Shown here one piece after another: positions 1-64,000 of a DNA stretch of 64,000 nucleotides. The stretch spans positions 1 to 64,000 of IMG/VR virus record IMGVR_UViG_3300037193_000639; one strand, 5' to 3'. The first letter of the stretch is position 1, and every line of letters begins with the position of its first letter. The stretch comes from a virus. Below the pieces are notes generated by a model, which worked only from the letters and a program-made list of their open reading frames with translations, ran no database searches and had not been told where the DNA came from. The position numbers and the translations under genes are program-made.

Positions 1-481
1 ATATTATCCTTGTGTTATTACTAATGCTATGTGGTGAGGGAATATACTATTCCACAAGTATATTATAAGGTATGTCTTGCTGTCTGTCTACTTGACATTT
101 TGTGTTTAAGATTAGATGTCAAGGTTTATTGAATAACCCCTCTTTAAGCGCTTTATACAGCGGTCTGTTTCGCTACCCTTATCCCCCTACTAGACTACCT
201 CATTACGTGCTGCTATGGGGCTGTATGCACGTCTATATGGCTTTCTTGTTGTGGGGCTGTAGGGTCGTTATCGAGCAGTGTTATTATAGTTGCTTTTGTG
301 CAATGATTGTTGTGTTGCTATCGCTTGGCTGTTACAGGCGGGTTGTCGTTTGCTTATTAGTTTCATTGCGCCGCTGTCTGTTGGTTATTGTCTTGTTGTC
401 ATTGTCTAAGCGTCAATTGGTTTCCATTGTCATTCGGTCTACTGGTTTAGCAGTCCATCCGATAATGACTCTGACCCCATT

Positions 482-497
482 TGTTTCACATGAAACA
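482..497. promoter_or_regulatory. parS-like site (15 of 16 bases)
   Basis: The sequence TGTTTCACATGAAACA differs from the canonical chromosomal parS site TGTTTCACGTGAAACA only at the base after TGTTTCAC. parS is the loading site of ParB-family CTPases. No ParA or ParB gene is visible in this window, so a host ParB or a partition gene outside the window would have to read it. The match is direct; the function is inferred. Confidence 0.45.
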
Positions 498-773
498 TAG
501 CCGAACCTATTCCAAAAGCAACTATATTGCACTAAAGCAACACAACTGGATAGGTGTACAGTAGCGGGAGGGTGTATTGTTGCAAATGTGTTAAGAGGGT
601 GGGCGTACAGGGAACCTAGAGGTTAGACAGAGGGGGTGGTAGAGGGTTCTGTGCTGCCTAACTCATTGACCCACAAAGGTATTTATAAACTCTCTTTGTT
701 GGGCGAGGACTTATACTGTGCACTGGCATGGTGCAAACAGGTCGTCTGTTGATAACCTACCTGTCCGGCCTAG

Positions 774-782
774 TTATCCACA
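774..782 (+). promoter_or_regulatory. DnaA box
   Basis: TTATCCACA is a perfect match to the strong DnaA-box consensus. Only one clear copy is present, so it does not by itself prove an origin, but it lies in the largest non-coding region, about 300 bp upstream of the recombinase. Confidence 0.4.
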
Positions 783-1029
783 ATTCAAGATGGAAGCGAT
801 TAGAGTCGTTTAGAGCGATTCTTTGTTTGGGGCGTATGCAGGTATAGGTACTGCTTAGAAGTCGCGTCCTAGAGATATTTTAAGGGCTTAGAACGTATGT
901 TTTTGGGCGGGTTTGGGCTGTTAAGCACCACTTCCGATTCAGTAGATATTTATCGCCTACCTGAAAATCACTTATCAGGAACAAGACACTTTCTGTAAAA
1001 ATTTTCTATAAAATCCAATAGAATCTACC

Positions 1030-1058
1030 TTGACACACCCTTCGATATTTTATACAAT
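1030..1058 (+). promoter_or_regulatory. Promoter of the serine recombinase
   Basis: TTGACA (1030-1035) and TACAAT (1053-1058) are separated by 17 bp, a near-consensus sigma70 promoter. It lies 30 bp upstream of the recombinase start codon, with a GGGAGAA ribosome-binding site between. Confidence 0.65.
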
Positions 1059-1087
1059 CTTCTCGTCAAATCTTTCGGGAGAACGTC

Positions 1088-1750
1088 ATGGCAAATTTAA
1101 TTTTTTACAAACGTGTGTCTACTTCAGAACAAGGTGACAGCCGTCTCGGATTGGATGCCCAACAAGCGGATCTTGAAAGATTTGCAAGAAACGGTGGACA
1201 CACAATTATCGATAGTATGGAAGAAGTTGTCAGCGGGAAATACGACCTTGATAGGCGTCCTGTACTGAAGAAAGCCCTGCAGAGGGCTGCAAAAGATGGC
1301 TGCATTGTAGTTGTGTCCAAGCTTGATCGCCTATCCCGTAAAGCATCTTTCATCTTGTCCTTGATGGACACGAAAGCCCCGTTTGCCTCTGCTGAAGATG
1401 GATTGGAATGCCCTCCCCTGCAGCTCCACGTAAGGGCTATTATTGCAGAGGATGAGCGTAGAAGGATTGGTGAGCGTACAAAAGCTGCATTAGCTCAAGT
1501 GAAAGCTCGTGGGATTAAGCTGGGAGGGATTGTTAAGAACCATGATGTCGGTATCCAAAAAGGCGCAGCCACAAATAAAGCTGAAGCTGACGCCTTTGCA
1601 GAGTTTTTGAAACCTGTTCTGAAACGTATGAGGGATGTTGGTATGAGCGTGAATCAGATTGCTCAGGAGTTGAATGAGCAAGGAACCAAAACAGCCCGTG
1701 GCGGGAAGTGGTATCCTACTACTGTGTTGAATGTGATGAGGCGGTGGTAG
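1088..1750 (+). CDS. Small serine recombinase (resolvase/invertase type)
   Basis: The 220-residue protein starts with the resolvase signature YKRVSTSEQG, in which Ser11 after Arg-Val is the expected nucleophile. Later come the catalytic KLDRLSR segment (about residues 78-84), the long E-helix region, and a C-terminal helix-turn-helix with MSVNQIAQELNEQG. Length and order fit small serine recombinases, which cut and rejoin DNA at dimeric sites. It has its own promoter and is the only rightward gene left of the divergent control region, facing the end of the leftward block 18 bp away. It may act as integrase, invertase or dimer resolvase; nothing in the sequence decides this. No invertible segment or attachment site was recognised. 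Confidence 0.88.
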   Translation: MANLIFYKRVSTSEQGDSRLGLDAQQADLERFARNGGHTIIDSMEEVVSGKYDLDRRPVLKKALQRAAKDGCIVVVSKLDRLSRKASFILSLMDTKAPFASAEDGLECPPLQLHVRAIIAEDERRRIGERTKAALAQVKARGIKLGGIVKNHDVGIQKGAATNKAEADAFAEFLKPVLKRMRDVGMSVNQIAQELNEQGTKTARGGKWYPTTVLNVMRRW

Positions 1751-1767
1751 TTTTAATCTTCTATACC

Positions 1768-2007
1768 CTAAGCCCACCTATCATTGTCAAAATCCTCTTT
1801 AGAGAAAGGATACCTGCTGTCCCAATCTGAGAGCACACGATAGTTATGCCTTTCTTCTGGAGGAATTGAGCCTAAAGAGAGCAGAAGCTGTTTCATTCCT
1901 TCTACCTCTGCCCAATTCTCCCAACCGTCTTGCAGGAGTCTTTGTATCATGTACTTCGTTGTTTGACGGTATGCACGTACTTTATTCACTTCACCAATCC
2001 CCTCCAA
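1768..2007 (-). CDS. Hypothetical protein, 79 aa
   Basis: Last gene of the leftward block, convergent with the recombinase. The protein is charged and aromatic-rich with no motif I recognise. The ATG at 2007 overlaps the upstream gene by 22 nt. A GTG at 1989 overlaps the upstream stop as GTGA and has GGAGGGG in front of it, so it is an equally good start, giving 73 aa. Confidence 0.6.
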   Translation of the reverse strand: MEGIGEVNKVRAYRQTTKYMIQRLLQDGWENWAEVEGMKQLLLSLGSIPPEERHNYRVLSDWDSRYPFSKEDFDNDRWA

Positions 2008-2324
2008 GGAAGGTCTTGATAGCTGCTGTCTAAATCAAATTCAAATGTCTTGAAAAACAAAGCATCATCAGGGTTACTTCCAGAGCATTTCCATGTTCCC
2101 CCACACCAATAGGAATATTTAAGCTGATTATCTTCGTCGTGTACAGATGACATATCCCGCTCATACACGCCTTCATGGACGGGAGGCTCCGCAGGAGAAA
2201 ACCACTGTGTTACATGTTGCATATTCCTAGCCCTTTCAAACAATCTATTTATTCTGTCAAATGCTACTCCATCACCGGGAAGAGGGTCGCGTCCCACAAG
2301 CTTATCAAGTTTGTAATCTTTCAT
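1986..2324 (-). CDS. Hypothetical protein, 112 aa
   Basis: The start codon overlaps the upstream stop (CTATGA), which suggests translational coupling with the SLOG-like gene. The C-terminal half reads like a substrate or sequence-reporting domain (YWCGGTWKCSGSN), but I do not recognise the family. Small operon partner of unknown function. Confidence 0.65.
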   Translation of the reverse strand: MKDYKLDKLVGRDPLPGDGVAFDRINRLFERARNMQHVTQWFSPAEPPVHEGVYERDMSSVHDEDNQLKYSYWCGGTWKCSGSNPDDALFFKTFEFDLDSSYQDLPWRGLVK

Positions 2325-2869
2325 AGCTTTAACCCCTCTACACCAATCCGTACCTGTTCCACAATCTCTTCCCTCGTATGCTCTACATCAAGTCCATCTT
2401 CATGGCGTTGCTTAAACCCTCTCGGAAGAGTCATCTCAACAGGAATACCTAAGGCAATTCCTGCTACACCTCCTGCAAGGTCTGCTCCTGTTTGACCGCC
2501 TGAGACGATCTTGGAGATATTTAGATGCGGAGTGGCCTGCTTCAGCACATCATAGATGTGTTGGTTCACTTGTTCTTGATTTACGTCTTGCAGGTTGAGA
2601 GTATAAATCCCATTCCCCGCAATATTTAACACAGATGGATTTATTTTGTTGCAAACACACCAAACCAATCTTGCTGCGCTGATCGTAGGGAGTTGCAACG
2701 CAATAGGTGCATACTTTTCTCCAGCAGCCTTCTTCGTCAGCCTTTCCCCTGCTGTTGTGAAGTCCACAGCAAAAGCAATTGTCAAATCTGCAACAGAAGC
2801 ATTATGGTACGTCCTTGGAGCGTAGCTGCTTGACTTATGTTCTGTAATAGTCAGTAGATCAGTAAACAT
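2321..2869 (-). CDS. SLOG-superfamily protein, circularly permuted YpsA type
   Basis: The C-terminal half contains KIVSGGQTGADLAGGVAGIA followed by a GIPVEMTLPRGF strand. The GGQTGAD loop is the nucleotide-binding signature of cpYpsA-like SLOG proteins (relatives of DprA and LOG), which bind nucleotide-derived ligands. The N-terminal part (YHNASVADLTIAFAVDF) fits the permuted half. I chose the ATG at 2869 because AGGGA lies at Shine-Dalgarno distance; starts at 2875 or 2938 are possible, and the segment before 2875 looks unlike the domain. The function is unknown; a role in nucleotide sensing or in countering nucleotide-signalling defences is only inference. Confidence 0.65.
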   Translation of the reverse strand: MFTDLLTITEHKSSSYAPRTYHNASVADLTIAFAVDFTTAGERLTKKAAGEKYAPIALQLPTISAARLVWCVCNKINPSVLNIAGNGIYTLNLQDVNQEQVNQHIYDVLKQATPHLNISKIVSGGQTGADLAGGVAGIALGIPVEMTLPRGFKQRHEDGLDVEHTREEIVEQVRIGVEGLKL

Positions 2870-2983
2870 AGTCATCCCTAAACTCAGACAAGTGAATTTC
2901 ATTAACAAACGCACAACACTCCCTTGCACCCTGCTCATTGCAGACGGCTGTCAGGACCCACCAAGGGATGATGTTATTCCAGC

Positions 2984-3259
2984 TCACTGTTTTTCCTCTG
3001 TTCGTTTACATTCAGATTGTAACATTGCTTCACGAAAATTTTCTAGCTCTTTAATCAACGTGTCAATCTTATTTAAGCGTTCTTGAAGTTTTGTTGGCAC
3101 GTATCCAAATTCTAGTGAAATCTTCCTGCTGCAGTCAGAGATAGAAAAACAAGCATCAACCCAATCACCAGCGTATTGGTAAATGTAAGCTTCAAATGCA
3201 GCCAAGCCTTCCTGATCATTCAGAAAACCACGTTTATAGTATACTTCAGTCTCATTCAT
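2984..3259 (-). CDS. Hypothetical protein, 91 aa, helical C terminus
   Basis: The second half (residues about 50-90) is a predicted amphipathic helix with heptad-like spacing (LQERLNKIDTLIKELENF) and a charged tail. The start overlaps the upstream stop by 8 nt. No family recognised. Confidence 0.65.
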   Translation of the reverse strand: MNETEVYYKRGFLNDQEGLAAFEAYIYQYAGDWVDACFSISDCSRKISLEFGYVPTKLQERLNKIDTLIKELENFREAMLQSECKRTEEKQ

Positions 3260-3449
3260 CTGTTTTCTCCCAATTAGTTGAATTCTTTTTCACAACCCCA
3301 CTATACGAAGATTCATCTGAGGATGGGGAGCCGTTCCGGCTCCATTTATCATAAACTTTACACAGCAACCAGAAGGCAAGAAGCAAGATACCTCCTGCAA
3401 CCCACCCTCCAAGCCCTAGTGCAAGAGCTGTTAATTGTGCGGAAGACAT
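3252..3449 (-). CDS. Single-pass membrane protein, 65 aa
   Basis: Residues about 5-31 form one hydrophobic segment (ALALGLGGWVAGGILLLAFWLL), followed by a basic stretch and a polar Ser/Lys-rich tail, so the C terminus is probably cytoplasmic. The Shine-Dalgarno AGGAG lies inside the end of the upstream gene. Function unknown; small early membrane proteins of phages often act on the host envelope, but nothing here proves that. Confidence 0.65.
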   Translation of the reverse strand: MSSAQLTALALGLGGWVAGGILLLAFWLLCKVYDKWSRNGSPSSDESSYSGVVKKNSTNWEKTDE

Positions 3450-3638
3450 TTATTCCTCTCCTAAGTACAGAATGCCTTGTGAATCGTAGTAATACCAAGT
3501 ACCTGAGTTTTGCTCTAAGTCAAGCTCCTTCCACCTAACAGATGGGTCCCAAGATCGAGCGTAATACTCTAGCACTTCTACTTTAGTATCGTCTGGGAAT
3601 TGTTGCAAGAACTCGATTAATTCTTTTGTTGTGCACAT
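3450..3638 (-). CDS. Hypothetical protein, 62 aa
   Basis: The ATG at 3638 overlaps the upstream stop as TAATG, which fixes the start better than the in-frame TTG at 3650. The N terminus TTKELIEFLQQFPDDTKVEVL resembles a helix-strand unit common in small phage proteins of unknown role. Confidence 0.65.
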   Translation of the reverse strand: MCTTKELIEFLQQFPDDTKVEVLEYYARSWDPSVRWKELDLEQNSGTWYYYDSQGILYLGEE

Positions 3639-3844
3639 TATAATTTCCAATTATATTTAGGGTCTGGAACAAAACAAATAGCAATTTTGCAATCATACCC
3701 CATCCACCCTCTTCCCTCTGGTTTTGGATAACCGATACCTTCATAAGCTTTCACGAGCCACCCACCTTCAATTTTTGCCCTGAAAACATGGTCGTCAACC
3801 TTTTCCCACTTCAATTCCACTGCTTTATCCACAACCACTTTCAT
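3638..3844 (-). CDS. Hypothetical protein, 68 aa
   Basis: A compact, aromatic-rich, probably beta-rich protein (GGWLVKAYEG, GRGWMGYDCKIAICFVPD). It is coupled to the next gene by a TAATG overlap. No family recognised. Confidence 0.6.
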   Translation of the reverse strand: MKVVVDKAVELKWEKVDDHVFRAKIEGGWLVKAYEGIGYPKPEGRGWMGYDCKIAICFVPDPKYNWKL

Positions 3845-3890
3845 CCACTTCTGTTTAAATACTAATTACAAACCACTGTTACAGTTTCTT

Positions 3891-4085
3891 TTATGTTATC
3901 TCTATGTAATGCTCTTGTATTTCTTGATGTATAGGGTTATAACACCTAACTCTTTTCACTCTTTCCAACCAAACCCACCTATCCGTGTTCCAGCAGAACA
4001 CCGGAAGGAATGCAAAGATTGTTTCGATCCCTTCTCTAGATCTTTCCCGCTCTTCACGTTCAATTTGTGTTCTGCCAAGTTTCAT
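3891..4085 (-). CDS. Hypothetical protein, 64 aa
   Basis: The start overlaps the stop of a small upstream frame as AATGA, supporting translation. The N-terminal 20 residues are strongly charged (REERERSREG), followed by a hydrophobic aromatic stretch. No family recognised. Confidence 0.5.
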   Translation of the reverse strand: MKLGRTQIEREERERSREGIETIFAFLPVFCWNTDRWVWLERVKRVRCYNPIHQEIQEHYIEIT

Positions 4086-4183
4086 TCCGTTTCCTTTTCC
4101 GGCTCAGGCAACTTACTCACCATAATTGCAAAGTCTGTCAAAGTTTTCTTCGCATCATCAAACTGGCGCATGGCTTCAGTCAT
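4082..4183 (-). CDS. Very small ORF, 33 aa
   Basis: Encodes MTEAMRQFDDAKKTLTDFAI and 13 more residues, a helical charged peptide whose stop overlaps the next start. The frame stays open for about 23 codons upstream with similar composition but no ATG, GTG or TTG, so the gene may be longer than annotated or use an unusual start. Confidence 0.35.
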   Translation of the reverse strand: MTEAMRQFDDAKKTLTDFAIMVSKLPEPEKETE

Positions 4184-4294
4184 TTTCCGACATGCTTCTG
4201 TGATGCTTGAGCGGAAGTTATAACCTGCTCCAAGGTTTATTTCATCACCTACTTACAACTCTTAATTTTCCGAATTTACTGCCAATTTCAATCA

Positions 4295-5599
4295 TTAAGC
4301 AGCGTCCTCTGTGTCTACACTTTCAGCCAAGCCTTCCATGCACCTGAAGTGAAATGCTTTACTTTTTAGGAAGTATGGCTGCATATTACCTGTTTCGATC
4401 CGAAGAATGATGCCCTCTCCGGGATGGCTTGGATCAATGTAATCTGCACTCATACCGGGATAATTCTCTGTCAGGTGTTCAACTTCAGACATCAGTGCTT
4501 CAAGGTTTCCATTGTAGATCATTGGAGGACGTACTTCAAACGTAGGATTGATCCCACGCTCCTTGCACCATTGTTCCAACTGCGGTTGTGTAAAGTCCAC
4601 ATTCTCACCTTCTTCTGTCAGGTAGGTGATACGGTATACGTGGAAGCGGTACTCATGCTCTGCACAGCCGTACTTGTAGACAATTTGTTTGCCATACTTC
4701 TTCACAAAGTCTTTGTTCTTTGTTGCGTCACCTGAATGCACAGCCATAATCGGCTTACCGTTTGCATACCCTGCAATCTCACCGTAGATTGTCATGCCCT
4801 TCTTCATGTGCGGCTTTAGCATTTCAGCCACTTCGAAACGGAAAGCCTCAGAGCCGTGGAAACCTTCTTTCTCAGGGGTCGTCAATACCACATTACGAGT
4901 GCCTACAACATGATCCCATACGTACTCCGGGAAGACAGGTACTACCTTGTTTACAAGCTGCTTCCACTTCGGAAGTTCTTTGAATACCTTTGTGTAGCTG
5001 TTCCGATGAGATGTACCATGCACCTTCGCGTGGAAGTAGATCAGAGCACCGACAGGGATCATTGCAGCGTTGTGTTTGAACTGTGCACTGTCTTGATGCT
5101 TTTCGAAGTAGGGTGTTTCAGCTCTCTTCTTTTGTTTCGGACGATTTTGTTTTGCGATTGCGTCCCGTGTGGCTTGGGAAACATACTTGCAGCAGATCAC
5201 ATTTCCTTCAATGTTGTCAAACTCTGTCCCTAGTTGTACATATTTTGCACGAGACATTTCATCGTGTGTGTACACTAGGTAGGACAAACTCTCAAGTGGC
5301 ATGAAAAGACCCTCGCTGCGCACCTTAAGGAACGGCTGTGCACGTACGCGCCGATTCTCTTCGAAGAAGCCTGTCTTCTCAGGATTCTTGTTCAGGTGTG
5401 CTTTGCGGAACAGATTATTCTCATGGCAATATTCTTCTGACAGTTGAACATCTACTGGGAAGAATACACCCACAGACCCTTCTACCACATCTTTGCTTAC
5501 GATGACACGTTCACCGAGAACGATTGCAATGTGAATCTTGTCAGCACCGAGAATGGGAATTGTTTGTGTTACTTTTGCGATGATTGCTTTATGACTCAT
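4295..5599 (-). CDS. RNA ligase, DRB0094/Rnl5-like
   Basis: The 434-residue protein has an N-terminal OB-like domain (about 1-150) and a C-terminal nucleotidyltransferase domain. Motif I is KVHGTS (residues 192-197), where the Lys would carry AMP. Motif III is MTIYGEIAGY, motif IV PGEGIILRIE and motif V YFLKSKAF. An OB domain before the ligase core is the arrangement of the Deinococcus DRB0094 ligase, which seals 3'-OH/5'-phosphate RNA nicks. The gene overlaps the upstream metallophosphoesterase by 4 nt, so the two are probably co-translated and may act together in RNA repair. The phage also carries tRNAs, which could be substrates. Family level is fairly sure; subfamily is a judgement by eye. 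Confidence 0.82.
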   Translation of the reverse strand: MSHKAIIAKVTQTIPILGADKIHIAIVLGERVIVSKDVVEGSVGVFFPVDVQLSEEYCHENNLFRKAHLNKNPEKTGFFEENRRVRAQPFLKVRSEGLFMPLESLSYLVYTHDEMSRAKYVQLGTEFDNIEGNVICCKYVSQATRDAIAKQNRPKQKKRAETPYFEKHQDSAQFKHNAAMIPVGALIYFHAKVHGTSHRNSYTKVFKELPKWKQLVNKVVPVFPEYVWDHVVGTRNVVLTTPEKEGFHGSEAFRFEVAEMLKPHMKKGMTIYGEIAGYANGKPIMAVHSGDATKNKDFVKKYGKQIVYKYGCAEHEYRFHVYRITYLTEEGENVDFTQPQLEQWCKERGINPTFEVRPPMIYNGNLEALMSEVEHLTENYPGMSADYIDPSHPGEGIILRIETGNMQPYFLKSKAFHFRCMEGLAESVDTEDAA

Positions 5600-6141
5600 T
5601 GCTGCTCCTTAAATTTCTTTCTAGCTTCTTCAAACGAAATTGGCGTGTAGTTGATTTGTTCGACGCTGACACAGAGGTATCGTGGGTCGTATGTATCACC
5701 ATACTCCCTGTGCCAATCAATGTATTCTACCCTACTACTATGCAAATGCCCGTGAATATTTCCACCACACCATCTAGCCAAGCTTTTAGGGTGAATTGGA
5801 ATATGCGTCAAGATATAGTTATCAAGCTTATGGCTTCCACGGACATCTTTGAAATACGGTGTGTACTCCTCAAGCCGGAAGATATCGTGGTTCCCACGAA
5901 TGAGAACTTTTTCACCGTTCAGCCTGCCACAAATTTGCAGAGCTTTCCGATTAATCACAACATCCCCGAGATGATACACCTTATCCTTTGGCCCTACCAC
6001 TTTGTTCCAGTTTGCTACAAGAGCCTCATCCATCTCTTCCACATTACCCCAAGGACGGAGTTTTGAGCCGTCATTGTTGAGGAATTGTGTGACGCCTTTG
6101 TGTCCGAAATGTGTATCGGAAATCAGGAAAACGTTCGACAT
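5596..6141 (-). CDS. Calcineurin-like metallophosphoesterase
   Basis: All five metal-binding blocks are present in 181 residues: DTHFGH (9-14), GDV (59-61), GNHD (83-86), the His of LTHIPIH (about 113) and GHLH (131-134). This is the minimal catalytic core of the family, which hydrolyses phosphomono- or diesters with two metal ions. The start overlaps the upstream stop (TAATG) and the end overlaps the RNA ligase start, pointing to a shared role, perhaps clean-up of cyclic or 2'/3'-phosphate RNA ends before ligation (inference). Confidence 0.85.
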   Translation of the reverse strand: MSNVFLISDTHFGHKGVTQFLNNDGSKLRPWGNVEEMDEALVANWNKVVGPKDKVYHLGDVVINRKALQICGRLNGEKVLIRGNHDIFRLEEYTPYFKDVRGSHKLDNYILTHIPIHPKSLARWCGGNIHGHLHSSRVEYIDWHREYGDTYDPRYLCVSVEQINYTPISFEEARKKFKEQQ

Positions 6142-6377
6142 TAGTGAATCTTTCTAGAGTTTTGTTTACAAACGAACCTAATCATCTTCCAAGCAAGGAA
6201 GAAAAGCAACACGAAAATATTTATGATCGGTATGATCGCATAGAAGCATACTAGATAAAAATCTTTCCAATAGTGTACCTCCACAAACTCACTCATGCGC
6301 TTGCTGTAGATTGCAGAGATTGCCAAACCAATTAAAATGCAACCCGAAATGAAAGAGATGCCTAAAAGTAATTCCAT
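6141..6377 (-). CDS. Membrane protein with two transmembrane segments, 78 aa
   Basis: Hydrophobic segments at about residues 3-23 and 43-68 flank a short polar loop, and the C terminus is basic (CKQNSRKIH). No family recognised. The stop overlaps the phosphoesterase start. Confidence 0.65.
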   Translation of the reverse strand: MELLLGISFISGCILIGLAISAIYSKRMSEFVEVHYWKDFYLVCFYAIIPIINIFVLLFFLAWKMIRFVCKQNSRKIH

Positions 6378-6387
6378 ATCTAACTCA

Positions 6388-6585
6388 TTAACTTACTACT
6401 TGACGTTTTACCTCATATCCACCGATACCTACCACGGATACTACAGTATCAAGCATTTCGATAGTAGCTGCGTCTTTGACGGCAGTAATGTTGGCGTTGT
6501 AGTCCTTTGCAGCAGCTACAGCCAAGCTCATCATAGAGCCGTCATGGCCGTTCACGAAACCTACATAGTTTTTCATTTGTTGCAT
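6388..6585 (-). CDS. Hypothetical protein, 65 aa
   Basis: First gene after a terminator, so probably starts its own transcript. Its leader contains the dispersed hairpin (6616-6635), and TAGGAG precedes the start. The protein alternates Ala-rich helix and Val-rich strands (KDAATIEMLDTVVSVVGIGG). No family recognised. Confidence 0.65.
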   Translation of the reverse strand: MQQMKNYVGFVNGHDGSMMSLAVAAAKDYNANITAVKDAATIEMLDTVVSVVGIGGYEVKRQVVS

Positions 6586-6615
6586 TTGTTTCTCCTAGAG
6601 AATGGATTGTTTAAT

Positions 6616-6635
6616 ACTTCTCATTAGTGAGAAGT
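6616..6635. repeat. Dispersed palindrome TTCTCA-N4-TGAGAA, copy 1
   Basis: Arms ACTTCTCA and TGAGAAGT pair over 8 bp around the loop TTAG. It lies in the 5' leader of the leftward 65-aa gene, downstream of the terminator at 6701-6737. Confidence 0.75.
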
Positions 6636-6661
6636 TTACTGCTTTAAGTTGATACCAGAAT

Positions 6662-6688
6662 TCTATAGCAAGCATTTGCACATTGCAA
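6662..6688 (-). promoter_or_regulatory. Possible promoter after the internal terminator
   Basis: Read leftward, TTGCAA and TGC-TATAGA (an extended -10) are 15 bp apart. It sits between the terminator at 6701-6737 and the 6388-6585 gene, where a restart of transcription is needed. Weak match, so low confidence. Confidence 0.35.
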
Positions 6689-6700
6689 GTAATTTCTGTA

Positions 6701-6737
6701 AAAGAAAAGCCCTGTCGCATCTCTGCAAACAGGGCTT
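6701..6737 (-). terminator. Rho-independent terminator after the ClpP-like gene
   Basis: A 9-bp stem AAGCCCTGT/ACAGGGCTT (6707-6715 with 6729-6737) is followed, reading leftward, by TTTTCTTT. It lies 13 nt after the stop of the ClpP-like gene. Confidence 0.8.
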
Positions 6738-6749
6738 GTAAGGCATACT

Positions 6750-7421
6750 TTACACAATTGCTTGAACTTCTACTGCCGTAGCTTTCTTAACGCGAGGTTT
6801 ACGAACAGGCTTCATTGCAGCCTCTTCTTTAGCTTTGAAGTATTCGTTGCGTTTGTTGTAGCGATCCAAGAATTGAGCCGGGTCAAGCCACAAATCAACA
6901 CCTTTAAGCAAGTCTTCCATTTCAGCATCAGTTAGGAATCCGGTGTAAGTGTTTCGCAACACTTTTTCCATATGCTTCAAAGTATACGCGGATTCAGCTT
7001 TGAAATCAGAGTATTTCCCGCCAGAACCGCACCCACCGTTGTGGATCAGGAAGTTTGAGTTTTCAGAAAGTACAAACTCATCGGCATTTAGCAAAATGAT
7101 TGTTCCAGCAGAGTGCACACCGCCTGAAGCCTTTACAATTACCCGCCCGTCACATTGGTGCATTGCTTGCAGGAGCGTGTCTGTTGCATCAATAGATCCG
7201 CCATTGGTTTGTAGGTTGATGACGACAACATCGTTCTCTGTTGCTGCTGAGAGCACTTCCACAGCCCCCACAAATTGTTGAGGTGATTCAATAGTACCAT
7301 ACAGATAAATATTGTAGATACCTGCACGGACTGGGGAATAGGTGATAGGGAACTCATCAAACTCTGTGAATGGGTATCCTGCTCGTTTTGTGTTCAGTGT
7401 ATTTAGTTTTACTTCATTCAT
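6750..7421 (-). CDS. ClpP-like serine protease (S14/crotonase fold)
   Basis: The 223-residue protein has VVVINLQTNGGSIDATDTLL, then SGGVHSAGTI with the probable nucleophile Ser104, then FLIHNGG with His127, the order seen in ClpP. The C terminus is a basic Lys/Arg-rich tail (KPVRKPRVKKATAVE) absent from ClpP. A separate S49-type protease in the late block serves capsid maturation, so this early copy probably has another role. A terminator follows directly. Confidence 0.78.
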   Translation of the reverse strand: MNEVKLNTLNTKRAGYPFTEFDEFPITYSPVRAGIYNIYLYGTIESPQQFVGAVEVLSAATENDVVVINLQTNGGSIDATDTLLQAMHQCDGRVIVKASGGVHSAGTIILLNADEFVLSENSNFLIHNGGCGSGGKYSDFKAESAYTLKHMEKVLRNTYTGFLTDAEMEDLLKGVDLWLDPAQFLDRYNKRNEYFKAKEEAAMKPVRKPRVKKATAVEVQAIV

Positions 7422-7430
7422 ATGATCTCC

Positions 7431-8159
7431 TCATTTACCATGTTTGGCAGAGTACTCTTCACCCTGTTCATTGAGTTTTTGAATCATCTTTTCTCGATAC
7501 GCACATGCCATTGCGAAAGCTGGAAGTAACCCAAACCTTGTTACCGAGAAACATTTCGTGCACTGCCTTTGCTCTATTCCTTCTTGCCATCGCGCCACGG
7601 CATACAAGGTCTTACCAGACTTGGTGGTGCTCCACACCACGCCCGTAAATCCGCTGGAGTTGGTGACTTTCTTTCCTTTGTTATGGGCCTGTTTGTGGTA
7701 TGTCTCCCATCTTATATTTCCTTTTACATACCCTACATCGTTATCTATTCGTCCTACGCTATAACGTTTTCCGTCTGCAGGTTTCGGGCCGAGGTGTTCA
7801 TAAAAAGCATCCATACTCTCCACAAATTCTTGATCGATTGTCAACCCTCTTCCTCCATACTCAGGATAAAGCTTGCAAGTTGGATCAAGGATTCTCCGTT
7901 TGATGAGGTTCCACACTGAGTAATCTTTTGTGTTAGCATAGCCGTGTTTTAAACTTTGTTTTCCTGCGACATCTCTTGCATAGCAGCCACAAGATTTTGT
8001 TTGCCCACTCGTGATAGCATACGCCTCTCGCTCAATGGTGTTCCCACACTCACATTGAAACAGCCACAACAAGCTGTTTTTGTAATTTTTGTTTCCAGTT
8101 TTATGGAGGGCAGTAAGTCTGTTAAACTTTTGTCCAGCGATTTCAACTATCTTGCTCAT
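7431..8159 (-). CDS. Free-standing homing endonuclease, AP2-domain type
   Basis: The 242-residue protein has an N-terminal zinc-ribbon-like part (CECGNTIEREA, KSCGCYARD) and a central YSVWNLIKRRI...YGGRGLTI...GRIDNDVGYVKGNIRW segment typical of phage HNH/AP2 endonucleases. A C-terminal AP2-like DNA-binding part (SSGFTGVVWSTTKSGKTLYAVARW) ends in LNEQGEEYSAKHGK. That ending recurs in the endonucleases at 41770 and 56572, so they share a lineage. The gene is wedged between phoH (ATGA overlap) and the ClpP-like gene, which may be its original target junction. Confidence 0.75.
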   Translation of the reverse strand: MSKIVEIAGQKFNRLTALHKTGNKNYKNSLLWLFQCECGNTIEREAYAITSGQTKSCGCYARDVAGKQSLKHGYANTKDYSVWNLIKRRILDPTCKLYPEYGGRGLTIDQEFVESMDAFYEHLGPKPADGKRYSVGRIDNDVGYVKGNIRWETYHKQAHNKGKKVTNSSGFTGVVWSTTKSGKTLYAVARWQEGIEQRQCTKCFSVTRFGLLPAFAMACAYREKMIQKLNEQGEEYSAKHGK

Positions 8160-8935
8160 GCGTTATCAAAAACCTTAATCCAAAACTTTGTAAGACCAGA
8201 CCGAACACAGTCATCGTTTGTGAAGACAACTGTGCCGATGTTTGTAAAAGCTTGATTCATATCTTCCGTGTCAAGGTAGTTTGGGCGTGAACGTTTAACA
8301 TCATCTAGTAGGCTGTACATCCACTTCAAACCACTCTCCCCTTTCAAGTCAACCTGCTTCCAATCTCCACAAAAAATGAGTTGAGAATCTTCTTCAGCAC
8401 GGGTAAGTAGTGCTTTCATGCTTGATACGTCTAGGTTCTGGCTTTCGTCAACAATTACAACGGATCGTTTATAGGAGCGTCCACGACAATCTTCTGCGCT
8501 CTCTAGAATGAGTTTTTCATTCTCAAGCATATAATTAATCTCGCCGCGCCCTAGTACAAGTGTTAGGTCATCCAACATAGTTTGCATCAAAGGCTTCAAC
8601 TTTTCGAACTGAGAACCTTTTTTAAAACCCACAGTTTTCCCAAGAGGTTCCGCAGGCCGGATTAGAACAATCTGGTCAACATTTCCCTTCAGATATTCGT
8701 TTGCGGCATGTGTACATGCAAGGTACGTCTTTCCTACCCCTGCAGCGCCCCCTAGTACAACCATTTGCTTTGTTCTAAGGTGGTCTAAGGCTAAGGATTG
8801 GTTTTGATTCTTTGCTTCAATGTGGAGTGCTTTCCTCACTCGGGATTCTTGGAATTTTATTGGTTTTACAGGAGCATCAGCAACCTCTTTTATAATTTTG
8901 CGCTGATTACGAGCGGCATTCTTACTCATTGTCAC
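8156..8935 (-). CDS. phoH: PhoH-family ATPase
   Basis: The 259-residue protein has a Walker A motif GGAAGVGKT (residues 62-70), a Walker B region VVIVDESQNL and the sensor LIFCGDWKQVD, all standard for PhoH. PhoH proteins are SF1-like ATPases frequent in phages; some are RNA helicases, and their phage role is unsettled. Two starts are possible, ATG at 8935 or 8929. The stop overlaps the following endonuclease start. Confidence 0.88.
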   Translation of the reverse strand: MTMSKNAARNQRKIIKEVADAPVKPIKFQESRVRKALHIEAKNQNQSLALDHLRTKQMVVLGGAAGVGKTYLACTHAANEYLKGNVDQIVLIRPAEPLGKTVGFKKGSQFEKLKPLMQTMLDDLTLVLGRGEINYMLENEKLILESAEDCRGRSYKRSVVIVDESQNLDVSSMKALLTRAEEDSQLIFCGDWKQVDLKGESGLKWMYSLLDDVKRSRPNYLDTEDMNQAFTNIGTVVFTNDDCVRSGLTKFWIKVFDNA

Positions 8936-8953
8936 CTCTTTCTTATTTATTAC

Positions 8954-9163
8954 TTAAACAACGTCCTTTTGCAGCAGTGCTGCCGTCTTCCTTTTTTCTT
9001 CTAGACGCTTCCTCCCCCACGATGCTAAAATCATTTGTTCAAAAGATGCCTTATCGGGAATATCCCCTGTCCAGAAACATTCTAGGCAGGCTTCCAAGTA
9101 AGCAACACGAGCTTCAGCTTCAAGCACTCGTGTCTTTAATTCTGCAACATGAGACTTAGACAT
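8954..9163 (-). CDS. Hypothetical coiled-coil protein, 69 aa
   Basis: The ATG at 9163 (MSKSHVAELKTRVLEAEARV) overlaps the end of the upstream gene; a frame extension to 9259 lies inside that gene and is not favoured. The first 28 residues form a heptad-patterned helix and the C terminus is basic. No family recognised. Confidence 0.6.
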   Translation of the reverse strand: MSKSHVAELKTRVLEAEARVAYLEACLECFWTGDIPDKASFEQMILASWGRKRLEEKRKTAALLQKDVV

Positions 9164-9413
9164 TTTCTTGTTCAGCCTTTTGACGAGCCTTTTCTGCCCT
9201 TGCTTTACGTGCAATTGCCATAATCTCTGAGCGAGTAAGCTTTGGAGTTTCATTCTCATCTACTTCACGGACAAGATGACACTCATACTGGAAGCCAGCA
9301 ACAGGCATTCGTTCTTCGTCAAACTCCCAACCAACTGAAAGGGCTTCTGCCAACTCAAGGTTGTATACGATGAAAGACGGGGTGACGATCCATTTATACT
9401 GTTTCATATTCAA
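9156..9413 (-). CDS. Hypothetical protein, 85 aa
   Basis: N-terminal beta-like segment (KWIVTPSFIVYNLELA) and C-terminal charged helix (EIMAIARKARAEKARQKAEQ). The start overlaps the 42-aa gene upstream by about 20 nt; ATG at 9407 is an alternative. Confidence 0.65.
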   Translation of the reverse strand: MNMKQYKWIVTPSFIVYNLELAEALSVGWEFDEERMPVAGFQYECHLVREVDENETPKLTRSEIMAIARKARAEKARQKAEQENV

Positions 9414-9522
9414 GCTCCTCTGTATGCTCGGGGTTAAAATATAGGGAATAGTGCGGGTCTTTGGCAGCTTCTTCTGATTCCAGCTCTAGAAGCCATTTAT
9501 CAAGGTCGAATTTTTCGCTCAC
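9394..9522 (-). CDS. Small acidic protein, 42 aa
   Basis: A GTG start overlaps the upstream TGA (GTGA) and is preceded by a perfect AGGAGG at 8 nt, which supports translation of this short frame. It encodes MSEKFDLDKWLLELESEEAA and 22 more residues, mostly acidic. No family recognised. Confidence 0.6.
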   Translation of the reverse strand: MSEKFDLDKWLLELESEEAAKDPHYSLYFNPEHTEELEYETV

Positions 9523-9692
9523 AATTTTGTACCTCCTTGGATTACTCCGAGAAGAGGTTCAAGGAAGCGTTCTCCCTCTTTGTGCATGAATTCTAGAACG
9601 CTTTGTCGTGCTTCTTTGAAATCGTTGGCACCAGCTACAGCAATGCTTCGAAGTTTTCTGTTGGTGTCTCGGTAGTAGAAATTTACGTTCAT
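9519..9692 (-). CDS. Hypothetical protein, 57 aa
   Basis: Begins MNVNFYYRDTNRKLRSIAVA. The ATG overlaps the upstream stop (AAATGA) and AGGGGA lies in front of it. Fully embedded in the chain of coupled small genes. Confidence 0.6.
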   Translation of the reverse strand: MNVNFYYRDTNRKLRSIAVAGANDFKEARQSVLEFMHKEGERFLEPLLGVIQGGTKL

Positions 9693-9820
9693 TTAGTATC
9701 CCCTAGCTTACGTACAACGTTTCCGCTGATGGCATAAGAAGACCCCAGAAAACTGACGACAGTCTTATTTGTGATCAGTCCAATCATGATAATAAAGTAA
9801 TATTTTATCCATCTAGTCAT
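9689..9820 (-). CDS. Small membrane peptide, 43 aa
   Basis: Encodes MTRWIKYYFIIMIGLITNKT and 23 more residues, with one hydrophobic segment at about 7-17. The ATG overlaps the upstream stop (AATGACTAG). The frame extends upstream to 9883, but only inside the previous gene. Confidence 0.5.
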   Translation of the reverse strand: MTRWIKYYFIIMIGLITNKTVVSFLGSSYAISGNVVRKLGDTK

Positions 9821-10040
9821 TGACAAAACCCTCTTCCCAATAAAATCCAAGATAGTATTGAAGTACAGTTTTAAACGCAGCAATGTAACGCAGATTTGCC
9901 TCCAAATCTTCTTGTTGATGCTCTTTGAGATGTTTCTTCTTAGATAAGTTTTCGGTTTCTTTTCGCAAAGTCTTGTAATGATATATCAGGGACTCCCGCG
10001 CAATATCATCTAGCACGTCTGCAGGTAGTGTAACGGGCAT
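9813..10040 (-). CDS. Hypothetical protein, 75 aa
   Basis: I start at the ATG at 10040 (MPVTLPADVLDDIARESL) because GAGGAAA lies 5 nt upstream; the TTG at 10097 has no such support. The protein is highly charged and helical (KKKHLKEHQQEDLEANLRY). No family recognised. Confidence 0.6.
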   Translation of the reverse strand: MPVTLPADVLDDIARESLIYHYKTLRKETENLSKKKHLKEHQQEDLEANLRYIAAFKTVLQYYLGFYWEEGFVND

Positions 10041-10093
10041 AATTTCCTCAGGTTGTTTGTGTATATGCAGTTTGATGTATGGAAAACTGTCTG

Positions 10094-10300
10094 TCAAGGA
10101 ATTTTTGAAATTTCACACTTCTCATTGTTGAGAAGTTTTCGTACTTGCTTCAGGAGAGCTTTTGCTTTGTTGATTTTCTGCAATGTTTCTGAATCGTTCC
10201 TTGCTGAGTATCTTTTTACTATTTGGGAAATCCTTTGTCGGCTGATTGTTTGAAAGCGCTCTGCAATTTCTTCTATAGTCATTTCGTGAATTCGTTTCAT
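10094..10300 (-). CDS. Small helix-turn-helix regulator, first gene of the leftward operon
   Basis: The 68-residue protein has a HTH at about residues 8-31 (TIEEIAERFQTISRQRISQIV), like sigma70 region 4 or resolvase HTHs, followed by a charged helix. It starts 21 bp from a -10 box and 44 bp from a perfect 15-bp dyad that overlaps the -35 of its own promoter. It is therefore a good candidate for a self-regulating repressor or early/late switch; this is inferred from position. Its last codons contain a copy of the dispersed palindrome (10117-10136). Confidence 0.7.
   Translation of the reverse strand: MKRIHEMTIEEIAERFQTISRQRISQIVKRYSARNDSETLQKINKAKALLKQVRKLLNNEKCEISKIP
10117..10136. repeat. 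Dispersed palindrome, copy 2
   Basis: ACTTCTCA and TGAGAAGT pair around the loop TTGT. It encodes residues near the C terminus of the HTH regulator and lies about 77 nt upstream of the next start codon (10040). Confidence 0.75.
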
Positions 10301-10320
10301 TTATTTCCTCCATACTTATA

Positions 10321-10349
10321 AGTATAAGCCACTTGTTGCATTTTGTCAA
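10321..10349 (-). promoter_or_regulatory. Leftward promoter of the regulator operon
   Basis: On the minus strand TTGACA (10349-10344) and TATACT (10326-10321) are spaced by exactly 17 bp. The -35 box is one arm of the 15-bp dyad, so a dyad-binding protein would block this promoter. GGAGG precedes the regulator start. Confidence 0.8.
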
Positions 10350-10358
10350 GACTTGACA
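10344..10358. promoter_or_regulatory. Operator-like dyad, site 1
   Basis: TGTCAAG-A-CTTGACA is a perfect 7-1-7 inverted repeat. The surrounding 20 bp (10343-10362) are identical to 13846-13865. Here it lies between divergent promoters and overlaps the leftward -35. Confidence 0.75.
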
Positions 10359-10384
10359 TTTTCATTTGGATGTGGAAATAAATA

Positions 10385-10412
10385 TTGACAAATGACAAAG
10401 TTGGTATATACT
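10385..10412 (+). promoter_or_regulatory. Rightward promoter for the terminase region
   Basis: TTGACA (10385-10390) and TATACT (10407-10412) are 16 bp apart and precede the small terminase start by 35 bp. The dyad lies 26 bp upstream of this -35, a position suited to activation rather than occlusion. Confidence 0.7.
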
Positions 10413-10447
10413 GTAAATATGAAGAGCAAATTTCGAAAAGGAACTAA

Positions 10448-10819
10448 ATGAGTAATCTTGTCGTAGTTACACAAGAGGAAAATCCAAGTTTCCTGAAAGA
10501 CAAGATACAACTCCAGAAACTCCTGAAAGATCTTAACAAGGCCAGCAAGGAAGCGCTTGAGATTCTTGTTAATATCATGGAAACAACAAAGGATGAGAAG
10601 CTGAAGGCGCAATGTGCTAAAGACATTCTTCAGTTTACAATTGCAACGAACAAAGAAGTGAATGCCGATCAGATGCAACGTCTGATTGCTGAAATCAAGC
10701 TCAATCGAGCACCACAAGGTAAGCTAATCCCTTTGAATGACCCTGAAGATGTTTCCAGTGGGAAGGGGGTTGGGGATAGGCCGGTGGTCGATTTCTCAAC
10801 CGTGAGAAGTCTTGAATAA
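10448..10819 (+). CDS. terS: Probable small terminase subunit
   Basis: The 123-residue protein is helical with a charged N-terminal region (KDKIQLQKLLKDLNKASKEALEIL) and an extended C terminus. It is the first late gene and the last protein gene before the tRNAs and TerL, the usual TerS place. No HTH motif is clear, so the call rests on size and position. A dispersed-palindrome copy overlaps its last codons. Confidence 0.6.
   Translation: MSNLVVVTQEENPSFLKDKIQLQKLLKDLNKASKEALEILVNIMETTKDEKLKAQCAKDILQFTIATNKEVNADQMQRLIAEIKLNRAPQGKLIPLNDPEDVSSGKGVGDRPVVDFSTVRSLE
10793..10808. repeat. Dispersed palindrome, copy 3
   Basis: TTCTCA-ACCG-TGAGAA lies in the last codons of the terS-like gene, 11 nt before its stop and about 28 nt before the first tRNA. 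Confidence 0.7.
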
Positions 10820-10835
10820 AGTTTAATAAGGTTAT

Positions 10836-10919
10836 GGTGATGTAGCCCGTCATGGGGTAGCTACGGTAGGTTAATCCTGCTCGCCGTGAGGCGTTCTGGT
10901 TCGAGTCCAGAGATCACCA
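10836..10919 (+). tRNA. tRNA-Leu (UAA), non-canonical
   Basis: The T arm TCTGG-TTCGAGT-CCAGA and acceptor strands GGTGAT/ATCACC are clear. The anticodon loop GTTAATC gives UAA, and a CTC..GAG variable arm fits a class II leucine tRNA. The D arm is odd: GTAGC pairs with GCTAC over 5 bp and uses the bases normally at positions 7-9, leaving a 6-bp acceptor. No CCA is fully encoded at the expected place (ACCAA). Confidence 0.65.
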
Positions 10920-10926
10920 AATTTAT

Positions 10927-11016
10927 AGAGGATTGGCTGAGTGGCTGATAGCAGCGGATTGCTAATCCGCAGGGTCTGTAAAGGCTCCATAGGTTCGAAT
11001 CCTATATCCTCTGCCA
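10927..11016 (+). tRNA. tRNA-Ser (GCU)
   Basis: A 7-bp acceptor AGAGGAT/ATCCTCT, anticodon arm GCGGA-TTGCTAA-TCCGC (anticodon GCU), long variable arm and T arm with GGTTCGAATCC are all present. Discriminator G is followed by an encoded CCA. Confidence 0.9.
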
Positions 11017-11020
11017 AGAC

Positions 11021-11155
11021 ACTTGATGGTAGACTTAGGGCCATAAGGAATACAGTGGAAGGTTGTTTGGTGATGCGGGTTCGAGCCCCGTCTTAGAGCA
11101 GGATAGCCACCATAGATACTAGTTACTAGAAGCTGTATTTGCTGCCATCAAATGT
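11021..11155 (+). ncRNA. Structured region with a tRNA-like T arm, not a standard tRNA
   Basis: The ends pair: TTGATGGTAG (11023-11032) with CTGCCATCAA (11142-11151), 10 bp with one G.U, enclosing 109 nt. Inside lies a T-arm-like hairpin GCGGG-TTCGAGC-CCCGT, but no matching acceptor or anticodon arm in the usual geometry. It may be a decayed or rearranged tRNA, or a separate small RNA in the tRNA cluster. Confidence 0.4.
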
Positions 11156-11172
11156 GTTGGTTTAATTTATGT

Positions 11173-11270
11173 GGAAGCGCCATCCGATTGGCGACGGAGC
11201 CGGTCTTGAAAACCGTGTGAGTTATGCTAACGCATAGCCTTGGGAGTTCGACTCTACCCCGCTTCCTCCA
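11173..11270 (+). tRNA. tRNA-Ser (UGA)
   Basis: Acceptor GGAAGCG/CGCTTCC is perfect with an encoded CCA. The anticodon loop CTTGAAA gives UGA, and a long variable arm TATGC-taac-GCATA marks a class II tRNA. One T-stem mismatch and one mismatch at the top of the anticodon stem are present. Confidence 0.85.
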
Positions 11271-11349
11271 AAGATTTTGTGGAGAGGACTTCCGGTTTGG
11301 GAGGTCAAAGTGCATTTGCAAGGTAGCGTGGCAGTGTACAAGCATTTAG

Positions 11350-11383
11350 AACCCTTCTTGGTGAGAGCCTTGAAGGGTTTTTG
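11350..11383 (+). terminator. Rho-independent terminator after the tRNA cluster
   Basis: AACCCTTC (11350-11357) pairs with GAAGGGTT (11372-11379), with a further internal GG/CC, and is followed by a T run (11378-11382). Confidence 0.75.
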
Positions 11384-11394
11384 TGTTGGAGTGG

Positions 11395-11487
11395 TTTTAA
11401 AGAGGCGTCCTTGGTAGGCATCAACCCTCCAAAATACTGAGGCCGACCTCTTTAAAATTATTTCAACAACAACCTTGGAGGGTTGAT
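11395..11487 (+). ncRNA. Interleaved inverted repeats: candidate H-type pseudoknot
   Basis: Stem A is TTTTAAAGAGG (11395-11405) with CCTCTTTAAAA (11447-11457), 11 bp perfect. Stem B is ATCAACCCTCCAA (11420-11432) with TTGGAGGGTTGAT (11475-11487), 13 bp perfect. The order A-B-A'-B' with linkers of 14, 14 and 17 nt is that of an H-type pseudoknot, or of two alternative hairpins. A 7-codon frame (11491-11514) and the endonuclease gene follow. Confidence 0.6.
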
Positions 11488-11523
11488 ATTATGCAACAAC
11501 TGAATCTGTTTTAGAGGCAAAAA

Positions 11524-12096
11524 GTGTGTGATGTTGGTATAAGTCCGGTTAGGCACAAAATTTATGAGGACGGGAAGAGAACACGAGGCTACTCTGTGTG
11601 GCACAGTATGTTAAATAGGGCCTATAACTTGAAACGGACTGCGGGTAAGAAGGCTTATGAAGGCGTCGCCGTTTGCGATGAGTGGTTGTCAGGGGATGTG
11701 TTTATTGATTGGTGTGAGAAACAAGTTGGATTTTCTGACCCATTGTTTCAACTTGACAAAGATATCTTAGTGAAATGGAATAAGATTTACTCACCAAAGA
11801 CATGCGTGTTTGTACCTCGTGAGATTAACTTAGCAATTACTAGAAGTGACTCTAGCAGGGGTGAATTTCCTATAGGTGTTTCTTGGAGTCATAAATCGGA
11901 AAAGTTTGGGGCCTATTTAAGTGAGTTTGGTAAACTTAGATACCTCGGAATGTTTCCAACACCAGAGGAAGCTTTCTACACATATAAGTCAGCTAAAGAG
12001 AAGTATTTAAAAGTTCTTGCTGACAAATATAAAGATGTCATAGACCGCAGATGTTATGAAGCTCTTTGTGCGTATCAGGTGGAGATAACGGATTAA
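11524..12096 (+). CDS. Free-standing homing endonuclease beside the split TerL gene
   Basis: The 190-residue protein starts with GTG after AGAGGCA. It has the signature GYSVWHSMLNRAYN...YEGVAVCDEWLS...F...W of the phage AP2/HNH-like endonuclease group, and an AP2-like half (FPIGVSWSHKSEKFGAYLSEFGKLRYLGMFPTPEEAFYTY). It ends 2 nt before TerL. The group I intron in TerL has no ORF of its own, so this enzyme is a candidate for mobilising that intron. Family by eye; target inferred. Confidence 0.7.
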   Translation: MCDVGISPVRHKIYEDGKRTRGYSVWHSMLNRAYNLKRTAGKKAYEGVAVCDEWLSGDVFIDWCEKQVGFSDPLFQLDKDILVKWNKIYSPKTCVFVPREINLAITRSDSSRGEFPIGVSWSHKSEKFGAYLSEFGKLRYLGMFPTPEEAFYTYKSAKEKYLKVLADKYKDVIDRRCYEALCAYQVEITD

Positions 12097-12098
12097 AT

Positions 12099-13842
12099 AT
12101 GAGCAAACGAATTTACGGCCCCTGTAGTGAACGTCAACGTCTATTTCTAATGGACACAACAACAGACGTAATTTTGCTTGGTGGTAAACAATCTGCCTCC
12201 AAGGGTAAAAAACAACTCTCTAATTGCTGGAAAATCTCGATGAGACAATCAGCAGCGAAGGTTCTCAATGATGAGAACAACGTTCAACGACTAGCCGAAA
12301 GGCGTACACCTAAGCGGGTGGAAACGGGAGTCTCCTTGACAGGATGAAGATATAGTCTGAACTGCATGGCGACATGCAGCAGCTTTGCAAAAGCGGGGTA
12401 GTAGTAGCGATACTACCTGAACATATTTGGGCGCTGGAGGAGGCAAATCATTCACCTGTCTTACAAAAAACCTAGACGGCTTAGACGATCCATATTTCCG
12501 CTGCACTATCTTTCGTCGCACATACCCAGAGCTTAAACGTCAGGGTGGTTTGATTGACGAAAGCAAGCAAGTATACAGAGATTTTGGTGGTGTCTACAAA
12601 TCACAGGCAATGAAGTGGATTTTCCCAAGTGGCGCAGAAGTTTCGTTTTCTGCTATCTCTTGTGACGATGATCTAGGCTCTTGGCAAGGCTCACAGTTGG
12701 TTCGTGCACTAGTGGACGAAGCTGCAGATAAGTGGACAGAGAAGCAGGTTTTGTTTCTGTTGTCTCGTTTGCGGTCAGCACATTCTAAAATTCATCCTCA
12801 ACTAATTTTGACATGTAACCCAGACATTAATTCGTTCTTGAAGTCTTGGGTGGATTTCTGTTTAGATCCAGACACAGGGGTTCCTGTCGAGGGGACAGAA
12901 AATCGGGTTAGGTGGTTCATTGTTATTGACAATAAGGCACACTGGGCTGATTCCCCTGAAGAGGTGTTTGAGAAGTATGGTAAGCCGCGCAACATGATTT
13001 ATGCACACGGGCTTACTGAGGAAGAAATGAATAGTTACTCTCCTCAAGAACGCCTCCGCTTGTGCATGCCTAAGTCTTTCCGGTTTCTGCCTACCGGAGT
13101 GTTTGACAATCCTTACCTGCTCCCGCCAAGGAACAATAGCTATCTGCCAAACTTGCTGGCACAGCCGTATGTCAACCAGCTTAAGTACCTCCATGGATCA
13201 TGGACGGCTAAGGAAGCTGCAGGAGGCTACTTCAAACGTGAATGGACTCCTATCGTAGATTATCCTCCTGAGAATCCTATCTCCCGTGTTCGCTCTTGGG
13301 ACTTTGCAGCCTCTGAAGAAAGCGTTGCCAATCCCAACCCTGACTGGACTGCAGGGGTGAAGATGTCACGGGATAAGTATGGAATCTATTACATTGAACA
13401 CGTCGAACGCTTCCGTGCAAGAACTGACAAGGTATTGAAAGAGGTTATTGACGTAGCTAAGTCGGATGGTTTGGACGAATGTGGTGTGACCATCCCTAAA
13501 GACCCCGGTGCAGCAGGAGCTACAGCAAATGCCTTCTATATTAGGACGCTTGCAGAAGCAGGGGTAGCAGCTAAATCATGTACGATTTCTGGGCACAGTG
13601 GCAAGGTAACACGTTTCAAGCCATTTGCTGCATTAGCAGAGAGCGGTTCTGTTAGGGTGGTTAGAGGTGATTGGAATGATGCTTTCTTTAATGAGCTAGA
13701 AGAATTCGATGGCTCAAGGGGTAAGAAGGACGACCAGGTGGATGCTGTGTCGGATGCTTTTGCTACTTTGGCAAGACAGTTGCAGATGCCGACGATTGTG
13801 ATCCCTTCTCTGGAACAACCCTCCCCAATTCCAACAGTTTAA
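12099..13842 (+). CDS. terL: Large terminase subunit, split by a group I intron
   Basis: The protein is encoded by exon 1 at 12099-12185 (29 codons, ending ILLGG) and exon 2 at 12430-13842 (470 codons, beginning GAGGGKSF). Splicing restores the Walker A motif GGGAGGGKS in a 499-residue protein. Walker B is ALVDEA. The RNase H-like nuclease half has acidic residues in RSWDFAASEE and DDQVDAVSDA. TerL is the ATP-driven packaging motor and headful/cohesive-end nuclease. The ATG at 12099 follows GGTGGAG. The unspliced transcript would stop in the intron, so intron removal is required for packaging. Confidence 0.9.
12186..12429 (+). ncRNA. Group I self-splicing intron in terL, 244 nt
   Basis: The 5' exon end CTTGGTGGT pairs with the internal guide GCCTCCAAG (12195-12203) over 9 positions with one U.U, and the exon's last U faces G12195, the diagnostic U.G of P1. 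Core elements follow in order: P near 12221 (AATTGCTGG), Q (12246-12260), R (GTTCAACGACTA, 12282-12293) and S (AAGATATAGTCT, 12347-12358). R and S pair as P7 (GACTA/TAGTC). P9-type hairpins close with GCGA tetraloops (12362-12379 and 12401-12416). The 3' end is G12429. P6 is the palindrome GTTCTCA-ATGA-TGAGAAC. No ORF lies inside. Confidence 0.88.
12261..12278. repeat. Dispersed palindrome, copy 4, inside the intron
   Basis: GTTCTCA-ATGA-TGAGAAC, 7 bp, lies exactly between intron elements Q and R, where P6 is expected. Confidence 0.75.
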
Positions 13843-13846
13843 AAAT

Positions 13847-13861
13847 TGTCAAGACTTGACA
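13847..13861. promoter_or_regulatory. Operator-like dyad, site 2
   Basis: TGTCAAG-A-CTTGACA again, 5 bp after the TerL stop and 15 bp upstream of the -35 of the portal promoter. Twenty bp are identical to site 1. Confidence 0.75.
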
Positions 13862-13876
13862 TTTTGAAATAACCTA

Positions 13877-13905
13877 TTGACAAATTACCTTCAGGAATGT
13901 ATAAT
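13877..13905 (+). promoter_or_regulatory. Consensus promoter for the head genes
   Basis: TTGACA (13877-13882), a 17-bp spacer and TATAAT (13900-13905) match the sigma70 consensus perfectly. The portal start is 28 bp downstream with AAGGAG between. Confidence 0.88.
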
Positions 13906-13933
13906 AGTATTAAACATAAGGAGTAAATTCAAT

Positions 13934-15442
13934 ATGCCTGATGCGCAGAACACGCCGACAGGCGTAGAATCTGCTCTGCAGCCAGACAAAGACTCTGTAA
14001 TCCCCCGAATCTCCCTCGGTGAGCAAGGAATAATTGGCCTTCGAATCCGCGCAAAGCAGATCGTAGAAGAAACCAACGCAGCCTTCCGCTATCCAAATTT
14101 CATCCGTACTGTAAACGAAATGCGCCACAACACCACTGTTGGCTCGGCTATGAACGTCTACAGAATGATGATGGGCAGGGTGAAGTGGGACGTAGAGCCT
14201 CCTGTCGGTGCAACAGAACAAGATAAAGCACGTACTGCTGCTGTCCGTACAATGATGGATGACATGGAGCACTCGTGGGCCTCGTTCATCGAAAGTGTTA
14301 TACCCTCCCTCGAATATGGTTTTGCAATCAACGAGAAAGTATTTCGTAGACGTTTGAAGCGAAACGGCTCTAAATACAATGACGGTATCGTTGGTTTGCG
14401 TAAACTTCCAACTCGAAACCAAGATACGATTTGTGGGTGGGGGTTTTCAGAAGATGGTTCAGATCTCCTCCATGTGGAGCAGTCTCTACAAAACCTAGAA
14501 AATTCTTATAGGTTCCAAAACCGCACGAACGTCAACGGTAAGATAGAAATCCCACGAAGCAAGTTTCTTCTATTTTCTGCTTCCGCCAATAAAGGCAATC
14601 CAGAAGGTAACTCGATATACAAGAACGTATATCTCGCTTACAAAAGGCTTGAGCTTCTACAAGACCAAGAACTCCTTGGAATTGCGAAGGACGTACAAGG
14701 GATTTTGAAAATCGAAATCCCTGTCAAGTATCTTGACCCTAACGCATCAGCAGAAGATCAAGCTGTTAAGGAAGCGTTTCAAAAGATCATCGATAACTAC
14801 AATGCCGGAACCCAGAGAGGTTTGCTGCTGCCGAGAATTCTAGATGAAAAGGGTATTTCGTTATTTGATTACTCTCTCATGGAAAGCAAGGGCGGTGCCA
14901 AATACGATACCGAATCAGTTATCCGCAGACTCCAACAAGACATCCTCTCAGCACTAAACGTTGACATCTTGAAAATGGGTGCAGAGGGCACTGGCAGTTT
15001 CTCTCTCGCTCAGACCAAAACATCTGTTTTAGCTCTCGCTATTGATTATCGTCTGCGAGAAATCCAAGAAGTTCTCAACTCCGATTTGATGCGCTCAATC
15101 TTTGAGTTGAATGGTTGGGGTTGTGAAAACCTTCCTAAATTCGTTTACGCAGATGTTGAAGAGATCGATTTGGAAACATTTAGTAAGGCTTGCCAGCGCC
15201 TGTTCTCCACAAGTGCAATTGAAGTGGATCGTAAAGTCATGAATAGGATTCGTGAAGCTATTGGCGTTGACGCGAAGCCTGATGATGAAGAGGTGGATGT
15301 AGATAACCTCCCCGGAAATCTAGTAGGAATGTCTTCTCGATCTGGCGATGGGATGGAAGTCGGTACGACTGGGAACGGTACATCTAAGGGTGGGGGTTCT
15401 GGTCAAAACTCTTCAGACAATAATTCAGATAATGCAGCATAA
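13934..15442 (+). CDS. Portal protein, DUF935/Mu gp29-like
   Basis: The 502-residue protein follows TerL and matches the portal fold. It has NEMRHNTTVGSAMNVYRMMM near residue 50, a SWASFIESVIPSLEYGFAINEKVF block, and a C-terminal stem/wing region with SALNVDILKMGAEGTGSFSLAQ. It forms the dodecameric DNA channel of the capsid vertex. The frame is open to 13877, but that codon is the -35 box, so the ATG at 13934 after AAGGAG is the start. The C terminus is a Gly/Ser/Asn-rich low-complexity tail. Confidence 0.85.
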   Translation: MPDAQNTPTGVESALQPDKDSVIPRISLGEQGIIGLRIRAKQIVEETNAAFRYPNFIRTVNEMRHNTTVGSAMNVYRMMMGRVKWDVEPPVGATEQDKARTAAVRTMMDDMEHSWASFIESVIPSLEYGFAINEKVFRRRLKRNGSKYNDGIVGLRKLPTRNQDTICGWGFSEDGSDLLHVEQSLQNLENSYRFQNRTNVNGKIEIPRSKFLLFSASANKGNPEGNSIYKNVYLAYKRLELLQDQELLGIAKDVQGILKIEIPVKYLDPNASAEDQAVKEAFQKIIDNYNAGTQRGLLLPRILDEKGISLFDYSLMESKGGAKYDTESVIRRLQQDILSALNVDILKMGAEGTGSFSLAQTKTSVLALAIDYRLREIQEVLNSDLMRSIFELNGWGCENLPKFVYADVEEIDLETFSKACQRLFSTSAIEVDRKVMNRIREAIGVDAKPDDEEVDVDNLPGNLVGMSSRSGDGMEVGTTGNGTSKGGGSGQNSSDNNSDNAA

Positions 15443-15457
15443 ATAAGGAGGCTGAAC

Positions 15458-16321
15458 ATGCCAAAATCGCACAGTCTCTTTAGGCTGTATTCAAAAATTC
15501 ACAATGTCCCCCATCTTATCACACCAGAAGCTTTCACCGTAATTCTAGACTATCTTGATAGCAGAAATCAAGCTGGAATCATCAAAGCAGATATCTACGA
15601 AGAAGACTATGAATCTCTGGAAGAAGACCAACCGAAAATGTACAAGGATGGTCTTGGTGTTCTTCGTGTTGATGGCTCTTTGACCTACAAGCCAGTGATG
15701 ACAATGTGTGGCTCTGTCGGAACAAGCTACACACAACTCGTAGAGCAAGTTGAAGAGATGGCTGAAGCAGGTGTTCGGACAATTGTCATGGAAGTAACTT
15801 CCGGTGGTGGTGAAGCATCTCACGTTTTCCAAGCTTGTGAAGACATCCGTGCAATCTGTGATGAACATAACATCAAAATGATTGGCTACGCAGATACCGT
15901 TGCAGCTAGTGCGGCTTATGCGTTGATTTGCGTCTGCGATGAAGTGATTGCAAATCCGTCAGCTTCGCTAGGCTCTATTGGCTGTGTTGTAGCCCTTCTA
16001 GATGCTTCGGAAGCAATGAAGAAAGAAGGATACAGACGAATCTTCGTAACTTCAGGCGAGAACAAAGTGCCCTTCAATGAAGACGGATTCTCCTTCAAAA
16101 AAGAATTTCTAGAAGAGATTCAAGAAGACGTTGACAAGCTTAATGTGGAATTCTCAGAGCATGTAAGCCGTTATACCGGTCTTTCCGCAGACACGATCAT
16201 GGGTTTTGAAGCTAAGTGCTTCAATGCAGACGAGGCGTTAGAACGTGGCCTGTGCAACAAGATTATGACTAACCGAGAGTTTGCTGCTTATGTGGCTGAC
16301 TTGCATAAGAGGAGCATTTAA
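15458..16321 (+). CDS. Capsid maturation protease, S49 (SppA-like)
   Basis: The 287-residue protein has the S49 core: VMEVTSGGGEASHVF, then TVAASAAYALICVCDEV with the probable nucleophile Ser in AASAAY, PSASLGSIG, and the general-base Lys in SGENKVPF. It would cleave the scaffold during head maturation. The stop overlaps the scaffold start (TAATG), matching the lambda C/Nu3 type of arrangement, though here scaffold is a separate downstream ORF. Confidence 0.88.
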   Translation: MPKSHSLFRLYSKIHNVPHLITPEAFTVILDYLDSRNQAGIIKADIYEEDYESLEEDQPKMYKDGLGVLRVDGSLTYKPVMTMCGSVGTSYTQLVEQVEEMAEAGVRTIVMEVTSGGGEASHVFQACEDIRAICDEHNIKMIGYADTVAASAAYALICVCDEVIANPSASLGSIGCVVALLDASEAMKKEGYRRIFVTSGENKVPFNEDGFSFKKEFLEEIQEDVDKLNVEFSEHVSRYTGLSADTIMGFEAKCFNADEALERGLCNKIMTNREFAAYVADLHKRSI

Positions 16322-16890
16322 TGCTTAAGGAAAACCAAATGTTGAGGAGCATTACAAAGCTCTTCACTGGTGAGAAAGAAAGTGAAGAAATGAAAAAAGA
16401 TGAGGCGCAAGCTTCTGAAACTAGTCTGACAATCACTGGCCAAGTGGTTGCAGATCTCACAGCAGGGATGGAAAAACTGCAAGCGGACTTTGAGGCATTT
16501 AAGACAGAAGCTAACGCATTGATTGCTCAAGCAGATGCGGAAAAAGCTGAACTGAAAAAACAGGTTGAAACACTCGTTGTAGAAAAAGCCGCAATGATTG
16601 CCGATGCTGCTGCTAAAAAACTTGCAACTCGCAAAGCGAAAGTTGAGGCAGCAATTGGCGAGAATGAACGTGCAGCAAAACTGCTTACTGCTACTGAACA
16701 AATGGAAGACGCAGCGTTTGAAGCCATTGTAGCTGCTCTTGAAACTTCAATTGATGCTGAAGCCAAATCGCAAATGTTTACTGAAGCCGGTGTCGCTGCT
16801 TCTGCCGATGTGACGAAAGTTGCTGAAGGTTCTGGCACCAAAAAACTGCAGGCTCTTATTGAGGCTGAACTTGGAATTACTGCGCAATAA
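16321..16890 (+). CDS. Scaffold/prohead core protein
   Basis: The 189 residues are Ala/Glu/Lys-rich with a long coiled coil at about 45-100 (MEKLQADFEAFKTEANALIA), as in scaffolds of lambda-like heads. It lies between protease and decoration/capsid genes. An internal ATG (MLRSITKL, 7 codons in) is a possible alternative start. Confidence 0.75.
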   Translation: MLKENQMLRSITKLFTGEKESEEMKKDEAQASETSLTITGQVVADLTAGMEKLQADFEAFKTEANALIAQADAEKAELKKQVETLVVEKAAMIADAAAKKLATRKAKVEAAIGENERAAKLLTATEQMEDAAFEAIVAALETSIDAEAKSQMFTEAGVAASADVTKVAEGSGTKKLQALIEAELGITAQ

Positions 16891-16927
16891 GTAGCGCACA
16901 TTCAATTAATATTTTAAAGGAAATCAA

Positions 16928-17629
16928 ATGACTGTTGTTGCTACAGATACCCGCCGGTATTCGAACCTAGTCAAGCGCGAAATGTGGGCCGAATGGGGCT
17001 ACTGCAAGAAGCTTGTCACCGTATATCAAGGTGCTGCTACTCTCGCTATTGGTGCCGTTCTCGGCAAATTTATTGCTTCTCCTACTGGCACTGCTTCCGC
17101 TGCTGCTGGTAACACTGGTAATGGAGCTATGGGTGCTGTTACCGTCACTTCTAACAAAAATCTTCAACTCGGCACTTACAAAGTAACGATTGTTAAGGCT
17201 GCTGCAAACGCTGGTGACTTCGTTGTTACTGATCCTGCTGGTGATGTTGCAGGTTTTGGTACGGTTGCCGTCGCGTACAGCCAAGGCGGTATTGCTTTCA
17301 CCCTTGCTGACGGTGCTACTGACTTTGTGGTTGGTGACTCTTTCAATATCGTTGTAGCTGGCACTGAGAAATACAAGCTTGTCGAAGCTACTGCAACTGA
17401 TGGGACTGAGGTAGCTAGTGTTGTGGTGGTTGGTAATGCAACCGGCAACGCTGTATCTACTGCTGTCACTGCAAACACTGATACGTCGTTCCTCGTGCTA
17501 TATCGCGGCCCTTGCGCTGTTGCTGATACCGCTCTCTCGTACGGCACTTCTGTCAACACCGATGACGAGAAAACTGCACTGTACAACCAGCTTCGTGCTG
17601 TTGGTATTGACGTACTGACTCAGATCTAA
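16928..17629 (+). CDS. Head decoration protein, lambda gpD-like
   Basis: The 233-residue protein begins with RRYSNLVKREMWAEWGYCKK and continues as an Ala/Gly/Val/Thr-rich beta protein (LGTYKVTIVKAAANAGDFVVTDP). It lies directly before the major capsid gene, the position of gpD, and is about twice the size of lambda gpD, with a repeat-like middle part. It probably stabilises the capsid surface. Confidence 0.72.
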   Translation: MTVVATDTRRYSNLVKREMWAEWGYCKKLVTVYQGAATLAIGAVLGKFIASPTGTASAAAGNTGNGAMGAVTVTSNKNLQLGTYKVTIVKAAANAGDFVVTDPAGDVAGFGTVAVAYSQGGIAFTLADGATDFVVGDSFNIVVAGTEKYKLVEATATDGTEVASVVVVGNATGNAVSTAVTANTDTSFLVLYRGPCAVADTALSYGTSVNTDDEKTALYNQLRAVGIDVLTQI

Positions 17630-17647
17630 TTTTAAAGGAAACAAATA

Positions 17648-18679
17648 ATGCTAGTTCGTAGCCCAACTAATAATTTTGAACTTGTCGATCTGACAGATGC
17701 AGTACGCAACCTGCCGATTCAGTATGGTACGTTCAACCAACTTGGCATCTTCACTGAAGAGGGTGTTGCAAGCGATGCAGTGATGTTTGAAGAGCTGACT
17801 CAAGATGGTGCACTGATTGTTGACCGCGTTCGTGGTGAAAAGAATCTGGTGTCGAAAGATGGTACTCGCAAATTGCATACCTTTGCAGTTCCGCATTTCC
17901 CGCTGGATGACTATATCTCTCCGAAGGATCTGCAGAACGTCTCTGCTTACGAGAAGCTTGACGAAGCAGAGAAACTCGAACTTGTCCGTGCACGGAAGAT
18001 TGCACGCCTGCGTCAGAACCATGACTGGACTCTGAACAAGGCTCGTGCTCAGGCCCTGTTCTCTGGTACGGCTTATGCCCCTAACGGCACTGTGACCCAA
18101 GACTGGAATACCGAGTTTAGCGTAACTCGTACTGAAGTGGACTTCCTGTTTGGTACTTCCACCACTGAAGTTCTGTCGAAGATTGAACTGGTTATTCAGG
18201 CAGTGCATGACGGCATGGCTGGCGAAGCTGGCTTCACTGGTATCGTTGCCCCGGTATCTACTGGCTTCTTCAACAAGCTGATCACTCACGCTTCTGTGCA
18301 GAACGCCTACAAGTATTTCACCTCGATCCAGTCGCAAGATCCGATGCGTACTCGCCTTGCAGGTAACAATTCCCCGATGCCTAACGGTCGTGAGTTCTTC
18401 TTCGGTGGTATCACCTTCCGTGAAATTCGGGACTCTTATAGCGGCACCAGCATTGTAACTGCAAACGAAGGTATTGCAGTTCCGACTGGCTCTGATAAGT
18501 TTAAAACGTTCTTCAGCCCATGCGAAAGGTTCGGATTGGTAAACACGCTTGGAGAAAAAATGTATTTGTTCGAGCAAGCTGCATCTAATGGGACGAAGAT
18601 CGAATTGGAGTCCGAATCTAACCATATCTCGGCTTTGCTCCGTCCTCAAGCTGTGATTCGGTTGTACACAAGCAACTAA
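17648..18679 (+). CDS. Major capsid protein, lambda gpE family
   Basis: The 343-residue protein has features of the phage capsid E family: IFTEEGVASDAVMFEELTQDGALIVDRVRGE near residue 35, FAVPHFPLDDYISPKDLQNV near 80 and the C-terminal LLRPQAVIRLYTSN. Strong ribosome binding (AAAGGAAAC) and codon use suit high expression. It is the shell subunit, with HK97 fold expected. Confidence 0.9.
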   Translation: MLVRSPTNNFELVDLTDAVRNLPIQYGTFNQLGIFTEEGVASDAVMFEELTQDGALIVDRVRGEKNLVSKDGTRKLHTFAVPHFPLDDYISPKDLQNVSAYEKLDEAEKLELVRARKIARLRQNHDWTLNKARAQALFSGTAYAPNGTVTQDWNTEFSVTRTEVDFLFGTSTTEVLSKIELVIQAVHDGMAGEAGFTGIVAPVSTGFFNKLITHASVQNAYKYFTSIQSQDPMRTRLAGNNSPMPNGREFFFGGITFREIRDSYSGTSIVTANEGIAVPTGSDKFKTFFSPCERFGLVNTLGEKMYLFEQAASNGTKIELESESNHISALLRPQAVIRLYTSN

Positions 18680-18714
18680 TTAGAAATTTTGTCAGATAAT
18701 TACTGACCAATTTC

Positions 18715-18744
18715 TTGATCAAAAGCAACTGTCTATGTTATAAT
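18715..18744 (+). promoter_or_regulatory. Promoter of the endonuclease gene at 18772
   Basis: TTGATC (18715-18720), an 18-bp spacer and extended -10 TGT-TATAAT (18739-18744). The element sits in the capsid-connector gap and would give the endonuclease its own transcript. Confidence 0.65.
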
Positions 18745-18757
18745 GCGCAGTTGCTTT
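18722..18757. promoter_or_regulatory. Perfect 10-bp inverted repeat flanking the -10 box
   Basis: AAAGCAACTG (18722-18731) and CAGTTGCTTT (18748-18757) flank the TATAAT at a distance that places the -10 in the loop. This has the geometry of an operator and lies 15 bp before the endonuclease start. Confidence 0.55.
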
Positions 18758-18771
18758 GAATGAGGGAATTG

Positions 18772-19728
18772 ATGACTAAAAAATTAACATTAGAAGAGTT
18801 TAAAGAAAAGAGTGTTGCTGTACATGGCGAAGTATATGATTACTCAAACGTAGTCTACCACAATAATGCAGTTAAGGTCGAAATTTTCTGCTTGCGCCAC
18901 AATAAATTTTTCTCACAGTCTCCTAAGAAACACCTTGCAGGGCAAGGTTGTCCAATATGTCGGTATGAAAAGTCCTCCTCAAAACTCACTAAAACCACGG
19001 AAAAGTTCATAGAGGGTGCTGTGGAAGTGCATGGGGATAAATATACCTACGACAAGGTTGTTTACACAGGAAGCCACACTTGCGTAGAGATATTCTGCAA
19101 TAGTCATGGGGAGTATTTTAAACAAGTTCCAACTGACCATTTGTGCGGAAAAGGTTGCCCCAAGTGTGGCCTTGAAAAAGTGAAAGAGTACGTAAACAGC
19201 TTAACATCTAATACACAAGAATTTGTGGAGAAAGCTAGAAAAGTTCACGGTGACTTGTATTCGTACCACGCAGTGGATTACAAAAGAAGCTCAGAAAAGG
19301 TCAAGATCTGGTGCAACAGGCATGGAGGATACTTTGAGCAGACTCCTAACAGTCATTTAGCTGGTATTGGTTGTGCCTCTTGCGCAAAGACAGGTTATAG
19401 CACAGAGAAGCCCGGAAAACTTTATGTGCTTCGTTGTGACAACATAACTAAAGTCGGAATCACAAATTTTCTACCTGAAGACAGGGCGAAGGCAGTTTCT
19501 AAGAGTTCTAAGCTGAAATTCTCTGTAGTCAAAGTTTATAGCTTTGCAGACGGCGCTGAGGCAGACAAAGTTGAAACAAACGTTCTGCGCACACTAAGAC
19601 AAATTTACAACCGACCAAGTAAGAGGTTTGAAGGAAGTTCAGAATGCTTTATTGACGTTAGTTACGAACACCTTCTTTCAATAATTGACAGAGAACTAGA
19701 GAATTTAATGGAGAAGGAAGATGGCTAA
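18772..19728 (+). CDS. Free-standing homing endonuclease: three zinc repeats plus GIY-YIG-like domain
   Basis: Three repeats of about 60 residues each follow the pattern VHGxxYxYxxVxY...V.I.C..H..F.Q.P..HL.G.GCP.C, resembling DUF723 zinc units. They are followed by a C-terminal domain starting GKLYVLRCDNITKVGITN, like GIY-YIG/T5orf172 nucleases. The start is the ATG at 18772 behind GAGGGAATTG; the ATG at 18760 is less likely. The end overlaps the next gene by 8 nt, so it is inserted exactly between the capsid and connector genes. A paralogue lies at 22321. Confidence 0.75.
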   Translation: MTKKLTLEEFKEKSVAVHGEVYDYSNVVYHNNAVKVEIFCLRHNKFFSQSPKKHLAGQGCPICRYEKSSSKLTKTTEKFIEGAVEVHGDKYTYDKVVYTGSHTCVEIFCNSHGEYFKQVPTDHLCGKGCPKCGLEKVKEYVNSLTSNTQEFVEKARKVHGDLYSYHAVDYKRSSEKVKIWCNRHGGYFEQTPNSHLAGIGCASCAKTGYSTEKPGKLYVLRCDNITKVGITNFLPEDRAKAVSKSSKLKFSVVKVYSFADGAEADKVETNVLRTLRQIYNRPSKRFEGSSECFIDVSYEHLLSIIDRELENLMEKEDG

Positions 19729-20203
19729 CGTAATCGATCCGACTACAAACGTAGGTAAACTGAGATTGAGGGTGGGTGACGTGTCCGATATTCCCTTCTT
19801 TCCTGATAGTGTGTACGAAGCTACTTTGACTGATGAAGATGACAATCTTCCTCGTGCAGCACGGAGGATGGCTCAATACATTCTAGGAACACTATCTGCA
19901 AAGACCCATCGTAAGCTTGCACAGTTAGAAGTCTGGGGGCAGGAGTACTTTGACAACTATGTGAAGTTCATCAAGCTCACAATTCTGAATCCGATGTTTA
20001 TGGATATCAGCCCAGTACCTTATGGCAGTGGCTCTGAAGAACAAGTTCATCCACTGATTCAGTTTCAGCAAGATTGGAACAAGAATTACGCCATTACACA
20101 ATCGAATCAGATGGCTCTCGACGCTGACAACAGCCCTAACGATGGCTCACGTCTCGGCGCACTAGGCACCACAGGTCTAACTTCTGGGTGGCAATTGGTA
20201 TGA
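19721..20203 (+). CDS. Head-tail connector (head completion) protein
   Basis: The 160-residue protein lies straight after the capsid/endonuclease genes and begins with DPTTNVGKLRLRVGDVSDIPFFPD, a form common to small connector proteins that read RLxxGDxxDxPxLxD. It probably extends the portal. Assigned from this motif and position. Confidence 0.65.
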   Translation: MANVIDPTTNVGKLRLRVGDVSDIPFFPDSVYEATLTDEDDNLPRAARRMAQYILGTLSAKTHRKLAQLEVWGQEYFDNYVKFIKLTILNPMFMDISPVPYGSGSEEQVHPLIQFQQDWNKNYAITQSNQMALDADNSPNDGSRLGALGTTGLTSGWQLV

Positions 20204-20598
20204 CGGCTTTTGCAGATTTTGATGGCGCGATTGGTGAGTTCTTTGATGATTTTGGCTTTGAAGCTACGCTTCTGAAAATTAACAGCGTCACCCACAATAC
20301 AACAACTAGAGGAAGTACACCAGTTGTTGTAGAAATTCCTGTGGAGGCAATCCTAATGGACTTGACGCTGCAGAGTAATGGTTTGAGCGTTAAGTTCGGA
20401 ACGTTGGTGCAAGCGGGTGATAAAGAGCTTTACGTAAGACCGCCCAACAAGGTTGATCCGGTATTATTGCCCTTAACGATTACTCCACAGAAAGATAGAG
20501 TGAGAGTGAATGGGGTTGAATACAGTGTTGTAACTATGAAAGAAGTAAACACAACTGGTTCGGAAGCTTTGCTATACGATTTGTATATAAGGCGTTGA
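20200..20598 (+). CDS. Probable neck/connector protein, 132 aa
   Basis: The ATG at 20200 overlaps the previous stop as ATGA; a TTG at 20188 is less likely. The protein is mainly beta (VVVEIPVEAILMDLTLQ, ERVRVNGVEYSVV-like segment) and lies in the connector block, so it is probably a head-closure or stopper protein. Confidence 0.6.
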   Translation: MTAFADFDGAIGEFFDDFGFEATLLKINSVTHNTTTRGSTPVVVEIPVEAILMDLTLQSNGLSVKFGTLVQAGDKELYVRPPNKVDPVLLPLTITPQKDRVRVNGVEYSVVTMKEVNTTGSEALLYDLYIRR

Positions 20599-20599
20599 T

Positions 20600-21010
20600 A
20601 TGGGCAGTTTTGCAGATTCTGTTAAAGTGAATTGCCAAAGGGTTCTAGAGCACGTAAACAAAAAGTGTTATTCAATCACTTGGCAGTTATTCACTTCAGT
20701 AGTGTACAAGACCCCTATACTGAAAGGTGAGTTGATCAATTCTTGGTATCCAAAAGTAGGCCCAGATTTTTCATCTGAGAAGACTACTGTGTACAACAAA
20801 AGTGGAGCTGGAAGCTTGTCACGCATTAACGCCATTATGAATGGGAATGTATTCTTAGGTAAAGATGGCGTGATTACGATGGCTAATAATGAAGATTATA
20901 GCGTCAGAGCTGAGTATTTAGGATGGCCCTCACCACAATGGTCTGGACGAGTTGGCCCTTATAGAATGGTTGCACTGAGTATTCAGAAGGTGGCCGCCGA
21001 CAATAAGTGA
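20600..21010 (+). CDS. Neck protein, 136 aa
   Basis: Helical start (VNCQRVLEHVNKKCYSITWQLFTSVVYKTPILKGELINSWYP) resembles the HK97 gp10-like group, which typically reads VxxxTPVxTGxLRxSW. It lies between the closure protein and the tail terminator, the usual place for that protein. Confidence 0.65.
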   Translation: MGSFADSVKVNCQRVLEHVNKKCYSITWQLFTSVVYKTPILKGELINSWYPKVGPDFSSEKTTVYNKSGAGSLSRINAIMNGNVFLGKDGVITMANNEDYSVRAEYLGWPSPQWSGRVGPYRMVALSIQKVAADNK

Positions 21011-21019
21011 TGAGGTTAA

Positions 21020-21421
21020 ATGAGTACATCTACAATCGGAGCGTTTTTTGAGAGTGCTCTTAAAAATTGGGCTGATTCCCAATCTCCTGTAATACCAATC
21101 GCATTTGAAAACGAACACTTTGAAAAGCCCTCTACGGGCAATTTTATAGAGTGCTTCTTACTCCCTAACGAAACTATTAATCCCACGGTGAACGGGCTTA
21201 GGAAGCGTGAAATAGGTATCTTCCAAGTAAATGTCTGGACTAGGCAAGGTTATGGTACGCAAGCTGCAATGAGTATCGCACAAGGAATCATCGATCTTTT
21301 CCCACTAGTGCCTAAAGGCGCTGTTTCAATCGAAAAAACACCATCTATTGAGAAGGGTTTGAACGACCCGTCAGGGTGGTATGTACTGCCTGTAACTATC
21401 TACTACAGGCTCGAATCATAA
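21020..21421 (+). CDS. Tail terminator protein, DUF4128-like
   Basis: The 133 residues include PIAFENEHFEKPSTGNFIECFLLP and GIFQVNVWTRQGYG...IAQGIIDLFP, the pattern of gpU-like tail terminators that cap the tail tube and bind the head. The position before the tube fits. Confidence 0.75.
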   Translation: MSTSTIGAFFESALKNWADSQSPVIPIAFENEHFEKPSTGNFIECFLLPNETINPTVNGLRKREIGIFQVNVWTRQGYGTQAAMSIAQGIIDLFPLVPKGAVSIEKTPSIEKGLNDPSGWYVLPVTIYYRLES

Positions 21422-21439
21422 TCATGAAGGAATAATTTA

Positions 21440-21787
21440 ATGGCAGCTATCACGCAAACTACTGTGTCAGGTGTTAATGGCCCAGTTAATGTAACTCGCA
21501 CAACTTTGGGCGCAAGCGATACACTCACTTACTCCAGCGGTACACGTCAAATGCTTGATCTGGTGAACACTACTGGCTCTCCTGTTGTAGTGACTATTAC
21601 CGGTTCTACTGCAACCACGATCTCTCCGACTGGGTATGGGGGTACGGTATCAGTGGCGAGTGGCAAAGCAATTACAGTACCGGCGAATGGGCAGACGATA
21701 ATCTCGCTAGATACTATTTCAGCATACCTAGCCGGGAGTATCACTGTAACAGGTGGCACAGGTGTTATTGCTGCGCTGTACGTCTAA
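21440..21787 (+). CDS. Small structural beta protein, 115 aa
   Basis: A Thr/Ser/Gly/Val-rich protein (TTGSPVVVTITGSTATTISPTGYGG) located between tail terminator and tail tube. It may be an Ig-like or decoration module of the tail or head. No precise family. Confidence 0.5.
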   Translation: MAAITQTTVSGVNGPVNVTRTTLGASDTLTYSSGTRQMLDLVNTTGSPVVVTITGSTATTISPTGYGGTVSVASGKAITVPANGQTIISLDTISAYLAGSITVTGGTGVIAALYV

Positions 21788-21812
21788 TTAATACAATTTT
21801 AAAGGAATAAAC

Positions 21813-22247
21813 ATGGCTGTTCAAACATCCGCCGGATCGACTATTGCAATGGGTAGTGCACCAGCAACTTACGACGCCGCTGGCTATGGTGCAGTATCGT
21901 ACACCACTATTGGTGAAGTAACTGATATCGGAGAATTTGGTGCTGCGTACAATCTGGTAACGCACAACCCTGTAGGAAATCGTCAAACCAAAAAGTTCAA
22001 AGGGTCTTATAACAACGGCTCTATTCAGCTTCAAATGGCATTTGATAAAGCTGATGCTGGTCAAGACGCTCTTGCATCTGCTCGTGATTCTGATGCTTCG
22101 AAAGCATTCAAAGTAACTTTGCAGGATGGCACGATTCTCTACTTCGCAGGTAAGGTGATGAGCTTCATTATCCAAGTCGGCTCTGTGGATCAAATCCTCT
22201 CTGCGACTGCAACGATAGAATTGGACCAGAACGTGATTGAAGTGTGA
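21813..22247 (+). CDS. Major tail tube protein
   Basis: The 144-residue protein has TTIGEVTDIGEFGAAYNLVTHNPVGNRQTKKFKGSYNNGSI, typical of phage tail tube proteins of the phi13/gpV-like groups. It lies before the tail chaperones and tape measure, with a strong AAAGGAA site. A single tube gene and no sheath favour a non-contractile tail. Confidence 0.82.
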   Translation: MAVQTSAGSTIAMGSAPATYDAAGYGAVSYTTIGEVTDIGEFGAAYNLVTHNPVGNRQTKKFKGSYNNGSIQLQMAFDKADAGQDALASARDSDASKAFKVTLQDGTILYFAGKVMSFIIQVGSVDQILSATATIELDQNVIEV

Positions 22248-22253
22248 AATAGT

Positions 22254-22268
22254 TGAGAATCATTCTCA
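22254..22268. repeat. Reverse-order relative of the dispersed palindrome
   Basis: TGAGAAT-C-ATTCTCA has the same arms as the dispersed element but in swapped order. It lies 7 nt after the tail tube stop. Confidence 0.4.
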
Positions 22269-22281
22269 TCTATAGTTGATT

Positions 22282-22305
22282 AATAGGGTGTACGTACACC
22301 CTATT
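22282..22305. promoter_or_regulatory. Perfect 24-bp palindrome before the second endonuclease
   Basis: AATAGGGTGTAC is followed at once by its exact reverse complement, then TTTTA. It could be a terminator for the tail tube transcript or an operator; the endonuclease start is 15 bp downstream. Confidence 0.6.
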
Positions 22306-22320
22306 TTAAAATAAAGTAAG

Positions 22321-23265
22321 ATGGCAAGAAAACGAACCAAAGAAGATTTTTTGATTGAAGCAAGAGAAATTCATGGCGATAAGTATAATTACGACAACGT
22401 GGATTTCACATTTAGTAATACAAAAGTAGAGATAGTTTGTAACAAGGGGCATGGCAGTTTCTGGCAAACCCCATCGAATCATATAATTTGTAAGGCTGGT
22501 TGTCCCGCTTGTGGAGGCTGTGAACGTCCAACAACTGAAAAATTTATCCGGCAAGCCAAAGAAAAGCATGGTGATAAATACGACTACAGCAAATCAGTGT
22601 ACGTTAAGGCGCACCAAAAATTGCTAGTGACTTGTCCAAAAGAAGGACATGGAGATTGGGAAGTAACCCCAGACGCGCACAAGCGCGGAAATGGTTGCCC
22701 GAAATGTGGCGATGAAAGAACTGCGGCATCCCACAGATTAACACAGGAAGAGTTCATTCAAAAAGCTACAGATGTCCATGGCACAAAGTATGACTACAGT
22801 AAAGTAGAATACAAGTGCGACACAGTGAAAGTTTTAATTGGATGCCCAGAACACGGGGACTTTCCATGTACTCCATCTAACCATAAGAAAGGTCGGGGTT
22901 GCCCTAAGTGTGCCAAGAACGGATACAAACGAAGCCAACCCGGAACCTTCTACATCTTAACCTGTGGCAATCTCACAAAGATTGGTATCACAAACCGTAA
23001 AGTACAAGACCGCATTAGGTCTATCAACAAAAGCTCTGGCAAGAAATTTAAAGAGCGTTTTAGCATCTTTCTAACAGACGGCGAAGTTCCATACCAAATG
23101 GAGCAAATTCTTCTACAAGAACTTCGAAGCAAGTACAAACCTGTTGATGAAATATTCGATGGCTCAACTGAATGTTTTCAGGATGTTGATAACGCCTTAC
23201 TTATCGTCAAAGCTGTAACACTCTTCGGAGATCAAAAACTTCTCAGTAATGAGAACAAGCCGTAA
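22321..23265 (+). CDS. Free-standing homing endonuclease, paralogue of that at 18772
   Basis: Three zinc repeats (IHGDKYNYDNVDF, KHGDKYDYSKSVY, VHGTKYDYSKVEY, each ending GCPxC) and a C-terminal GIY-YIG-like domain starting PGTFYILTCGNLTKIGITN give 314 residues. It is inserted between the tail tube and tail chaperone genes. Only a weak AAGTAAG lies before the ATG, and a perfect palindrome lies upstream, suggesting restrained expression. Its last codons contain a copy of the dispersed palindrome. Confidence 0.75.
   Translation: MARKRTKEDFLIEAREIHGDKYNYDNVDFTFSNTKVEIVCNKGHGSFWQTPSNHIICKAGCPACGGCERPTTEKFIRQAKEKHGDKYDYSKSVYVKAHQKLLVTCPKEGHGDWEVTPDAHKRGNGCPKCGDERTAASHRLTQEEFIQKATDVHGTKYDYSKVEYKCDTVKVLIGCPEHGDFPCTPSNHKKGRGCPKCAKNGYKRSQPGTFYILTCGNLTKIGITNRKVQDRIRSINKSSGKKFKERFSIFLTDGEVPYQMEQILLQELRSKYKPVDEIFDGSTECFQDVDNALLIVKAVTLFGDQKLLSNENKP
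23240..23255. repeat. Dispersed palindrome, copy 5
   Basis: TTCTCA-GTAA-TGAGAA encodes residues LLSNEN near the end of the second zinc-repeat endonuclease, 10 nt before its stop region and 80 nt before the tail chaperone. Confidence 0.7.
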
Positions 23266-23334
23266 ATGCTGCAAAGACAGCATCCAAATAATATCAAATA
23301 TTTCTGTCAAAACAAATAGCTAAAAGGATTTAAT

Positions 23335-23730
23335 ATGTCTTTCAATCTCAACTCTCTTGCATTGCGCGATACGACTGCACTCAAACTCCGTCACCCTGTG
23401 ACTGATGAAGTTCTCGCAGACGATGAAGGTAATGAAGTTATTGTACACCTGTATGGCCCAGCAAGCAAGCAATATCGCAACACTATTGCAGCTATGCAGA
23501 ATCGTGCCATCAAACGTGGTGGTAAAAAAGCTACTGCACAGGAGCTGCGTGACGAAGCAATCAATCTGCTTGTCGCATGCTCTGACCGCATCGACAACCT
23601 TGAGTACAACGGTAAGCCTGTAGATACAGAAGCTGCTTTCCGTACTCTCTACAGTGACCCCTCCATGGAATGGATTAAAGGTCAGGTAGATGCAGCTCTC
23701 GGGGATGTCGCAGCTTTTTTGGAACAATAA
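23335..23730 (+). CDS. Tail assembly chaperone, short form (gpG-like)
   Basis: The 131-residue protein lies between tube and tape measure and has the usual features of siphovirus tail chaperones: PVTDEVLADDEGNEVIVHLYGPASKQYRNTI, then ELRDEAINLLVACSDRIDNL. It ends just after a T TTT TTG slippery heptamer (23715-23721). The longer -1 frame product is listed next. Confidence 0.75.
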   Translation: MSFNLNSLALRDTTALKLRHPVTDEVLADDEGNEVIVHLYGPASKQYRNTIAAMQNRAIKRGGKKATAQELRDEAINLLVACSDRIDNLEYNGKPVDTEAAFRTLYSDPSMEWIKGQVDAALGDVAAFLEQ

Positions 23731-24167
23731 CTGAGAGGCTTACCCTCCATGTAAAACACCTTGCGTGGCTCCATGCAGTCCCGCAAGGCTCCAAAAAATC
23801 TCGTCTAGCAAAATACAAAGAGCTAGACGAAGAGTCTAATTTCCTAAAGCTGCCCGAGTGTGAGGGAGCAGAGTACCTTGTGAATCTGCTCCATGAAGCT
23901 GGCCTAGTTTCTCAAACAGGCATGGGTGTAGCTCCTTTAGAGTGGAAAGAAATCTGTGCTTGGCTAGATGCCACAGAACTCTCACTCTCTGTCTGGGAAA
24001 AATTAACTATTAAAACTTTGTCTGAAGCTTACGCTGCTGAATACAACCAAGCGTCAGATCCTAACAGAGCAGCACCGTTCGTCTATGTTGACGAAGACAT
24101 TCAAGCAAAACGTGACGTTGTTGCTTCGAAGATTGGAAGTATTTTGCGTGCACGAAAGAAGTCATAA
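23721..24167 (+). CDS. -1 frameshift extension of the tail chaperone (gpT-like)
   Basis: A -1 shift on T TTT TTG (23715-23721) lets ribosomes continue GGA-ACA-ATA-ACT into an open frame ending at 24167, adding 148 residues to the first 129 for a fusion of about 277. The extension has KLPECEGAEYL-like and PLEWKEICAWLDATELSLSVWEKLTIKTLSEAYAAEYN features. A hairpin CCTTGCG/CGCAAGG (23759-23788) lies downstream. No start codon with ribosome site exists for a free-standing version at the beginning. This copies the lambda G/GT strategy. Confidence 0.72.
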   Translation, partial: GTITERLTLHVKHLAWLHAVPQGSKKSRLAKYKELDEESNFLKLPECEGAEYLVNLLHEAGLVSQTGMGVAPLEWKEICAWLDATELSLSVWEKLTIKTLSEAYAAEYNQASDPNRAAPFVYVDEDIQAKRDVVASKIGSILRARKKS

Positions 24168-24178
24168 AGGATTTGTAG

Positions 24179-27100
24179 ATGAGTGTTGATATTAGCAGAC
24201 TTGGAATCGAAGTTAAATCGACTGGTATCAAGGAAGCCTCTCAAGGGCTTTCTGGTCTAGGCACGTCTGCTGCAAACGCAGAGCGTAGGGTACAGAAGCT
24301 TACTGACACAATTGATAAGCTGATTGGTTCGATGACTAATCTAGCTAAGTTGCAAGGCACTGCTACGCAAGCTGCTGCAGCTCATATTCAGATGATTCAA
24401 GGTGGTACTGCAGCTATGCAGGGTATGCAATCGTCTGCACACGCTACAACAAAGACATTGCAGCAACTACAGCAGCAAGCAACGCAGACAGGCAACGCTT
24501 TTGGTCACGCACATCACAAAGGAAACATCCTTAACAACACCTTGAAAAGCATGATGGTGGCAATGTCTGCATATGTGGGCATCAACTTCATTAAAGGTAT
24601 TGTTGAAGCCGGTGATGCTTGGCAAATGATGACTGCAAAGTTGAATATTTCGACAGGCAGTATGTCAAATGCAGTAATTATGCAAGAGCGTCTGTTCAAG
24701 CTTGCCCAAGAGATTCGTGTACCACTTGAGGAAGTCGGTAAGCTGTATAACCGTATGGCTGTTCCAATGGCAGAGCTGGGCAAGACTAGTGGTGAAACCA
24801 TTGAGATGGTTAAAGGGGTGGCTCTTGCGCTTCAACTGGGCGGATCTACTGCGGCTGAAGCATCTTCAGCTATTTTACAATTCTCTCAGGCGATTAACGC
24901 AGGTCGCTTGAACGGTGCCGAGTTTAATGCGGTATCTGAAGCCGCACCCCTCTTGATTCGTGCCATCAGGGATGAATTGGAGAAGACTGAGAAAAAGGCC
25001 CTTACTCTTGGTGCGGTAAAGAAGTTAGGTTCAGACGGGAAAATCTCTGTTGAGATTATGCAGCGTGCAATCTCTAAAGCTGTTCCTGAGTGGGAGAAGC
25101 TATTCAACGATTTACCTGTCACAGTTGGTAGTGCTGTAACTCGTGTGAAAAACGCTTGGCTCAAAGCGATGGGAGAGATGAGTCAGCAATCAGGCTTGAA
25201 CAAAGGCTTGGTTGAAGCACTTGGCACTATTGAAAGCATTATTCCGGCAATCCGTGATGAGATGGTTGGAGCAGTTGTTGGTGTAGGTAAATGGATTAAA
25301 GAAAACCGTGATGCCTTAGCAGACTCTTGGACTCAAGTTAAAGGTCTTGTAGGAGATATGGTAGATCTGGCATCAAAACTTTCTTATGCAGCCGGTGCTG
25401 CTGCAGGGATGGGAAATGAGCTCAGTGCATTTGGTTTTACTCTTTATTCTGTACGCTTGTTTGTAGCTGGTATTCAAGATGGCTTTGTTGCAATTGGTAG
25501 CGTAGTTCTAAAGCTTGGTCAACTCATTAGTAACGTCCTGATTGGACCGATTAACCTTCTTATCACTACAATGCTTGGTGTGCTGTCTGAGCATATTGGC
25601 TTCATTATGAGAGGGATTGGAAAAAGCTTTTCTGCCATTGGATTAGATACGCTAGGTACAAATATCAAAAATGCTGGCGACTCCATGAAGCAGCTTTCCC
25701 TCACTTTCCAAGAAGCCAAGGGGGCAGGTTTTGATCTGGCAGCAGTGATGGGATCAGTGGCAGATAACTCCTTCAATATGCTCGCCAACGGTGAAGGGGC
25801 AGTGCAAAGAGTCCTGAAAGGTGAACAGCAAATCTCCGCAGAGATGGTCAAGCAAGGAAAGTACCAAGAAGGTTTGACCAAAACTCGCAAAGCTAGTGCA
25901 GAGTTGGATGAGAAGGCTGCTAAAGCTCTTGAGAAAATTGTAAAAGCTGCCAACTCCGAATTGGATAAATCAATTGATGCATACAGAGAGCAAGCAGTTT
26001 CATTGGAAGCTTTGCGAAAGTTTGGCCTTGATGGCGATAAAAGGACAAAAGCACAGAAAGAGCAGATCACTTTAGAGCGAGCTTTAGCTGAAGCAACAAA
26101 TTCAAAAGTTAAGGCAATCTTACAAGATGCTATTGCAACCAATCGTGCAACTCAAGAAATGGAAAAGCATGAGAAGGTTATAAAAGACGCTCTGACTCGC
26201 CAGAAGGAAAACGAGGAGCAAGTTCAGAAGTCGATTGAAAGTGCTATTGATGAAGCCCAGAAGAACGAAGACTTAGTTCGCACGTTTGGAATGGCAAAAG
26301 GCGCACTTGAGGAGTTAGAGCTAGCCAGAGTTTCTGAACAACTTGCTCGTGCCAAATCCCTTGCTGACAATGATCATGAAATAGAGCAATTACAAAAGTT
26401 GTACGATGCTCTTCAACGTAATACGACAGCAAGAAAGCAGCTCGGCGTACTGGAAGAACAACAGAAGACCTTTGAAGCAGCTCAACGTGAGTGGGAAAAA
26501 ACTGTCGAAAAAATCGATGATGTTTTCCGTGAAGGTTTCGCGGACATGCTAAATCATGGAGTATCTTCTTGGAAAAGCTTCACTAAATCTCTTGCCACCA
26601 CGTTTAAAACAATTGTTGCTGATGCTATCTACAAGACTTTTATCCGCAAGTATGTTGTTAATATTGTTGGCAATTTCGTAGGTAAGATGGGCGGAGGAAT
26701 AGGGGTGATGGGAGGCTCCCCTGATCTGATGGGGTTGTTTAATACAGGGAGCACCCTCTGGAACGCTGGTTCAACTGTAGCCGGATGGTTAGGCTTGGGC
26801 GGCGCTACATCTATGGGTGTTGCCGGTGCAACTGGAATTACTGCAAGCGCAGCCTCTACTGGTTTAGGATTTACTGCAGGAGGTGGGATGGGCCTTTCTG
26901 CAGGAGCTGGCGGAGCCACTGGGATTACAGCAGGAAGTGCGGGAGCTTCATCTATTGGTAGTGGACTAGTAAGCGCTGGGCAGTCAGGTGCGGCAGCCGG
27001 GAGTAGTATTGGCTCTGCCTTATCTGCAGCAGGTCCATACTTGGCTGCTGCTGCCATTGGATATGCAGTCTGGAAATCGTTAGACGACAGTGGAACGATT

Positions 27101-29254
27101 CATTCTGGTGGAGCTGCAAGAGCCAATGCTCTAGGTTCACAAACAATGGACGCCCGTTCACTTGGTTTTATGAAGATCAACACTACCAAGGAAGCTGAAA
27201 CTGCCGCATCTAGTATTGCTTCAGGTATTGTAAACATTCTAAACAGTACAGCAACAACTTTTGGGAAAGAGGCTGGGTATTCTGCTGCTACTGCGTTTGC
27301 CGATGATACATCTAAAGATGGTGCATGGGGTGCTTTGGTCATTGAGAATATGGGCAAGGTGCTTGTTGACTGGGATGCCAACAGGCAAAGCCGTTGGGCA
27401 CCAAGAGAGTTCAACGATGGTGAAGCAGGGCGTAATGAATACCTTGCAGAGCTGAGTAAGTCTGTTCGCAGTGCATTGGATACGATTGGTCTTCCGTCTT
27501 GGGCGCAGCAGATGTTGGACAGTCTTGGTGAAGCCCCTTCGATTCAGGAGCTTGGTTCGGTTGTTGAAAAAATCAATGCTGCCCAAAATGCCTTGGTTGC
27601 AATTGGTAGTACGATTAAGAATTTTGCACAATTGACTGACGCAGCAACTTCAGCAATCATCAATGCATCTGGTGGTATTGATGCTTTCACGGCAAACATT
27701 AACGCATTTTATGACGGGTACTATTCTGAATCTGAAAAGATTGAGAACGTATCTAAACAGGTATCTTCAGCTCTGGTAGCAGTTGGTCTTGAGATGCCAA
27801 CCACTCGGAAGGAATTCCGTCAACTTGTAGAGGCTCAGCTTGCTCTTGGTGAATCAGGTGCAACTGCTGTAGCTACGTTGTTGAAGGTTTCCGGTGCGTT
27901 TGGACAGGTTGCCGACTACACAGCCAGTAGTGCAGAGGAAGTCATCTCCAAAGCTAGAGAATTATCGCGTCAGCGAAGTGACCTAGAGATAGAAATTATG
28001 GAGTTGACGGGAGACACGGCCAAGGCTTTGGCAGCTCGACGTGCAATTGAGCTAGCTGGAATGGAGGAGTCGTTAAGGCCATTGCAAGAGCGTATTTATC
28101 TCTTGCAAGATGAAGCTCAAGTTGCAGAGGCTAAAAGGCAAAAAGATGCACAAGTTGCAGAGGATAGAAAGAAGATAGAGCTAGAGGTTGCTGAAGCTAT
28201 AAATCAGGCTCGTTCGAAATTATCTGAGGCTTACGAAAGAGAGTCATCTGCCTTGCAGGCCACCATTGATAAATTCAAAGATTTCAGCAAGTCTTTGAGG
28301 ACTTTCCGGGACTCTTTACTGGTTGGAAATTTGTCTAACCTCTCTCCTGAGGCAAAGTATCTTGAGCTTAGAAATAGGTTTGAGAAAACAGCGTCTCTTG
28401 CAGCATCAGGGAATGAAGAGGCACTGACATCATTGCAAAGCATTTCTGAGCAGTTCTTAGAAGCTTCTAAAGGCTACTTTGCAAGTTCAATGGGTTATAC
28501 GCAGGATTTCGAGCGTGTACGTGCGGCGTTAGAACAAGCTTCGCTTGCATCTGATGTACAGGTAGATATAGGTACGCAGCAACTAAGCGCACTTCAAGCA
28601 TCCGTGCAAGAGCTTATCGACATCAATCAGTCAGTTCTCTCCGTTAAAGATGCAATCCTCGCTCTGAAATCACTAACACCTGAAAAGGTTATTACTGGTG
28701 GTCCGGGAGCTGGAAAAGTTGTAAATGGAGTTTACACAGATGCGCTAGGCAACACTGCTCTTTCAAAAAATCTTCCTACTAACCGTGACTTAGTGAAAAT
28801 GTGGTATTCGAGTCATCCATATATCACAGAGTCTCCTACTGAAGATGCAATTGATTACTGGACTAACCAACTCAGTAGGCGTGATGTTAGCCAGTACGAT
28901 GTTAAGAAAACGTTCGCAGACAGTGCTGCATATGTGACAGGAACTAATCCTGTAGACATTAAAGCATTTGCTAACGGTGGTAATGCGGAAGGTTGGTCTT
29001 GGGTTGGCGAACAAGGTAAGGAGCTTGCTTATTTTGGAGATAAAGCACACATCTACACAGCAAGGGAGTCTCAGCAGATTGTAGGGGGTTCTGATGAGGA
29101 ATCTAAGCAGTTGTTGAGAGATGTGCTTGTGGAGCTGCAAGCAGCAAATGCTCAACGTGGAGCCGCAACAGAGGCTCAGCTAATTTCGCAAAGAACATTA
29201 GCTGAAAAGTTGGACGCACAGCGAAGGGTTATGGCTGCTGCCAGTGCCGAATGA
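24179..29254 (+). CDS. Tape measure protein
   Basis: At 1691 residues it is by far the longest gene and follows the frameshifted chaperone. The N-terminal half is Gln/Ala-rich and helical, with AGDAWQMMTAKLNISTGS and the tape-measure block LFKLAQEIRVPLEEVGKLYNRMAVPM...GVALALQLGGSTAAEASSAILQFSQAINAGRLNGAEFNAV region. Several coiled coils and a hydrophobic Gly/Ala region (about 830-970) follow. The C terminus holds a WYxxxxPYITESPTEDAIDYWTNQL unit resembling DUF4214. It sets tail length and enters the host envelope during DNA ejection. Confidence 0.92.
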   Translation: MSVDISRLGIEVKSTGIKEASQGLSGLGTSAANAERRVQKLTDTIDKLIGSMTNLAKLQGTATQAAAAHIQMIQGGTAAMQGMQSSAHATTKTLQQLQQQATQTGNAFGHAHHKGNILNNTLKSMMVAMSAYVGINFIKGIVEAGDAWQMMTAKLNISTGSMSNAVIMQERLFKLAQEIRVPLEEVGKLYNRMAVPMAELGKTSGETIEMVKGVALALQLGGSTAAEASSAILQFSQAINAGRLNGAEFNAVSEAAPLLIRAIRDELEKTEKKALTLGAVKKLGSDGKISVEIMQRAISKAVPEWEKLFNDLPVTVGSAVTRVKNAWLKAMGEMSQQSGLNKGLVEALGTIESIIPAIRDEMVGAVVGVGKWIKENRDALADSWTQVKGLVGDMVDLASKLSYAAGAAAGMGNELSAFGFTLYSVRLFVAGIQDGFVAIGSVVLKLGQLISNVLIGPINLLITTMLGVLSEHIGFIMRGIGKSFSAIGLDTLGTNIKNAGDSMKQLSLTFQEAKGAGFDLAAVMGSVADNSFNMLANGEGAVQRVLKGEQQISAEMVKQGKYQEGLTKTRKASAELDEKAAKALEKIVKAANSELDKSIDAYREQAVSLEALRKFGLDGDKRTKAQKEQITLERALAEATNSKVKAILQDAIATNRATQEMEKHEKVIKDALTRQKENEEQVQKSIESAIDEAQKNEDLVRTFGMAKGALEELELARVSEQLARAKSLADNDHEIEQLQKLYDALQRNTTARKQLGVLEEQQKTFEAAQREWEKTVEKIDDVFREGFADMLNHGVSSWKSFTKSLATTFKTIVADAIYKTFIRKYVVNIVGNFVGKMGGGIGVMGGSPDLMGLFNTGSTLWNAGSTVAGWLGLGGATSMGVAGATGITASAASTGLGFTAGGGMGLSAGAGGATGITAGSAGASSIGSGLVSAGQSGAAAGSSIGSALSAAGPYLAAAAIGYAVWKSLDDSGTIHSGGAARANALGSQTMDARSLGFMKINTTKEAETAASSIASGIVNILNSTATTFGKEAGYSAATAFADDTSKDGAWGALVIENMGKVLVDWDANRQSRWAPREFNDGEAGRNEYLAELSKSVRSALDTIGLPSWAQQMLDSLGEAPSIQELGSVVEKINAAQNALVAIGSTIKNFAQLTDAATSAIINASGGIDAFTANINAFYDGYYSESEKIENVSKQVSSALVAVGLEMPTTRKEFRQLVEAQLALGESGATAVATLLKVSGAFGQVADYTASSAEEVISKARELSRQRSDLEIEIMELTGDTAKALAARRAIELAGMEESLRPLQERIYLLQDEAQVAEAKRQKDAQVAEDRKKIELEVAEAINQARSKLSEAYERESSALQATIDKFKDFSKSLRTFRDSLLVGNLSNLSPEAKYLELRNRFEKTASLAASGNEEALTSLQSISEQFLEASKGYFASSMGYTQDFERVRAALEQASLASDVQVDIGTQQLSALQASVQELIDINQSVLSVKDAILALKSLTPEKVITGGPGAGKVVNGVYTDALGNTALSKNLPTNRDLVKMWYSSHPYITESPTEDAIDYWTNQLSRRDVSQYDVKKTFADSAAYVTGTNPVDIKAFANGGNAEGWSWVGEQGKELAYFGDKAHIYTARESQQIVGGSDEESKQLLRDVLVELQAANAQRGAATEAQLISQRTLAEKLDAQRRVMAAASAE

Positions 29255-29275
29255 TAAAGAAAGGAGAGAGCAGTA

Positions 29276-30802
29276 GTGTTGCTCATTACATTGACGGCAG
29301 CAATCGACTCTGCCGGAACACAGCAAAATTTTTATGTTTCGACGGATCGATTCGTAACGTCACCTAGTGACACACCAGCAAACACTGCTTTCGATCCTCG
29401 TGTCATTCAGCCGGGTTCTATCGGCTTTCATGTTTACTCCGATGGCCGGACAGGTGGGCAGTCGAAACTAGAGCTTGGTGAAATCATACTTGCCAACGCA
29501 GATGGTGAGCTAGATGCATGGGCCAATTATAGTTTCGACGGTAGGGCTGTAGTGATTCGTGGCGGAGAGACAGGGGTGTACCCATCTGCTTTTCCTGCAG
29601 TTCTTACTGCGACAGTTGAAAGTATTGATCTGACGTGGGATCGTGCAATCATTCGACTCCGTGATAAACAATGGATGCTACGCCTTCCAGCGCTAACAAC
29701 GACTTATGCTGGCAACAACAGCATGCCAAACGGTTTAGAAGGCACTCCAGACGATTTAAAAGGGAAGGTGAAGCCGAAGGTATACGGTAAGGTATTAAAC
29801 GTCTCCCCGCCTTGTGTAAACACGTCCAAACTCACTTATCAAGTGAATAGCGGTGCTGTAGCCTCAATTGACGCTGTTTACGATAACGGTGTAGCTCTGA
29901 CTCCCGGCACTAACCATGCAAACTCAGCAGCTTTACAAGCAGCTGCAGTTACTGCAAGCACGTTTGATACATGTATTGCAGAAGGCTACTTCAGACTTGG
30001 TACAAGTCCTGTGGGAGAAATCACAGTAGATGTTACACAAGGGGCTGCAGCAAGTAATCGCACAGTGGCCCAGATCATAAAACAGCTTGCATTGGATGCA
30101 GGGGTTGCAAGCGGGGACATTAGCAGTACAGATGTCACTAATCTTGACACAGATAATAGCAGTGTGGTGGGTATTTGGATAAATGATGGCTCCACGACAT
30201 TCTCTGCTGCAATGGATATGGTTGCTTCAAGTATTGGAGCATGGTATGGCTTTGACGCTGCGGGGAGTTTGAGGATGGGTAGACTTACTTCCCCTTCAGG
30301 TTCTCCTGTGGCTACTCTCTATGACTACGATATTTACGACAACATAGAGAGACGTGCTGCAAGAGACTCTGGTGTACCAATCTGGAAGGTGACAGTAAAT
30401 CATTCGAAGATTTGGACAACACAAGCGAGTGGTATTGCTGCGTCAGTTACAGCAGCACGAAGAGCATATCTTGCTGAGGAGTATAGAGGGTCCACCAGCA
30501 CAGACGCTACGGTGAAAACGCAATGGCTACTTGCAGGGACGTTGGAGGTGGATGGGTTACTTACATCTACAGCGAATGCAGATACAGAGTCTTCTCGACT
30601 GCTTACGTTGTTTAAAGTAAGGCGAGATATTTTCGATGTGACAGTGAACCTTGACGTGGTGACGAGTAATAGCCTGAAGATGATGGATGTCGTGAGGGTA
30701 GAGCTTGATAGGTTTGGTATGGGGTCTGGTAAAGACTTTCGAATTATTGGTATGGCGTATGACTTGGAAAGAAGCTCTGTGCGCTTAAGTTTGTGGGGGT
30801 AA
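29276..30802 (+). CDS. Tail tip / hub protein
   Basis: The 508-residue protein has a GTG start behind AAGGAGAG, directly after the tape measure. It is beta-rich and ends with VTVNLDVVTSNSLKMMDVVRVEL...DFRIIGMAYDLERSSVRLSLWG, the form of hub proteins that organise the distal tail. The middle region (QIIKQLALDAGV...GIWINDGSTTFSAAMDMVASSIGAWYGFDAAG) is also typical of baseplate/hub folds. Confidence 0.65.
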   Translation: MLLITLTAAIDSAGTQQNFYVSTDRFVTSPSDTPANTAFDPRVIQPGSIGFHVYSDGRTGGQSKLELGEIILANADGELDAWANYSFDGRAVVIRGGETGVYPSAFPAVLTATVESIDLTWDRAIIRLRDKQWMLRLPALTTTYAGNNSMPNGLEGTPDDLKGKVKPKVYGKVLNVSPPCVNTSKLTYQVNSGAVASIDAVYDNGVALTPGTNHANSAALQAAAVTASTFDTCIAEGYFRLGTSPVGEITVDVTQGAAASNRTVAQIIKQLALDAGVASGDISSTDVTNLDTDNSSVVGIWINDGSTTFSAAMDMVASSIGAWYGFDAAGSLRMGRLTSPSGSPVATLYDYDIYDNIERRAARDSGVPIWKVTVNHSKIWTTQASGIAASVTAARRAYLAEEYRGSTSTDATVKTQWLLAGTLEVDGLLTSTANADTESSRLLTLFKVRRDIFDVTVNLDVVTSNSLKMMDVVRVELDRFGMGSGKDFRIIGMAYDLERSSVRLSLWG

Positions 30803-30808
30803 CTAGTT

Positions 30809-31669
30809 GTGTCAAATATGCTTTTAGGCTACCCGAATAGAGCGGATGGCTGCACATTAAGTAGCGGGTCATGGGAAGCAACACTCCCCTTGAATAATTT
30901 GAAAAATCGTACGTTGGGCAAAGTAGCTAGAACAACAAACGATTCGTTGTCTAGTACGAAGTTTGATATTGACATGACTTCTGCAAAATTAGTGAACGTT
31001 CTAGCACTCGTAAACCACAACCTCTCATTGGATGCTCAGTTTCGAATTAGAGGGTCTACAGCCAGTGACTTCTCTGTAAACAGTTATGACTCAGGCTGGC
31101 TAGAGGTATGGCCTAGTGTGTATCCGGTAGAAAGCCTTGATTGGCTAGATCCTCGTTTCTGGGATGGGAAATATTCTGAAGAAGAAATCTCTGGTTACAC
31201 TACGGCACTAATCCATGTCCTACCTTCTACAAAAGTCTTAAGGTATTGGCGTGTCGAATTTGATGATACTGCGAATGCTGCAGGGTATGTGCAAGTTGGA
31301 CGACTTTTTATCGGCCCGACTTGGGAGCCAGAAGAAAATGCAGCCACAGGTGCTGCAAGTATTGGGTGGGAGACTAAGACGGATATACAGGAAGCTTTAG
31401 GTGGTTCTGAATTTTTCCAACGCAGAGCACCTTTCCGTGTATCACGTTTCACGCTAGATATTCTAAGTGAGTCAGAAGCATTTTCTAATGTATTTGAAAT
31501 TCAACGTCAAGCAGGCGTCGATCAAGAGGTGCTGTGGATTCACAATTCAGATGACGACATACACCAACTGAGGAGACGATTTCTTGGCCGACTCAGGCAA
31601 CTTAGTGCAATCGAATATCCATATGGAAATTTGAACAAAACAGCTTTTGAAGTGAAAGAACTTTTATGA
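30809..31669 (+). CDS. Tail tip-associated protein, 286 aa
   Basis: A GTG start follows GTGGGGGTAA. The protein contains NRADGCTLSSGSWEATLPLNNLKNRTLGKVARTT, a jelly-roll-like pattern found in distal tail proteins of phages, and a Trp/Tyr-rich middle (YWRVEFDDTANAAGYVQVGRLFIGP). It is probably a carbohydrate-binding or tail-tip component. The stop overlaps the fibre start. Confidence 0.6.
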   Translation: MSNMLLGYPNRADGCTLSSGSWEATLPLNNLKNRTLGKVARTTNDSLSSTKFDIDMTSAKLVNVLALVNHNLSLDAQFRIRGSTASDFSVNSYDSGWLEVWPSVYPVESLDWLDPRFWDGKYSEEEISGYTTALIHVLPSTKVLRYWRVEFDDTANAAGYVQVGRLFIGPTWEPEENAATGAASIGWETKTDIQEALGGSEFFQRRAPFRVSRFTLDILSESEAFSNVFEIQRQAGVDQEVLWIHNSDDDIHQLRRRFLGRLRQLSAIEYPYGNLNKTAFEVKELL

Positions 31670-33930
31670 CGCAAGTAACGGTAAACGGTAATACTTACTC
31701 TGATGACGGCAGTGCAGCAAGGGATATGCTTGACGGGGGACATCGCGATTGGTTTTTCCCCCTCATCTCTGATACCATGACGGATACAGCGTCTAAAGTC
31801 ACATCTGCAGCAAACTCTGCTTCTGCAGCCGCATCTAGCGCATCTGCTGCTGCGACAAGTGCATCTACGGCAGCAAGTGCACCCGGCACAAGTGCAACAT
31901 CTACTACGTCTTTGACAATTGGCACAGGAAGTAAATCCCTCACAATTCAGACTGGTAAAAGCATTGTCGTAGGGATGACAGTTAAGATAGCTTACACAAC
32001 AAGCCCGACTAATTGGATGGTAGGAGATGTAACTGCGTATAACAGTTCTACTGGTGTACTCGATGTGAATGTTACGCACACAAATGGCAGTGGTACTCAG
32101 GCTGCTTGGACAGTTAGTCTGTCTGGTGTACCGGGGACAAATGCTGCTAGCGTTAGTGTCTCAGGATCGACAATTACTGACAACTTCACTATTACAGGAT
32201 CTACCAAAACATATTTTCCCGTTGTAACTACAGCTATAGGGAAAAGTTTAACAGCCCCTGATGCAACAACATTAGAGGAAGGTCTGATGTATGTCATTGA
32301 CAATCGAGATGGAGGTTATCCTGTAGGCTTCCGTGACTCTACTGGGGTATTAGTTGGAGCCTGCGTTGCCGCTGGTGGTATTGCTGAAGTATGGCTGAAG
32401 GATAATTCTACAGCCGCAGGATCATGGGAAGTTTCAGGTAATAACCTCGAACCCGGCCTGATCACCATCGACAACACGTTCAGCAGCACATATAGCGCGA
32501 CGGTTCACAAGCCATTTGTTGCGCTGGATGATAACAAGTCAATCCACTTTCTGACGATTGCTTCTAACGGTTTTGCCGCTGTTGCAGTGGATAAGACGAC
32601 TGGGGCTGTCGGTACGCCACTAACTATTACAACCACTGCAAGCTCAGTACCAAAAGCAGCTTTCAGAGTCACTGCAACAACAGCAGTTGTTTTCTTTGGG
32701 GAGAGCAACAACGTTTTGCGTGCTGCCGTTATTACTCTGTCAGGGGCAACTACTTTAGCTGTCGGAACATCACTAGATTCAACAGGGACTAACAGAGCTG
32801 TAGAAGATTGGAGCGGTCCTCCTAAAATAGCCCAGCTTGATAGCACACATTACTTAGTATCCGCTGCATCAGCCACAGGGGCAGGGGTTACAGAAGTATT
32901 CGCTATGGAGATTACAGCAGGCACAACTATTAATTGGGGGTCGGCTGTAAATATCATTGCAGCTAATAACGTAGTCAATAGCACCACAACCTACGCTCTG
33001 ACGGCGACGACAGGGCTGGTGCTATTTGCAGAAGGAACGAATCAGCCTCGCGCAGTAGTTGTTAGTGTTAGCGGCACTACTTGTACAGTTGGAGCTAAAG
33101 CAAGCTCTCCAATAGCAGGCGGGAACGCAGCAGGCCCAGCCTTAAGTTGCTTACTAAGCTCTACAAAATGCTTAATTGTGCAGAGTAACAATAGTGATCA
33201 CCCAAACGCCGTGGTGTTCACTATAAGTGGTACTTCTGTAACAGCAGGGGCGCAATTACTCATTGAAAGTATCGACCCCGGAGCACCGTATTGGACTTAT
33301 ACGTTACAGTCTGCTACTCGACACAATCCGCATCTATGGCGTATTGACAATAACACCGCTGGCCTGTGGTATCTGGACAGCAGCAACGTGTCTCGTGCGT
33401 TAGTTCTATCTGAAAGCGGCGGCACGGTAACTGCTGGTACAAAGCTACACAACAGCATTAGCGCAGCAGCAGCAAACAATGTGAAAGGGGGCCTGCCCCT
33501 CCCTCAAGGCACCGGCAGTTTCTTGTCAGTGCGAAAAGCAAACGTGTCAGCAAGTGGGCATGCTGGAAGTATAAGCCTAGTACCGCACAAGATCAGCGGG
33601 ACAACAATTACAGCAGGGCCAGCGAAGATTGCCGCTGCGCTTGGAACCCCAACAAGTTCTGCGTTTGTAGTCGCCGCACTGCTTTCATCAGGGGATTATT
33701 GCATCATGCCTCCCGGCTACGGCGGTGAAATGATGGTGGTAAGGACTAATGGTGATGCTATCAACATCAAAGGTAGCCTTCCCATTCCCATTGCCGACGC
33801 TGACCCTGCGTATCCAGTGCAGGCCGTAAGTAGTAACAGAATTGTCTTCCTTTTGAAGACGACAGACTCGACAATTAACGCGAATAGTACCTTCCAGCTT
33901 CGTCTTCTCTCTGTGGAGATCGCACAATGA
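31666..33930 (+). CDS. Tail fibre or receptor-binding protein
   Basis: The 754-residue protein has a short N-terminal domain, then an Ala/Ser-rich linker (about 45-75), a TTSLTIGTGSKSLTIQTGKS module common in fibre shafts, and a long C-terminal part of repeated beta strands ending in G-T-S-V patterns that look like blades or Kelch-like repeats. It probably contacts the host surface. The start overlaps the previous stop by 4 nt. Confidence 0.72.
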   Translation: MTQVTVNGNTYSDDGSAARDMLDGGHRDWFFPLISDTMTDTASKVTSAANSASAAASSASAAATSASTAASAPGTSATSTTSLTIGTGSKSLTIQTGKSIVVGMTVKIAYTTSPTNWMVGDVTAYNSSTGVLDVNVTHTNGSGTQAAWTVSLSGVPGTNAASVSVSGSTITDNFTITGSTKTYFPVVTTAIGKSLTAPDATTLEEGLMYVIDNRDGGYPVGFRDSTGVLVGACVAAGGIAEVWLKDNSTAAGSWEVSGNNLEPGLITIDNTFSSTYSATVHKPFVALDDNKSIHFLTIASNGFAAVAVDKTTGAVGTPLTITTTASSVPKAAFRVTATTAVVFFGESNNVLRAAVITLSGATTLAVGTSLDSTGTNRAVEDWSGPPKIAQLDSTHYLVSAASATGAGVTEVFAMEITAGTTINWGSAVNIIAANNVVNSTTTYALTATTGLVLFAEGTNQPRAVVVSVSGTTCTVGAKASSPIAGGNAAGPALSCLLSSTKCLIVQSNNSDHPNAVVFTISGTSVTAGAQLLIESIDPGAPYWTYTLQSATRHNPHLWRIDNNTAGLWYLDSSNVSRALVLSESGGTVTAGTKLHNSISAAAANNVKGGLPLPQGTGSFLSVRKANVSASGHAGSISLVPHKISGTTITAGPAKIAAALGTPTSSAFVVAALLSSGDYCIMPPGYGGEMMVVRTNGDAINIKGSLPIPIADADPAYPVQAVSSNRIVFLLKTTDSTINANSTFQLRLLSVEIAQ

Positions 33931-34394
33931 CCAAACTCTTAGTACAGGGCGAGGTAATTCTCGCTAAAGATGTGATTGATGTTGGGGATGAGATTCACTC
34001 CGCTGACGCAATCTGCCCGAAACACGTTATCGAAGGCTGGCAGATCGTGGATGCCGAAGTGCCAAATAGCTTCACGCCTGCTGAATATACGTGGGATGGA
34101 TCTTCTGTAGTTAAAAAGCCTACCACTCCTTCAGAAAAAACAAGAGAACAGTTGAAGGAAGAACGTGCTGCTGCAGTGGCCGCTATTAAAGTGACTGTAA
34201 ACGGCAAAGTATTTGATGGAGACGAAACTTCTCAAGAACGAATGCAACGTGCTTTGAAAGTTGCAGAAATCACTGGGCTCAATACAACAACGTGGATACT
34301 TGCTGACAATACAGTGTCAGAAGTAACTATCGCAGAGATTTCTGAAGCTCTTGCCAAAGCCGCTCTTGCGCAATCGGAATTGTGGATAATTTAA
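33927..34394 (+). CDS. Tail fibre-associated protein (DUF4376-like C terminus)
   Basis: The N-terminal half is a small beta unit, with WQIVDAEVPNSFTPAEYTWDGSSVVKKP typical of phage tail assembly proteins. The C-terminal half (KTREQLKEERAAAVAAIKVTVNGKVFDGDETSQERMQRAL) is a DUF4376-like helical domain. It directly follows the fibre with a 4-nt overlap, so it is likely a fibre chaperone or tip subunit. Confidence 0.7.
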   Translation: MTKLLVQGEVILAKDVIDVGDEIHSADAICPKHVIEGWQIVDAEVPNSFTPAEYTWDGSSVVKKPTTPSEKTREQLKEERAAAVAAIKVTVNGKVFDGDETSQERMQRALKVAEITGLNTTTWILADNTVSEVTIAEISEALAKAALAQSELWII

Positions 34395-34395
34395 A

Positions 34396-35694
34396 ATGAT
34401 TTACCTTTCAAACTTAAAGCCATCTCCGTATGACTCAAGAGACTATCTCTACCCAGAAGCATTTGCTACTGCCACACTTCCTCCTAGAGTAGATTTGAGG
34501 GCATATGCAGGGGAGATTGAAGATCAAGGAGTAATTGGAAGTTGTACTGCCAACAGCACAGTATCCGCTCTTGAACTAATACTTAAGCGAGCAGGTAAAT
34601 ATGAAAACTTGTCTCGCTTGTTTCTCTACTACACCACTCGTGAGTATGAGAACCGTATTGGACAAGATGGAGCTGTTCTTCGAGATGCCTTGAAAATGGC
34701 AAACAAGAGGGGACTACCACTTGAATCATCGTACCAGTATAACATCAGTGCTGTAGACAAGAAACCGTCTCCCTTTGTGTACAAAGAGGCTAAACAGCGT
34801 CTTGTAAGCTCGTATGAGGCTGTAAGAGTTGTTCGTGGCGAAAGGGCATCTACGATTAACAACATTAAGGCTGCACTTGCCGCAGGACATCCTGTGGTTA
34901 TAGCTTTGAGAGTGTTCAACTACATATTCTCTATTAAAGGCCCACTAGAAACCCACGGCAGGATCGACACAACTAAGCCGGGAAATCTCGACTACGTTGG
35001 GAATCATGCCGCCACCATCGTTGGCTACGACACTGCTGTATTTGGGGGTATGTTCATCGTAGAAAACTCATGGGGAGCCTCTTGGGGAGACAATGGCTAC
35101 TGGGGAATGCCCTTTACAGGTGTTGACAACATCTATGAGGCTTGGGTAATTAAAGGCTTCAATGAAATTGGTGAAGACTACTCGCCTGCAAAGGTACGTG
35201 TGAATCAGTTGTACGCTGCTTTATTCGGGCGTGGTGCAGAAAAAGGAGGACTAGATTATTGGGTAAACCAACTTTCATCCATGTCTGCACCAGAAGTAGC
35301 ACAGATAATGTACGGGGTTGAGCCAGCCAGAGTGTACTACCCGACAGGAATCACTAACCAACAATTGATCGAAAAATTTTACATCAATGTTCTTGGCAGA
35401 TATCCAGATGACGGGGGACTTGCTTTCTGGGCTAATCGACTTGACAGTGGGCAATCAGTGGGGCAAGTCGTTGTAGATATTGTCGATGTCCTTGCAACAT
35501 ACACAGGAGATAATCCTTTATCCAAAGCATCACAAGACTTGTTTAACAACAAGGTGAGAATGGGTCTATACACAAGCGTATCTCTTGCCTCCGACAACAT
35601 TGATGTCGCTTCTGTTGCTTTCAACGGGCTAACACGGGATGAGCAATCAGTATATACAGCCAAGTCAAACGTCATAGACGTTATTGGATACTGA
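34396..35694 (+). CDS. Papain-like (C1) protease with C-terminal DUF4214 repeats
   Basis: The 432-residue protein has a complete C1 catalytic set: Gln44 and Cys50 in DQGVIGSCTANS, His204 in GNHAATIVGYD and Asn224 in VENSWGASWGDNGYW. Residues about 263-430 hold two DUF4214-like units (VNQLYAALFGRGAEKGGLDYWVNQL and FYINVLGRYPDDGGLAFWANRL). No signal peptide is seen. It sits between the fibre-associated gene and the lysis genes, so it may be a virion protein that acts on the host surface. Such a fusion is unusual in phage tails. Confidence 0.8.
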   Translation: MIYLSNLKPSPYDSRDYLYPEAFATATLPPRVDLRAYAGEIEDQGVIGSCTANSTVSALELILKRAGKYENLSRLFLYYTTREYENRIGQDGAVLRDALKMANKRGLPLESSYQYNISAVDKKPSPFVYKEAKQRLVSSYEAVRVVRGERASTINNIKAALAAGHPVVIALRVFNYIFSIKGPLETHGRIDTTKPGNLDYVGNHAATIVGYDTAVFGGMFIVENSWGASWGDNGYWGMPFTGVDNIYEAWVIKGFNEIGEDYSPAKVRVNQLYAALFGRGAEKGGLDYWVNQLSSMSAPEVAQIMYGVEPARVYYPTGITNQQLIEKFYINVLGRYPDDGGLAFWANRLDSGQSVGQVVVDIVDVLATYTGDNPLSKASQDLFNNKVRMGLYTSVSLASDNIDVASVAFNGLTRDEQSVYTAKSNVIDVIGY

Positions 35695-35736
35695 TTGCCA
35701 TATTATCTACGAATTCCAATAATACGAAAGAAAAAC

Positions 35737-36024
35737 ATGGGTTGGGAACTAGGAATTACTATAGCGATGACTATTATCGGTGGACTGGCTGGATGGGTGT
35801 ACAACTCCCTTAAAGGGGAAATTAAAGCCCTTCGTGAAGAAAAGAATGCATTAGCAGAGAAGGTTCAAGAGCATGAGATTCGTGTAGCTCGCGATTATGC
35901 TCTGCGAGATGATCTGGAAAAGCTTGCCAAGGCTTACAAGGAAGATTTGGACAAATTGATGACAGCAATGTTTGCAAAGCTTGACAGGATTGAGAGCAAG
36001 CTAGACAACAAGGTGGATAAATGA
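35737..36024 (+). CDS. Membrane-anchored coiled-coil protein, candidate inner spanin or holin
   Basis: The ATG at 35737 is favoured over a TTG at 35695. Residues about 4-22 form one transmembrane segment (ELGITIAMTIIGGLAGWVY), followed by a coiled coil to the end (about 26-95). This is the topology of an Rz-like inner-membrane spanin; a one-pass holin is the alternative. It lies directly upstream of the lysozyme with a 4-nt overlap. Confidence 0.6.
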   Translation: MGWELGITIAMTIIGGLAGWVYNSLKGEIKALREEKNALAEKVQEHEIRVARDYALRDDLEKLAKAYKEDLDKLMTAMFAKLDRIESKLDNKVDK

Positions 36025-36590
36025 GTAAAGAAGAGATTGTGTTAGATGAGATGGCTGTGAAAGTAGCCATCAAAATTATCAAGATGTTTGAAGGCTGTGA
36101 ACTTCGTGCATACCCAGACCCTGCATCAGACTTGTATAAGGTGATGGCTGCACAGGGGATCTTGAAGAAATATCTGAAAGGTTTGTGCGACATCCCCAAA
36201 GAAATGCTGAAGGATTTTGATGGCAAGCCTTGGACGGCAATGTGGGGTGAGACAGAAGGTATCAAGTGCGGGGATGTGTTCACACAAGAGCAAGCTGATG
36301 AGCGTCTTGAGAAGCGTGTGCGCGAGTTTATGAAGGGTGTGCTGAAGGCATGTCCACAGCTTAAGAAAGAGCCATATACTCGTGCAGCTGCTTGTACATC
36401 ATTTGCTTACAATATCGGACTCGGAAATTTTGCTAAGTCCACTGTCTGTAAGAAAACGATGGAAAAGGAATACTTGACAGCAGCGCAATCTTTCCATATG
36501 TGGAACAAAGCCAAGGGTGCGGTCTTAGATGGCCTCGTAAAACGAAGGAAGCTTGAAGCTGACCTGTACATGTCGGAGATTCACAAATGA
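36021..36590 (+). CDS. Endolysin, GH24 lysozyme
   Basis: The 189-residue protein has FEGCELRAYPDPAS with the catalytic Glu near residue 24, and PWTAMWGETEGIKCGD with the Thr-containing loop. About 40 extra residues (QGILKKYLKGLCDIPKEM) lie between them, a version found in some phage lysozymes. ACTSFAYNIGLGNFAKST completes the fold. There is no signal sequence, so release needs a holin. The stop overlaps the next ATG. Confidence 0.85.
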   Translation: MSKEEIVLDEMAVKVAIKIIKMFEGCELRAYPDPASDLYKVMAAQGILKKYLKGLCDIPKEMLKDFDGKPWTAMWGETEGIKCGDVFTQEQADERLEKRVREFMKGVLKACPQLKKEPYTRAAACTSFAYNIGLGNFAKSTVCKKTMEKEYLTAAQSFHMWNKAKGAVLDGLVKRRKLEADLYMSEIHK

Positions 36591-36721
36591 AGAAGACTGT
36601 TGCAGCAATTCTTTTATGTCTTGCTCTTACTGGCTGTGCCAACCTGAAATTCCAATTCAGCATGAGCTATGCCACCGACAATCTTCTTGAAGACCTGAAG
36701 AAGACGGAGCAAACAAAATGA
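36587..36721 (+). CDS. Small lipoprotein, candidate outer spanin (Rz1-like)
   Basis: The 44-codon frame begins MKKTVAAILLCLALTGC, a lipoprotein signal with the lipobox LTGC at residues 14-17, leaving a 28-residue mature peptide. The start overlaps the lysozyme stop and the stop overlaps the next start. Position and form suit an outer-membrane spanin paired with the coiled-coil protein at 35737. Confidence 0.7.
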   Translation: MKKTVAAILLCLALTGCANLKFQFSMSYATDNLLEDLKKTEQTK

Positions 36722-37128
36722 GCGATTTCTTAAGTACACTAGACATCAGGTACGTTGGAAAGAATGACGAAGAGAAGTGGGAACTGCTTCAACCTTTTGT
36801 GTACCAGTCTGATGTTGCTGGCATCACTATTACAGTCCCCGCAGGTTATATCACCGACCTTGCCAGTGTTCCTCGATTTCCTCTTGCATATTGGTTGACA
36901 GGAGGGAAAGCAAAGCTTGCATCTGTTCCTCATGACTTCCTTTGTGAAACCAAACTTGTAAGCCGAGAAATGGCTGATAAGGTGTTCCTAGAGGCTGCTG
37001 AATTGGCAGGAGTACCGGGATGGCGTAGGAGTGTGATGTGGACGGCTGTGAGGGCCTATGGAGCACTGTCCGGTAAGGATACTCCAGAACAAAAGCCCAT
37101 CAAACCTGAAGACTTTTACATCGGCTGA
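36718..37128 (+). CDS. DUF1353 protein
   Basis: The 136 residues carry ITVPAGYITDLASVPRF, LASVPHDFLCETKLVSREMADKVFLEAAELAGVPGWRRSVMWTAVRAYG, the hallmark of DUF1353, a family common next to phage lysis genes. Its biochemical role is not known to me. It is the last gene of the late operon. Confidence 0.8.
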   Translation: MSDFLSTLDIRYVGKNDEEKWELLQPFVYQSDVAGITITVPAGYITDLASVPRFPLAYWLTGGKAKLASVPHDFLCETKLVSREMADKVFLEAAELAGVPGWRRSVMWTAVRAYGALSGKDTPEQKPIKPEDFYIG

Positions 37129-37181
37129 TGGGCAGTAATTTTACAGAATAATTTCTAGCTCGTTATGACAGAGAGCTTTCT

Positions 37182-37215
37182 AGGGCGCTGCTTCGGAAGG
37201 GGCAGCGTCCTTTTT
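37182..37215 (+). terminator. Strong rho-independent terminator ending the late operon
   Basis: AGGGCGCTGC (37182-37191) pairs with GCAGCGTCCT (37202-37211) over 10 bp with one G.U, followed by five T. It separates the converging late and replication blocks. Confidence 0.88.
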
Positions 37216-37219
37216 CGTT

Positions 37220-37516
37220 TTAGGCACCCACAATCTCATCAAACGCCCCAAACAGCTCTGCCATCTCTTGAGCTTCTTTAGTGGCTTCCTTATAGCTTGC
37301 CTTGAAGTATTTGGTAAGAATCTTCTTCAACACCTTTCCTTCAACCGTAGTGCTCTCCACGCCAGCTACAGCAGCTTCTACTTCATCTTTGAAGTCTTGC
37401 TTCGCAATTGTTTCATCGTCCAATGCTGCAAAAGCTCGCTTGCGATACTCCTTCAGCATGTCTGCGTCGATAGTGATGTTACCTTCTTTGGTTTGGATAG
37501 TGATTTTGTTGCTCAT
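37220..37516 (-). CDS. Hypothetical protein, 98 aa, possibly DNA-binding
   Basis: The N-terminal strand-rich part (KITIQTKEGNITIDADML) is followed by helices ending GVESTTVEGKVLKKILTKYFKASYKEATKEAQEMAELFGAFDEIV. The last 60 residues have a pattern similar to T4 DsbA, a double-stranded DNA-binding protein, but the match is by eye and weak. Last gene of the leftward replication block. Confidence 0.6.
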   Translation of the reverse strand: MSNKITIQTKEGNITIDADMLKEYRKRAFAALDDETIAKQDFKDEVEAAVAGVESTTVEGKVLKKILTKYFKASYKEATKEAQEMAELFGAFDEIVGA

Positions 37517-37530
37517 TAAATTTCCTCTGG

Positions 37531-37695
37531 CTATTTAAATAGAATGTTGTATGTTGCTCGTGTAAGCAGTAATGCAAGAAACAGCATCAGTAGCACATTA
37601 CAAACAGTGATGGTGACTGCTGCAACAAGAATGCCAAGCGGCAGTCCAAGAGCAACGAACAGCATGCGTAGTAGAATGTCATATAATTTATTCAT
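37531..37695 (-). CDS. Membrane protein, 54 aa
   Basis: Encodes two hydrophobic segments (about residues 7-29 and 32-45) in a 54-residue protein starting MNKLYDILLRMLFVALGLPL. The start overlaps the stop of the upstream gene. No family recognised. Confidence 0.6.
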   Translation of the reverse strand: MNKLYDILLRMLFVALGLPLGILVAAVTITVCNVLLMLFLALLLTRATYNILFK

Positions 37696-37901
37696 GGTTG
37701 AAAATGGAGGCTTGGTAGTGAATCAGAGTGAACTTTCTGCTCTAAGTAGTAATACAATTCATTGCCATCGACTTTGAACATATTGTCAATCTTATCCGAT
37801 GTTGCAGCCACTAGAGCATACAAATAGTTTGCTTCTTCTTGTGTCTCTACGGTAATTTTGAAAGGCTTGAAACCATGTTCTGCGTTTTCTTCAAATCTCA
37901 T
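37692..37901 (-). CDS. Hypothetical protein, 69 aa
   Basis: The ATG at 37901 has AAAAGGAGACA in front of it; the frame extends upstream to 37958 into the nrdA end without support. The sequence (KPFKITVETQEEANYLYALVAATSDKID) looks like a small alpha/beta fold found in several phage proteins. Confidence 0.65.
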   Translation of the reverse strand: MRFEENAEHGFKPFKITVETQEEANYLYALVAATSDKIDNMFKVDGNELYYYLEQKVHSDSLPSLHFQP

Positions 37902-37939
37902 ATTGTCTCCTTTTGGCGGGAGAAATCCCGCCGTGTTGT

Positions 37940-39664
37940 TTACATGCAAGCAGTGCATTCACCTTTGGAAGCTGTCACTCCTGCCTTGCTGTAACAGTAA
38001 TACAAGCCAAGAATCAAGGGGTTCTTAAACGCTTCCGTGTGCACCTCGGCAATATACTCTTCGTCTTCTTCAGCACTAAAGAAAAGGTTTAAGCTTTGTC
38101 CTTGGCACAGATAACGTTGCCTTCCTGCGGCAAGTCGCAGGATAGCTTTCTGATCAATTTCAAAAGCGGTTTTAAATACCTTCTTTTCATCCTCAGTTAA
38201 CCAGCTAACATTTTGTACGCTACCTTGCGCATCAGTTAACTCCTGCATGTGCTTTTTATCATACACACCACGGTCTTTCATCAACTCAAGAAGAACTGGG
38301 TTTGCACGATCCACTTCTCCTGCTGGCGTTAACTGTGTGAACGTCATAGCAGGGTCAGGATTAATTCCTTCACTCACCCCCGCCATCAGCAAAGCGCTGC
38401 TCTTAGTCGGAGCAACAGCAGTCCTGTGAGTATTCCTTACACCAAAACCCTTGCACCACTCCGGTTCACCAAACTCCTTTGCAAGCCATTGAGAAGCTTC
38501 TAGCGTCTGGTCGTGTATGTGCTTAAACAGCTCATTGTTCCACATGTGAGCTTCGAAACTTTCAAAAGGAATTCTCTTCTTTTGTAAGTATGTATGGAAC
38601 CCACACACACCTAACCCAAGCGGTCTTCCAAGTTCAGTAAACTGTACAGCTTTCTCTAGTCCCGGAACACCTCCAGCATTCTTAATGAAGTCTTCAGCTA
38701 CGCAGTCCAAGAACACATGAGCTATGAATACCGCTTTCGTAGTCTTCCACTCATCCCATCTCGCAGCGTTCATGCTGGAGAGGACACAAGTGTATGTCAG
38801 ATTTTCGTTGCTGTGCAGATGAATTTCGTTGCACAATTGCGCCGCAATGATTTTCAACCCAAGTTTCTTATACATCTCAGGGGAACGCTCATTCACCTTG
38901 TCTTGGAAGAAGAAGTAACCCTTCCCTGTCTTCATTTTTACAACAAGAGCAGTCTGGAATCTGTTGTTAGCATCTTCGTCTCCGTTCTCAAGTCGCTTCA
39001 CGAAATCATCAGAAATGTTCCAACCAATATTCAAGCCATCTGGAGCTTCTTCTAAGTAGCTTGACACTTCATAGAAGTCTCCGTGCTCGATTGGAAGATA
39101 GCCAGCCCAAGCTCCACGCCTATTGCTGCCCTGAGCAACATACTGCATATCCTCCACAAAACCTTTAATAACTGGCAGCACACCTGTACTTACAACACCT
39201 TTGCTTGTAACACTCCCGCGAGGTTGGATGCCTCCAAGGTAGGATGCCGTCCCAAAGGCATTCTTAGTAAGTACAGCCACTTCGTGCTTTGCTTTGTAGA
39301 TGCCATCAATACTGTTCGGGACTACGTTGCCAGAGCATGACACACTGTATCCACGATTTGTCCCAGTATTGCCAATAACAGGTGTAGAGCCAGAAAGATT
39401 CCCAACCCACATCTGATCAAAGAAAGCATCTTTCCAAGTATACTCTGATCCAAACTCATTCTCCCACCAATCAGGGTAATACCCTTCCACGTATTGTGCG
39501 AGAGTGTTTGCAATTCGCTGGTACTGCTCTTTTGGTGTTGAGGCATCATACATATATTTGGCTTTGAACAGTTGCCATGCACCTGTACTCCACCAATCTT
39601 GCATCTCCTCTTTTGCTTGCAATTCTTTACGTTCTTTACTTAGCTTCTCGTACAAACTATCCAT
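37940..39664 (-). CDS. nrdA: Ribonucleotide reductase large subunit (class I alpha)
   Basis: The 574-residue protein is short for NrdA and lacks an N-terminal ATP cone, so it may be free of dATP inhibition. Cysteines expected for catalysis are Cys110 (SVSCSG), Cys278 (QLCNE) and Cys293 (YTCVLS). The radical-path tyrosine pair is LYYCY, and the C terminus ends with the thioredoxin-type pair ECTAC. The residue two before the thiyl Cys is Gln276 instead of the usual Asn. It reduces ribonucleotides with NrdB, encoded 3 bp upstream, to supply DNA precursors. Confidence 0.88.
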   Translation of the reverse strand: MDSLYEKLSKERKELQAKEEMQDWWSTGAWQLFKAKYMYDASTPKEQYQRIANTLAQYVEGYYPDWWENEFGSEYTWKDAFFDQMWVGNLSGSTPVIGNTGTNRGYSVSCSGNVVPNSIDGIYKAKHEVAVLTKNAFGTASYLGGIQPRGSVTSKGVVSTGVLPVIKGFVEDMQYVAQGSNRRGAWAGYLPIEHGDFYEVSSYLEEAPDGLNIGWNISDDFVKRLENGDEDANNRFQTALVVKMKTGKGYFFFQDKVNERSPEMYKKLGLKIIAAQLCNEIHLHSNENLTYTCVLSSMNAARWDEWKTTKAVFIAHVFLDCVAEDFIKNAGGVPGLEKAVQFTELGRPLGLGVCGFHTYLQKKRIPFESFEAHMWNNELFKHIHDQTLEASQWLAKEFGEPEWCKGFGVRNTHRTAVAPTKSSALLMAGVSEGINPDPAMTFTQLTPAGEVDRANPVLLELMKDRGVYDKKHMQELTDAQGSVQNVSWLTEDEKKVFKTAFEIDQKAILRLAAGRQRYLCQGQSLNLFFSAEEDEEYIAEVHTEAFKNPLILGLYYCYSKAGVTASKGECTACM

Positions 39665-40645
39665 TCAATCCTTTTTCCACACAAAACGGTTTTTAACCCA
39701 ATCTCTTTGATATTCTCGGCCTACACCTTGAAAGAAGTCGTTCATTTGGTAGTCATTGATGCCTTTATAGAACCAATCTGAAATGGGGTTGTACTCAACA
39801 ATGTAGTTTCGGTCTACACCCAGATAGTCCAAACACAGGTTAATACGGCTTTGCACAAAACGTTTTAGCTGCAAATCTGTGACGCCTTCGATTTTACCGT
39901 GCTCAAAAATCTTATCAATAATTTGACATTCATGCAGATAAATCTGATCAGCAGCTTCTTTTACAGCCTGTGAAAACTCTTTCAACTCTTGGTCGGTACG
40001 TTCTTGTTCTTTCAAGGCAACACGTACAATTCCGCTCCCTCCGATTGCATGAAGATTCTCGTCCCGTGCGCTCATGTTGATGCCACGATTGATGTTTTGA
40101 ACCTTGTTTTTCCCTTGACTTTGGAAATGCTTAAGGAATGCAAAAGCGCTGTACAATACAGCCCCCTCTACAATACTAAACACCGCAGTAGAAAGCTCAT
40201 CATCCTTACTTTCAATCACTTCTTCAATGAACTTCATTCGAGAAGACAGGGTAGGGTCATCTAGATATGACGTGTAAAACTCATAATTTGCCAGACCAAG
40301 CTCTTTATTAATTTCATTGTAAAAAGGTGCATGGCTATTTAGTTCAACATGTGCAAAAGCAGCAGACATCCGTTGGATACCCACATGTGGGTAGGCTTTG
40401 GCAATTCTACTCCCCCAATGTTCACTCCCGACAAACAGCTCGTACTTAGTGAACAGCTTCAACGTAGAGATTGTGCCGTGCTTCTCTGCCTCAGTCATAC
40501 CAACCAAAAGGTCTTGCTTATCTTTTGCTACATTAATTTCGTTCCAAGGCCAGAAGATTTTGATTTGGTCATCTGCAAGCTTTGAAAATTCAGGGTACAT
40601 GTCTACATACCCATCCTTCCATATCTTAATACTGGCTTCCTTCAT
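39665..40645 (-). CDS. nrdB: Ribonucleotide reductase small subunit (class I beta)
   Basis: The 326-residue protein has helices with the di-metal site: Glu/His in HVELNSHAPFY, Glu in FSIVEGAVLYSAF and ENLH in ARDENLHAIGG. The Tyr of HAPFY is placed 4 residues after His, as for the radical Tyr. In the first motif the Glu-His spacing is E-x3-H instead of E-x2-H. It forms the complex with NrdA; the genes are almost contiguous. Confidence 0.87.
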   Translation of the reverse strand: MKEASIKIWKDGYVDMYPEFSKLADDQIKIFWPWNEINVAKDKQDLLVGMTEAEKHGTISTLKLFTKYELFVGSEHWGSRIAKAYPHVGIQRMSAAFAHVELNSHAPFYNEINKELGLANYEFYTSYLDDPTLSSRMKFIEEVIESKDDELSTAVFSIVEGAVLYSAFAFLKHFQSQGKNKVQNINRGINMSARDENLHAIGGSGIVRVALKEQERTDQELKEFSQAVKEAADQIYLHECQIIDKIFEHGKIEGVTDLQLKRFVQSRINLCLDYLGVDRNYIVEYNPISDWFYKGINDYQMNDFFQGVGREYQRDWVKNRFVWKKD

Positions 40646-40674
40646 TAAACCCTTTCTTGTAATTATAGCCTACC

Positions 40675-40694
40675 AATTCTCAAGAATGAGAATT
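40675..40694. repeat. Dispersed palindrome, copy 6
   Basis: AATTCTCA-AGAA-TGAGAATT pairs over 8 bp and includes the stop codon of the upstream 161-aa gene; it is 30 nt before nrdB. Confidence 0.75.
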
Positions 40695-41165
40695 GCCATT
40701 ACCACGAATCATATCATGCACTGCCTGCAACTGCATAATCTGCTGCACAGTCCATTCATAATCTTCTTCAACAGGTTCTTCGTTATTTTCGTCCTCTACA
40801 ACACCCTCAGCCTCCAGCAAGGCTTTGTAGTTGATTGTATTGCCCATCATGCTTGCAAGCTCTCTTGTGAGAGATGGATCTGTGTATGCTGCTGCACACA
40901 TTCGATCAGTAATGTCTGACACGCAGGAGTTAAGGAGCTTCCTGCTTGTACATACGCTGCCGATAGCCTGAAACCCAATTGCAACCTTACCTTGCATGTC
41001 CCTATGTTTTGATGGGACATACTCGATTTCTTTAGCAGGGTCAAATCCGCATTGCCACAACACTTCATGCATCAGTGCGTCATTTTCGGGAAACAGCATC
41101 TCCACTTCATTCAGATGTTTTAGCTCATCCGCAAGCTTTAGATCACGGAAGGAGATAACCTTCAT
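40680..41165 (-). CDS. Hypothetical protein, 161 aa
   Basis: The protein reads as an all-helical domain (VSFRDLKLADELKHLNEVEMLFPENDALMHEVL), a central VAIGFQAIGSVCTSRKLLNSCVSD and an acidic tail. It directly precedes nrdB, so a nucleotide or redox role is possible. No family recognised. The last codons lie in a dispersed palindrome. Confidence 0.6.
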   Translation of the reverse strand: MKVISFRDLKLADELKHLNEVEMLFPENDALMHEVLWQCGFDPAKEIEYVPSKHRDMQGKVAIGFQAIGSVCTSRKLLNSCVSDITDRMCAAAYTDPSLTRELASMMGNTINYKALLEAEGVVEDENNEEPVEEDYEWTVQQIMQLQAVHDMIRGNGNSHS

Positions 41166-41467
41166 TCGAAGCCTCCTTTGGCTTTCTTGTTTAATTGATT
41201 CACCACTTCCTTCATCTCCTCCAACCGCACCTCATAGCACACTGGATTACTGCAAATAGGGAAGGATGTCTTATACCGAGTTGCAGGTTCTCCGCATACA
41301 AGGCACTGGTCCTCTTCATTTTCTTCAATCATTTGTAGATTTGCTTCAGTAATGCTTTTAACAATTGCCAACATGTCTTCCTCAGAAGTTGCTATATATC
41401 GGACAGACTTCCCTTTGACAGTGCCTGATACGATATAGCCGTTCAATACTTTCTCTATGTTTATCAA
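41162..41467 (-). CDS. Small zinc-finger protein, 101 aa
   Basis: CLVCGEPATRY and CSNPVCYEVRLEEM provide two cysteine pairs for a zinc site at about residues 55-77, after a beta-rich N-terminal half. Function unknown. Confidence 0.6.
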   Translation of the reverse strand: MINIEKVLNGYIVSGTVKGKSVRYIATSEEDMLAIVKSITEANLQMIEENEEDQCLVCGEPATRYKTSFPICSNPVCYEVRLEEMKEVVNQLNKKAKGGFE

Positions 41468-41476
41468 TTTGTCTCC

Positions 41477-41767
41477 TTACACAATCTGTGGCAGCACCAT
41501 ACCTTGTCGCTCCAACCATTCCAACATCTCTGGGATTTCCTTGTACTCATATGCATGATTGTAGTCATACTCTTCGTCACCAATCTTGAATCCGTCCATA
41601 TCAAAGATTGCACAAATGGTGTGTTTTCCATCTTTCTCTGACAAGTCAATGATGGTTGCGAACTGACGGGTTTTGATAAATACTACAGCTCCACGCTGTC
41701 CATCAGTCAGGAGGACAAGACTGATTGGGAGGGTTTCTCCGATAGCTGTTTGAAGTTGGTATGGCAT
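41477..41767 (-). CDS. Hypothetical protein, 96 aa
   Basis: A beta-rich protein with an acidic aromatic C terminus (DEEYDYNHAYEYKEIPEMLEWLERQ). No family recognised. It lies 2 nt after the endonuclease gene. Confidence 0.6.
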   Translation of the reverse strand: MPYQLQTAIGETLPISLVLLTDGQRGAVVFIKTRQFATIIDLSEKDGKHTICAIFDMDGFKIGDEEYDYNHAYEYKEIPEMLEWLERQGMVLPQIV

Positions 41768-41769
41768 AA

Positions 41770-42351
41770 TTAATTCGCTCTTTCTGAACCGTGTAGTTCT
41801 GTATAGCCAGCACCTTGGCTGTTTAACTTCTTAATCATGAGTTCTCTAAACTCTATAGCAAGATATTTAGCTTTTTCTTCCCCGTACTTTAAAACGGAGA
41901 ATTGCTTTATACCATTTTCATCACTGTTTAGAGGACTCCACCTTACTACCCAATAAGCGTAAACCCTGCCACATGATTCTTTTTCAGCTCTAAATACTCC
42001 GACCACCCCTGAACTGTTTCTTTTGGATTTCTTCATATTTCTGCGGTTAATTTCTTTAGAAACACACCGGAGGTTTTGTATCTTATTGTCTTTCGTGTTT
42101 TGATTAATGTGGTCGATTACCATTCCATCCGGTATTGGGCCGTTATGTATTTCCCAGATGATCCTGTGACATCTGTACCGAACTTTACAGACATCTACTA
42201 GGAAGTAATTCAACGTACTATTAAATCTTCCAGCAACATCCCCTTTACAGATAACTTTTACATTTCTGTAACAGCCATTAAATCTATCTGTATTCCATCT
42301 AAGGCACGATGGTGAAGTCTCGTCGTAATAAAACAAACTGCTCCATTCCAC
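41770..42351 (-). CDS. Free-standing HNH homing endonuclease with AP2 domain
   Basis: The GTG-started 193-residue protein has a HNH core (HRIIWEIHNGPIPDGMVIDHINQNTKDN) and then an AP2-like part (SGVVGVFRAEKE...VYAYWVVRW). It ends LNSQGAGYTELHG, shared with the endonucleases at 7431 and 56572. It is inserted between a 56-aa gene and a 96-aa gene. Confidence 0.82.
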   Translation of the reverse strand: MEWSSLFYYDETSPSCLRWNTDRFNGCYRNVKVICKGDVAGRFNSTLNYFLVDVCKVRYRCHRIIWEIHNGPIPDGMVIDHINQNTKDNKIQNLRCVSKEINRRNMKKSKRNSSGVVGVFRAEKESCGRVYAYWVVRWSPLNSDENGIKQFSVLKYGEEKAKYLAIEFRELMIKKLNSQGAGYTELHGSERAN

Positions 42352-42353
42352 AC

Positions 42354-42524
42354 CTAATTCACCTCATGCAAGAGTTGGACGAAGTATTCTGCAGACACTC
42401 GGGCAGCTTCTTCATCGTATGCAGCGTCCGGCCTGAACTCTTCAGGCGTTTCCAAATAGCGTCGATTCCATTCTGCGAAAACTTTCTGAATCTGCTCTTT
42501 GGTTGTGATGATCGTATTATTCAT
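42354..42524 (-). CDS. Hypothetical protein, 56 aa
   Basis: Encodes MNNTIITTKEQIQKVFAEWN and a further helical acidic part. The start lies 2 nt after the exonuclease gene. No family recognised. Confidence 0.55.
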   Translation of the reverse strand: MNNTIITTKEQIQKVFAEWNRRYLETPEEFRPDAAYDEEAARVSAEYFVQLLHEVN

Positions 42525-42525
42525 A

Positions 42526-43470
42526 CTATTTCCCTGTATTAGTCAAAAGGTTCTCCCGCCTCACTTCAGCCTTCCTTGTTCGATTCGTTTTACCACAGTC
42601 ATTGCAAACAAGTACATTGTACTCAGACACGGTTGTAAAGTATGACTTATCAGAGGGAGTTAGATTATCACTCCCACAGCAAACACAACGCGCCTTGTCA
42701 TCCGGTTGGTGCAGTGCTACGTTAGGGTGTGTTTTGCTCCATGCGCGAAGACGAAGGTAAAGCTGCTCAAGAATGATAACGTCTTGGATGTTGTAGTCAA
42801 GCATTTCTTCAAAAGCTTTGTCGTCCATTCCCATGCAACGAATCCATAAATCGAATCCGCTGTGTTGCTTCTTCCGTTCAAGTCCAAGGTAAGCTGCAAT
42901 ACTGTCAAGACTGTTGCTAGGAAACCTGAACTCAGCTTTTGCAATCCGTAAAGTATCGACAATCTTGGACGGCAAGAGCGGATCAAGCCCAAGAGCAAGC
43001 ATTCGTGTTTTAATCAACGGAATATCGAACTTATGAGCATTATGCGCCACGATAAGATCTGCACGGTTCATAAGCTCTGCAAGCTCGATTACAAGCTGAT
43101 CATCATTCTCCTTCTCAAGAATCCGATTGGAGATGATTGTAGGCTCCCCTAGCCACTTTGCAGAGTAGGTCAGAAGATAGCCTTCCTTCACTACTTGGTT
43201 CTGCGATACATTCTGATCAAAACGCCCCCACACATAGGCAGTTGTGGGAGCTGTCTCAACGTCAAGCAAAAGAATCTTGATATTCTTTGGAATCGAATAT
43301 TCTGTTGGTTCAACTCCCTGATTAAGTGTTTTGTAATATTTGCGAAGACAATCACTTACAGTGCTGCGGGGTACTCCTATAGTTTTCGCAATCCCTCTCC
43401 AACTCATTACTCTACTGTTAGCTAGACGGATTGCATCTAGCCTCCAGTCATAGTTGTTATTATTCTCCAA
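42526..43470 (-). CDS. HTH-DEDD exonuclease-zinc ribbon fusion
   Basis: I start at the TTG at 43470 (LENNNNYDWRLDA) because AGGAG lies 7 nt upstream; the frame extends to 43575 inside the previous gene. An N-terminal HTH (SWRGIAKTIGVPRSTVSDCLRKYY) is followed by a DnaQ-like fold with DVETAP (Exo I), AHNAHKFD (Exo II) and YNIQDV (Exo III, DEDDy type), and a C-terminal zinc ribbon CVCCG...CNDCG. It probably trims 3' ends of DNA. The HTH suggests site or structure targeting. Confidence 0.75.
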   Translation of the reverse strand: MENNNNYDWRLDAIRLANSRVMSWRGIAKTIGVPRSTVSDCLRKYYKTLNQGVEPTEYSIPKNIKILLLDVETAPTTAYVWGRFDQNVSQNQVVKEGYLLTYSAKWLGEPTIISNRILEKENDDQLVIELAELMNRADLIVAHNAHKFDIPLIKTRMLALGLDPLLPSKIVDTLRIAKAEFRFPSNSLDSIAAYLGLERKKQHSGFDLWIRCMGMDDKAFEEMLDYNIQDVIILEQLYLRLRAWSKTHPNVALHQPDDKARCVCCGSDNLTPSDKSYFTTVSEYNVLVCNDCGKTNRTRKAEVRRENLLTNTGK

Positions 43471-43480
43471 CAATGTTCTC

Positions 43481-44266
43481 CTATACTTTCTCAGCCTCAA
43501 CCTGCAGCTTGGCGTACTCGTCTTGCAAGGCTTTGATTTGATCACCCACAGCTTCCAACTGCTTTTGCATCTCACTCTTTTGTATTTGCTTTGCTGGTTC
43601 TACGTAGCGCCAGATAAGTTTGCCTTTGCTGTTCGGGTCCATCAGACTTTGATTTAGTTCAGGAGCTTCGTAGACTTCCTTGATGCTATATTTGTCTCGA
43701 TTATTAAAGTAAAGTTGCAACCAACAACCAGCACGTACACCGATAAAATCTCCGATAGCCGTCTCGCTCAAGTATTTATTTGAGGCAGGTGCAACAATGT
43801 AGGTGCATCCACTCTCTGTAGCCACCCTCATAAACGGCTTGAGCATGTCTTTCGTGAAATGAAACGGCTTTCCTTCTGCATCTACGCCATTTGCTTCGTA
43901 AGGCACCATGCCGTACCATCTCCAAATGTCCAAGTATTCTGCTTCATAGCTGTACACTTGACCTTTATACTCTGTATCATATAGGCCAGTTGCTTTATTG
44001 AATACAAATTCGTAATCAATCCCACCTGTGGTGGACTTCATCGTAAAACGTTCTGGGTATTCTCGCACTGTCAGATCCTCCTTGATTTTAAAAATACTAC
44101 TGGAAAGCCATTCCTGTACTACTGACTTTCTATATGGGGGATGTTTTACCCCAACAGATACGCCCTTGGTTACAACACATGAATACATTCCATCTGCCTG
44201 TATCTCCATTAGCCACTCGTTCTTAGTTGCCTCACAGAGCATAATAAACTTGTCAGGAATACTCAT
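43481..44266 (-). CDS. Hypothetical protein, 261 aa
   Basis: The protein starts MSIPDKFIMLCEATKNEWLM and has an alternating beta/helix pattern, with a C-terminal coiled coil (SEMQKQLEAVGDQIKALQDEY). It lies between a small gene and the exonuclease fusion, in the DNA-metabolism block. No family recognised. Confidence 0.6.
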   Translation of the reverse strand: MSIPDKFIMLCEATKNEWLMEIQADGMYSCVVTKGVSVGVKHPPYRKSVVQEWLSSSIFKIKEDLTVREYPERFTMKSTTGGIDYEFVFNKATGLYDTEYKGQVYSYEAEYLDIWRWYGMVPYEANGVDAEGKPFHFTKDMLKPFMRVATESGCTYIVAPASNKYLSETAIGDFIGVRAGCWLQLYFNNRDKYSIKEVYEAPELNQSLMDPNSKGKLIWRYVEPAKQIQKSEMQKQLEAVGDQIKALQDEYAKLQVEAEKV

Positions 44267-44538
44267 TAAATTTTCTCCAATGCGCTAAGAGGGTATGCAT
44301 ACCATGTGATAGGTGAGTGCTCGGGTTCTGCAAAATGTACGCCTTGTTCATCAATATCATCTATTTCGAATACCAGCCCTACGGCTCTGTCCATTTCACT
44401 GGGCCAAGAGTTATGCCATATAGTACCTTCCCCCATCCCATTGGGAGCCTCATCTTCTTCAATTCGTACTACACGAACTTTGTCACCGGGGCGGAAGAGT
44501 GTTCCGTAGTAGTTCCATACGTTACCATCATTTTGCAT
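44266..44538 (-). CDS. Hypothetical protein, 90 aa
   Basis: The ATG at 44538 (MQNDGNVWNYYGTLFRPGDKV) is the likely start; the frame extension to 44592 lies within the HNH gene. GTLFRPGDKVRVVR suggests an SH3-like beta barrel. The stop overlaps the next start by one base. Confidence 0.6.
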   Translation of the reverse strand: MQNDGNVWNYYGTLFRPGDKVRVVRIEEDEAPNGMGEGTIWHNSWPSEMDRAVGLVFEIDDIDEQGVHFAEPEHSPITWYAYPLSALEKI

Positions 44539-45094
44539 TAGAGGAGTCCTTTCTGATAATTTCTTCAACTGCTGCTCTGCGTTTATTAGCATTCGTCAGC
44601 GTAGAAACATTGTAGTCATTTTCCTCACAGTAAGCAAGGATTTCCTGCTTAGGTTTTTTCATTAGTTCGATCACCCTTTTCTGAATCAAAGCCTCCTCGA
44701 AAGAGATTCCCTTACGTTCTGCAAGGGACTTGCACTTATGACACGGTTTACAGGCCAATACCCAGTTATCATTACAGTCAAGAAGCTTATACATAAACTC
44801 CGAAGCTGTCTCCCAAGAGTTGCACTGTCCGGCCATATCTACGTGGTCAACTTCTAGTTTACTTGCAGGGAACATCTCAGAGCAGTAGTGACACTGTCCA
44901 AGCTTCTTTGCACGTCCTGTATAGCCCTTTGGAGGCTCTACAAGCTGTTTTTTCTTCCACTCAATTTTTGGTGGATAAAAGTTCCATATCTTCCTTATAG
45001 CACCTCGTAGGTACGTGAAAAAGGCTGTTTTGTTCTTCCAGATGGTTGGGTAGAGTTCCCAAGGCGTTTTCAATTCTTTCTTTTGCAATTTCAA
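44528..45094 (-). CDS. HNH endonuclease
   Basis: The 188-residue protein has GQCHYCSEMFPASKLEVDHV and NWVLACKPCHKCKSLAERKGISFEEA, a zinc-HNH with two CxxC units around the nuclease core, of the phage type beginning ELxTPWELYPTIWK. It overlaps the methylase C-terminal coding by 134 nt in a different frame, and both N- and C-terminal parts look authentic. It may be a homing enzyme or a replication/recombination nuclease. Confidence 0.75.
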   Translation of the reverse strand: MKLQKKELKTPWELYPTIWKNKTAFFTYLRGAIRKIWNFYPPKIEWKKKQLVEPPKGYTGRAKKLGQCHYCSEMFPASKLEVDHVDMAGQCNSWETASEFMYKLLDCNDNWVLACKPCHKCKSLAERKGISFEEALIQKRVIELMKKPKQEILAYCEENDYNVSTLTNANKRRAAVEEIIRKDSSNAK

Positions 45095-45926
45095 AATACT
45101 TTTTGTCTTTCTCTATTCCGATAAAGTTTCTCCCCTTGTTAATACAAGCTACTCCTGTAGTTCCACTACCCATGAATGGGTCAAGCACAGTTTGTCCGTC
45201 TAGGGTAAAGCATCTAACTAATGTTTCCATCAACATCAAAGGTTTTTGTGTGTCATGTACCTTCTCTTCCCTAAGTCTTCCACTAACACTCACAATGTTT
45301 GATTTAATAACTTGTGAATCAAACAAGCCAACACCGTCTGCCAAAAATGCATCAGTAATTGTTGTACCAACTTTATAAGGTTTGAAACACCACACTATTG
45401 GCTCAAATTGCGGCGCAAACGAGCCAAGCCTAAGTGACGAAGAAACCGATTCAAGATTCCTCTTCTCTAGTACCTTATTGACACTTTGAGCACGAAACGG
45501 GGCATGTTGTTTATCCCAAGCAACTGTGTCTTTGTACACAAGACCTGCATTTTCAGCAGCAATCGTGAATCTGTGTTGCATTTGCCGACCTGTTAGACAA
45601 ACAATACTTCCTGCTGGTTTTAAAACTCTAAGGCCCTCTGCCAACCATTTTTCACAGAAGTCTTGAAACTGCTTAGGGCGTTGTCTATCTGCTTCACTCC
45701 AACCGTTTTTCGGCTTACCCCTTGTCTTGAAAAGGGATGATTTTTGTTGTGCTGGGGAACTCCCTAGTAGAGCTTTATTGGAGTTGTTGTGGATAACATC
45801 CCATTCAGCAAAATCAATACCGTAGGGTATATCGCTTATGATGCAATGAACGGAATTGTCAGGAAGATCCTTCATTCTGTCTATACAATCACCTTGCATC
45901 AAGTGACTTGAGTTGAAAAGTTTCAA
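44961..45926 (-). CDS. DNA N6-adenine/N4-cytosine methyltransferase (beta class)
   Basis: The 321-residue protein has the catalytic motif DIPYG (residues 32-36), at the place of DPPY, with DCIDRMKDLPDNSVHCIISD upstream. The AdoMet-binding DPFMGSGTT is near the C terminus, the order expected of the beta class. The central target-recognition part is about 170 residues. Like other phage orphan methylases it may protect DNA from host restriction. No cognate restriction gene is visible. Confidence 0.85.
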   Translation of the reverse strand: MKLFNSSHLMQGDCIDRMKDLPDNSVHCIISDIPYGIDFAEWDVIHNNSNKALLGSSPAQQKSSLFKTRGKPKNGWSEADRQRPKQFQDFCEKWLAEGLRVLKPAGSIVCLTGRQMQHRFTIAAENAGLVYKDTVAWDKQHAPFRAQSVNKVLEKRNLESVSSSLRLGSFAPQFEPIVWCFKPYKVGTTITDAFLADGVGLFDSQVIKSNIVSVSGRLREEKVHDTQKPLMLMETLVRCFTLDGQTVLDPFMGSGTTGVACINKGRNFIGIEKDKKYFEIAKERIENALGTLPNHLEEQNSLFHVPTRCYKEDMELLSTKN

Positions 45927-46996
45927 TACTCCACTCCCAACTTATCCAACACATATCTCACATCCGTCAACTTTTCATCCTGTGTACGCATCATCTTAGC
46001 AAGATTGAAATTCTCATTAAGCACATACAGCCAATCAATTTCGATTTCGAAGTCTTTGTGATTCGGCAGTAGAATACCTTTTTTAAAGTCTTCATAACCT
46101 CTCCAACCGATTATTTTCTTCTTGGAGGGGTAGAGTGTCTTATACCCTTTTACAAGGGCTTCAAACGCCTCCTTGTCGTTCTGGCAGTCCTTTAAGAGAT
46201 TGTAAGACTTCTTCTCACCCCATTTCATGTCCGTAGCAGAGTTTGCAGCGTAGTTGTCTGAATCGTCAGAACTAAGGACTTGATGATAGAGCCACACCCT
46301 TCCACGACCTTTTACTTCACCCTTCTCGTTCTCTTTCAGCCAGCCAAACCCATCATAAGTACAGATCGGTGCACAAGTGTTGGTGTTGAAGATGTGTCCT
46401 GCACATTGATAATAATCTTTGTCTACTACGGCGAGAACTAGCTTATCTTTATCGGACTTGGTTTTAGACCACCTTTTATACGCAGTATGGCTGTCAATAG
46501 AGACTTGGTCATCAGCTTCGATGCCTTCTACGACTTCACATGCATGGTGTTTCACAAGGTACTCTTTTAACTCTTCCAAATGAATTGGACGCATCATGCC
46601 AACCCGATTACCTTTATAGCGTAGGATTGTTGAAACATCCTCACGGAAGACTTTCCCTTTACCGCTGTAGCCATAATACGTAGACACACCCACTGCCTCA
46701 CATGTTGACTTAATCATTGTCTTAACAATCTGCAGGCAATTTTCTAATGGCTCAGGTGTTTGAATGTCGGTGATGTCAAACTCTTCAGGAAGTCTTGGTG
46801 TTTCTCGATCCTTGTTATACTCGGCAAGCCATCCAGCTTTCTTGGTCTTCCAGTGGCCCCAGAACTGGGTTCGTGTGTCAAACTCGTACTCATCCCCTGA
46901 TTCTCGGTGTACTACTTTAATTGTTCGTTTCTCTCCTACACTTCCTGCTGCATACAAAATTGGATCATAATCGAATAATAGAGTTGTCAATCTCAC
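45923..46996 (-). CDS. 5'-3' exonuclease (FEN-like, T7 gp6/PIN type)
   Basis: The 357-residue protein has FDYDPILYAAGS near the N terminus, HACEVVEGIEADDQVS (acidic cluster), LAVVDKDYYQCAG and SSDDSDNYAA, the acidic metal-binding blocks of flap endonucleases. It would remove RNA primers or degrade host DNA. It overlaps the methylase start by 4 nt. Confidence 0.75.
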   Translation of the reverse strand: MRLTTLLFDYDPILYAAGSVGEKRTIKVVHRESGDEYEFDTRTQFWGHWKTKKAGWLAEYNKDRETPRLPEEFDITDIQTPEPLENCLQIVKTMIKSTCEAVGVSTYYGYSGKGKVFREDVSTILRYKGNRVGMMRPIHLEELKEYLVKHHACEVVEGIEADDQVSIDSHTAYKRWSKTKSDKDKLVLAVVDKDYYQCAGHIFNTNTCAPICTYDGFGWLKENEKGEVKGRGRVWLYHQVLSSDDSDNYAANSATDMKWGEKKSYNLLKDCQNDKEAFEALVKGYKTLYPSKKKIIGWRGYEDFKKGILLPNHKDFEIEIDWLYVLNENFNLAKMMRTQDEKLTDVRYVLDKLGVEY

Positions 46997-46999
46997 TCC

Positions 47000-47746
47000 T
47001 TACCACTCAAGATCTTCTTCTGTTCGGTTATGCTCTACACCAATCTTTGCAAGCAGATCATAAGCGTTCCCCGGCATTTCTTCAGATTGATTACTAACTA
47101 TGAATTCAGATTCTTTAAATAAATCAACAGCAGCAGCCATAGAGAAAGGTACGTCAGTCTCAATTTTTGCTTTTTCACCGTATTGCCCTCCGACAGCATT
47201 AGCCAAATCTTCCCAACTATTTAGAGGTACGTTTTGCAAACACAGACCGATACGAAGGAGATCGCCTTTCCCAATTGTATAGCCACGCTGTTGGTACTTC
47301 AAAACCCGCATCAACGAGCCATAGGGGTAACGAGTGCCACTGTGAAAACGAAGATAACGTTGTGCAGAGTGCTTCATAAAGTCATCATGGAAGACAAACT
47401 CTTTCTTATCCAAATCATACGCTGCCATGCACACGGTATAATCGAAGGCATCAAAGATTGCCTCTGCTGTTTCAAAGAAGTCGAAATGCATCAACTGAAT
47501 GATATTATCACCTTCTGCAAATGTGACAGCTCGATCTGTTGCTGCAACACACCACAGACGTTCAGAATAAGCTAGAGTTATTGCATCAATGAAATGATCT
47601 TTAGATTTAAAGTAAAAATCTACATCGTTAATTGTCTGGTTTGTGAAGGCACTTGTCAGAGCACCACCAGCAATGAAAGCACCTTCTGGACTGAAGTGCG
47701 AGGACGCTGCTTGAATTTTTTGCAGTTCTTTGTTGTGTTGTGTCAT
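47000..47746 (-). CDS. Nucleotidyltransferase of the DNA polymerase beta fold
   Basis: The ATG at 47746 (MTQHNKELQK) is favoured because upstream of it lies a terminator; the frame extends to 47770. FIAGGALTSAFTNQTINDVDFYF contains the GG-x-A and D-x-D signature of this fold. The C-terminal part is helical. It may add nucleotides to RNA or protein, but the substrate is unknown. Confidence 0.65.
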   Translation of the reverse strand: MTQHNKELQKIQAASSHFSPEGAFIAGGALTSAFTNQTINDVDFYFKSKDHFIDAITLAYSERLWCVAATDRAVTFAEGDNIIQLMHFDFFETAEAIFDAFDYTVCMAAYDLDKKEFVFHDDFMKHSAQRYLRFHSGTRYPYGSLMRVLKYQQRGYTIGKGDLLRIGLCLQNVPLNSWEDLANAVGGQYGEKAKIETDVPFSMAAAVDLFKESEFIVSNQSEEMPGNAYDLLAKIGVEHNRTEEDLEW

Positions 47747-47752
47747 GTTTTC

Positions 47753-47793
47753 CAAAATTAAAAGCCCCACACCCTGTTAAGAGTGCAGGGGCT
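47753..47793 (-). terminator. Terminator after the SSB gene
   Basis: On the minus strand AGCCCC...GGGGCT (47763-47768 with 47788-47793) closes a hairpin followed by TTTTAATTTT. It lies 24 nt after the SSB stop. Confidence 0.65.
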
Positions 47794-47816
47794 GAGTTAC
47801 TTAATGTTGCAACGCA

Positions 47817-48878
47817 TCAAAAAGGCACATCGTCGTCCATGTCGCTGAAGTCAACAGGAGGAGTCTCCTCTTGCTTCGGCTTAGTAGGCTTCGCAGCTTT
47901 TGGCTTCTCTTCCTTCTTCTCTGCAGGAGCATTACCATCACGCAGAGCAAGCTGTTCAAGAACTTCAGCATACTCCTTATCGTTGTCAATGATAGCTTTG
48001 GCAACCTCCTTAGCTTTCTTGATCAACTCACCTTCATCTTCACGCTGACGAACAGCTTCCTGAATCTTCGAGCCTTCATAATCTTCAGCAAGAACAATCT
48101 TGCGAAGATCAGCTTGACGCAGCAAATCCATCTTGCAAACACCACCAAGCTCATCCTTTTCTTCCAGAAGATCCTCATCATCAAAGTTGATGGAGATCGC
48201 AGGAATCAAAGCAGCTTCAGGTTTGATACCCTTCATCAATGGAACAGGAGACTTCAGTTTCGTGTTGACGTACGTGTTACCGTCTTTCTCAGTCTTCTTA
48301 ACCTCCACGTTCATCATGAAAGGCTTGCCAAGCAGTTCACCAATGTCGTTCAGTTTCGGGTTCTTGTAATTGGCTTCGAAGATGACATCAGAGACTTTCT
48401 TACCATCATCATACTTCGCAACTCCAGCAATTTTGTAGAGTGTGGAGTTCGAGGCAAGCAACCAAGGCTTACCTTTGATGTAATTGCCCTGCGGGTCACG
48501 AGGAGCCACAGTGGTGAGGTTCACTCCTTCACTCATGCCACGAGAAACAGGGTGCAAAGGAAGGCGGATGTTTTTCACTCCAATTTCTTCCCCATAGTCG
48601 TGCGTCTGGGAGAGCAAATCAACATACACTGCAACCTTCTGCTCAAGATCTTTGCCTTCTTGCGGAACGATGATTTTGTCTTGACCGTTCTCATCTTGTT
48701 CACGCTTACCTGCGGAGTCTTTTGCGAACTTCGGTAGCTTTTTATGAACACCAAGATTGACGAGCAAGCCAATCTGCACAGCTTCCAAACCCTCTTCAGG
48801 GACAATAGGTACAAAGTCTTTCTTATCGCCATTCTGGGAGTTGGCGTTTTGATTCAATTGTTTTGGTTTAAATCCCAC
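47817..48878 (-). CDS. ssb: Single-stranded DNA-binding protein
   Basis: The 353-residue protein has a GTG start and ends DFSDMDDDVPF, an acidic tail with terminal Pro-Phe like those by which SSB recruits partners. A Lys/Pro-rich linker (about 305-340) precedes it. The N-terminal half is beta-rich with VQIGLLVNLGVHKKL. It is larger than typical SSBs. A hairpin and a dispersed palindrome lie in its leader. Confidence 0.72.
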   Translation of the reverse strand: MGFKPKQLNQNANSQNGDKKDFVPIVPEEGLEAVQIGLLVNLGVHKKLPKFAKDSAGKREQDENGQDKIIVPQEGKDLEQKVAVYVDLLSQTHDYGEEIGVKNIRLPLHPVSRGMSEGVNLTTVAPRDPQGNYIKGKPWLLASNSTLYKIAGVAKYDDGKKVSDVIFEANYKNPKLNDIGELLGKPFMMNVEVKKTEKDGNTYVNTKLKSPVPLMKGIKPEAALIPAISINFDDEDLLEEKDELGGVCKMDLLRQADLRKIVLAEDYEGSKIQEAVRQREDEGELIKKAKEVAKAIIDNDKEYAEVLEQLALRDGNAPAEKKEEKPKAAKPTKPKQEETPPVDFSDMDDDVPF

Positions 48879-48904
48879 TTCTTTTCCTTTTAAACAAATA
48901 AATT

Positions 48905-48919
48905 GTGCATTACATGCAC
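48905..48919. other. Small hairpin in the ssb leader
   Basis: GTGCAT-TAC-ATGCAC forms a 6-bp stem 27 nt upstream of the ssb start codon and next to the dispersed palindrome. Function unknown. Confidence 0.35.
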
Positions 48920-48926
48920 GTTAAAC

Positions 48927-48942
48927 TTCTCATTGCTGAGAA
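48927..48942. repeat. Dispersed palindrome, copy 7
   Basis: TTCTCA-TTGC-TGAGAA lies between the 47-aa gene and ssb. Confidence 0.75.
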
Positions 48943-48948
48943 TTACTG

Positions 48949-49092
48949 TTAGCCTTTATTGGCCTTATCTTTTGCTGTCTTTCCGGGACGTGCTTTCCCA
49001 GTCAGTTTAATACAATTCTGGTGTGTGCGAGGGAATTTACCCATCGCTTTCTTATCTGCTTCAGTCATGTAATCTGCACGTTGTTTGCTCAT
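48949..49092 (-). CDS. Small basic protein, 47 aa
   Basis: Encodes MSKQRADYMTEADKKAMGKF and a basic tail. AGGAGAAA precedes the start. Both flanks carry a copy of the dispersed palindrome (48927-48942 and 49109-49124). Function unknown. Confidence 0.6.
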   Translation of the reverse strand: MSKQRADYMTEADKKAMGKFPRTHQNCIKLTGKARPGKTAKDKANKG

Positions 49093-49108
49093 CTTTTCTC
49101 CTTATTTG

Positions 49109-49124
49109 TTCTCATGGTTGAGAA
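49109..49124. repeat. Dispersed palindrome, copy 8
   Basis: TTCTCA-TGGT-TGAGAA lies 17 nt upstream of the 47-aa gene, in a 37-nt intergenic gap. Confidence 0.75.
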
Positions 49125-49129
49125 TTGTT

Positions 49130-49315
49130 TTAATCACTTCCCAAGAACACCAAACCTTCGTCTGGGTATTCTGTGTGATATGCATACAACCCCTCTGGTC
49201 CTTGCAGGTTAGGGTAGTTTTCACTTCTTACGAGCACGTAAGTATGTTCTTCTGGATTGTCTTCGCACTCAAAGCATTCTACAAGCTTTTTAGCTTGCTT
49301 AAATGTAATTACCAT
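49130..49315 (-). CDS. Hypothetical protein, 61 aa
   Basis: The ATG at 49315 (MVITFKQAKKLVECFECEDNPE) is preceded by AAAAGGAGT. An upstream in-frame start at 49345 lacks a site. Cys-rich helix then beta-rich C terminus. No family recognised. Confidence 0.6.
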   Translation of the reverse strand: MVITFKQAKKLVECFECEDNPEEHTYVLVRSENYPNLQGPEGLYAYHTEYPDEGLVFLGSD

Positions 49316-49353
49316 TTTACTCCTTTTAGTGGCACATGTCAACAACTTTGTTG

Positions 49354-49572
49354 CTAATCATCCACACGAACATAGCGGGTGCTCATTGTCTCAAAGTAGC
49401 CACCCTCTCCTACATACATGATACGCGAAACCAAGGCAGGCTCTCCATTAACAACCAATGAGGATGTATGATCAATAGGAACAACATACGTCCGTTGACC
49501 TACTACCAAATTTGTTACATAGTCAATGTGCTTGTATTGCACGATAGGTTTGTATTTGACTTCTTCAGTCAT
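49354..49572 (-). CDS. Hypothetical protein, 72 aa
   Basis: The ATG at 49572 overlaps the upstream stop as ATGA. A beta-rich protein (TNLVVGQRTYVVPIDHTSSLVVNGEPAL). No family recognised. Confidence 0.6.
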   Translation of the reverse strand: MTEEVKYKPIVQYKHIDYVTNLVVGQRTYVVPIDHTSSLVVNGEPALVSRIMYVGEGGYFETMSTRYVRVDD

Positions 49573-49718
49573 TGCACGGCTCCACATTCAGGGCACTTCC
49601 AAGCCCCGTTTTCGTAATCTTCGTCTCCGAACTGACCAGCTTCAAGTCCGTACTCTTCGCAATCTTCAGGGTCAAACCCCGGAATATCGTCGTCCGATTG
49701 TTCAAACCAAAACGTCAT
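49569..49718 (-). CDS. Small acidic zinc-ribbon-like protein, 49 aa
   Basis: Begins MTFWFEQSDDDIPGFDPEDC and ends WKCPECGAVQ, a half zinc ribbon. Coupled to its neighbours by overlapping starts and stops. Function unknown. Confidence 0.55.
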   Translation of the reverse strand: MTFWFEQSDDDIPGFDPEDCEEYGLEAGQFGDEDYENGAWKCPECGAVQ

Positions 49719-49968
49719 TGTAATAATCCTCCATCATCACTGCCAACAAATCACCTTCAATCTTCCTGTACTGGCTCTCAGACAGCTTATTCAACACACT
49801 TACACCTCCATGTGTAATATCGAGGATATCAACCTCTGGAGGTTCTGTAGGACTGTCCCAAACCATATAGCAGCGCCCCGGCCAGAAGAAAAAGAAAGCT
49901 TCAGCTTCTACAGCTTCATCTGTCTCAGGATGATTAATCGTTATCGGGAAGTTGTTGTGACGACTCAT
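49702..49968 (-). CDS. Hypothetical protein, 88 aa
   Basis: A mixed alpha/beta protein with FFFFWPGRCYMVWDSPTEPPEVDI and a C-terminal helix. Overlaps the next gene by 17 nt. No family recognised. Confidence 0.6.
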   Translation of the reverse strand: MSRHNNFPITINHPETDEAVEAEAFFFFWPGRCYMVWDSPTEPPEVDILDITHGGVSVLNKLSESQYRKIEGDLLAVMMEDYYNDVLV

Positions 49969-50190
49969 CTACAGATCACCGTAATCGTCACAGAACCACC
50001 AACCCTCATCCCAATCTTCGTTTTCTTGTGTGCCGACTGGGGAAGGGTTCTCGTCTTGAGAATAGCCCATCATTGCAGCTAGTTCACCTTCTGCCATTGC
50101 TTTGGATCTATTCACTTCTTTCCAAAACTTTTCTACAACTTTCTTATAGACTTCGTAGAGAATCGTCAATTGTGTTGGAAGCCATTGCAT
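49969..50190 (-). CDS. Hypothetical protein, 73 aa
   Basis: The ATG at 50190 (MQWLPTQLTILYEVYKK) is next to the upstream stop. Amphipathic N-terminal helix, acidic Trp-rich tail (NEDWDEGWWFCDDYGDL). No family recognised. Confidence 0.55.
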   Translation of the reverse strand: MQWLPTQLTILYEVYKKVVEKFWKEVNRSKAMAEGELAAMMGYSQDENPSPVGTQENEDWDEGWWFCDDYGDL

Positions 50191-50191
50191 A

Positions 50192-50488
50192 TCACACCTT
50201 CTTCCAAACAGTTGTCTCCACAACTTTAGTAATACGCTTCACCTCATACACATCAGGCTCATTGTAATACCAGTCTGTGTGGTAACTTCCAGACCGGCTT
50301 TCAGATAGGCAGAAGAAGTGGTCTTTATACTTGAAATACGTATCCTTGTATTGGTACTTATGCTCTTGTGTCCAATCATCTTCCTCTACAATCTCAATAC
50401 CTTCAATGTCTTCAAGGTCGTTGTAGGAATCTCCATACTTGCTGATTTCTAGCAGTGCTACAATCTCTTCGATTAGTTCTTTGCTCAT
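50192..50488 (-). CDS. Hypothetical protein, 98 aa
   Basis: The start overlaps the upstream stop by 4 nt. Acidic helical N terminus, then Tyr-rich beta part (EHKYQYKDTYFKYKDHFFCL). No family recognised. Confidence 0.6.
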   Translation of the reverse strand: MSKELIEEIVALLEISKYGDSYNDLEDIEGIEIVEEDDWTQEHKYQYKDTYFKYKDHFFCLSESRSGSYHTDWYYNEPDVYEVKRITKVVETTVWKKV

Positions 50489-51195
50489 TTAGCTTCTCCT
50501 CCAAGTCCAACCAACCATTGCTTCGGACGGTCATCACCTTCCTTGTACGTGTGCGCATAAGTCCATAGCATTACGATATTGCAGATGAAATGTCCACGAT
50601 GTGGAAGACCAGATTCCTTATCATTCTCTTCATCTTGCATTACACCATACAGAATATGTCGTGCTGCACATGCAATCGGTACACTCCAAGGCATCCCTTT
50701 AGCCCAGTTCCACTCGGCATACTTGCGCTTCCCGTATTCAAACACTGCAGCACATTCATCCCACTGAGAACCGATTGCTTGGATAGCGTCAATCAGGTTA
50801 TCTACACCCCCACCTTCTTGAAATATTGCAAGTGCTTCCAAAGCATCAAGTTCTGCTTCACAGAGATTGCCAAGAGCCTTTCGACGTTCTTCCACGATCA
50901 ATCGCAGGGGAATCAGTTCTAGAGGGGTCTTGCCTGCGTTGTAACGTGCCCCTGCACCTTTAGCATTGCTTGTAACGTCTCCAATGCCGTTAGGAGGTTT
51001 TACAGAAGGTTCTGCTTGAGTATTTTCCTCACAGACACGGTAGGCAACAATGTCCCCAACACTGTTTAAATGAGTCCACCTAAGACATTCACCTCGATAA
51101 CAAAACAATGGTGTACTGTCTCGAAGTTCAACATCTACCCGCACACCGTCATCTACAGGGCACTCCCCACCTTCCCACTTAATCCATTTTGTCAT
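50485..51195 (-). CDS. dATP/dGTP diphosphohydrolase-like protein (DUF5664, MazZ-like)
   Basis: The 236-residue protein has an N-terminal unit (WIKWEGGECPVDDGVRVDVELRD) common in phage proteins. Then comes the DUF5664 core GARYNAGKTPLELIPLRL, YGKRKYAEWNWAKGMPWSV, ACAARHILYG and ESGLPHRGHFICNIVMLWTY. MazZ, a member in a phage with 2-aminoadenine DNA, removes diphosphate from dATP and dGTP. Here it sits among nucleotide and replication genes. No PurZ is visible in the window, so no Z-DNA pathway is claimed. Confidence 0.7.
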   Translation of the reverse strand: MTKWIKWEGGECPVDDGVRVDVELRDSTPLFCYRGECLRWTHLNSVGDIVAYRVCEENTQAEPSVKPPNGIGDVTSNAKGAGARYNAGKTPLELIPLRLIVEERRKALGNLCEAELDALEALAIFQEGGGVDNLIDAIQAIGSQWDECAAVFEYGKRKYAEWNWAKGMPWSVPIACAARHILYGVMQDEENDKESGLPHRGHFICNIVMLWTYAHTYKEGDDRPKQWLVGLGGEAK

Positions 51196-51449
51196 TTACT
51201 CAAATACCTCGAATGAAACCACGTCGCAGCCATTGAACCAAGGCCACCACCTGTGCCAATAAAAAATACGATCCAACTTACCCCGTTTGCTGCCATCTGT
51301 GAAATCAGGAACACCTCTACAAATGCCATCAAATAGCTCGTAGGAAGAATCCACTTATATTTCTTATGAACAACATTCAACTGTTGGGTTGATCGTAGTC
51401 CCACGAAGAGGAACGCAGCGGCAAAGGCTGCAAGATATGTAAGCAACAT
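51192..51449 (-). CDS. Membrane protein, 85 aa
   Basis: Three hydrophobic segments (about 2-17, 33-50 and 56-74) with short loops and a polar C terminus. No family recognised. The start overlaps the upstream stop (TAATG). Confidence 0.6.
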   Translation of the reverse strand: MLLTYLAAFAAAFLFVGLRSTQQLNVVHKKYKWILPTSYLMAFVEVFLISQMAANGVSWIVFFIGTGGGLGSMAATWFHSRYLSK

Positions 51450-51616
51450 TATTCGTCCTCTTCGGGGTCGTCATACTCCTTTGGAAGACGCTTTCCTGTC
51501 TGCTCTACAAATTCTTCTTTGATCCAATAATCTTCATCAGTTCCACCGTCAGCGTACCATTCAGCAGCCTTCTTTTGATAAAACCTTAAAAACTCCAACT
51601 CTGTGGCTCGTCTCAT
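51449..51616 (-). CDS. Hypothetical protein, 55 aa
   Basis: Encodes MRRATELEFLRFYQKKAAEW and an acidic tail; the start overlaps the upstream stop and the stop overlaps the next start. No family recognised. Confidence 0.55.
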   Translation of the reverse strand: MRRATELEFLRFYQKKAAEWYADGGTDEDYWIKEEFVEQTGKRLPKEYDDPEEDE

Positions 51617-52041
51617 TCTTCCTCCAATTCGATATCGTAATTATACTCTTCCATAAGACTTCCGTCAAGCAATTCTTCCACCATATCCTGCCCAAGCCTG
51701 TTAAAAGCAATCATCACCTTCCTCCTGTACCAGTCAATCTCTGTAATAGGCATCTTAGCGTACCCATGCTTATACAACCACTCGTACAATTTTCTAGCAT
51801 TGATTCTATAGATGTTTGTCCTTCCCTCTTCTTCAATAAGGAATTTTGCAGGGAAGTCTTTTGGGAACTTCATTGTATATGGAAAAGCAGCAAGAATGCC
51901 ATCCTTCCAATAGTGGCTTTCAATCATGGCTGCAATACAGGCCCCTACAAGACGCTCCCAGTCAACCTTTTTAGGTTTCTTGAGAGTGGCTAGGTAGTCT
52001 TTTCTTGGTTGGCCTCTACGGGGGTTTCTGGGCTTATCCAT
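51613..52041 (-). CDS. Hypothetical protein, 142 aa
   Basis: The ATG at 52041 (MDKPRNPRRGQPRKDYL) overlaps the upstream stop by 8 nt; a longer frame to 52185 lies inside the upstream gene. A basic N terminus is followed by an alpha/beta part (KLYEWLYKHGYAKMPITEIDWYRR). It lies downstream of the polymerase. Family unknown. Confidence 0.6.
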   Translation of the reverse strand: MDKPRNPRRGQPRKDYLATLKKPKKVDWERLVGACIAAMIESHYWKDGILAAFPYTMKFPKDFPAKFLIEEEGRTNIYRINARKLYEWLYKHGYAKMPITEIDWYRRKVMIAFNRLGQDMVEELLDGSLMEEYNYDIELEEE

Positions 52042-52300
52042 ACCAATTATGTGTCTCTGTCCATGCCTCACTCTTAGCACCACAACATTTACACTGATTC
52101 CAATATTCTGTATAGGCTTTGTCGTAATAACTTCCACTGAAGTAACAAGACTTCTTTTCGATTTCAAGATGAGGGCACATCTCATTACGTTTCTTGCGCA
52201 GCTCAGAAGCTTTCAATTTAGCTTCATCAGCCACTTTCATAGCATGCTCTAATTCTGCCTGTACCTGCTCAAACGGTGTAGCAAATAACTCTTGTTGCAT
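52034..52300 (-). CDS. Small zinc-binding-like protein, 88 aa
   Basis: Helical N-terminal half (FEQVQAELEHAMKVADEAKLKASELRKKR) followed by CPHLEIEKKSCYFS and WNQCKCCGAKSEAW, with Cys/His spacing suited to a zinc site. Lies directly after the polymerase gene. Confidence 0.6.
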   Translation of the reverse strand: MQQELFATPFEQVQAELEHAMKVADEAKLKASELRKKRNEMCPHLEIEKKSCYFSGSYYDKAYTEYWNQCKCCGAKSEAWTETHNWYG

Positions 52301-52309
52301 ATTAATCCC

Positions 52310-55300
52310 TTAGTGACATTCCGCCCAATTCCTGCCAAGAATATAATCCGCAGCTAACGTGACATTCAATTTGTAATACTCGCTCGTCTCACGTACAGCT
52401 TCTTGAATCAACTCTCCGGCTTTGCACCAACCAACGTAATACCCTTTATCAGAATGACCTACTTCAGACCACGTAGGATGTTCTGCCTTGAATGCTTTAG
52501 CTTCCTCTTCAGTTTCAAACAACTTCCACTTGATCAGAGATTTGTGCACTTCCATTTGTGCTTCATCATGGTAGGCAATGAGTTGCTGTACAAAAGCTTT
52601 GCTTTTCCAGTGATCCTTCCAAAAATCCACAGTAAGTCCAGCTTCACGTAATTTCTGGTCATGAAGTACCATTGCTCGCTTTGCGCAAATAACTCCCGTA
52701 GATTGGAACAAGCTGTTAATCAGAGCACTCTTGGAACGTGTCATAATCTTACGACCATCAATGCCAAGAATAAACTTTTTCCCGCCTGTAGTCTCCCAGT
52801 AATTGGTCAACTTTTCTGCAAGTAATGCCAGAGGTTTAGCAGCATCCCAGTAGGCACCATGAATCTTTGCACCGTCTTCTACACTGCAGCCTACAGTCTT
52901 TGCTACACGCTTAGGTTGACCACCATATGCACAGCAATTACCTGTGATCGTAATCACATCACCTTGGCGCATCACCCAAGAGCCAAGTTCAGTAGTAATA
53001 CACCAGACAGGCTGTTCGCCTAGTGAAACCATCTTACTTGTCTGAAGACCTCTATGGGGCTTCTTAGTAAGGCGTACATGCTTCATCGGACGACCCTTCC
53101 AGCCTTCCTTGTGCGTTACTTGAACAGCACCATCATGCACCAAATAGGATGCAAGCAAAGCAGCTTCTTGAATATCTCCAACGTTTTGCGCCCAGTTCCA
53201 AATGTTACCCGTGTGATGTCCATCAGCAACCATGAAGCCTTCTATAAAAGTGGTACGCTGCTCGTGACTCATATCTAAGACACGCCGAACCCAATCTGCC
53301 CCATACTTGACATCAGTAATATAACCTGTTGCACATTGAGGAAATACATCCTCATTTGAATCCCACGGGGCATTCATGATGATGCTACTTTCAGTGTTAA
53401 GCTCCGATGTTACACGAACTTCATCTACAGAATCCCGAATAGAAAAATTTGGCTTACCAGTAGAAAACTCTTTTCGCTGCTTTACAAACCACCTGTGTTC
53501 TGCTGTAGCTTGGAATTTAGTCCACGAATTACCAAACTCAAACACCTCCGCAGAATCAAAGGACACCTTGTCAGTAACCCTTGTCCACTTCTTTGTCTTT
53601 GTCACAGGGTCATAACCAAGTACCAACTCTCCGACCTCAAGCTCATCAAAGTGCTTCCAACCGCTACGAGTCAAAGCCGTCGTATGCATCGGTACACAGT
53701 ATTTCACATTTTTGGCAGGAGTACGCTTGAACTCTCGTCCTAATACTTCTGAAATTCTTGCAGCAGTTTTCGTGTGCACATCGTTCGGTTTTTCCATCGT
53801 CAACGAACGGCTGTAGGATTTCTCTGCATCATCATACTTCCAACAATAATGTGCTTCCACCATTGCTTCAAGACTTGCAAAGTCATACCCTAATTGATAG
53901 AAACCCTCTTCAACATCACTACCAAACAACTCCCGCATAAGTTCCCCATACAAAGAGGTGACACGGGGGACATTAGCTACAATACGATGCTTAAACCGAG
54001 TTGTTCCAGCTCCACACGTATCAGCAGGAGTAGGTATTCGTCCATCTTGTGCGATACGTCCATTACTCAGCCAACCTTTCTCAGCCTCTTCATCCTCGTC
54101 ATCAGGATCTACCCCACCACCGAGAATGCTGTTACGACGATGGCTGTACGTCAGGAAGTCAGAGATGTCTTTAGCATGTGCAAACTTATCTACAAGAGCT
54201 GCCAACGCAGGGTCAATTTCCTTCTCGACACCAACTGTCAGTGAGGGATTAGTCAACACTTTCAGCGGACGTTTTGTGTGACTATGCTTCAGTAGTTTAT
54301 TCCTGAACTCCTGCTCTGTATCCACCTCCAGATGCTCAAACCGATCCTCCTTGAACGGACTCTCCAACGTCTGCTCAATGTATCTCATACAAGTTTCGAA
54401 ATACTTCTCTGGGGTCAACTTGTGCTTCTTAAAGTCAACGGTCAAGTCTCGCTCCTTGTATGCTGTAGGCTTCCATCCAAGACCGACTAACCACTGTTTG
54501 ATGTGTGTTGTATCTTTGATTGTAGCTGGCATGTGCGTGATGATCGGCTCTTGCGGAATGGGCAATGTGAAGCGTTTATTCTCATACCCTTCCTCATTAA
54601 AACTCGCCGTCCAATCGCCACCTTCATGCTGCTTAAGGGCTCCTCTATGTTTTTCTACCCACTTCTGAATATTAGCACTAAGGCTTCCATCTTTCTTGAA
54701 CTGAATCTTCGGGGGAATATACTCCTTCGCAGCAGTCTTTGTAAGTGGTTTAGGAGGAATCAAAGGCTCCACAATCTCCTTCAACTTCGCCATCTTTTCA
54801 TCAAGATCCCGCACGCACTCTACAGCAAGCTTCTCATTGAACTTGAAACCACGATGCTCCTGACGAGTGATAATAAGACGCACACGTTTCTCTAGCTCAT
54901 ATGCTTCTCGCCAATCCCAGTCGCCCCACTCCTTCAACAGAAATTTCCACGTCTTGATGTTTGATACAACGTCCTGCTTGTTATACACCAACATCTCGTG
55001 ATGGTACACCTTAAACTCTGCCCCCGGAGGGTCATGTGGCCCGATGAGTCCAAGTTCAATTGCTTTGGCACGCCAATCAATCTTCGCTTCGCCATGCATC
55101 TTGCCGAAGTATTCAATACTGTGGCCTGTACGGTCAGGGTTCAAGGTTTTTGACAACACCAATGTGTCAGTAATCGTAATCGGCTTTCCGCAGATCGTGT
55201 CACAAAACGTGTTGTAGAATTTATCGTTACGCCTACCTTTCGAAACTCCAATGTCAAAGTCCAGACCAAACTTCGCCATCATCACCATATGATCGTACGA

Positions 55301-55522
55301 AATCGTGTTGTGCCCAATTAGCTCAGTAGCTGTATCGAGCACGAACTCTTTCACACGTTTGGTTTCATCCTGAACAAATACGAACTCTTCCCCAGAATCT
55401 ACGTCAATGAATACTGCACAGTGTACTTCAAAACTATCTTTTAATTTGTACGGAGAGGCAGTGTAATCTACTGTAGTGTCATCCAATAGCCCATTCGCCT
55501 CAATATCCCAACACAACCTCAT
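52310..55522 (-). CDS. DNA polymerase, family A (T7-like), with an intein
   Basis: The 1070-residue precursor has a 3'-5' exonuclease with D6-x-E8 (CWDIEAN), GHNTISYD (about 70-77) and YNKQD (180-184). The polymerase part has motif A YDFASLE (546-552) and motif C HDE (985-987). An intein (residues 609-862) splits motif B between NVKY and CCAYGG. Excision would give 816 residues, close to T7 gp5. It replicates the phage genome with the primase-helicase at 57174. An N-terminal zinc or thioredoxin-loop signature is not seen. Confidence 0.9.
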   Translation of the reverse strand: MRLCWDIEANGLLDDTTVDYTASPYKLKDSFEVHCAVFIDVDSGEEFVFVQDETKRVKEFVLDTATELIGHNTISYDHMVMMAKFGLDFDIGVSKGRRNDKFYNTFCDTICGKPITITDTLVLSKTLNPDRTGHSIEYFGKMHGEAKIDWRAKAIELGLIGPHDPPGAEFKVYHHEMLVYNKQDVVSNIKTWKFLLKEWGDWDWREAYELEKRVRLIITRQEHRGFKFNEKLAVECVRDLDEKMAKLKEIVEPLIPPKPLTKTAAKEYIPPKIQFKKDGSLSANIQKWVEKHRGALKQHEGGDWTASFNEEGYENKRFTLPIPQEPIITHMPATIKDTTHIKQWLVGLGWKPTAYKERDLTVDFKKHKLTPEKYFETCMRYIEQTLESPFKEDRFEHLEVDTEQEFRNKLLKHSHTKRPLKVLTNPSLTVGVEKEIDPALAALVDKFAHAKDISDFLTYSHRRNSILGGGVDPDDEDEEAEKGWLSNGRIAQDGRIPTPADTCGAGTTRFKHRIVANVPRVTSLYGELMRELFGSDVEEGFYQLGYDFASLEAMVEAHYCWKYDDAEKSYSRSLTMEKPNDVHTKTAARISEVLGREFKRTPAKNVKYCVPMHTTALTRSGWKHFDELEVGELVLGYDPVTKTKKWTRVTDKVSFDSAEVFEFGNSWTKFQATAEHRWFVKQRKEFSTGKPNFSIRDSVDEVRVTSELNTESSIIMNAPWDSNEDVFPQCATGYITDVKYGADWVRRVLDMSHEQRTTFIEGFMVADGHHTGNIWNWAQNVGDIQEAALLASYLVHDGAVQVTHKEGWKGRPMKHVRLTKKPHRGLQTSKMVSLGEQPVWCITTELGSWVMRQGDVITITGNCCAYGGQPKRVAKTVGCSVEDGAKIHGAYWDAAKPLALLAEKLTNYWETTGGKKFILGIDGRKIMTRSKSALINSLFQSTGVICAKRAMVLHDQKLREAGLTVDFWKDHWKSKAFVQQLIAYHDEAQMEVHKSLIKWKLFETEEEAKAFKAEHPTWSEVGHSDKGYYVGWCKAGELIQEAVRETSEYYKLNVTLAADYILGRNWAECH
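52937..53698 (-). mobile_element. Intein in DNA polymerase motif B
   Basis: Starts at Cys (CVPMHTTALTRSGW, block A), has block B QATAEHRWFV, and ends with block F VWCITTELGSWVMRQGDV and ITGN before an extein Cys. The middle has one degenerate LAGLIDADG-like motif (FIEGFMVADG). The penultimate residue is Gly instead of the usual His. At 254 residues the homing domain is probably reduced. Confidence 0.85.
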
Positions 55523-55534
55523 CCCATCTCCTAA

Positions 55535-56257
55535 TTAACTCTCAGCCAAATATTGCATCTGTTTAGAATACTTCATCACTCGCCTCATGTCCCGCCTGAC
55601 TAGACTCTCCTGCAAATTACAGAGCGTGTCGTGCATCTTTACCGTACGTGCAAGTTCGTTCTTCTTCACACGATCTATGTAAAATTCGTAAGGCTCTCCG
55701 TCTATTTTAGTCATAGCCTTCACAGCATTGACCACATTATCCTCAAACAATTGGCAAAGTGTTTCTTCTTTGCAGTCAGTATCTTCCAAAATTTCCTTCA
55801 TTCGGTCTTGGTTGCTAACAGACTTGGGACTTGGGACGTAGACCGACAGGTGGCTTCGTTGTGGTGAGACTTGGACCAATTTAAAACAACCTGCTGCATC
55901 TAAGTAGTACTCTGGCTCGAAAGCCTCTAAAAACACGCTATCATTATCTTTTGTGTGGCTACTGTTCCAACACATATACCCTTCGTCGTCAGTGTATATT
56001 GACAAAGCTCTACAATACAAATATTTAGCCTCCCCACAATACCATTTATAACCAAGATTGAACAAAGCGTCTTGAACCTGCCTACTGTGGGAAGGGCAGG
56101 TAATTCTAATCTTCATATCTTTAAATTCACTCATTCTTTCCTCCTCGTTCACTATTTTCAAATACCCATCGTAAGTCCCATCACAATCAGGCTCTACTAC
56201 ATATAGCATACCAGAAGCCTTTAAGCGTTCAAAATCTTCTTTAGAAAGAATTTTCAT
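55535..56257 (-). CDS. Hypothetical protein, 240 aa
   Basis: The start MKILSKEDFERLKASG is at 56257; a longer frame to 56449 has no site and overlaps the next gene. A MKIRITCPSHSRQVQDALFNLGYKWYC unit resembles small beta-alpha domains in phage proteins. A dispersed hairpin lies 5 nt upstream of the start codon where a ribosome site should be, so translation may be controlled there. Function unknown. Confidence 0.6.
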   Translation of the reverse strand: MKILSKEDFERLKASGMLYVVEPDCDGTYDGYLKIVNEEERMSEFKDMKIRITCPSHSRQVQDALFNLGYKWYCGEAKYLYCRALSIYTDDEGYMCWNSSHTKDNDSVFLEAFEPEYYLDAAGCFKLVQVSPQRSHLSVYVPSPKSVSNQDRMKEILEDTDCKEETLCQLFEDNVVNAVKAMTKIDGEPYEFYIDRVKKNELARTVKMHDTLCNLQESLVRRDMRRVMKYSKQMQYLAES

Positions 56258-56261
56258 GTTT

Positions 56262-56279
56262 GTTCTTAAGGTTGAGAAC
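56262..56279. repeat. Dispersed palindrome, copy 9 (one G.U variant)
   Basis: GTTCTTA-AGGT-TGAGAAC pairs over 7 bp with one wobble. It overlaps the end of the 81-aa gene and lies 5 nt upstream of the following start codon. Confidence 0.65.
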
Positions 56280-56511
56280 TTGTGCTGATGATTCCACTCG
56301 ATTGCTCCTTGAACTCCCGAATTTCTTTTTGGTATCGAATGTACTCCGCTGCTTCTTGCTCTGTCCGAAAAGCCTTGATTGGTGTTACAACATTCCGTGT
56401 GAATGTGTAGCCAGTGGCAGACACATCCGACATTTCTCCTGCATACCACACCTCAAATTTGTTCCAAATCTTTGTTGGGTTGTTGATTACAGCATAAGAG
56501 TCTTTATTCAA
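56266..56511 (-). CDS. Hypothetical protein, 81 aa
   Basis: A TTG at 56511 has GGGAGAG at the right distance; the first TTG at 56535 does not. The protein has a central WNKFEVWYAGEMSDVS and a helical RTEQEAAEYIRYQKEIREF. No family recognised. Confidence 0.5.
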   Translation of the reverse strand: MNKDSYAVINNPTKIWNKFEVWYAGEMSDVSATGYTFTRNVVTPIKAFRTEQEAAEYIRYQKEIREFKEQSSGIISTSSQP

Positions 56512-56571
56512 TTGTTCTCTCCCTTGGTTGATCAATGCCTACATTTTAGTGCAGGTATTTCGGTGTGTCAA

Positions 56572-57174
56572 CTATTTTCCGTGCCGTTCAGAGTACCCTG
56601 CTCCTTGTTTATTAAGCTCTTCAATCATCTTGGCTCGATATTCACAAGCTAGTCGGAAAGCTTCTTCTTCGCCATACTTTCTAATTGGGAAATTCTTTCT
56701 GTCTTCTGATCCATCTAGATTCTGCCACTTAGCTCTGTAGTATAAATTGCCTCTTCCACCATCACAAAGATGAACACCTGTGACACCAGAGTTATTGTTG
56801 ACCCGTAATACTTGGTTATGCGTATTTACCGTTCTTTCCACCAACCTCAGATTAGTGATCGAGTTGTTTAATTTATTACCATCAACATGGTCTATATCCA
56901 TGCTCAAACCCGGCTGCACATCGTTGTAGAGATACCAAATAATGCGATGTACTTGAAAGCACTTACCATTTATTCTCACAGACCAATAACCCGTGTTTAA
57001 TAAATTACCAGCAACTTTACCTACAAAACGATTTACGAACTGTTTGTGCGCTCTACCACACGAGAAATACTTCTCGCCACGATCTCTCCAACGCAATACA
57101 CCTGCATTGAAGTCAACATCAAAATAATCCCTTAGCAGGGATATGCCTGGTAATTCCTTCGTTTTCAATGCCAT
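56572..57174 (-). CDS. Free-standing HNH homing endonuclease with AP2-like domain
   Basis: The ATG at 57174 overlaps the primase-helicase stop (TAATG). HRIIWYLYNDVQPGLSMDIDHVDGNKLNNSITNLRLVE is the HNH core, then SGVTGVHLCDGGRGNLYYRAKW and the ending LNKQGAGYSERHGK, shared with 7431 and 41770. Inserted downstream of the helicase gene. Confidence 0.82.
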   Translation of the reverse strand: MALKTKELPGISLLRDYFDVDFNAGVLRWRDRGEKYFSCGRAHKQFVNRFVGKVAGNLLNTGYWSVRINGKCFQVHRIIWYLYNDVQPGLSMDIDHVDGNKLNNSITNLRLVERTVNTHNQVLRVNNNSGVTGVHLCDGGRGNLYYRAKWQNLDGSEDRKNFPIRKYGEEEAFRLACEYRAKMIEELNKQGAGYSERHGK

Positions 57175-58820
57175 TAAAAATCTGCCCCATCTTCTCCGTA
57201 CGTGATAACATCCCAAGTCTCGTTGTCCAAACTAAACACATCAGCAACTCCTAATGAAGACCATGTGCGATTTTTAAGCGTCACGATCCGGCAGCGACCA
57301 CGGGACCTGTCCGGCATGATTTCCGGCTCAAGTGCAAGAATATTCCAACTCAATGCTTCCAGCGAACTACTACCTCGTAAAGATTCCTTCGTAACACGTA
57401 CCCAGAAAGGTTGGTCCTCTTTACCCTTCGGCGGTTTAAATGCATCAGCGTTAGTGCGGTTAATGTGACTGATCAAAATCACACATATGTCGTTAGCTGC
57501 ACAAAACGCAGCAAGCGTAGTCATTGTGTTGTCCAGCTCACGGCGCTCATCTGCAACTTCTGGGCTAGTAAGGACTGTAACGTGGTCTACAATCAGGTAC
57601 TTACAACCTTCAACAAAGTGGGCGTGTTTTACCTTTGACATAAACTCAGACAGTGGCAACGATCCAAAGTGATCTAACATCACAACCCGGTTGTTATCCA
57701 CAATATCTCGGTAGACAGCCTCGATTTCCTCTTTTGTCGCAACAGACGTCGGATTATTTTTGAACTGCAAATAGTTCACCCTCAGTTGTGATGCAATCAT
57801 TCGCTGAATTGTCTCGACTGGCCGTTCTTCCAGATAGAACATCCCAACCCGCTCCCCAGCACTCATAAATGCATTTGCAAACAATGCAGAAATTGTAGAC
57901 TTGCCTACATTCGTGGGCGCACAAAGCAGTGTCAACTCTCTGGTTCGGAAGCCATTTATTTGAGACATTAGTTTAGGGAACTCTGGCACCACGATCCCTT
58001 TTGGACGCTCTGCAATAATCTCTTCAAATGTAACATCTGATGCTTTAAGGATCTTCTCTGCAACATAAGGCTTCGCACCAAATGCAGCAAGTTTTGCAAG
58101 TTCTTTGCTTTGCCCCGCTTGCATGTAGTCACTGGCGTCTTTTTTATCTGCAGCGTACGGAAGATAAAATAGCGGTAGCCCTAGAAGAGCATTAGCAAGT
58201 GATTCTCGTGCCTCTTTACCACGCATCATACCTTTTAGCCGCTCTGCCGGAGTACACTCGTCATTGTCCATGCATAAGATAACTGCATCAGTAAACGATG
58301 ATACAAAGTCTTTGTTGTGCAAAACGTGCTCTACAGCATTTTTAGTGCCAAGACCAATACTGACGACAAACGGTTTTAAGTCAGAGTATTTTGTACCAGC
58401 CACATCATCAACCAGTGCTTGGTACAAACTAGGAACCTCCCATTCACCCTCGCAAATATACAGCTTTGTTTTCTTACGCTGATTTTTCTCAGCAATCTGC
58501 TGACCAAAGAGCATATTACTAATTGACACTGACCCAATTGCGGAAAAATGGTGTTTGTCCTCCTTGCTAACTGTTAGATCGCGGCGCTTAAACCCGCATA
58601 ACTCCCCTTTTTGGTTGTAATATGGGAAGTAATTTGCAATTGGTGTAACACCATCCTCTTCACTGACAGCAGTTCGAATTTGGAACAACTCTGCTGTCTC
58701 AAGCCGAATCCCACGCTCAGGAATTGCTTTAATTGGGTATTGCAAGACTTCTTTTACTGTCTCCTTCGACTTATACTCACTCACCTCCGAATACTCCTTA
58801 AATTTCCTGTCATACGCCAT
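57174..58820 (-). CDS. Primase-helicase (T7 gp4-like)
   Basis: The 548-residue protein has a TOPRIM part (CEGEWEVPSLYQAL and the acidic MDNDECTP) and a RecA-like helicase domain with Walker A CAPTNVGKST and Walker B YLIVDHVTVL, then LISHINR and RGSSSLEALSWNI (motifs 3-4). An N-terminal zinc-finger is not evident, so it resembles the short form of gp4. It unwinds DNA for the family-A polymerase. Confidence 0.88.
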   Translation of the reverse strand: MAYDRKFKEYSEVSEYKSKETVKEVLQYPIKAIPERGIRLETAELFQIRTAVSEEDGVTPIANYFPYYNQKGELCGFKRRDLTVSKEDKHHFSAIGSVSISNMLFGQQIAEKNQRKKTKLYICEGEWEVPSLYQALVDDVAGTKYSDLKPFVVSIGLGTKNAVEHVLHNKDFVSSFTDAVILCMDNDECTPAERLKGMMRGKEARESLANALLGLPLFYLPYAADKKDASDYMQAGQSKELAKLAAFGAKPYVAEKILKASDVTFEEIIAERPKGIVVPEFPKLMSQINGFRTRELTLLCAPTNVGKSTISALFANAFMSAGERVGMFYLEERPVETIQRMIASQLRVNYLQFKNNPTSVATKEEIEAVYRDIVDNNRVVMLDHFGSLPLSEFMSKVKHAHFVEGCKYLIVDHVTVLTSPEVADERRELDNTMTTLAAFCAANDICVILISHINRTNADAFKPPKGKEDQPFWVRVTKESLRGSSSLEALSWNILALEPEIMPDRSRGRCRIVTLKNRTWSSLGVADVFSLDNETWDVITYGEDGADF

Positions 58821-59138
58821 CTACACCCTTTCATACCAAAACTTCACCCTTGGAGGCTGCTTAAACACAGCGAGCCCAAGCTCTGTATCATACCTCCGCA
58901 TAGCCTTCCTCAATGTCCTTCCAGACAATTCAGCAGTGTCAATCACCAAAACAGGCTTCAAATCATCTGGTACGTTTTGTCCGTAAGGTATCCACGGGAT
59001 GCTTAGTTTATGTGAAGCGTACACGCTTGCAATTGCTCCACTCCTTCCCGGCCCTGTGACAGACTTAGCATCACCCCCTTGTAAAAACAAGGCAACCTCA
59101 AGCCGTTTGCTGAATTCTTGCTCAGAAACTACTTGCAT
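58821..59138 (-). CDS. Phosphoribosyltransferase-like protein, 105 aa
   Basis: The ATG at 59138 lies 1 nt after the upstream stop. SVTGPGRSGAIASVYASHKL and VLVIDTAELSGRTLRKAMRR resemble the PRPP loop of phosphoribosyltransferases (VLVVDDVxxTGxTL), though it is short. It may act in nucleotide salvage. The stop is 1 nt before the helicase start. Confidence 0.6.
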   Translation of the reverse strand: MQVVSEQEFSKRLEVALFLQGGDAKSVTGPGRSGAIASVYASHKLSIPWIPYGQNVPDDLKPVLVIDTAELSGRTLRKAMRRYDTELGLAVFKQPPRVKFWYERV

Positions 59139-59139
59139 G

Positions 59140-59442
59140 TTAACTCTCCACATACTCAAACTTGTAAGGCACGTCCTTCAAGATTGCTGCCCTGTTCAAT
59201 GCCATAACAATCTTGAATCCATCCTCATTCCACCGCTTCCAGTAACTCTCTGACATCACATCCGTCAGCTCCCATACATGGTGCCAATAGTTCAAAGCAA
59301 TGATAATCTCTCGTGGAACGAAATACGAGATAAAATCTTCGTCAACGCTGATAGTACGAAATCGCCACGGACAGTCAGGACACTCCTCGACAAGCCAAAG
59401 CCCACTACTCATGTAATCTGGAAATACTTTAATTGTTTGCAT
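59140..59442 (-). CDS. Hypothetical protein, 100 aa
   Basis: An aromatic-rich alpha/beta protein (YFVPREIIIALNYWHHVWELTDVM). No family recognised. Confidence 0.55.
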   Translation of the reverse strand: MQTIKVFPDYMSSGLWLVEECPDCPWRFRTISVDEDFISYFVPREIIIALNYWHHVWELTDVMSESYWKRWNEDGFKIVMALNRAAILKDVPYKFEYVES

Positions 59443-59449
59443 ATTACCC

Positions 59450-59779
59450 TCAATAATTTAGATGAAGTTCAGTAGCATCTACAGAGATCAACCCGTGAAG
59501 TTTCACAAACATCTCTTCGTAGCTTCCACGCGAGTTGTGCCAATTCCAATATTCCTTATGCTTTTGATAGTAAAGGTCACTAGATGAGCCGTAAGCCTGA
59601 TGGGCAGTAATTATTTCCTTACGCTTACTCTCCCGAATTTCAGATTCTTTCTTACAAAACTCATGCCACTCTTCCTCAGTAACAGGTTTATTTGTCACAT
59701 ACAAACCACCTATACAATAATCTGAGGAGTATTGTCCCGCAGACATGTAGAAGAAGTACAAACCTTTTAGTTGTTCCAT
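59450..59779 (-). CDS. Hypothetical protein, 109 aa
   Basis: N-terminal beta part (LKGLYFFYMSAGQYSSDYCIGGLYV) and a charged helix (EFCKKESEIRESKRKEIITAHQAY). Directly follows the nucleotidyltransferase gene. No family recognised. Confidence 0.6.
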   Translation of the reverse strand: MEQLKGLYFFYMSAGQYSSDYCIGGLYVTNKPVTEEEWHEFCKKESEIRESKRKEIITAHQAYGSSSDLYYQKHKEYWNWHNSRGSYEEMFVKLHGLISVDATELHLNY

Positions 59780-60847
59780 TTATTTCACCCTATGTGCTGT
59801 AAGTTCAAGAGGGTTCACCTCCATAATAGGCAATCTTCCACAATACTTATCATAGAAGTAACCAACATACCCTTCAACCAGAACAGGATTCATCTTCACG
59901 ATATCCGTTTTGAAATGGCTTCCACCTTGCTCCCTCAGGTATCTCATAAATTCTCCAAGCTCCTTGCCATCAAGCTTCAACCACTCTCGTACAAGATCAC
60001 CGTTGAATCGCTTACGATATTCCATCTCGAATTCCCACTCTGCTTGCACTTCGTTGTATAGAGTTTCGAAGTGGGGTATCTTTCGAAATAGGTATGGAAG
60101 CCATGCACGTTTATCCTGACCTTTTCGCCACTCAATCCAGAAGTTCTGCGCATTTGTGTGTTGATGATTTTCAATCCACTTCAAAAACTCTGTGTAAGTT
60201 TTTCGTTTCCTATCTCGCACGCGAGATGTATGGTTACGGTTATGTAGCAGGTAGATGTCTTTGTTAAAGAATTCACTGCTGACAACAAACTCAAAAATAT
60301 CTTCAAGCCTATCAAAACCTTGCTGGTATCTCTCATACGAAAGCCCCAACACTGGCAGAATCTTTGCCCAGTCTGTTTCTACAACAATTGTCCTGAAGTG
60401 CTGTGTCTCTCCGATTCTCCAGTGGTACGCGAGGCCGTCATGTCCAAGCTTCATGCCCATCATGTGCGCAATCCTGCCAATGAGGTTGCCAAGGTCATTG
60501 TAGGCAAAGTAGTTAAGAGATGTCTGGTACTCAGATGAAGGTGTAATAATCAAATCGATCTGGAACTCTTTATACTCAAATGAAAAGCAATTCCCGTTCT
60601 TAAAACACTCTTTTGGCTGAAATGCTGTAATGACTTTTTCTTGCCAATCACTCGGAAGGTAGTCTGACTCAAGCAATAGGTCCATATCTCCGAAAGAATC
60701 TTTCGAATAATAAGCAGGGACATCAGTAACTTCACTGCAGCAGTTTAAAGCATAGATAAGTTTTGTTAGCACCTCACCTACAAGTTTTCTGTATTCGTCT
60801 GCATTGTACCGTCTCGTCTTGCAATTCTTAAGTGCATTCCCGCCCAC
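59780..60847 (-). CDS. Second nucleotidyltransferase of the polymerase beta fold
   Basis: The 355-residue protein has YYSKDSFGDMDLLLESD and FQIDLIITP, supplying the acidic motif of the fold. A helical C-terminal half carries WLKLDGKELGEFMRYLREQG, reminiscent of RNA-nucleotidyltransferase tails. Together with the NTase at 47000 it suggests RNA-end modification; substrate unknown. Confidence 0.65.
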   Translation of the reverse strand: MGGNALKNCKTRRYNADEYRKLVGEVLTKLIYALNCCSEVTDVPAYYSKDSFGDMDLLLESDYLPSDWQEKVITAFQPKECFKNGNCFSFEYKEFQIDLIITPSSEYQTSLNYFAYNDLGNLIGRIAHMMGMKLGHDGLAYHWRIGETQHFRTIVVETDWAKILPVLGLSYERYQQGFDRLEDIFEFVVSSEFFNKDIYLLHNRNHTSRVRDRKRKTYTEFLKWIENHQHTNAQNFWIEWRKGQDKRAWLPYLFRKIPHFETLYNEVQAEWEFEMEYRKRFNGDLVREWLKLDGKELGEFMRYLREQGGSHFKTDIVKMNPVLVEGYVGYFYDKYCGRLPIMEVNPLELTAHRVK

Positions 60848-60857
60848 GATATTCTCC

Positions 60858-61019
60858 TCAAAACCAGTACGGGCAATATTTACCTGTTTTATTATCTTTC
60901 AACTCACACACTTTACCACAAGTAAATAGAGCTGCCAACCAAGCTGTAAATTTGAACCTGTAGTGTCTTGGATTCCCGTGCAAACCGGGAAACGAGTACA
61001 ATGTGTAACGCTTTGTCAT
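60858..61019 (-). CDS. Small basic protein, 53 aa
   Basis: Starts MTKRYTLYSFPGLHGNPRHY; short basic aromatic protein with a CGKVCELKD cysteine pair. Start at 61019 chosen over 61040 because no site precedes the latter. Confidence 0.5.
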   Translation of the reverse strand: MTKRYTLYSFPGLHGNPRHYRFKFTAWLAALFTCGKVCELKDNKTGKYCPYWF

Positions 61020-61029
61020 ATTCAGCACC

Positions 61030-61224
61030 TCAAAACTCAAAAAACATATCGCTACTCATTTTCTCAAGACGTTTAAGTTTAGCTTTCAATTGGCTACACT
61101 CGTCTTCAAGAGACTCATAGTCAGAGTATAGCACGTAATCTCCATAGTTGCTCGGCATCATTCCAGCAGTTTGTGAGTCAGTATTTTCACAACGAAATAA
61201 CTCAGGATCATATCTTTGTACCAT
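61030..61224 (-). CDS. Hypothetical protein, 64 aa
   Basis: The ATG at 61224 (MVQRYDPELFRCENTDSQ) follows GGAGGAG. C-terminal coiled-coil helix (ESLEDECSQLKAKLKRLEKM). No family recognised. Confidence 0.55.
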   Translation of the reverse strand: MVQRYDPELFRCENTDSQTAGMMPSNYGDYVLYSDYESLEDECSQLKAKLKRLEKMSSDMFFEF

Positions 61225-61226
61225 CT

Positions 61227-61502
61227 TTACTCCTCCTCCACCCACATATCTTCCACAACAAATTTAAGACTAAGCCCTCCATCTTCACGGCTTGCCCAGA
61301 AGCCTCCAGAGGCTGCGTAGGAGTTTCCATTGAAGCACTCTTCAAGCAGCTTTCGTGCATGCTTCCTCATTTGTCCCACAGAAGGTATCTCGTAGACATT
61401 TCCTTTGTTATACCACTTCCAGTTCAGGGTGTTCATTACTCGCTGCACTTTGTAGAAGTCAAACTCATCTAGGATCTCTTCGATTTGTTCTTCTTTAGCC
61501 AT
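61227..61502 (-). CDS. Hypothetical protein, 91 aa
   Basis: The ATG at 61502 (MAKEEQIEEILDEFDFYKVQ) is the start; a longer frame to 61613 lies in the upstream gene. The VMNTLNWKWYNKGNVYEIPSVGQMRKHARKLL part looks like a helical domain seen in various phage proteins. Confidence 0.6.
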   Translation of the reverse strand: MAKEEQIEEILDEFDFYKVQRVMNTLNWKWYNKGNVYEIPSVGQMRKHARKLLEECFNGNSYAASGGFWASREDGGLSLKFVVEDMWVEEE

Positions 61503-61695
61503 TCCAATACACCTTCGAAAGAATCTGCTTATCCAGCACTTGATGATGGCGAAGCTCCCACAACAGCTCGTTAATATCTGCCAACCAAGTCCAGTCTTGC
61601 ATATTCTTGGCAATCATCCTATCCATCTCAACGTTAGTAATGAGTGTGGAGCGTCTTGAGATGCGTGATTGAAGCCTACTTTGAATGCTTTTCAT
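61495..61695 (-). CDS. Hypothetical protein, 66 aa
   Basis: Basic N terminus, aromatic helical C terminus (NMQDWTWLADINELLWELRHH). Overlaps the next gene start by 8 nt. No family recognised. Confidence 0.55.
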   Translation of the reverse strand: MKSIQSRLQSRISRRSTLITNVEMDRMIAKNMQDWTWLADINELLWELRHHQVLDKQILSKVYWNG

Positions 61696-61755
61696 GTTAG
61701 TTTCCTTCCTACTGCATAGCAGCTATATTAATAAAATCGTCTTGCTGAATATCAA

Positions 61756-62406
61756 CTATCCATGTACAGGAAAAGCTTGATTTACTTGTTCTGCTATCAG
61801 TAATGCAAGTTGCACATGTTCGAGTTGTGTAACACCTTCCTCAGTTCGGACTTCAAAATAATGAATCCAACTACGAAGAGTCCCATTCACGTACAGGCGA
61901 CTCATCGTAAGACCTTCTGGCAAGACTACGCGAGCAACTTCTTTGGCGATGCCCTTCTTAAGAGACTCTTTGTACACCTCCTTTGCGCGTTGCAGAACAA
62001 GTTTTTGCTGATCTTCCCACCACAACTTCAGCTCCATGTCGTCTGTTTCTAGGCTGTTTTGGCGGTTTTTTATATCCTGCATGCGCAAATCACGAAGACA
62101 GAACGCTTGCTCAAGTTGAGACACGTCTGCATAACGTTGGCTAAACTCTTGAAAAGAAAAGCTTCTATGTCGCAAAAGCTGTCGTGCAATATCTCGCGGA
62201 GATTCCACTTCAACAACAGCATTTGCCATTTCAAACGGACTCCAATGCTTGTGTTTTTTCAGATACCCTAGTAACTTTTCTGCAGTGTCCATGTTATGTT
62301 GATTTGATGGATTGGATACCCGTGCGCAATACGCAATAAGCTCCCCAACATCTTCAACACCATCTATAACAGGTTGTGTGACTGCGATCAATTTTGCTTT
62401 AAACAT
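61756..62406 (-). CDS. thyX: Flavin-dependent thymidylate synthase
   Basis: The 216 residues include RHRSFSFQEFSQRY (79-92), the RHRxxSxxxxSxRY signature of ThyX, HWSPFEMANAVVEVES and the C-terminal RSWIHYFEVRTEEGVTQLEHVQLAL. It makes dTMP from dUMP with FAD and folate, complementing NrdA/B. The start overlaps the upstream endonuclease end by 8 nt. Confidence 0.9.
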   Translation of the reverse strand: MFKAKLIAVTQPVIDGVEDVGELIAYCARVSNPSNQHNMDTAEKLLGYLKKHKHWSPFEMANAVVEVESPRDIARQLLRHRSFSFQEFSQRYADVSQLEQAFCLRDLRMQDIKNRQNSLETDDMELKLWWEDQQKLVLQRAKEVYKESLKKGIAKEVARVVLPEGLTMSRLYVNGTLRSWIHYFEVRTEEGVTQLEHVQLALLIAEQVNQAFPVHG

Positions 62407-62845
62407 TTAGAACGACCTCTTCATAGTATTTCATCTCTGCAGATTTTCTAGCACAGCATGCTTCAAAGAAATCACGAAATCTCCCAAGAGTGATTTGACT
62501 TCCTTTGACACGTATGTACGCCTTCCAAGAACTTGTTTGCTTTTCTTTGTAAACACCTGTTATACCTGACTTATTATCTCTACTAACACGTTGATTGAAA
62601 GATTGAATGGATTTTATTTCCCACTTACAATTTTCTTTACTATAACCCTTATTGTTATCTTTGCGCTCTAAGGATAAATCTTCGGACGGGCGTTCTCCCA
62701 TGTCTTCTAGGAAGAAGTTAAAACTTGTTAACCATCTATCACAAACGACTATTCCGCGCCCTCCATATCTTTCGTACTCTGGAGGCTCGGGATTCAAACA
62801 TCGTTGTTTCATATTGATCCAAGCATTATACTCTGGAGTTGCCAC
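62399..62845 (-). CDS. Free-standing HNH/AP2 homing endonuclease
   Basis: The GTG-started 148-residue protein has the pattern EYNAWINMKQRCLNP...YGGRGIVVCDRWLTSFNFFLEDMGERPS...RKDNNKGYSKENCKW and an AP2-like SGITGVYKEKQTSSWKAYIR. Related enzymes often have about 50 more N-terminal residues, so this may be truncated. It lies directly before thyX. Confidence 0.7.
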   Translation of the reverse strand: MATPEYNAWINMKQRCLNPEPPEYERYGGRGIVVCDRWLTSFNFFLEDMGERPSEDLSLERKDNNKGYSKENCKWEIKSIQSFNQRVSRDNKSGITGVYKEKQTSSWKAYIRVKGSQITLGRFRDFFEACCARKSAEMKYYEEVVLNV

Positions 62846-62863
62846 ACTTACCTTCTACTGTAA

Positions 62864-63139
62864 TCACTCCTCACCTCCAAACCGTTTATGCACTTTAATC
62901 TTGAACTCTTTCTGTTTCCCTTCCATCTTTTGCGCATAGTACGTGCATATTAGAGCCAACAATGGTACAGAAACAGGAGATGTCAGAAGCACCAATACCC
63001 CCACAGCAACATAAATGATTGCCCACAGGAATTCCTTGCCGTGTTCGTACAGCTCGCTCCAAAGATAGCAGTCACGCAGGTTCTTTAAAAGAAATATTTC
63101 AGTAGCGACCTCTTTTAAGTGTTTTATGTACAGATTCAC
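62864..63139 (-). CDS. Membrane protein, 91 aa
   Basis: One broad hydrophobic segment (about 38-66, FLWAIIYVAVGVLVLLTSPV) with a helical charged N terminus and a basic tail. No family recognised. Confidence 0.6.
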   Translation of the reverse strand: MNLYIKHLKEVATEIFLLKNLRDCYLWSELYEHGKEFLWAIIYVAVGVLVLLTSPVSVPLLALICTYYAQKMEGKQKEFKIKVHKRFGGEE

Positions 63140-63363
63140 TCTGCCACCTCTACAATCTCATAAATACCATCACCGCCAAAAGACGAAGCAGCAAAGTTCC
63201 GTTCACCAACATCATCTAGGAAATACTCTTCTCCGTCTTCATCAAGCCCCTCGATCACGTAAATCTTGCCGAGGGTTACATCTTCAAGTTGGAAGCGCTC
63301 CTTAGCACCTGTAAATCGTATTTTTGTGTCAATGTTCAGTGTCTCAATTCCCTCGATACTCAT
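63136..63363 (-). CDS. Hypothetical protein, 75 aa
   Basis: The ATG at 63363 (MSIEGIETLNIDTKIRFTG) is preceded by a GGAGAGAC site; the longer frame to 63444 is not. TLGKIYVIEGLDEDGEEYFLDDVGE looks like an SH3-like small beta barrel. Confidence 0.6.
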   Translation of the reverse strand: MSIEGIETLNIDTKIRFTGAKERFQLEDVTLGKIYVIEGLDEDGEEYFLDDVGERNFAASSFGGDGIYEIVEVAE

Positions 63364-63430
63364 CTTGTCTCTCCTTGGTAAGCTGTACAGGTTAATTGGT
63401 GGCAGCTCTAGTGTGGGCCAATCGATCACT

Positions 63431-63847
63431 TTACGACCTCTCATAGCAAAACATGTGCTCCTCCAACCGCATGCAACTCATTTTCTTTGCCCACTTTGGC
63501 TTCACAATGACATGGTGGAACCATTTTACATTCTCATTCATGAGAACTACTCCAACACCCTCCATCCGCTTCAATAAATCTTTCATTTCGACATTATATT
63601 TCAAAATTGGCTTCTTGTCAAACCATGAAAACTGCCCCGGCTGTGCAATTACTTGACAGACACTCTTCCCTGTTGCTTTTACGCGATTCAATATGACATC
63701 CATCACAGCCCTCTTGCCTACGTCGCTTTGTGTGTTGGCTTCGTAGTAAATTGCAGACACCATGCAACGTTTTTCTGACAGAGCATCCTTTGCAACAGCT
63801 TGAAAGGGAATAATGGAGAGGGCTAGGATGAGAAGACGCTTTAACAT
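63431..63847 (-). CDS. Cell wall hydrolase (SleB/Hydrolase_2 family) with signal peptide
   Basis: A signal peptide (MLKRLLILALSIIPFQAVA, cleavage after AVA) precedes RCMVSAIYYEANTQSDVGKRAVMDVILNRV and AQPGQFSWF, the signatures of the SleB-like lytic hydrolases, where the Glu of YYEA is catalytic. It would act on peptidoglycan from the periplasm. It lies in the early/replication block, away from the late lysozyme. One copy of the dispersed palindrome lies inside the coding region. Confidence 0.78.
   Translation of the reverse strand: MLKRLLILALSIIPFQAVAKDALSEKRCMVSAIYYEANTQSDVGKRAVMDVILNRVKATGKSVCQVIAQPGQFSWFDKKPILKYNVEMKDLLKRMEGVGVVLMNENVKWFHHVIVKPKWAKKMSCMRLEEHMFCYERS
63531..63546. repeat. 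Dispersed palindrome, copy 10, inside a gene
   Basis: TTCTCA-TTCA-TGAGAA encodes residues VLMNEN of the SleB-like protein. It is the only copy clearly in the interior of a gene and may be chance. Confidence 0.5.
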
Positions 63848-64000
63848 CGGGCTTCCTCGATCGGATAGTGCACTTCTTCGTAATCATATACGAGATTAAA
63901 CAAAGCACCGAAACGATTGAACTCAGGTGATCCTGTTTCTGGTGGGTTGTCGAAGTATACTGACAGGTCTTTCAATGCAACCTTGTACTCTTCCTCAGTA
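63841..64000 (-). CDS. Partial gene: HigA N-terminal-like protein, C-terminal part only
   Basis: The frame runs off the window. The visible residues include EEYKVALKDLSVYFDNPPET, FNRFGALFNLVYDYEEVHYP and the C-terminal IEEARC. They match the N-terminal region of HigA-type antitoxins (EAxLxxIExLxxxxPGTPExDRLxxLxxLVExYExxHYPI). The gene ends there, without a following HTH, so it may be a standalone fragment. No toxin is visible. Confidence 0.55.
   Translation of the reverse strand, partial: TEEEYKVALKDLSVYFDNPPETGSPEFNRFGALFNLVYDYEEVHYPIEEARC

Follow-up and report, generated by a model that had tools for sequence, protein, structure and literature searches.

The interleaved inverted repeats at 11395–11487 of the window (the whole 64,000-nucleotide stretch of viral DNA that was analysed) are read here, with a probability of about 0.72, as the leader of an inserted homing endonuclease gene (HEG) cassette, in which a loop–SD pseudoknot blocks the Shine–Dalgarno (SD) sequence of the HEG and keeps its translation low. 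HEGs are abundant in phages, and in the literature searched the restraint of free-standing HEGs has been worked out mainly for T4-like phages, in which simple hairpins mask the ribosome-binding site (RBS). At the present site the protein that would be controlled is less well conserved than the RNA fold, and at least two RNA classes precede unrelated HEG families.

The element and its surroundings in the window

The two perfect repeats (A, 11 bp; B, 13 bp) follow one another in the order A-B-A′-B′, with linkers of 14, 14 and 17 nt between the arms, exactly as the preliminary description had placed them. The context given there (terminator-like hairpin with T-run, tRNA-Ser, 7-codon frame, HEG and terL) was also recovered. 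The features are as follows.

10927–11016: tRNA-Ser, upstream of the terminator-like hairpin
11350–11384, + strand: intrinsic-terminator-like hairpin AACCCTTC/GAAGGGTT (11350–11379) with T-run; left border of the insertion, conserved among relatives
11395–11405, + strand: A arm, 5′ strand, TTTTAAAGAGG; perfect repeat, covariation
11406–11416, + strand: inner extension of stem A, 5′ strand, CGTCCTTGGTA; pairs with 11435–11445 with one mismatch, covariation
11420–11432, + strand: B arm, ATCAACCCTCCAA, apical-loop anti-SD of hairpin A; perfect repeat, covariation, permutation test
11435–11445, + strand: inner extension of stem A, 3′ strand, TACTGAGGCCG; pairing with 11406–11416, covariation
11447–11457, + strand: A′ arm, CCTCTTTAAAA; perfect repeat, covariation
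11458–11474, + strand: linker L3, TTATTTCAACAACAACC, A/C/U-rich in sequence
11470–11485, + strand: local SD hairpin C, CAACCT-TGGA-GGGTTG, an alternative fold (−6.3 kcal/mol for the isolated stretch)
11475–11487, + strand: B′ arm, TTGGAGGGTTGAT, including the SD GGAGGG; perfect repeat, covariation
11491–11514, + strand: 7-codon frame MQQLNLF* (ATG 11491 to TAG 11512), in frame with the HEG start 33 nt on
11524–12096, + strand: HNH/AP2-type HEG, 190 aa, GTG 11524 (PHROG 953, E = 3.7e-64; tblastn relatives)
12099–13842, + strand: terL (large terminase) with a group I intron inside (Rfam match at 12135–12379)

Stem A extends to about 21 bp through the pairing of 11406–11416 with 11435–11445 beyond the mismatch, and B lies inside its apical loop. 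B′ holds the SD region and ends 3 nt 5′ of ATG 11491. Both strands of the 64 kb were searched for hairpins with a loop complementary to a downstream SD; this one site was returned, with a score of 32. As the entire 64 kb, shuffled 20 times with its dinucleotides preserved, gave 0 matches scoring 20 or more, the earlier judgement that the arrangement is very unlikely by chance is borne out.

The window HEG lacks the N-terminal zinc-ribbon-like domain that the L001 and L026 HEGs have. The 7-codon frame reads as the remnant start of this N-terminally truncated HEG, interrupted by TAG, and GTG 11524, with its own SD (AGAGG, 11513–11517) overlapping that TAG, is likely to be the re-start. Recoding of the in-frame TAG was considered and is not suggested: TAG ends three of the 36 long ORFs and TAA or TGA the rest, so that truncation with reinitiation at GTG 11524 fits better. 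Because of the truncation and the in-frame TAG, the present function of the window leader may be decaying.

Two further observations concern the tRNA region upstream. The stretch 11173–11266 is tRNA-like with a TGA anticodon and is probably a tRNA-Ser; it scores 40.8 bits with the tRNA-Sec model, below the cut-off, and is missed by ARAGORN. A T-arm-like stretch at about 11076–11093 lies outside any called tRNA.

Class I leaders in relatives

Relatives were gathered from IMG/VR with TerL as bait, and their DNA was searched by architecture rather than by sequence. Leaders in which the loop B of a long hairpin A pairs with an SD-bearing B′ were termed class I; this fold was found directly upstream of terL in the window and in L001, L003, L015, L016, L017 (identical to L019), L020, L026, L047, L065, L078 and L096. 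All leader-bearing members belong to one clade of environmental phages.

The 12 class I elements were aligned with MAFFT without use of structure (alignment A3). Standard pairs occupy 88% of the pair cells, and 20 of the 32 pairs show double-sided changes (15/22 in helix A, 5/10 in helix B). The covariation score was 0.516, against 0.256 for shuffled and 0.12–0.16 for slid alignments. For B with its own B′ the mean pairing energy was −16.6 kcal/mol, which 0 of 100 000 permutations reached, compared with −8.9 kcal/mol for swapped partners. The SD lies in B′ in all 12, and the start codon follows B′ by 1–8 nt. A covariance model built on the nested part of class I (R2) found exactly one copy in each of nine out of 39 whole phage records, only at the pre-terL site. 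The preliminary description had called the repeats a candidate H-type pseudoknot and had named compensatory change in an alignment as a check; the interleaved order together with compensatory change in both helices, and the single copy per phage at this one site, uphold that call.

The degree to which the two helices coexist was considered separately. L3 measures 3–17 nt among the class I members, depending on how far A is drawn, against 18–30 bp for helix A; since L3 is short for this length in several members, the base of A is likely to fray, or B to pair in part. Complete and simultaneous formation of the A and B helices is a property of the model. L3-like linkers (..TTATTAAC..) occur in further elements of class I and also of class II, described next.

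A second RNA class at the same site

HEG-bearing relatives that lack class I (L059, L080, L081, L082, L083, L085, L101, L104, L107 and L109) carry instead a three-way junction in which the loop of P3 pairs with the loop of an SD hairpin (class II). It consists of P1 (GTGGC/GCCAC or a variant), P2, which has a palindromic loop, and P3, the whole 6–7 nt loop of which is complementary to a 3′ segment overlapping the SD. A small SD hairpin has this segment as its own loop, for example ACTC[GTGTAG]GAGT or ACCT[AATCAG]AGGT, and the pair is therefore of the kissing-loop type. The P3 and SD-hairpin loops occur as nine different sequences with 100% complementarity, compared with 63% when swapped (0/100 000 permutations). 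P1 is short, the helices have 5–7 bp and the linker 12–15 nt.

An additional element, in L102, was found by a model without the pseudoknot (R1); its loop CCACTT pairs with AAGTGG and a NUMOD4-HNH HEG follows. The weak R1 matches in L144 and L145 were unsupported on inspection. A scan with the class II core pattern gave 78 stretches, among them some of the class II elements already known and six new ones of two kinds (L182/L195 and L190/L191/L225/L227), situated before HEGs; class I was absent from these 78 stretches. A HEG follows each of the 13 distinct class II elements; these HEGs are of the T5orf172/MUG113, NUMOD4-HNH and other types. In the folding models, the principle common to both classes is that an upstream hairpin uses its loop to lock the SD.

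In each of the class II elements read, a palindrome of 4 nt lies in the P2 loop (GATC, AGCT or GGCC, for example L085 1379–1392; TGCA in L102), which could permit dimerization of the RNA.

Downstream genes and insertion history

A HEG follows the leader directly and reaches to terL in 11 of the 12 class I loci. It is of the HNH/AP2 type (PHROG 953, 374) in the window, L001, L026, L015, L016, L017, L078 and L096, and a DUF723/DUF4379 zinc-finger protein with a C-terminus matching the PHROG 681 endonuclease in L020, L047 and L065. The leader is thus kept while the type of HEG changes. The exception is L003, where the class I leader is followed by a frame of 8 codons that overlaps the start of terL, and the HEG is absent.

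In HEG-free relatives the terminator is followed, after a short spacer, by terL, which has an SD of its own; neither leader class is present. Empty and occupied sites could be compared directly. L062 and L060 are empty (...TTTTTGTTGTT..AGGGAATACATATGACAG), while L059 has the class II RNA and a HEG between the same borders; L071 is empty (...CACATTGGAGGTCGAATG), and in L017 the class I A stem starts directly after CACATTG. From these comparisons, leader and HEG form one insert. In L053–L055 a class II leader survives in its 5′ portion, with no HEG; these stubs look like deletion scars, and L003 is probably their class I counterpart. Of the earlier proposal of a mobile-element relic, the mobile part stands, the element being inserted with the HEG; 'relic' does not suit what is otherwise a live part and would describe L003 and L053–L055 only.

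The leader of L026 (3642–3749) is near-identical to that of L015 (4807–4899), while the terL branch and the N-terminal domain of the HEG differ, which suggests horizontal transfer of the leader–HEG cassette with domain swapping under the leader.

Within terL, the group I intron of the window was identified with Rfam RF00028 (12135–12379, 89.6 bits). The terL intron is present in seven class I loci with HNH-type HEGs (window, L001, L015, L016, L017, L026 and L078) and falls below the cut-off in L020, L047 and L065 (PHROG 681-type HEGs) and in L096 (HNH-type HEG; short contig). The association of intron and HNH-type HEG suggests collaborative homing. The terL of L003 (4945–7395) contains a group I intron and, immediately behind the Walker A region (GAGGGK.., continuing as an 816-aa frame), an intein-like insertion. 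The element itself was also considered as a fragment of a group I or HEG-bearing intron and this was rejected, as Rfam gave no signal over it; the real group I intron sits in terL.

Proposed function and alternatives

Repression of HEG translation in cis by the leader is the most likely role in the model. Hairpin A (or P3 in class II) would fold first during transcription, and its anti-SD loop B would then capture the SD (B′) of the HEG start as this emerges. The resulting H-type loop–SD pseudoknot, or kissing loop, would bar access of the 30S subunit, and the HEG would be translated only sparingly, from transcripts that have run past the upstream terminator. The HEG rather than the terminase is taken to be the controlled gene because HEG-free relatives lack the leader and unrelated HEGs follow it. 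Against this reading, the SD is also held by the weak local hairpin C.

Each of the 22 leaders tested, among them every class I member tested, folds a counterpart of hairpin C, and this bears on a two-state switch, in which hairpins A and C would alternate with helix B–B′ under the selection of a signal such as a protein, temperature or transcription speed. L3 is short relative to A in several members and the nested-only folds are already very stable, both of which agree with such a switch. In class II, however, the short P1 and the 12–15 nt linker let loop and SD pair without geometric conflict, and no conserved sensor core was seen in class I. We regard the switch as possible but rather unlikely.

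A temporal switch like those of T4 I-TevI, segB and mobE is somewhat more doubtful. Here a promoter inside the leader would produce late transcripts that start within A and escape the lock. The same logic is documented for T4 HEGs (PMC2988022), a promoter of its own would make sense for a gene just behind a terminator, and the outer A arms of several members start with −10-like, A/T-rich sequences (TTTTAA/TATTTA/TATTAT). A transcript starting 7 nt past such a −10 would nevertheless keep both B and B′, so that the SD could remain paired; moreover, the −10 likeness was judged by eye, and a −35 match was not identified.

It is improbable that the leader regulates terL with the HEG as a mere passenger. 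Such regulation would suit L003, where the leader stands ahead of a tiny terL-overlapping frame with no HEG and may for this reason act on terL, and the overlap of the HEG stop with the terL start in several relatives makes coupled translation possible. On the other side, the terL of HEG-free relatives has its own SD and no leader, and the empty-site pairs indicate that the leader arrives with the HEG. The preliminary description had proposed a transcription or translation switch for terminase: its translational side is retained, B′ being the SD, but terminase as the primary target was rejected since HEG-free relatives carry terL without the element.

Near-perfect duplexes as long as A (18–30 bp) are plausible substrates of RNase III, and the long A duplex might therefore be the functional part, serving in processing or in protection of an mRNA end. 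This would leave the independent conservation of B–B′ unexplained, and class II keeps the loop–SD pairing although its helices have just 5–7 bp; we consider it a poor candidate, and nothing was found that favours the nuclease-resistant RNA end raised earlier in particular. Chance repeats, or a DNA-level target of homing or recombination that plays no part as RNA, would fit the clustering of HEGs and repeats at the locus but are highly improbable given the covariation, the use of one strand throughout, the SD always at the end and the 0 shuffle matches.

Beyond cis repression of the HEG, the two architectures that occupy one slot before unrelated HEGs, enter with them and sometimes outlast them might constitute a transferable RNA collar of selfish genes, to which we give an even chance. 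If so, the loop–SD lock would be general, and mobile endonucleases of different origin would restrain themselves beside an essential packaging gene. Two questions can be put to the test at this site: whether a regulatory leader already in place is taken over by invading HEGs (module swapping), and whether restraint of a HEG beside an essential gene is selected. Loop–SD pseudoknots and kissing loops could serve as compact translational locks.

Comparison with known systems

The closest parallels are the T-even HEGs I-TevI, I-TevII, I-TevIII and segB and the Aeh1 mobE, which are restrained by RNA hairpins sequestering the RBS; these hairpins are simple, and a late promoter is placed such that late transcripts escape them (PMC2988022). 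As here, the RNA ahead of a phage HEG pairs with its SD, the HEG lies near an essential gene and some of the HEGs are free-standing. The HEG start just downstream and the SD inside the structure are found in 11/12 class I and 13/13 class II elements. The SD is not, however, enclosed in a simple local hairpin: its main partner is the apical loop of an upstream hairpin (C being weak), in a pseudoknot or kissing loop of two architectures, and at this single site unrelated HEGs share the fold.

The T4/T2 gene 32 pseudoknot sits 67 nt before the start and nucleates the binding of gp32 across the RBS; according to a review, it is possibly the sole viral example in translational autoregulation (PMC3014915). 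It shares with the present leaders a pseudoknot in a phage mRNA leader tied to translational repression, which in our case is inferred. It belongs to a different gene, has much shorter stems and does not itself pair with the SD, whereas B′ contains the SD and the present pseudoknot is thus not separate from the RBS. The preQ1-type riboswitches use the SD as the paired 3′ strand of an H-type pseudoknot (PMC10622847), as seen here; class I differs in its far longer stem A and in lacking a conserved ligand-binding core and an Rfam match. In ICP1 a T5orf172 HEG lies beside an intron-bearing terL in a case of collaborative homing (PMC10448857). The adjacency of HEG and intron-carrying terL and the T5orf172 and HNH types are common to both, and that account describes no leader RNA.

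Database and literature searches

Rfam 15 at the gathering score gave no family over the leaders of the window and 30 related loci; low-threshold scans gave miRNA-type matches only (E 0.08), which were rejected as chance hairpin matches. The leader models found nothing in one ICP1 genome and one Barbavirus genome, and only weak matches (E 0.05–0.09) in 11 named phages whose HEGs or terminases are related. None of 50,697 phage records showed DNA similarity to the one leader compared with them. A general HEG leader across phages was rejected on the weak model matches and the empty similarity search. The pattern CCCTCCTCAGG..GGTGTGC occurred in 13 stretches, and the fold only in two already known. 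L075 and L077 passed the first filter and were discarded, the long hairpin in each resembling a terminator with a chance SD match.

A full-text search for HEGs with pseudoknots or kissing loops, covering open-licence papers, where absence is no proof, turned up no account of a leader like this one. The literature combining HEG, pseudoknot and ribosome-binding site came down to a T4 review, and the pseudoknot treated there belongs to gene 32. Phage HEGs with RBS-sequestering hairpins, and HEGs beside an intron-bearing terL, are already known; the pseudoknot or kissing form and an RNA slot common to unrelated HEGs are unusual here, and no description of them was found.

Other RNA-like elements nearby

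A second conserved RNA-like element lies between the tRNAs and terL (window 11277–11341, L002 112–173, L082 73–133), with counterparts in L010, L001, L079, L047, L053, L011, L068, L008, L020 and L078; HEG-bearing and HEG-free relatives both have it. It comprises GTGGAGAgg followed by hairpin 1 and by hairpin 2, whose core is GCA.GG..AG.GTGGC. When 14 sequences were folded together with RNAalifold, 14 pairs resulted, 12 of them with compensatory changes, and Rfam gave no match to the element, a candidate for a new ncRNA close to the packaging genes. The same intergenic region of L006, L009, L015 (4327), L016, L001 (4554), L075 (1150) and L077 (3791) also contains long hairpins whose loops are CTCCT-rich and anti-SD-like, in some relatives shortly 5′ of terL.

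What the first reader, a model, noticed from the sequence alone, without database searches (positions are those of the whole stretch)
12261..12278. Dispersed hairpin doubles as the P6 stem of the intron
The same palindrome found at other places fills the P6 position between Q and R. Either the palindrome spread by inserting as a neutral stem, or the intron supplied the element. It links the repeat family to an RNA structure and favours RNA-level action.
Basis: partly seen in the sequence, partly recalled or inferred. Interest (0 to 1): 0.7.

Follow-up and report, generated by a model that had tools for sequence, protein, structure and literature searches.

The report
DNA control site inside intron stem
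The P6 stem of a self-splicing intron in this phage's DNA-packaging gene has the same sequence as a short palindrome found about ten times per genome across a phage lineage, and the comparative evidence says the palindrome is a DNA site for an unidentified gene regulator that has settled into a free slot of the intron, not an RNA element spread by the intron.

Summary
Window 12261-12278 (GTTCTC-AATGAT-GAGAAC) is the P6 hairpin of a group I intron (12186-12429) in terL. Its core TTCTCA-N4-TGAGAA occurs 9 times in this 75.5 kb phage.

Six homologous terL introns share the P6 flanks. P6 is the palindrome in three and an unrelated short hairpin in the other three, although all six phages carry the palindrome elsewhere. 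Many palindrome phages have no intron. The palindrome therefore entered the intron and did not come from it.

Ninety-six sites from 18 phages argue against RNA-level action. Outer pairs do not covary. Core variants keep a G-U pair on the transcribed strand as often as they break pairing (16 versus 17). Exact TTGACA boxes point away from 23 sites (5.3 expected), and eight sites lie between divergent promoter-like sequences. A site stands upstream of terS in 13 phages.

Best explanation: a DNA-binding site for a dimeric transcription regulator, phage- or host-encoded and not identified here; P6 tolerates it because it needs a stem but no fixed sequence. Nearest known kinds: the SPbeta repeated element bound by MrpR, and mycobacteriophage L5's dispersed repressor sites. 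No experiment supports binding yet.

The parts
12099..12185 (+). terL exon 1 (29 codons, ends ...VILLGG)
   Evidence: ATG at 12099; spliced translation gives full TerL
12186..12429 (+). group I intron in the Walker A codons of terL
   Evidence: RF00028 89.6 bits over the whole model; ORF restored on removal; exact splice sites inferred from reading frame and P1 pairing, not measured
12261..12278 (+). P6 stem-loop of the intron; core 12262-12277 is one copy of TTCTCA-N4-TGAGAA
12430..13842 (+). terL exon 2 (GAGGGKSF...)
   Evidence: PHROG 979 terminase large subunit, E 2.3e-139 for 12427-13842
11524..12096 (+). HNH endonuclease gene just upstream of terL (probable homing enzyme of the intron, inferred)
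   Evidence: PHROG 953, E 3.7e-64
6618..6633 (.). palindrome copy, intergenic
10119..10134 (.). palindrome copy near the 3' end of a small HTH-like gene, 329 nt upstream of terS; TTGACA about 22 nt further out, pointing away
10793..10808 (.). palindrome copy in the last codons of the putative terS
23240..23255 (.). palindrome copy at the 3' end of a T5orf172-type endonuclease gene downstream of a tail gene
40677..40692 (.). palindrome copy overlapping the stop codon of the gene upstream of the 326-aa conserved gene; same place in G001
48927..48942 (.). palindrome copy, intergenic
49109..49124 (.). palindrome copy in a gap between conserved minus-strand genes
63531..63546 (.). palindrome copy inside a cell-wall-hydrolase gene
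5891..5906 (.). one-mismatch copy TTCCCA-N4-TGAGAA
56263..56278 (.). one-mismatch copy TTCTTA-N4-TGAGAA
10448..10819 (+). putative terminase small subunit; its family marks the palindrome phages
   Evidence: conserved next to terL; used as probe; no PHROG or Pfam name

Best explanation
TTCTCA-N4-TGAGAA is a DNA-level binding site for a dimeric, sequence-specific DNA-binding regulator in a lineage of apparently virulent phages (no integrase found). The two half-sites lie 10 bp apart centre to centre, so a dimer could read both on one face of the helix. There are about 10 sites per 85 kb, mostly in intergenic gaps and at gene ends, and repeatedly just upstream of strong sigma-70-type promoter-like sequences and of the terS-terL packaging genes. 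The copy in the window's intron is one of these sites, placed near the start of terL. It sits in P6 because P6 of this intron needs a stem but not a particular sequence, and a palindromic DNA site reads as a stem in the RNA. Shown here: the sites, their distribution, their promoter association, the lack of RNA signatures, and P6 variability. Inferred: that a protein binds, that it is a dimer, that it regulates transcription, and that the intronic copy is functional.
For: Density: 67 full sites in 824 kb of palindrome phages (8.1 per 100 kb) against 0.21 per 100 kb in six related phages. Sequence: both half-sites fixed over genomes of 38-60% G+C while the four central bases differ from copy to copy; this core was also the search criterion, so the evidence for conservation is the excess over control patterns and the variant spectrum. 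Placement: 58 of 96 noncoding or at gene edges against 14.9 expected. Promoters: exact TTGACA pointing outward at 23 of 96 sites against 5.3 expected (largest of 200 trials 12), inward 6 against 5.3; in intergenic-matched controls 17 against 3.9, 0 of 300 trials reached it. 26 sites have a full promoter-like sequence outward, 8 of them on both sides. A site lies 26-390 nt upstream of terS in 13 phages, in a few of them a one-mismatch copy. Against RNA: outer pair 69 Watson-Crick against 67.6 in shuffles; single variants on the transcribed strand 16 G-U against 17 mismatches; compensated doubles 3. P6 swapping.
Against: About 70 of 96 sites have no promoter-like sequence next to them by this scan, 38 lie inside predicted genes, and many follow a stop codon directly with no room for a promoter, which a simple operator does not explain. 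No regulator was identified: the two protein families with the matching phyletic pattern (67001-67909 and 51613-52185) gave no confident DNA-binding fold. One of them has relatives in phages without this palindrome. Base pair 8 is Watson-Crick in all three intron copies with three different pairs, so RNA pairing probably does act on the intron copy itself. No binding or expression data exist. Promoter calls are sequence matches only.
Confidence: 0.7

Rival explanations
1. RNA hairpin element: the palindrome works as a stem-loop in mRNA (processing, stability or protein binding), and P6 is one instance.
For: 25 of 96 sites lie between -20 and +10 nt of a stop codon against 4.2 by chance, about 8 of them using the TGA of TGAGAA as the stop; several lie just before a terminator-like sequence; in the three introns the next outer pair is always complementary.
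Against: No covariation at the outer pair, no strand bias for G-U in variants (16 to 17), almost no compensated doubles, fixed stem sequence with free loop, sites between divergent promoter-like sequences. 80 of 96 have no T-run on either side, so most are not plain terminators.
Confidence: 0.13
2. Host-regulator version of the DNA reading: the phages carry operators of a cellular transcription factor, as CtrA sites in alphaproteobacterial phages. This is a sub-case of the best explanation, which leaves the source of the regulator open, so its confidence overlaps with it.
For: The same palindrome followed by TTGACA recurs in Hyphomicrobiales genomes with a nearly constant spacing of 5, before transporter and catabolic-looking genes; CtrA precedent (PMC9437464).
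Against: The host is unknown; phage spacing is variable; the phages span 38-60% G+C, which makes one shared host factor less likely; the cellular search required TTGACA, so it is biased.
Confidence: 0.2
3. Mobile or copied hairpin (MITE- or GC-cluster-like) that inserted in P6 and elsewhere without function.
For: Dispersed copies and swapping at P6, similar to hairpin elements in mitochondrial genomes (own knowledge; titles).
Against: Central bases all differ within G000 and flanks are not shared, whereas the half-sites stay exact; recent copies would share loop and flanks. Placement is biased to promoters and to the same gene gaps across phages. In G001 most loops are TAAA/TTTA, so some copying there is not excluded.
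Confidence: 0.05
4. Chance: P6 happens to equal the site.
For: P6 stems vary freely in this intron family.
Against: Given a 6-bp stem the chance of TTCTCA is about 3.5e-4, and it is seen in three introns whose bodies are not each other's closest relatives.
Confidence: 0.03

Closest known systems
SPbeta repeated element (SPBRE), bound by the repressor MrpR in Bacillus phage SPbeta (PMC10516654)
   Same: Short conserved element repeated at intergenic/promoter places through a phage genome; first seen in silico, later shown to be a regulator site
   Different: Different sequence (15-bp motif); SPbeta is temperate and the regulator is known; here no integrase was found and the regulator is unknown
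Stoperators of mycobacteriophage L5 and relatives (described in PMC4557955)
   Same: Many dispersed regulator sites across the genome
   Different: Stoperators are asymmetric and bound by a monomer; these are palindromic
CtrA sites in alphaproteobacterial phages (PMC9437464)
   Same: Conserved motif placed in phage promoters
   Different: Bound by a host factor and mostly concentrated in one genome region; here spread over the genome and the binder is unknown
Group I introns of phages, RF00028
   Same: The intron itself is an ordinary member
   Different: P6 carries a site shared with the rest of the genome

Membership tests
Group I intron (RF00028) | matches the family covariance model over its whole length | tested here: met
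   89.6 bits, model 1-253, gathering score 50
Group I intron (RF00028) | removal restores the host reading frame | tested here: met
   spliced TerL open throughout with the Walker A motif restored
Group I intron (RF00028) | self-splicing in vitro | not testable with these tools
   needs an RNA assay
Intrinsic terminator | stem followed by a U-run | tested here: not met
   TTTT within 10 nt on either strand at only 16 of 96 sites; no run follows the intron copy
Stoperator (L5 type) | asymmetric site bound by a monomer | tested here: not met
   the site is an inverted repeat with both halves required in 67 full copies; definition from PMC4557955
Dispersed phage regulator site (SPBRE type) | repeated conserved motif enriched at intergenic and promoter places | tested here: met
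Dispersed phage regulator site (SPBRE type) | bound by a phage-encoded regulator | not testable with these tools
   candidates by phyletic profile only; fold searches inconclusive
Mobile hairpin element | copies share sequence beyond the stem | tested here: not met
   flanks carry 0.01-0.2 bits per position beyond the outer T-A pair; loops all differ within G000

The most novel reading that the evidence does not exclude
The site in P6 is read twice: one sequence serves as a DNA operator and as the P6 RNA stem, and the same regulator (or the regulator and the ribozyme together) ties control of terL transcription to intron splicing.
Probability: 0.1. Interest if true: 0.8.

Novelty: new variant of a known kind. 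Interest (0 to 1): 0.5.

Why it matters
It points to an undescribed regulatory network in a lineage of uncultivated phages whose site is strict enough to search for. It also shows a ribozyme peripheral stem taking up what looks like a DNA control site, so one sequence satisfies a DNA constraint and an RNA constraint at once. The binding protein is a concrete target to find by pull-down.

Tried and rejected
Looking for other dispersed palindromes in the palindrome-free relatives G005, G006, G009, G011, G012 and G013: none stood out. Insertion-type mobility: rejected on loops and flanks. Helical phasing of the TTGACA distances at 10.5 bp: not supported (Rayleigh p about 0.33; other periods fit better, so no claim is made). 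Identifying the regulator by Pfam HTH_3, and lysogeny by Pfam Phage_integrase: none found. Fold searches of the two phyletic candidates gave no confident match; a family that is not listed is not excluded. A scan of viral contigs for the intron with the palindrome in P6 gave only G001 and G003. A literature search for the motif letters gave nothing relevant. Monophyly of the three palindrome-bearing introns: the tree prefers otherwise but does not reject it (p-AU 0.106), so repeated gain is likely but not proven.

Full report
What is there. The window is the first 64 kb of a 75.5 kb phage contig. Its terL is interrupted in the Walker A codons by a 244-nt group I intron, 12186-12429 (RF00028, 89.6 bits); joining the flanks gives an uninterrupted TerL with LLGG|GAGGGKS. 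An HNH endonuclease gene lies just upstream. The intron's P6 is GTTCTCA-ATGA-TGAGAAC at 12261-12278.

The palindrome family. TTCTCA-N4-TGAGAA occurs 9 times in the genome; the next six-base inverted repeats with that gap occur once. TerL relatives in IMG/VR were fetched: G001 has 10 copies and G003 has 8, but six other related genomes have none or one. Two small protein families found almost only in palindrome phages were used as probes; 15 records were then checked (14 new ones and G016), and every one carried the core TCTCA-N4-TGAGA while the reversed control pattern gave zero in each. In total 96 non-redundant sites in 18 phages were studied. The full 12-base site has a density of 8.1 per 100 kb against 0.21 in the six relatives without the family.

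Intron against palindrome. Six homologous terL introns share the frame GCGAAR-[P6]-NACGTTCAACGACTA or a close form of it. P6 is the palindrome in G000, G001 and G003, and CCC-TTGC-GGG in G022, CTACC-GCAA-GGTAG in G029 and CCGC-TATAAT-GGCGG in G015. All keep a stem; none needs a given sequence. All six phages have the palindrome elsewhere. The rest of the G000 intron is closer to those of G022 and G029 (83%) than to G003 (74%) or G001 (69%), and the G001 intron sits about 9 nt further on. Repeated gain is therefore likely, though a tree test does not reject a single origin (p-AU 0.106). Phages without a detectable intron carry the palindrome, so the intron was not the source.

DNA or RNA. Four tests were run. 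First, exact TTGACA boxes point outward from 23 of 96 sites against 5.3 expected, with no inward excess; 26 sites have a promoter-like sequence outward and 8 have one on each side. In those eight the palindrome would lie outside both transcripts. Second, the pair next to the five-base core is Watson-Crick 69 times against 67.6 in shuffles. Third, one-base variants are nearly all transitions in one half-site; read on the transcribed strand they keep a G-U pair 16 times and break pairing 17 times. Fourth, compensated double changes number 3. An RNA stem under selection should show the opposite on the last three. One sign of RNA pairing exists only in the introns: the next pair out is G-C, T-A and A-T in the three copies.

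Placement. 58 of 96 sites are noncoding or at gene edges against 14.9 expected; 25 lie at a stop codon against 4.2. A site lies 26-390 nt upstream of terS in 13 phages, and near the start of terL in G018, in G029 (a one-mismatch copy) and, inside the intron, in G000, G001 and G003. This fits a regulatory site that is wanted near terL and that uses P6 where an intron occupies the spot. That last step is inference. The sites that follow stop codons without a nearby promoter are not explained by a simple operator and may be roadblock or terminator-linked sites; this is open.

What binds. No integrase or HTH_3 protein was found. Two families are present in all seven near-complete palindrome phages and not detected in the six others. 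Their models gave no confident fold match, so they are candidates only. A host factor is possible: the same palindrome before TTGACA recurs in Hyphomicrobiales.

Known relatives. Dispersed regulator sites are known in phages: SPBRE with MrpR (PMC10516654), L5 stoperators and BPs operators (PMC4557955), CtrA sites (PMC9437464). The present sites resemble SPBRE most in layout. They fail the stoperator test because they are symmetric. I know of no report of such a site serving as P6 of a group I intron; the literature searches were limited and open-access only.

Limits. Genes were called by a simple ORF and conservation method, promoters by consensus, and all relatives are metagenomic contigs. 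The core was fixed by the search, so its perfect conservation in the 96 sites is partly by construction; the variant analysis is the independent check. The sense strand of a site was taken from neighbouring genes.

Noticed in passing
L136 (PV388296.1, Burkholderia phage Karil-Mokiny-1, 32823-70144): A different dispersed palindrome, GAAATNATTTC, occurs 9 times in 37 kb, mostly between genes; the phage has a relative of the 67001-67909 protein and one copy lies just after that gene.
   Followed up: partly
L174, L177, L192, L194, L220, L221, L231, L232, L234, L235, L251: Hyphomicrobiales genomes carry TTCTCA-N4-TGAGAA nearly always 5 nt before TTGACA, upstream of transporter and catabolic-looking genes: probably an operator of an unnamed cellular regulator.
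   Followed up: partly
terL of G003 (L033 13435-15885 -) and G029 (L129 13061-15343 +): These TerL ORFs are 816 and 760 aa and seem to hold an intein near the same Walker A region as the intron, so the motif may be a double target.
   Followed up: no
window 22321-23265: T5orf172-type endonuclease gene with zinc-finger-like repeats sits between a tail gene and the next gene, with a palindrome at its 3' end; in relatives the palindrome follows the tail gene directly.
   Followed up: partly
window 10094-10300: Small gene with a sigma-70 region 4-like or HTH motif (weak Pfam matches), present in G003 and a few others, with a palindrome at its 3' end.
   Followed up: partly
G001 (L028-L032): A 12-mer family AGAAGAATACTA occurs about 20 times, suggesting a tandem or dispersed repeat of its own.
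   Followed up: no
window 10343-10362 and 13846-13865: Exact 20-bp direct repeat TTGTCAAGACTTGACATTTT, itself holding two opposed TTGACA-like boxes.
   Followed up: no
L017 (record G012) and L018 (record G013): A group I intron lies at a different site, further inside terL, in phages without the palindrome.
   Followed up: no
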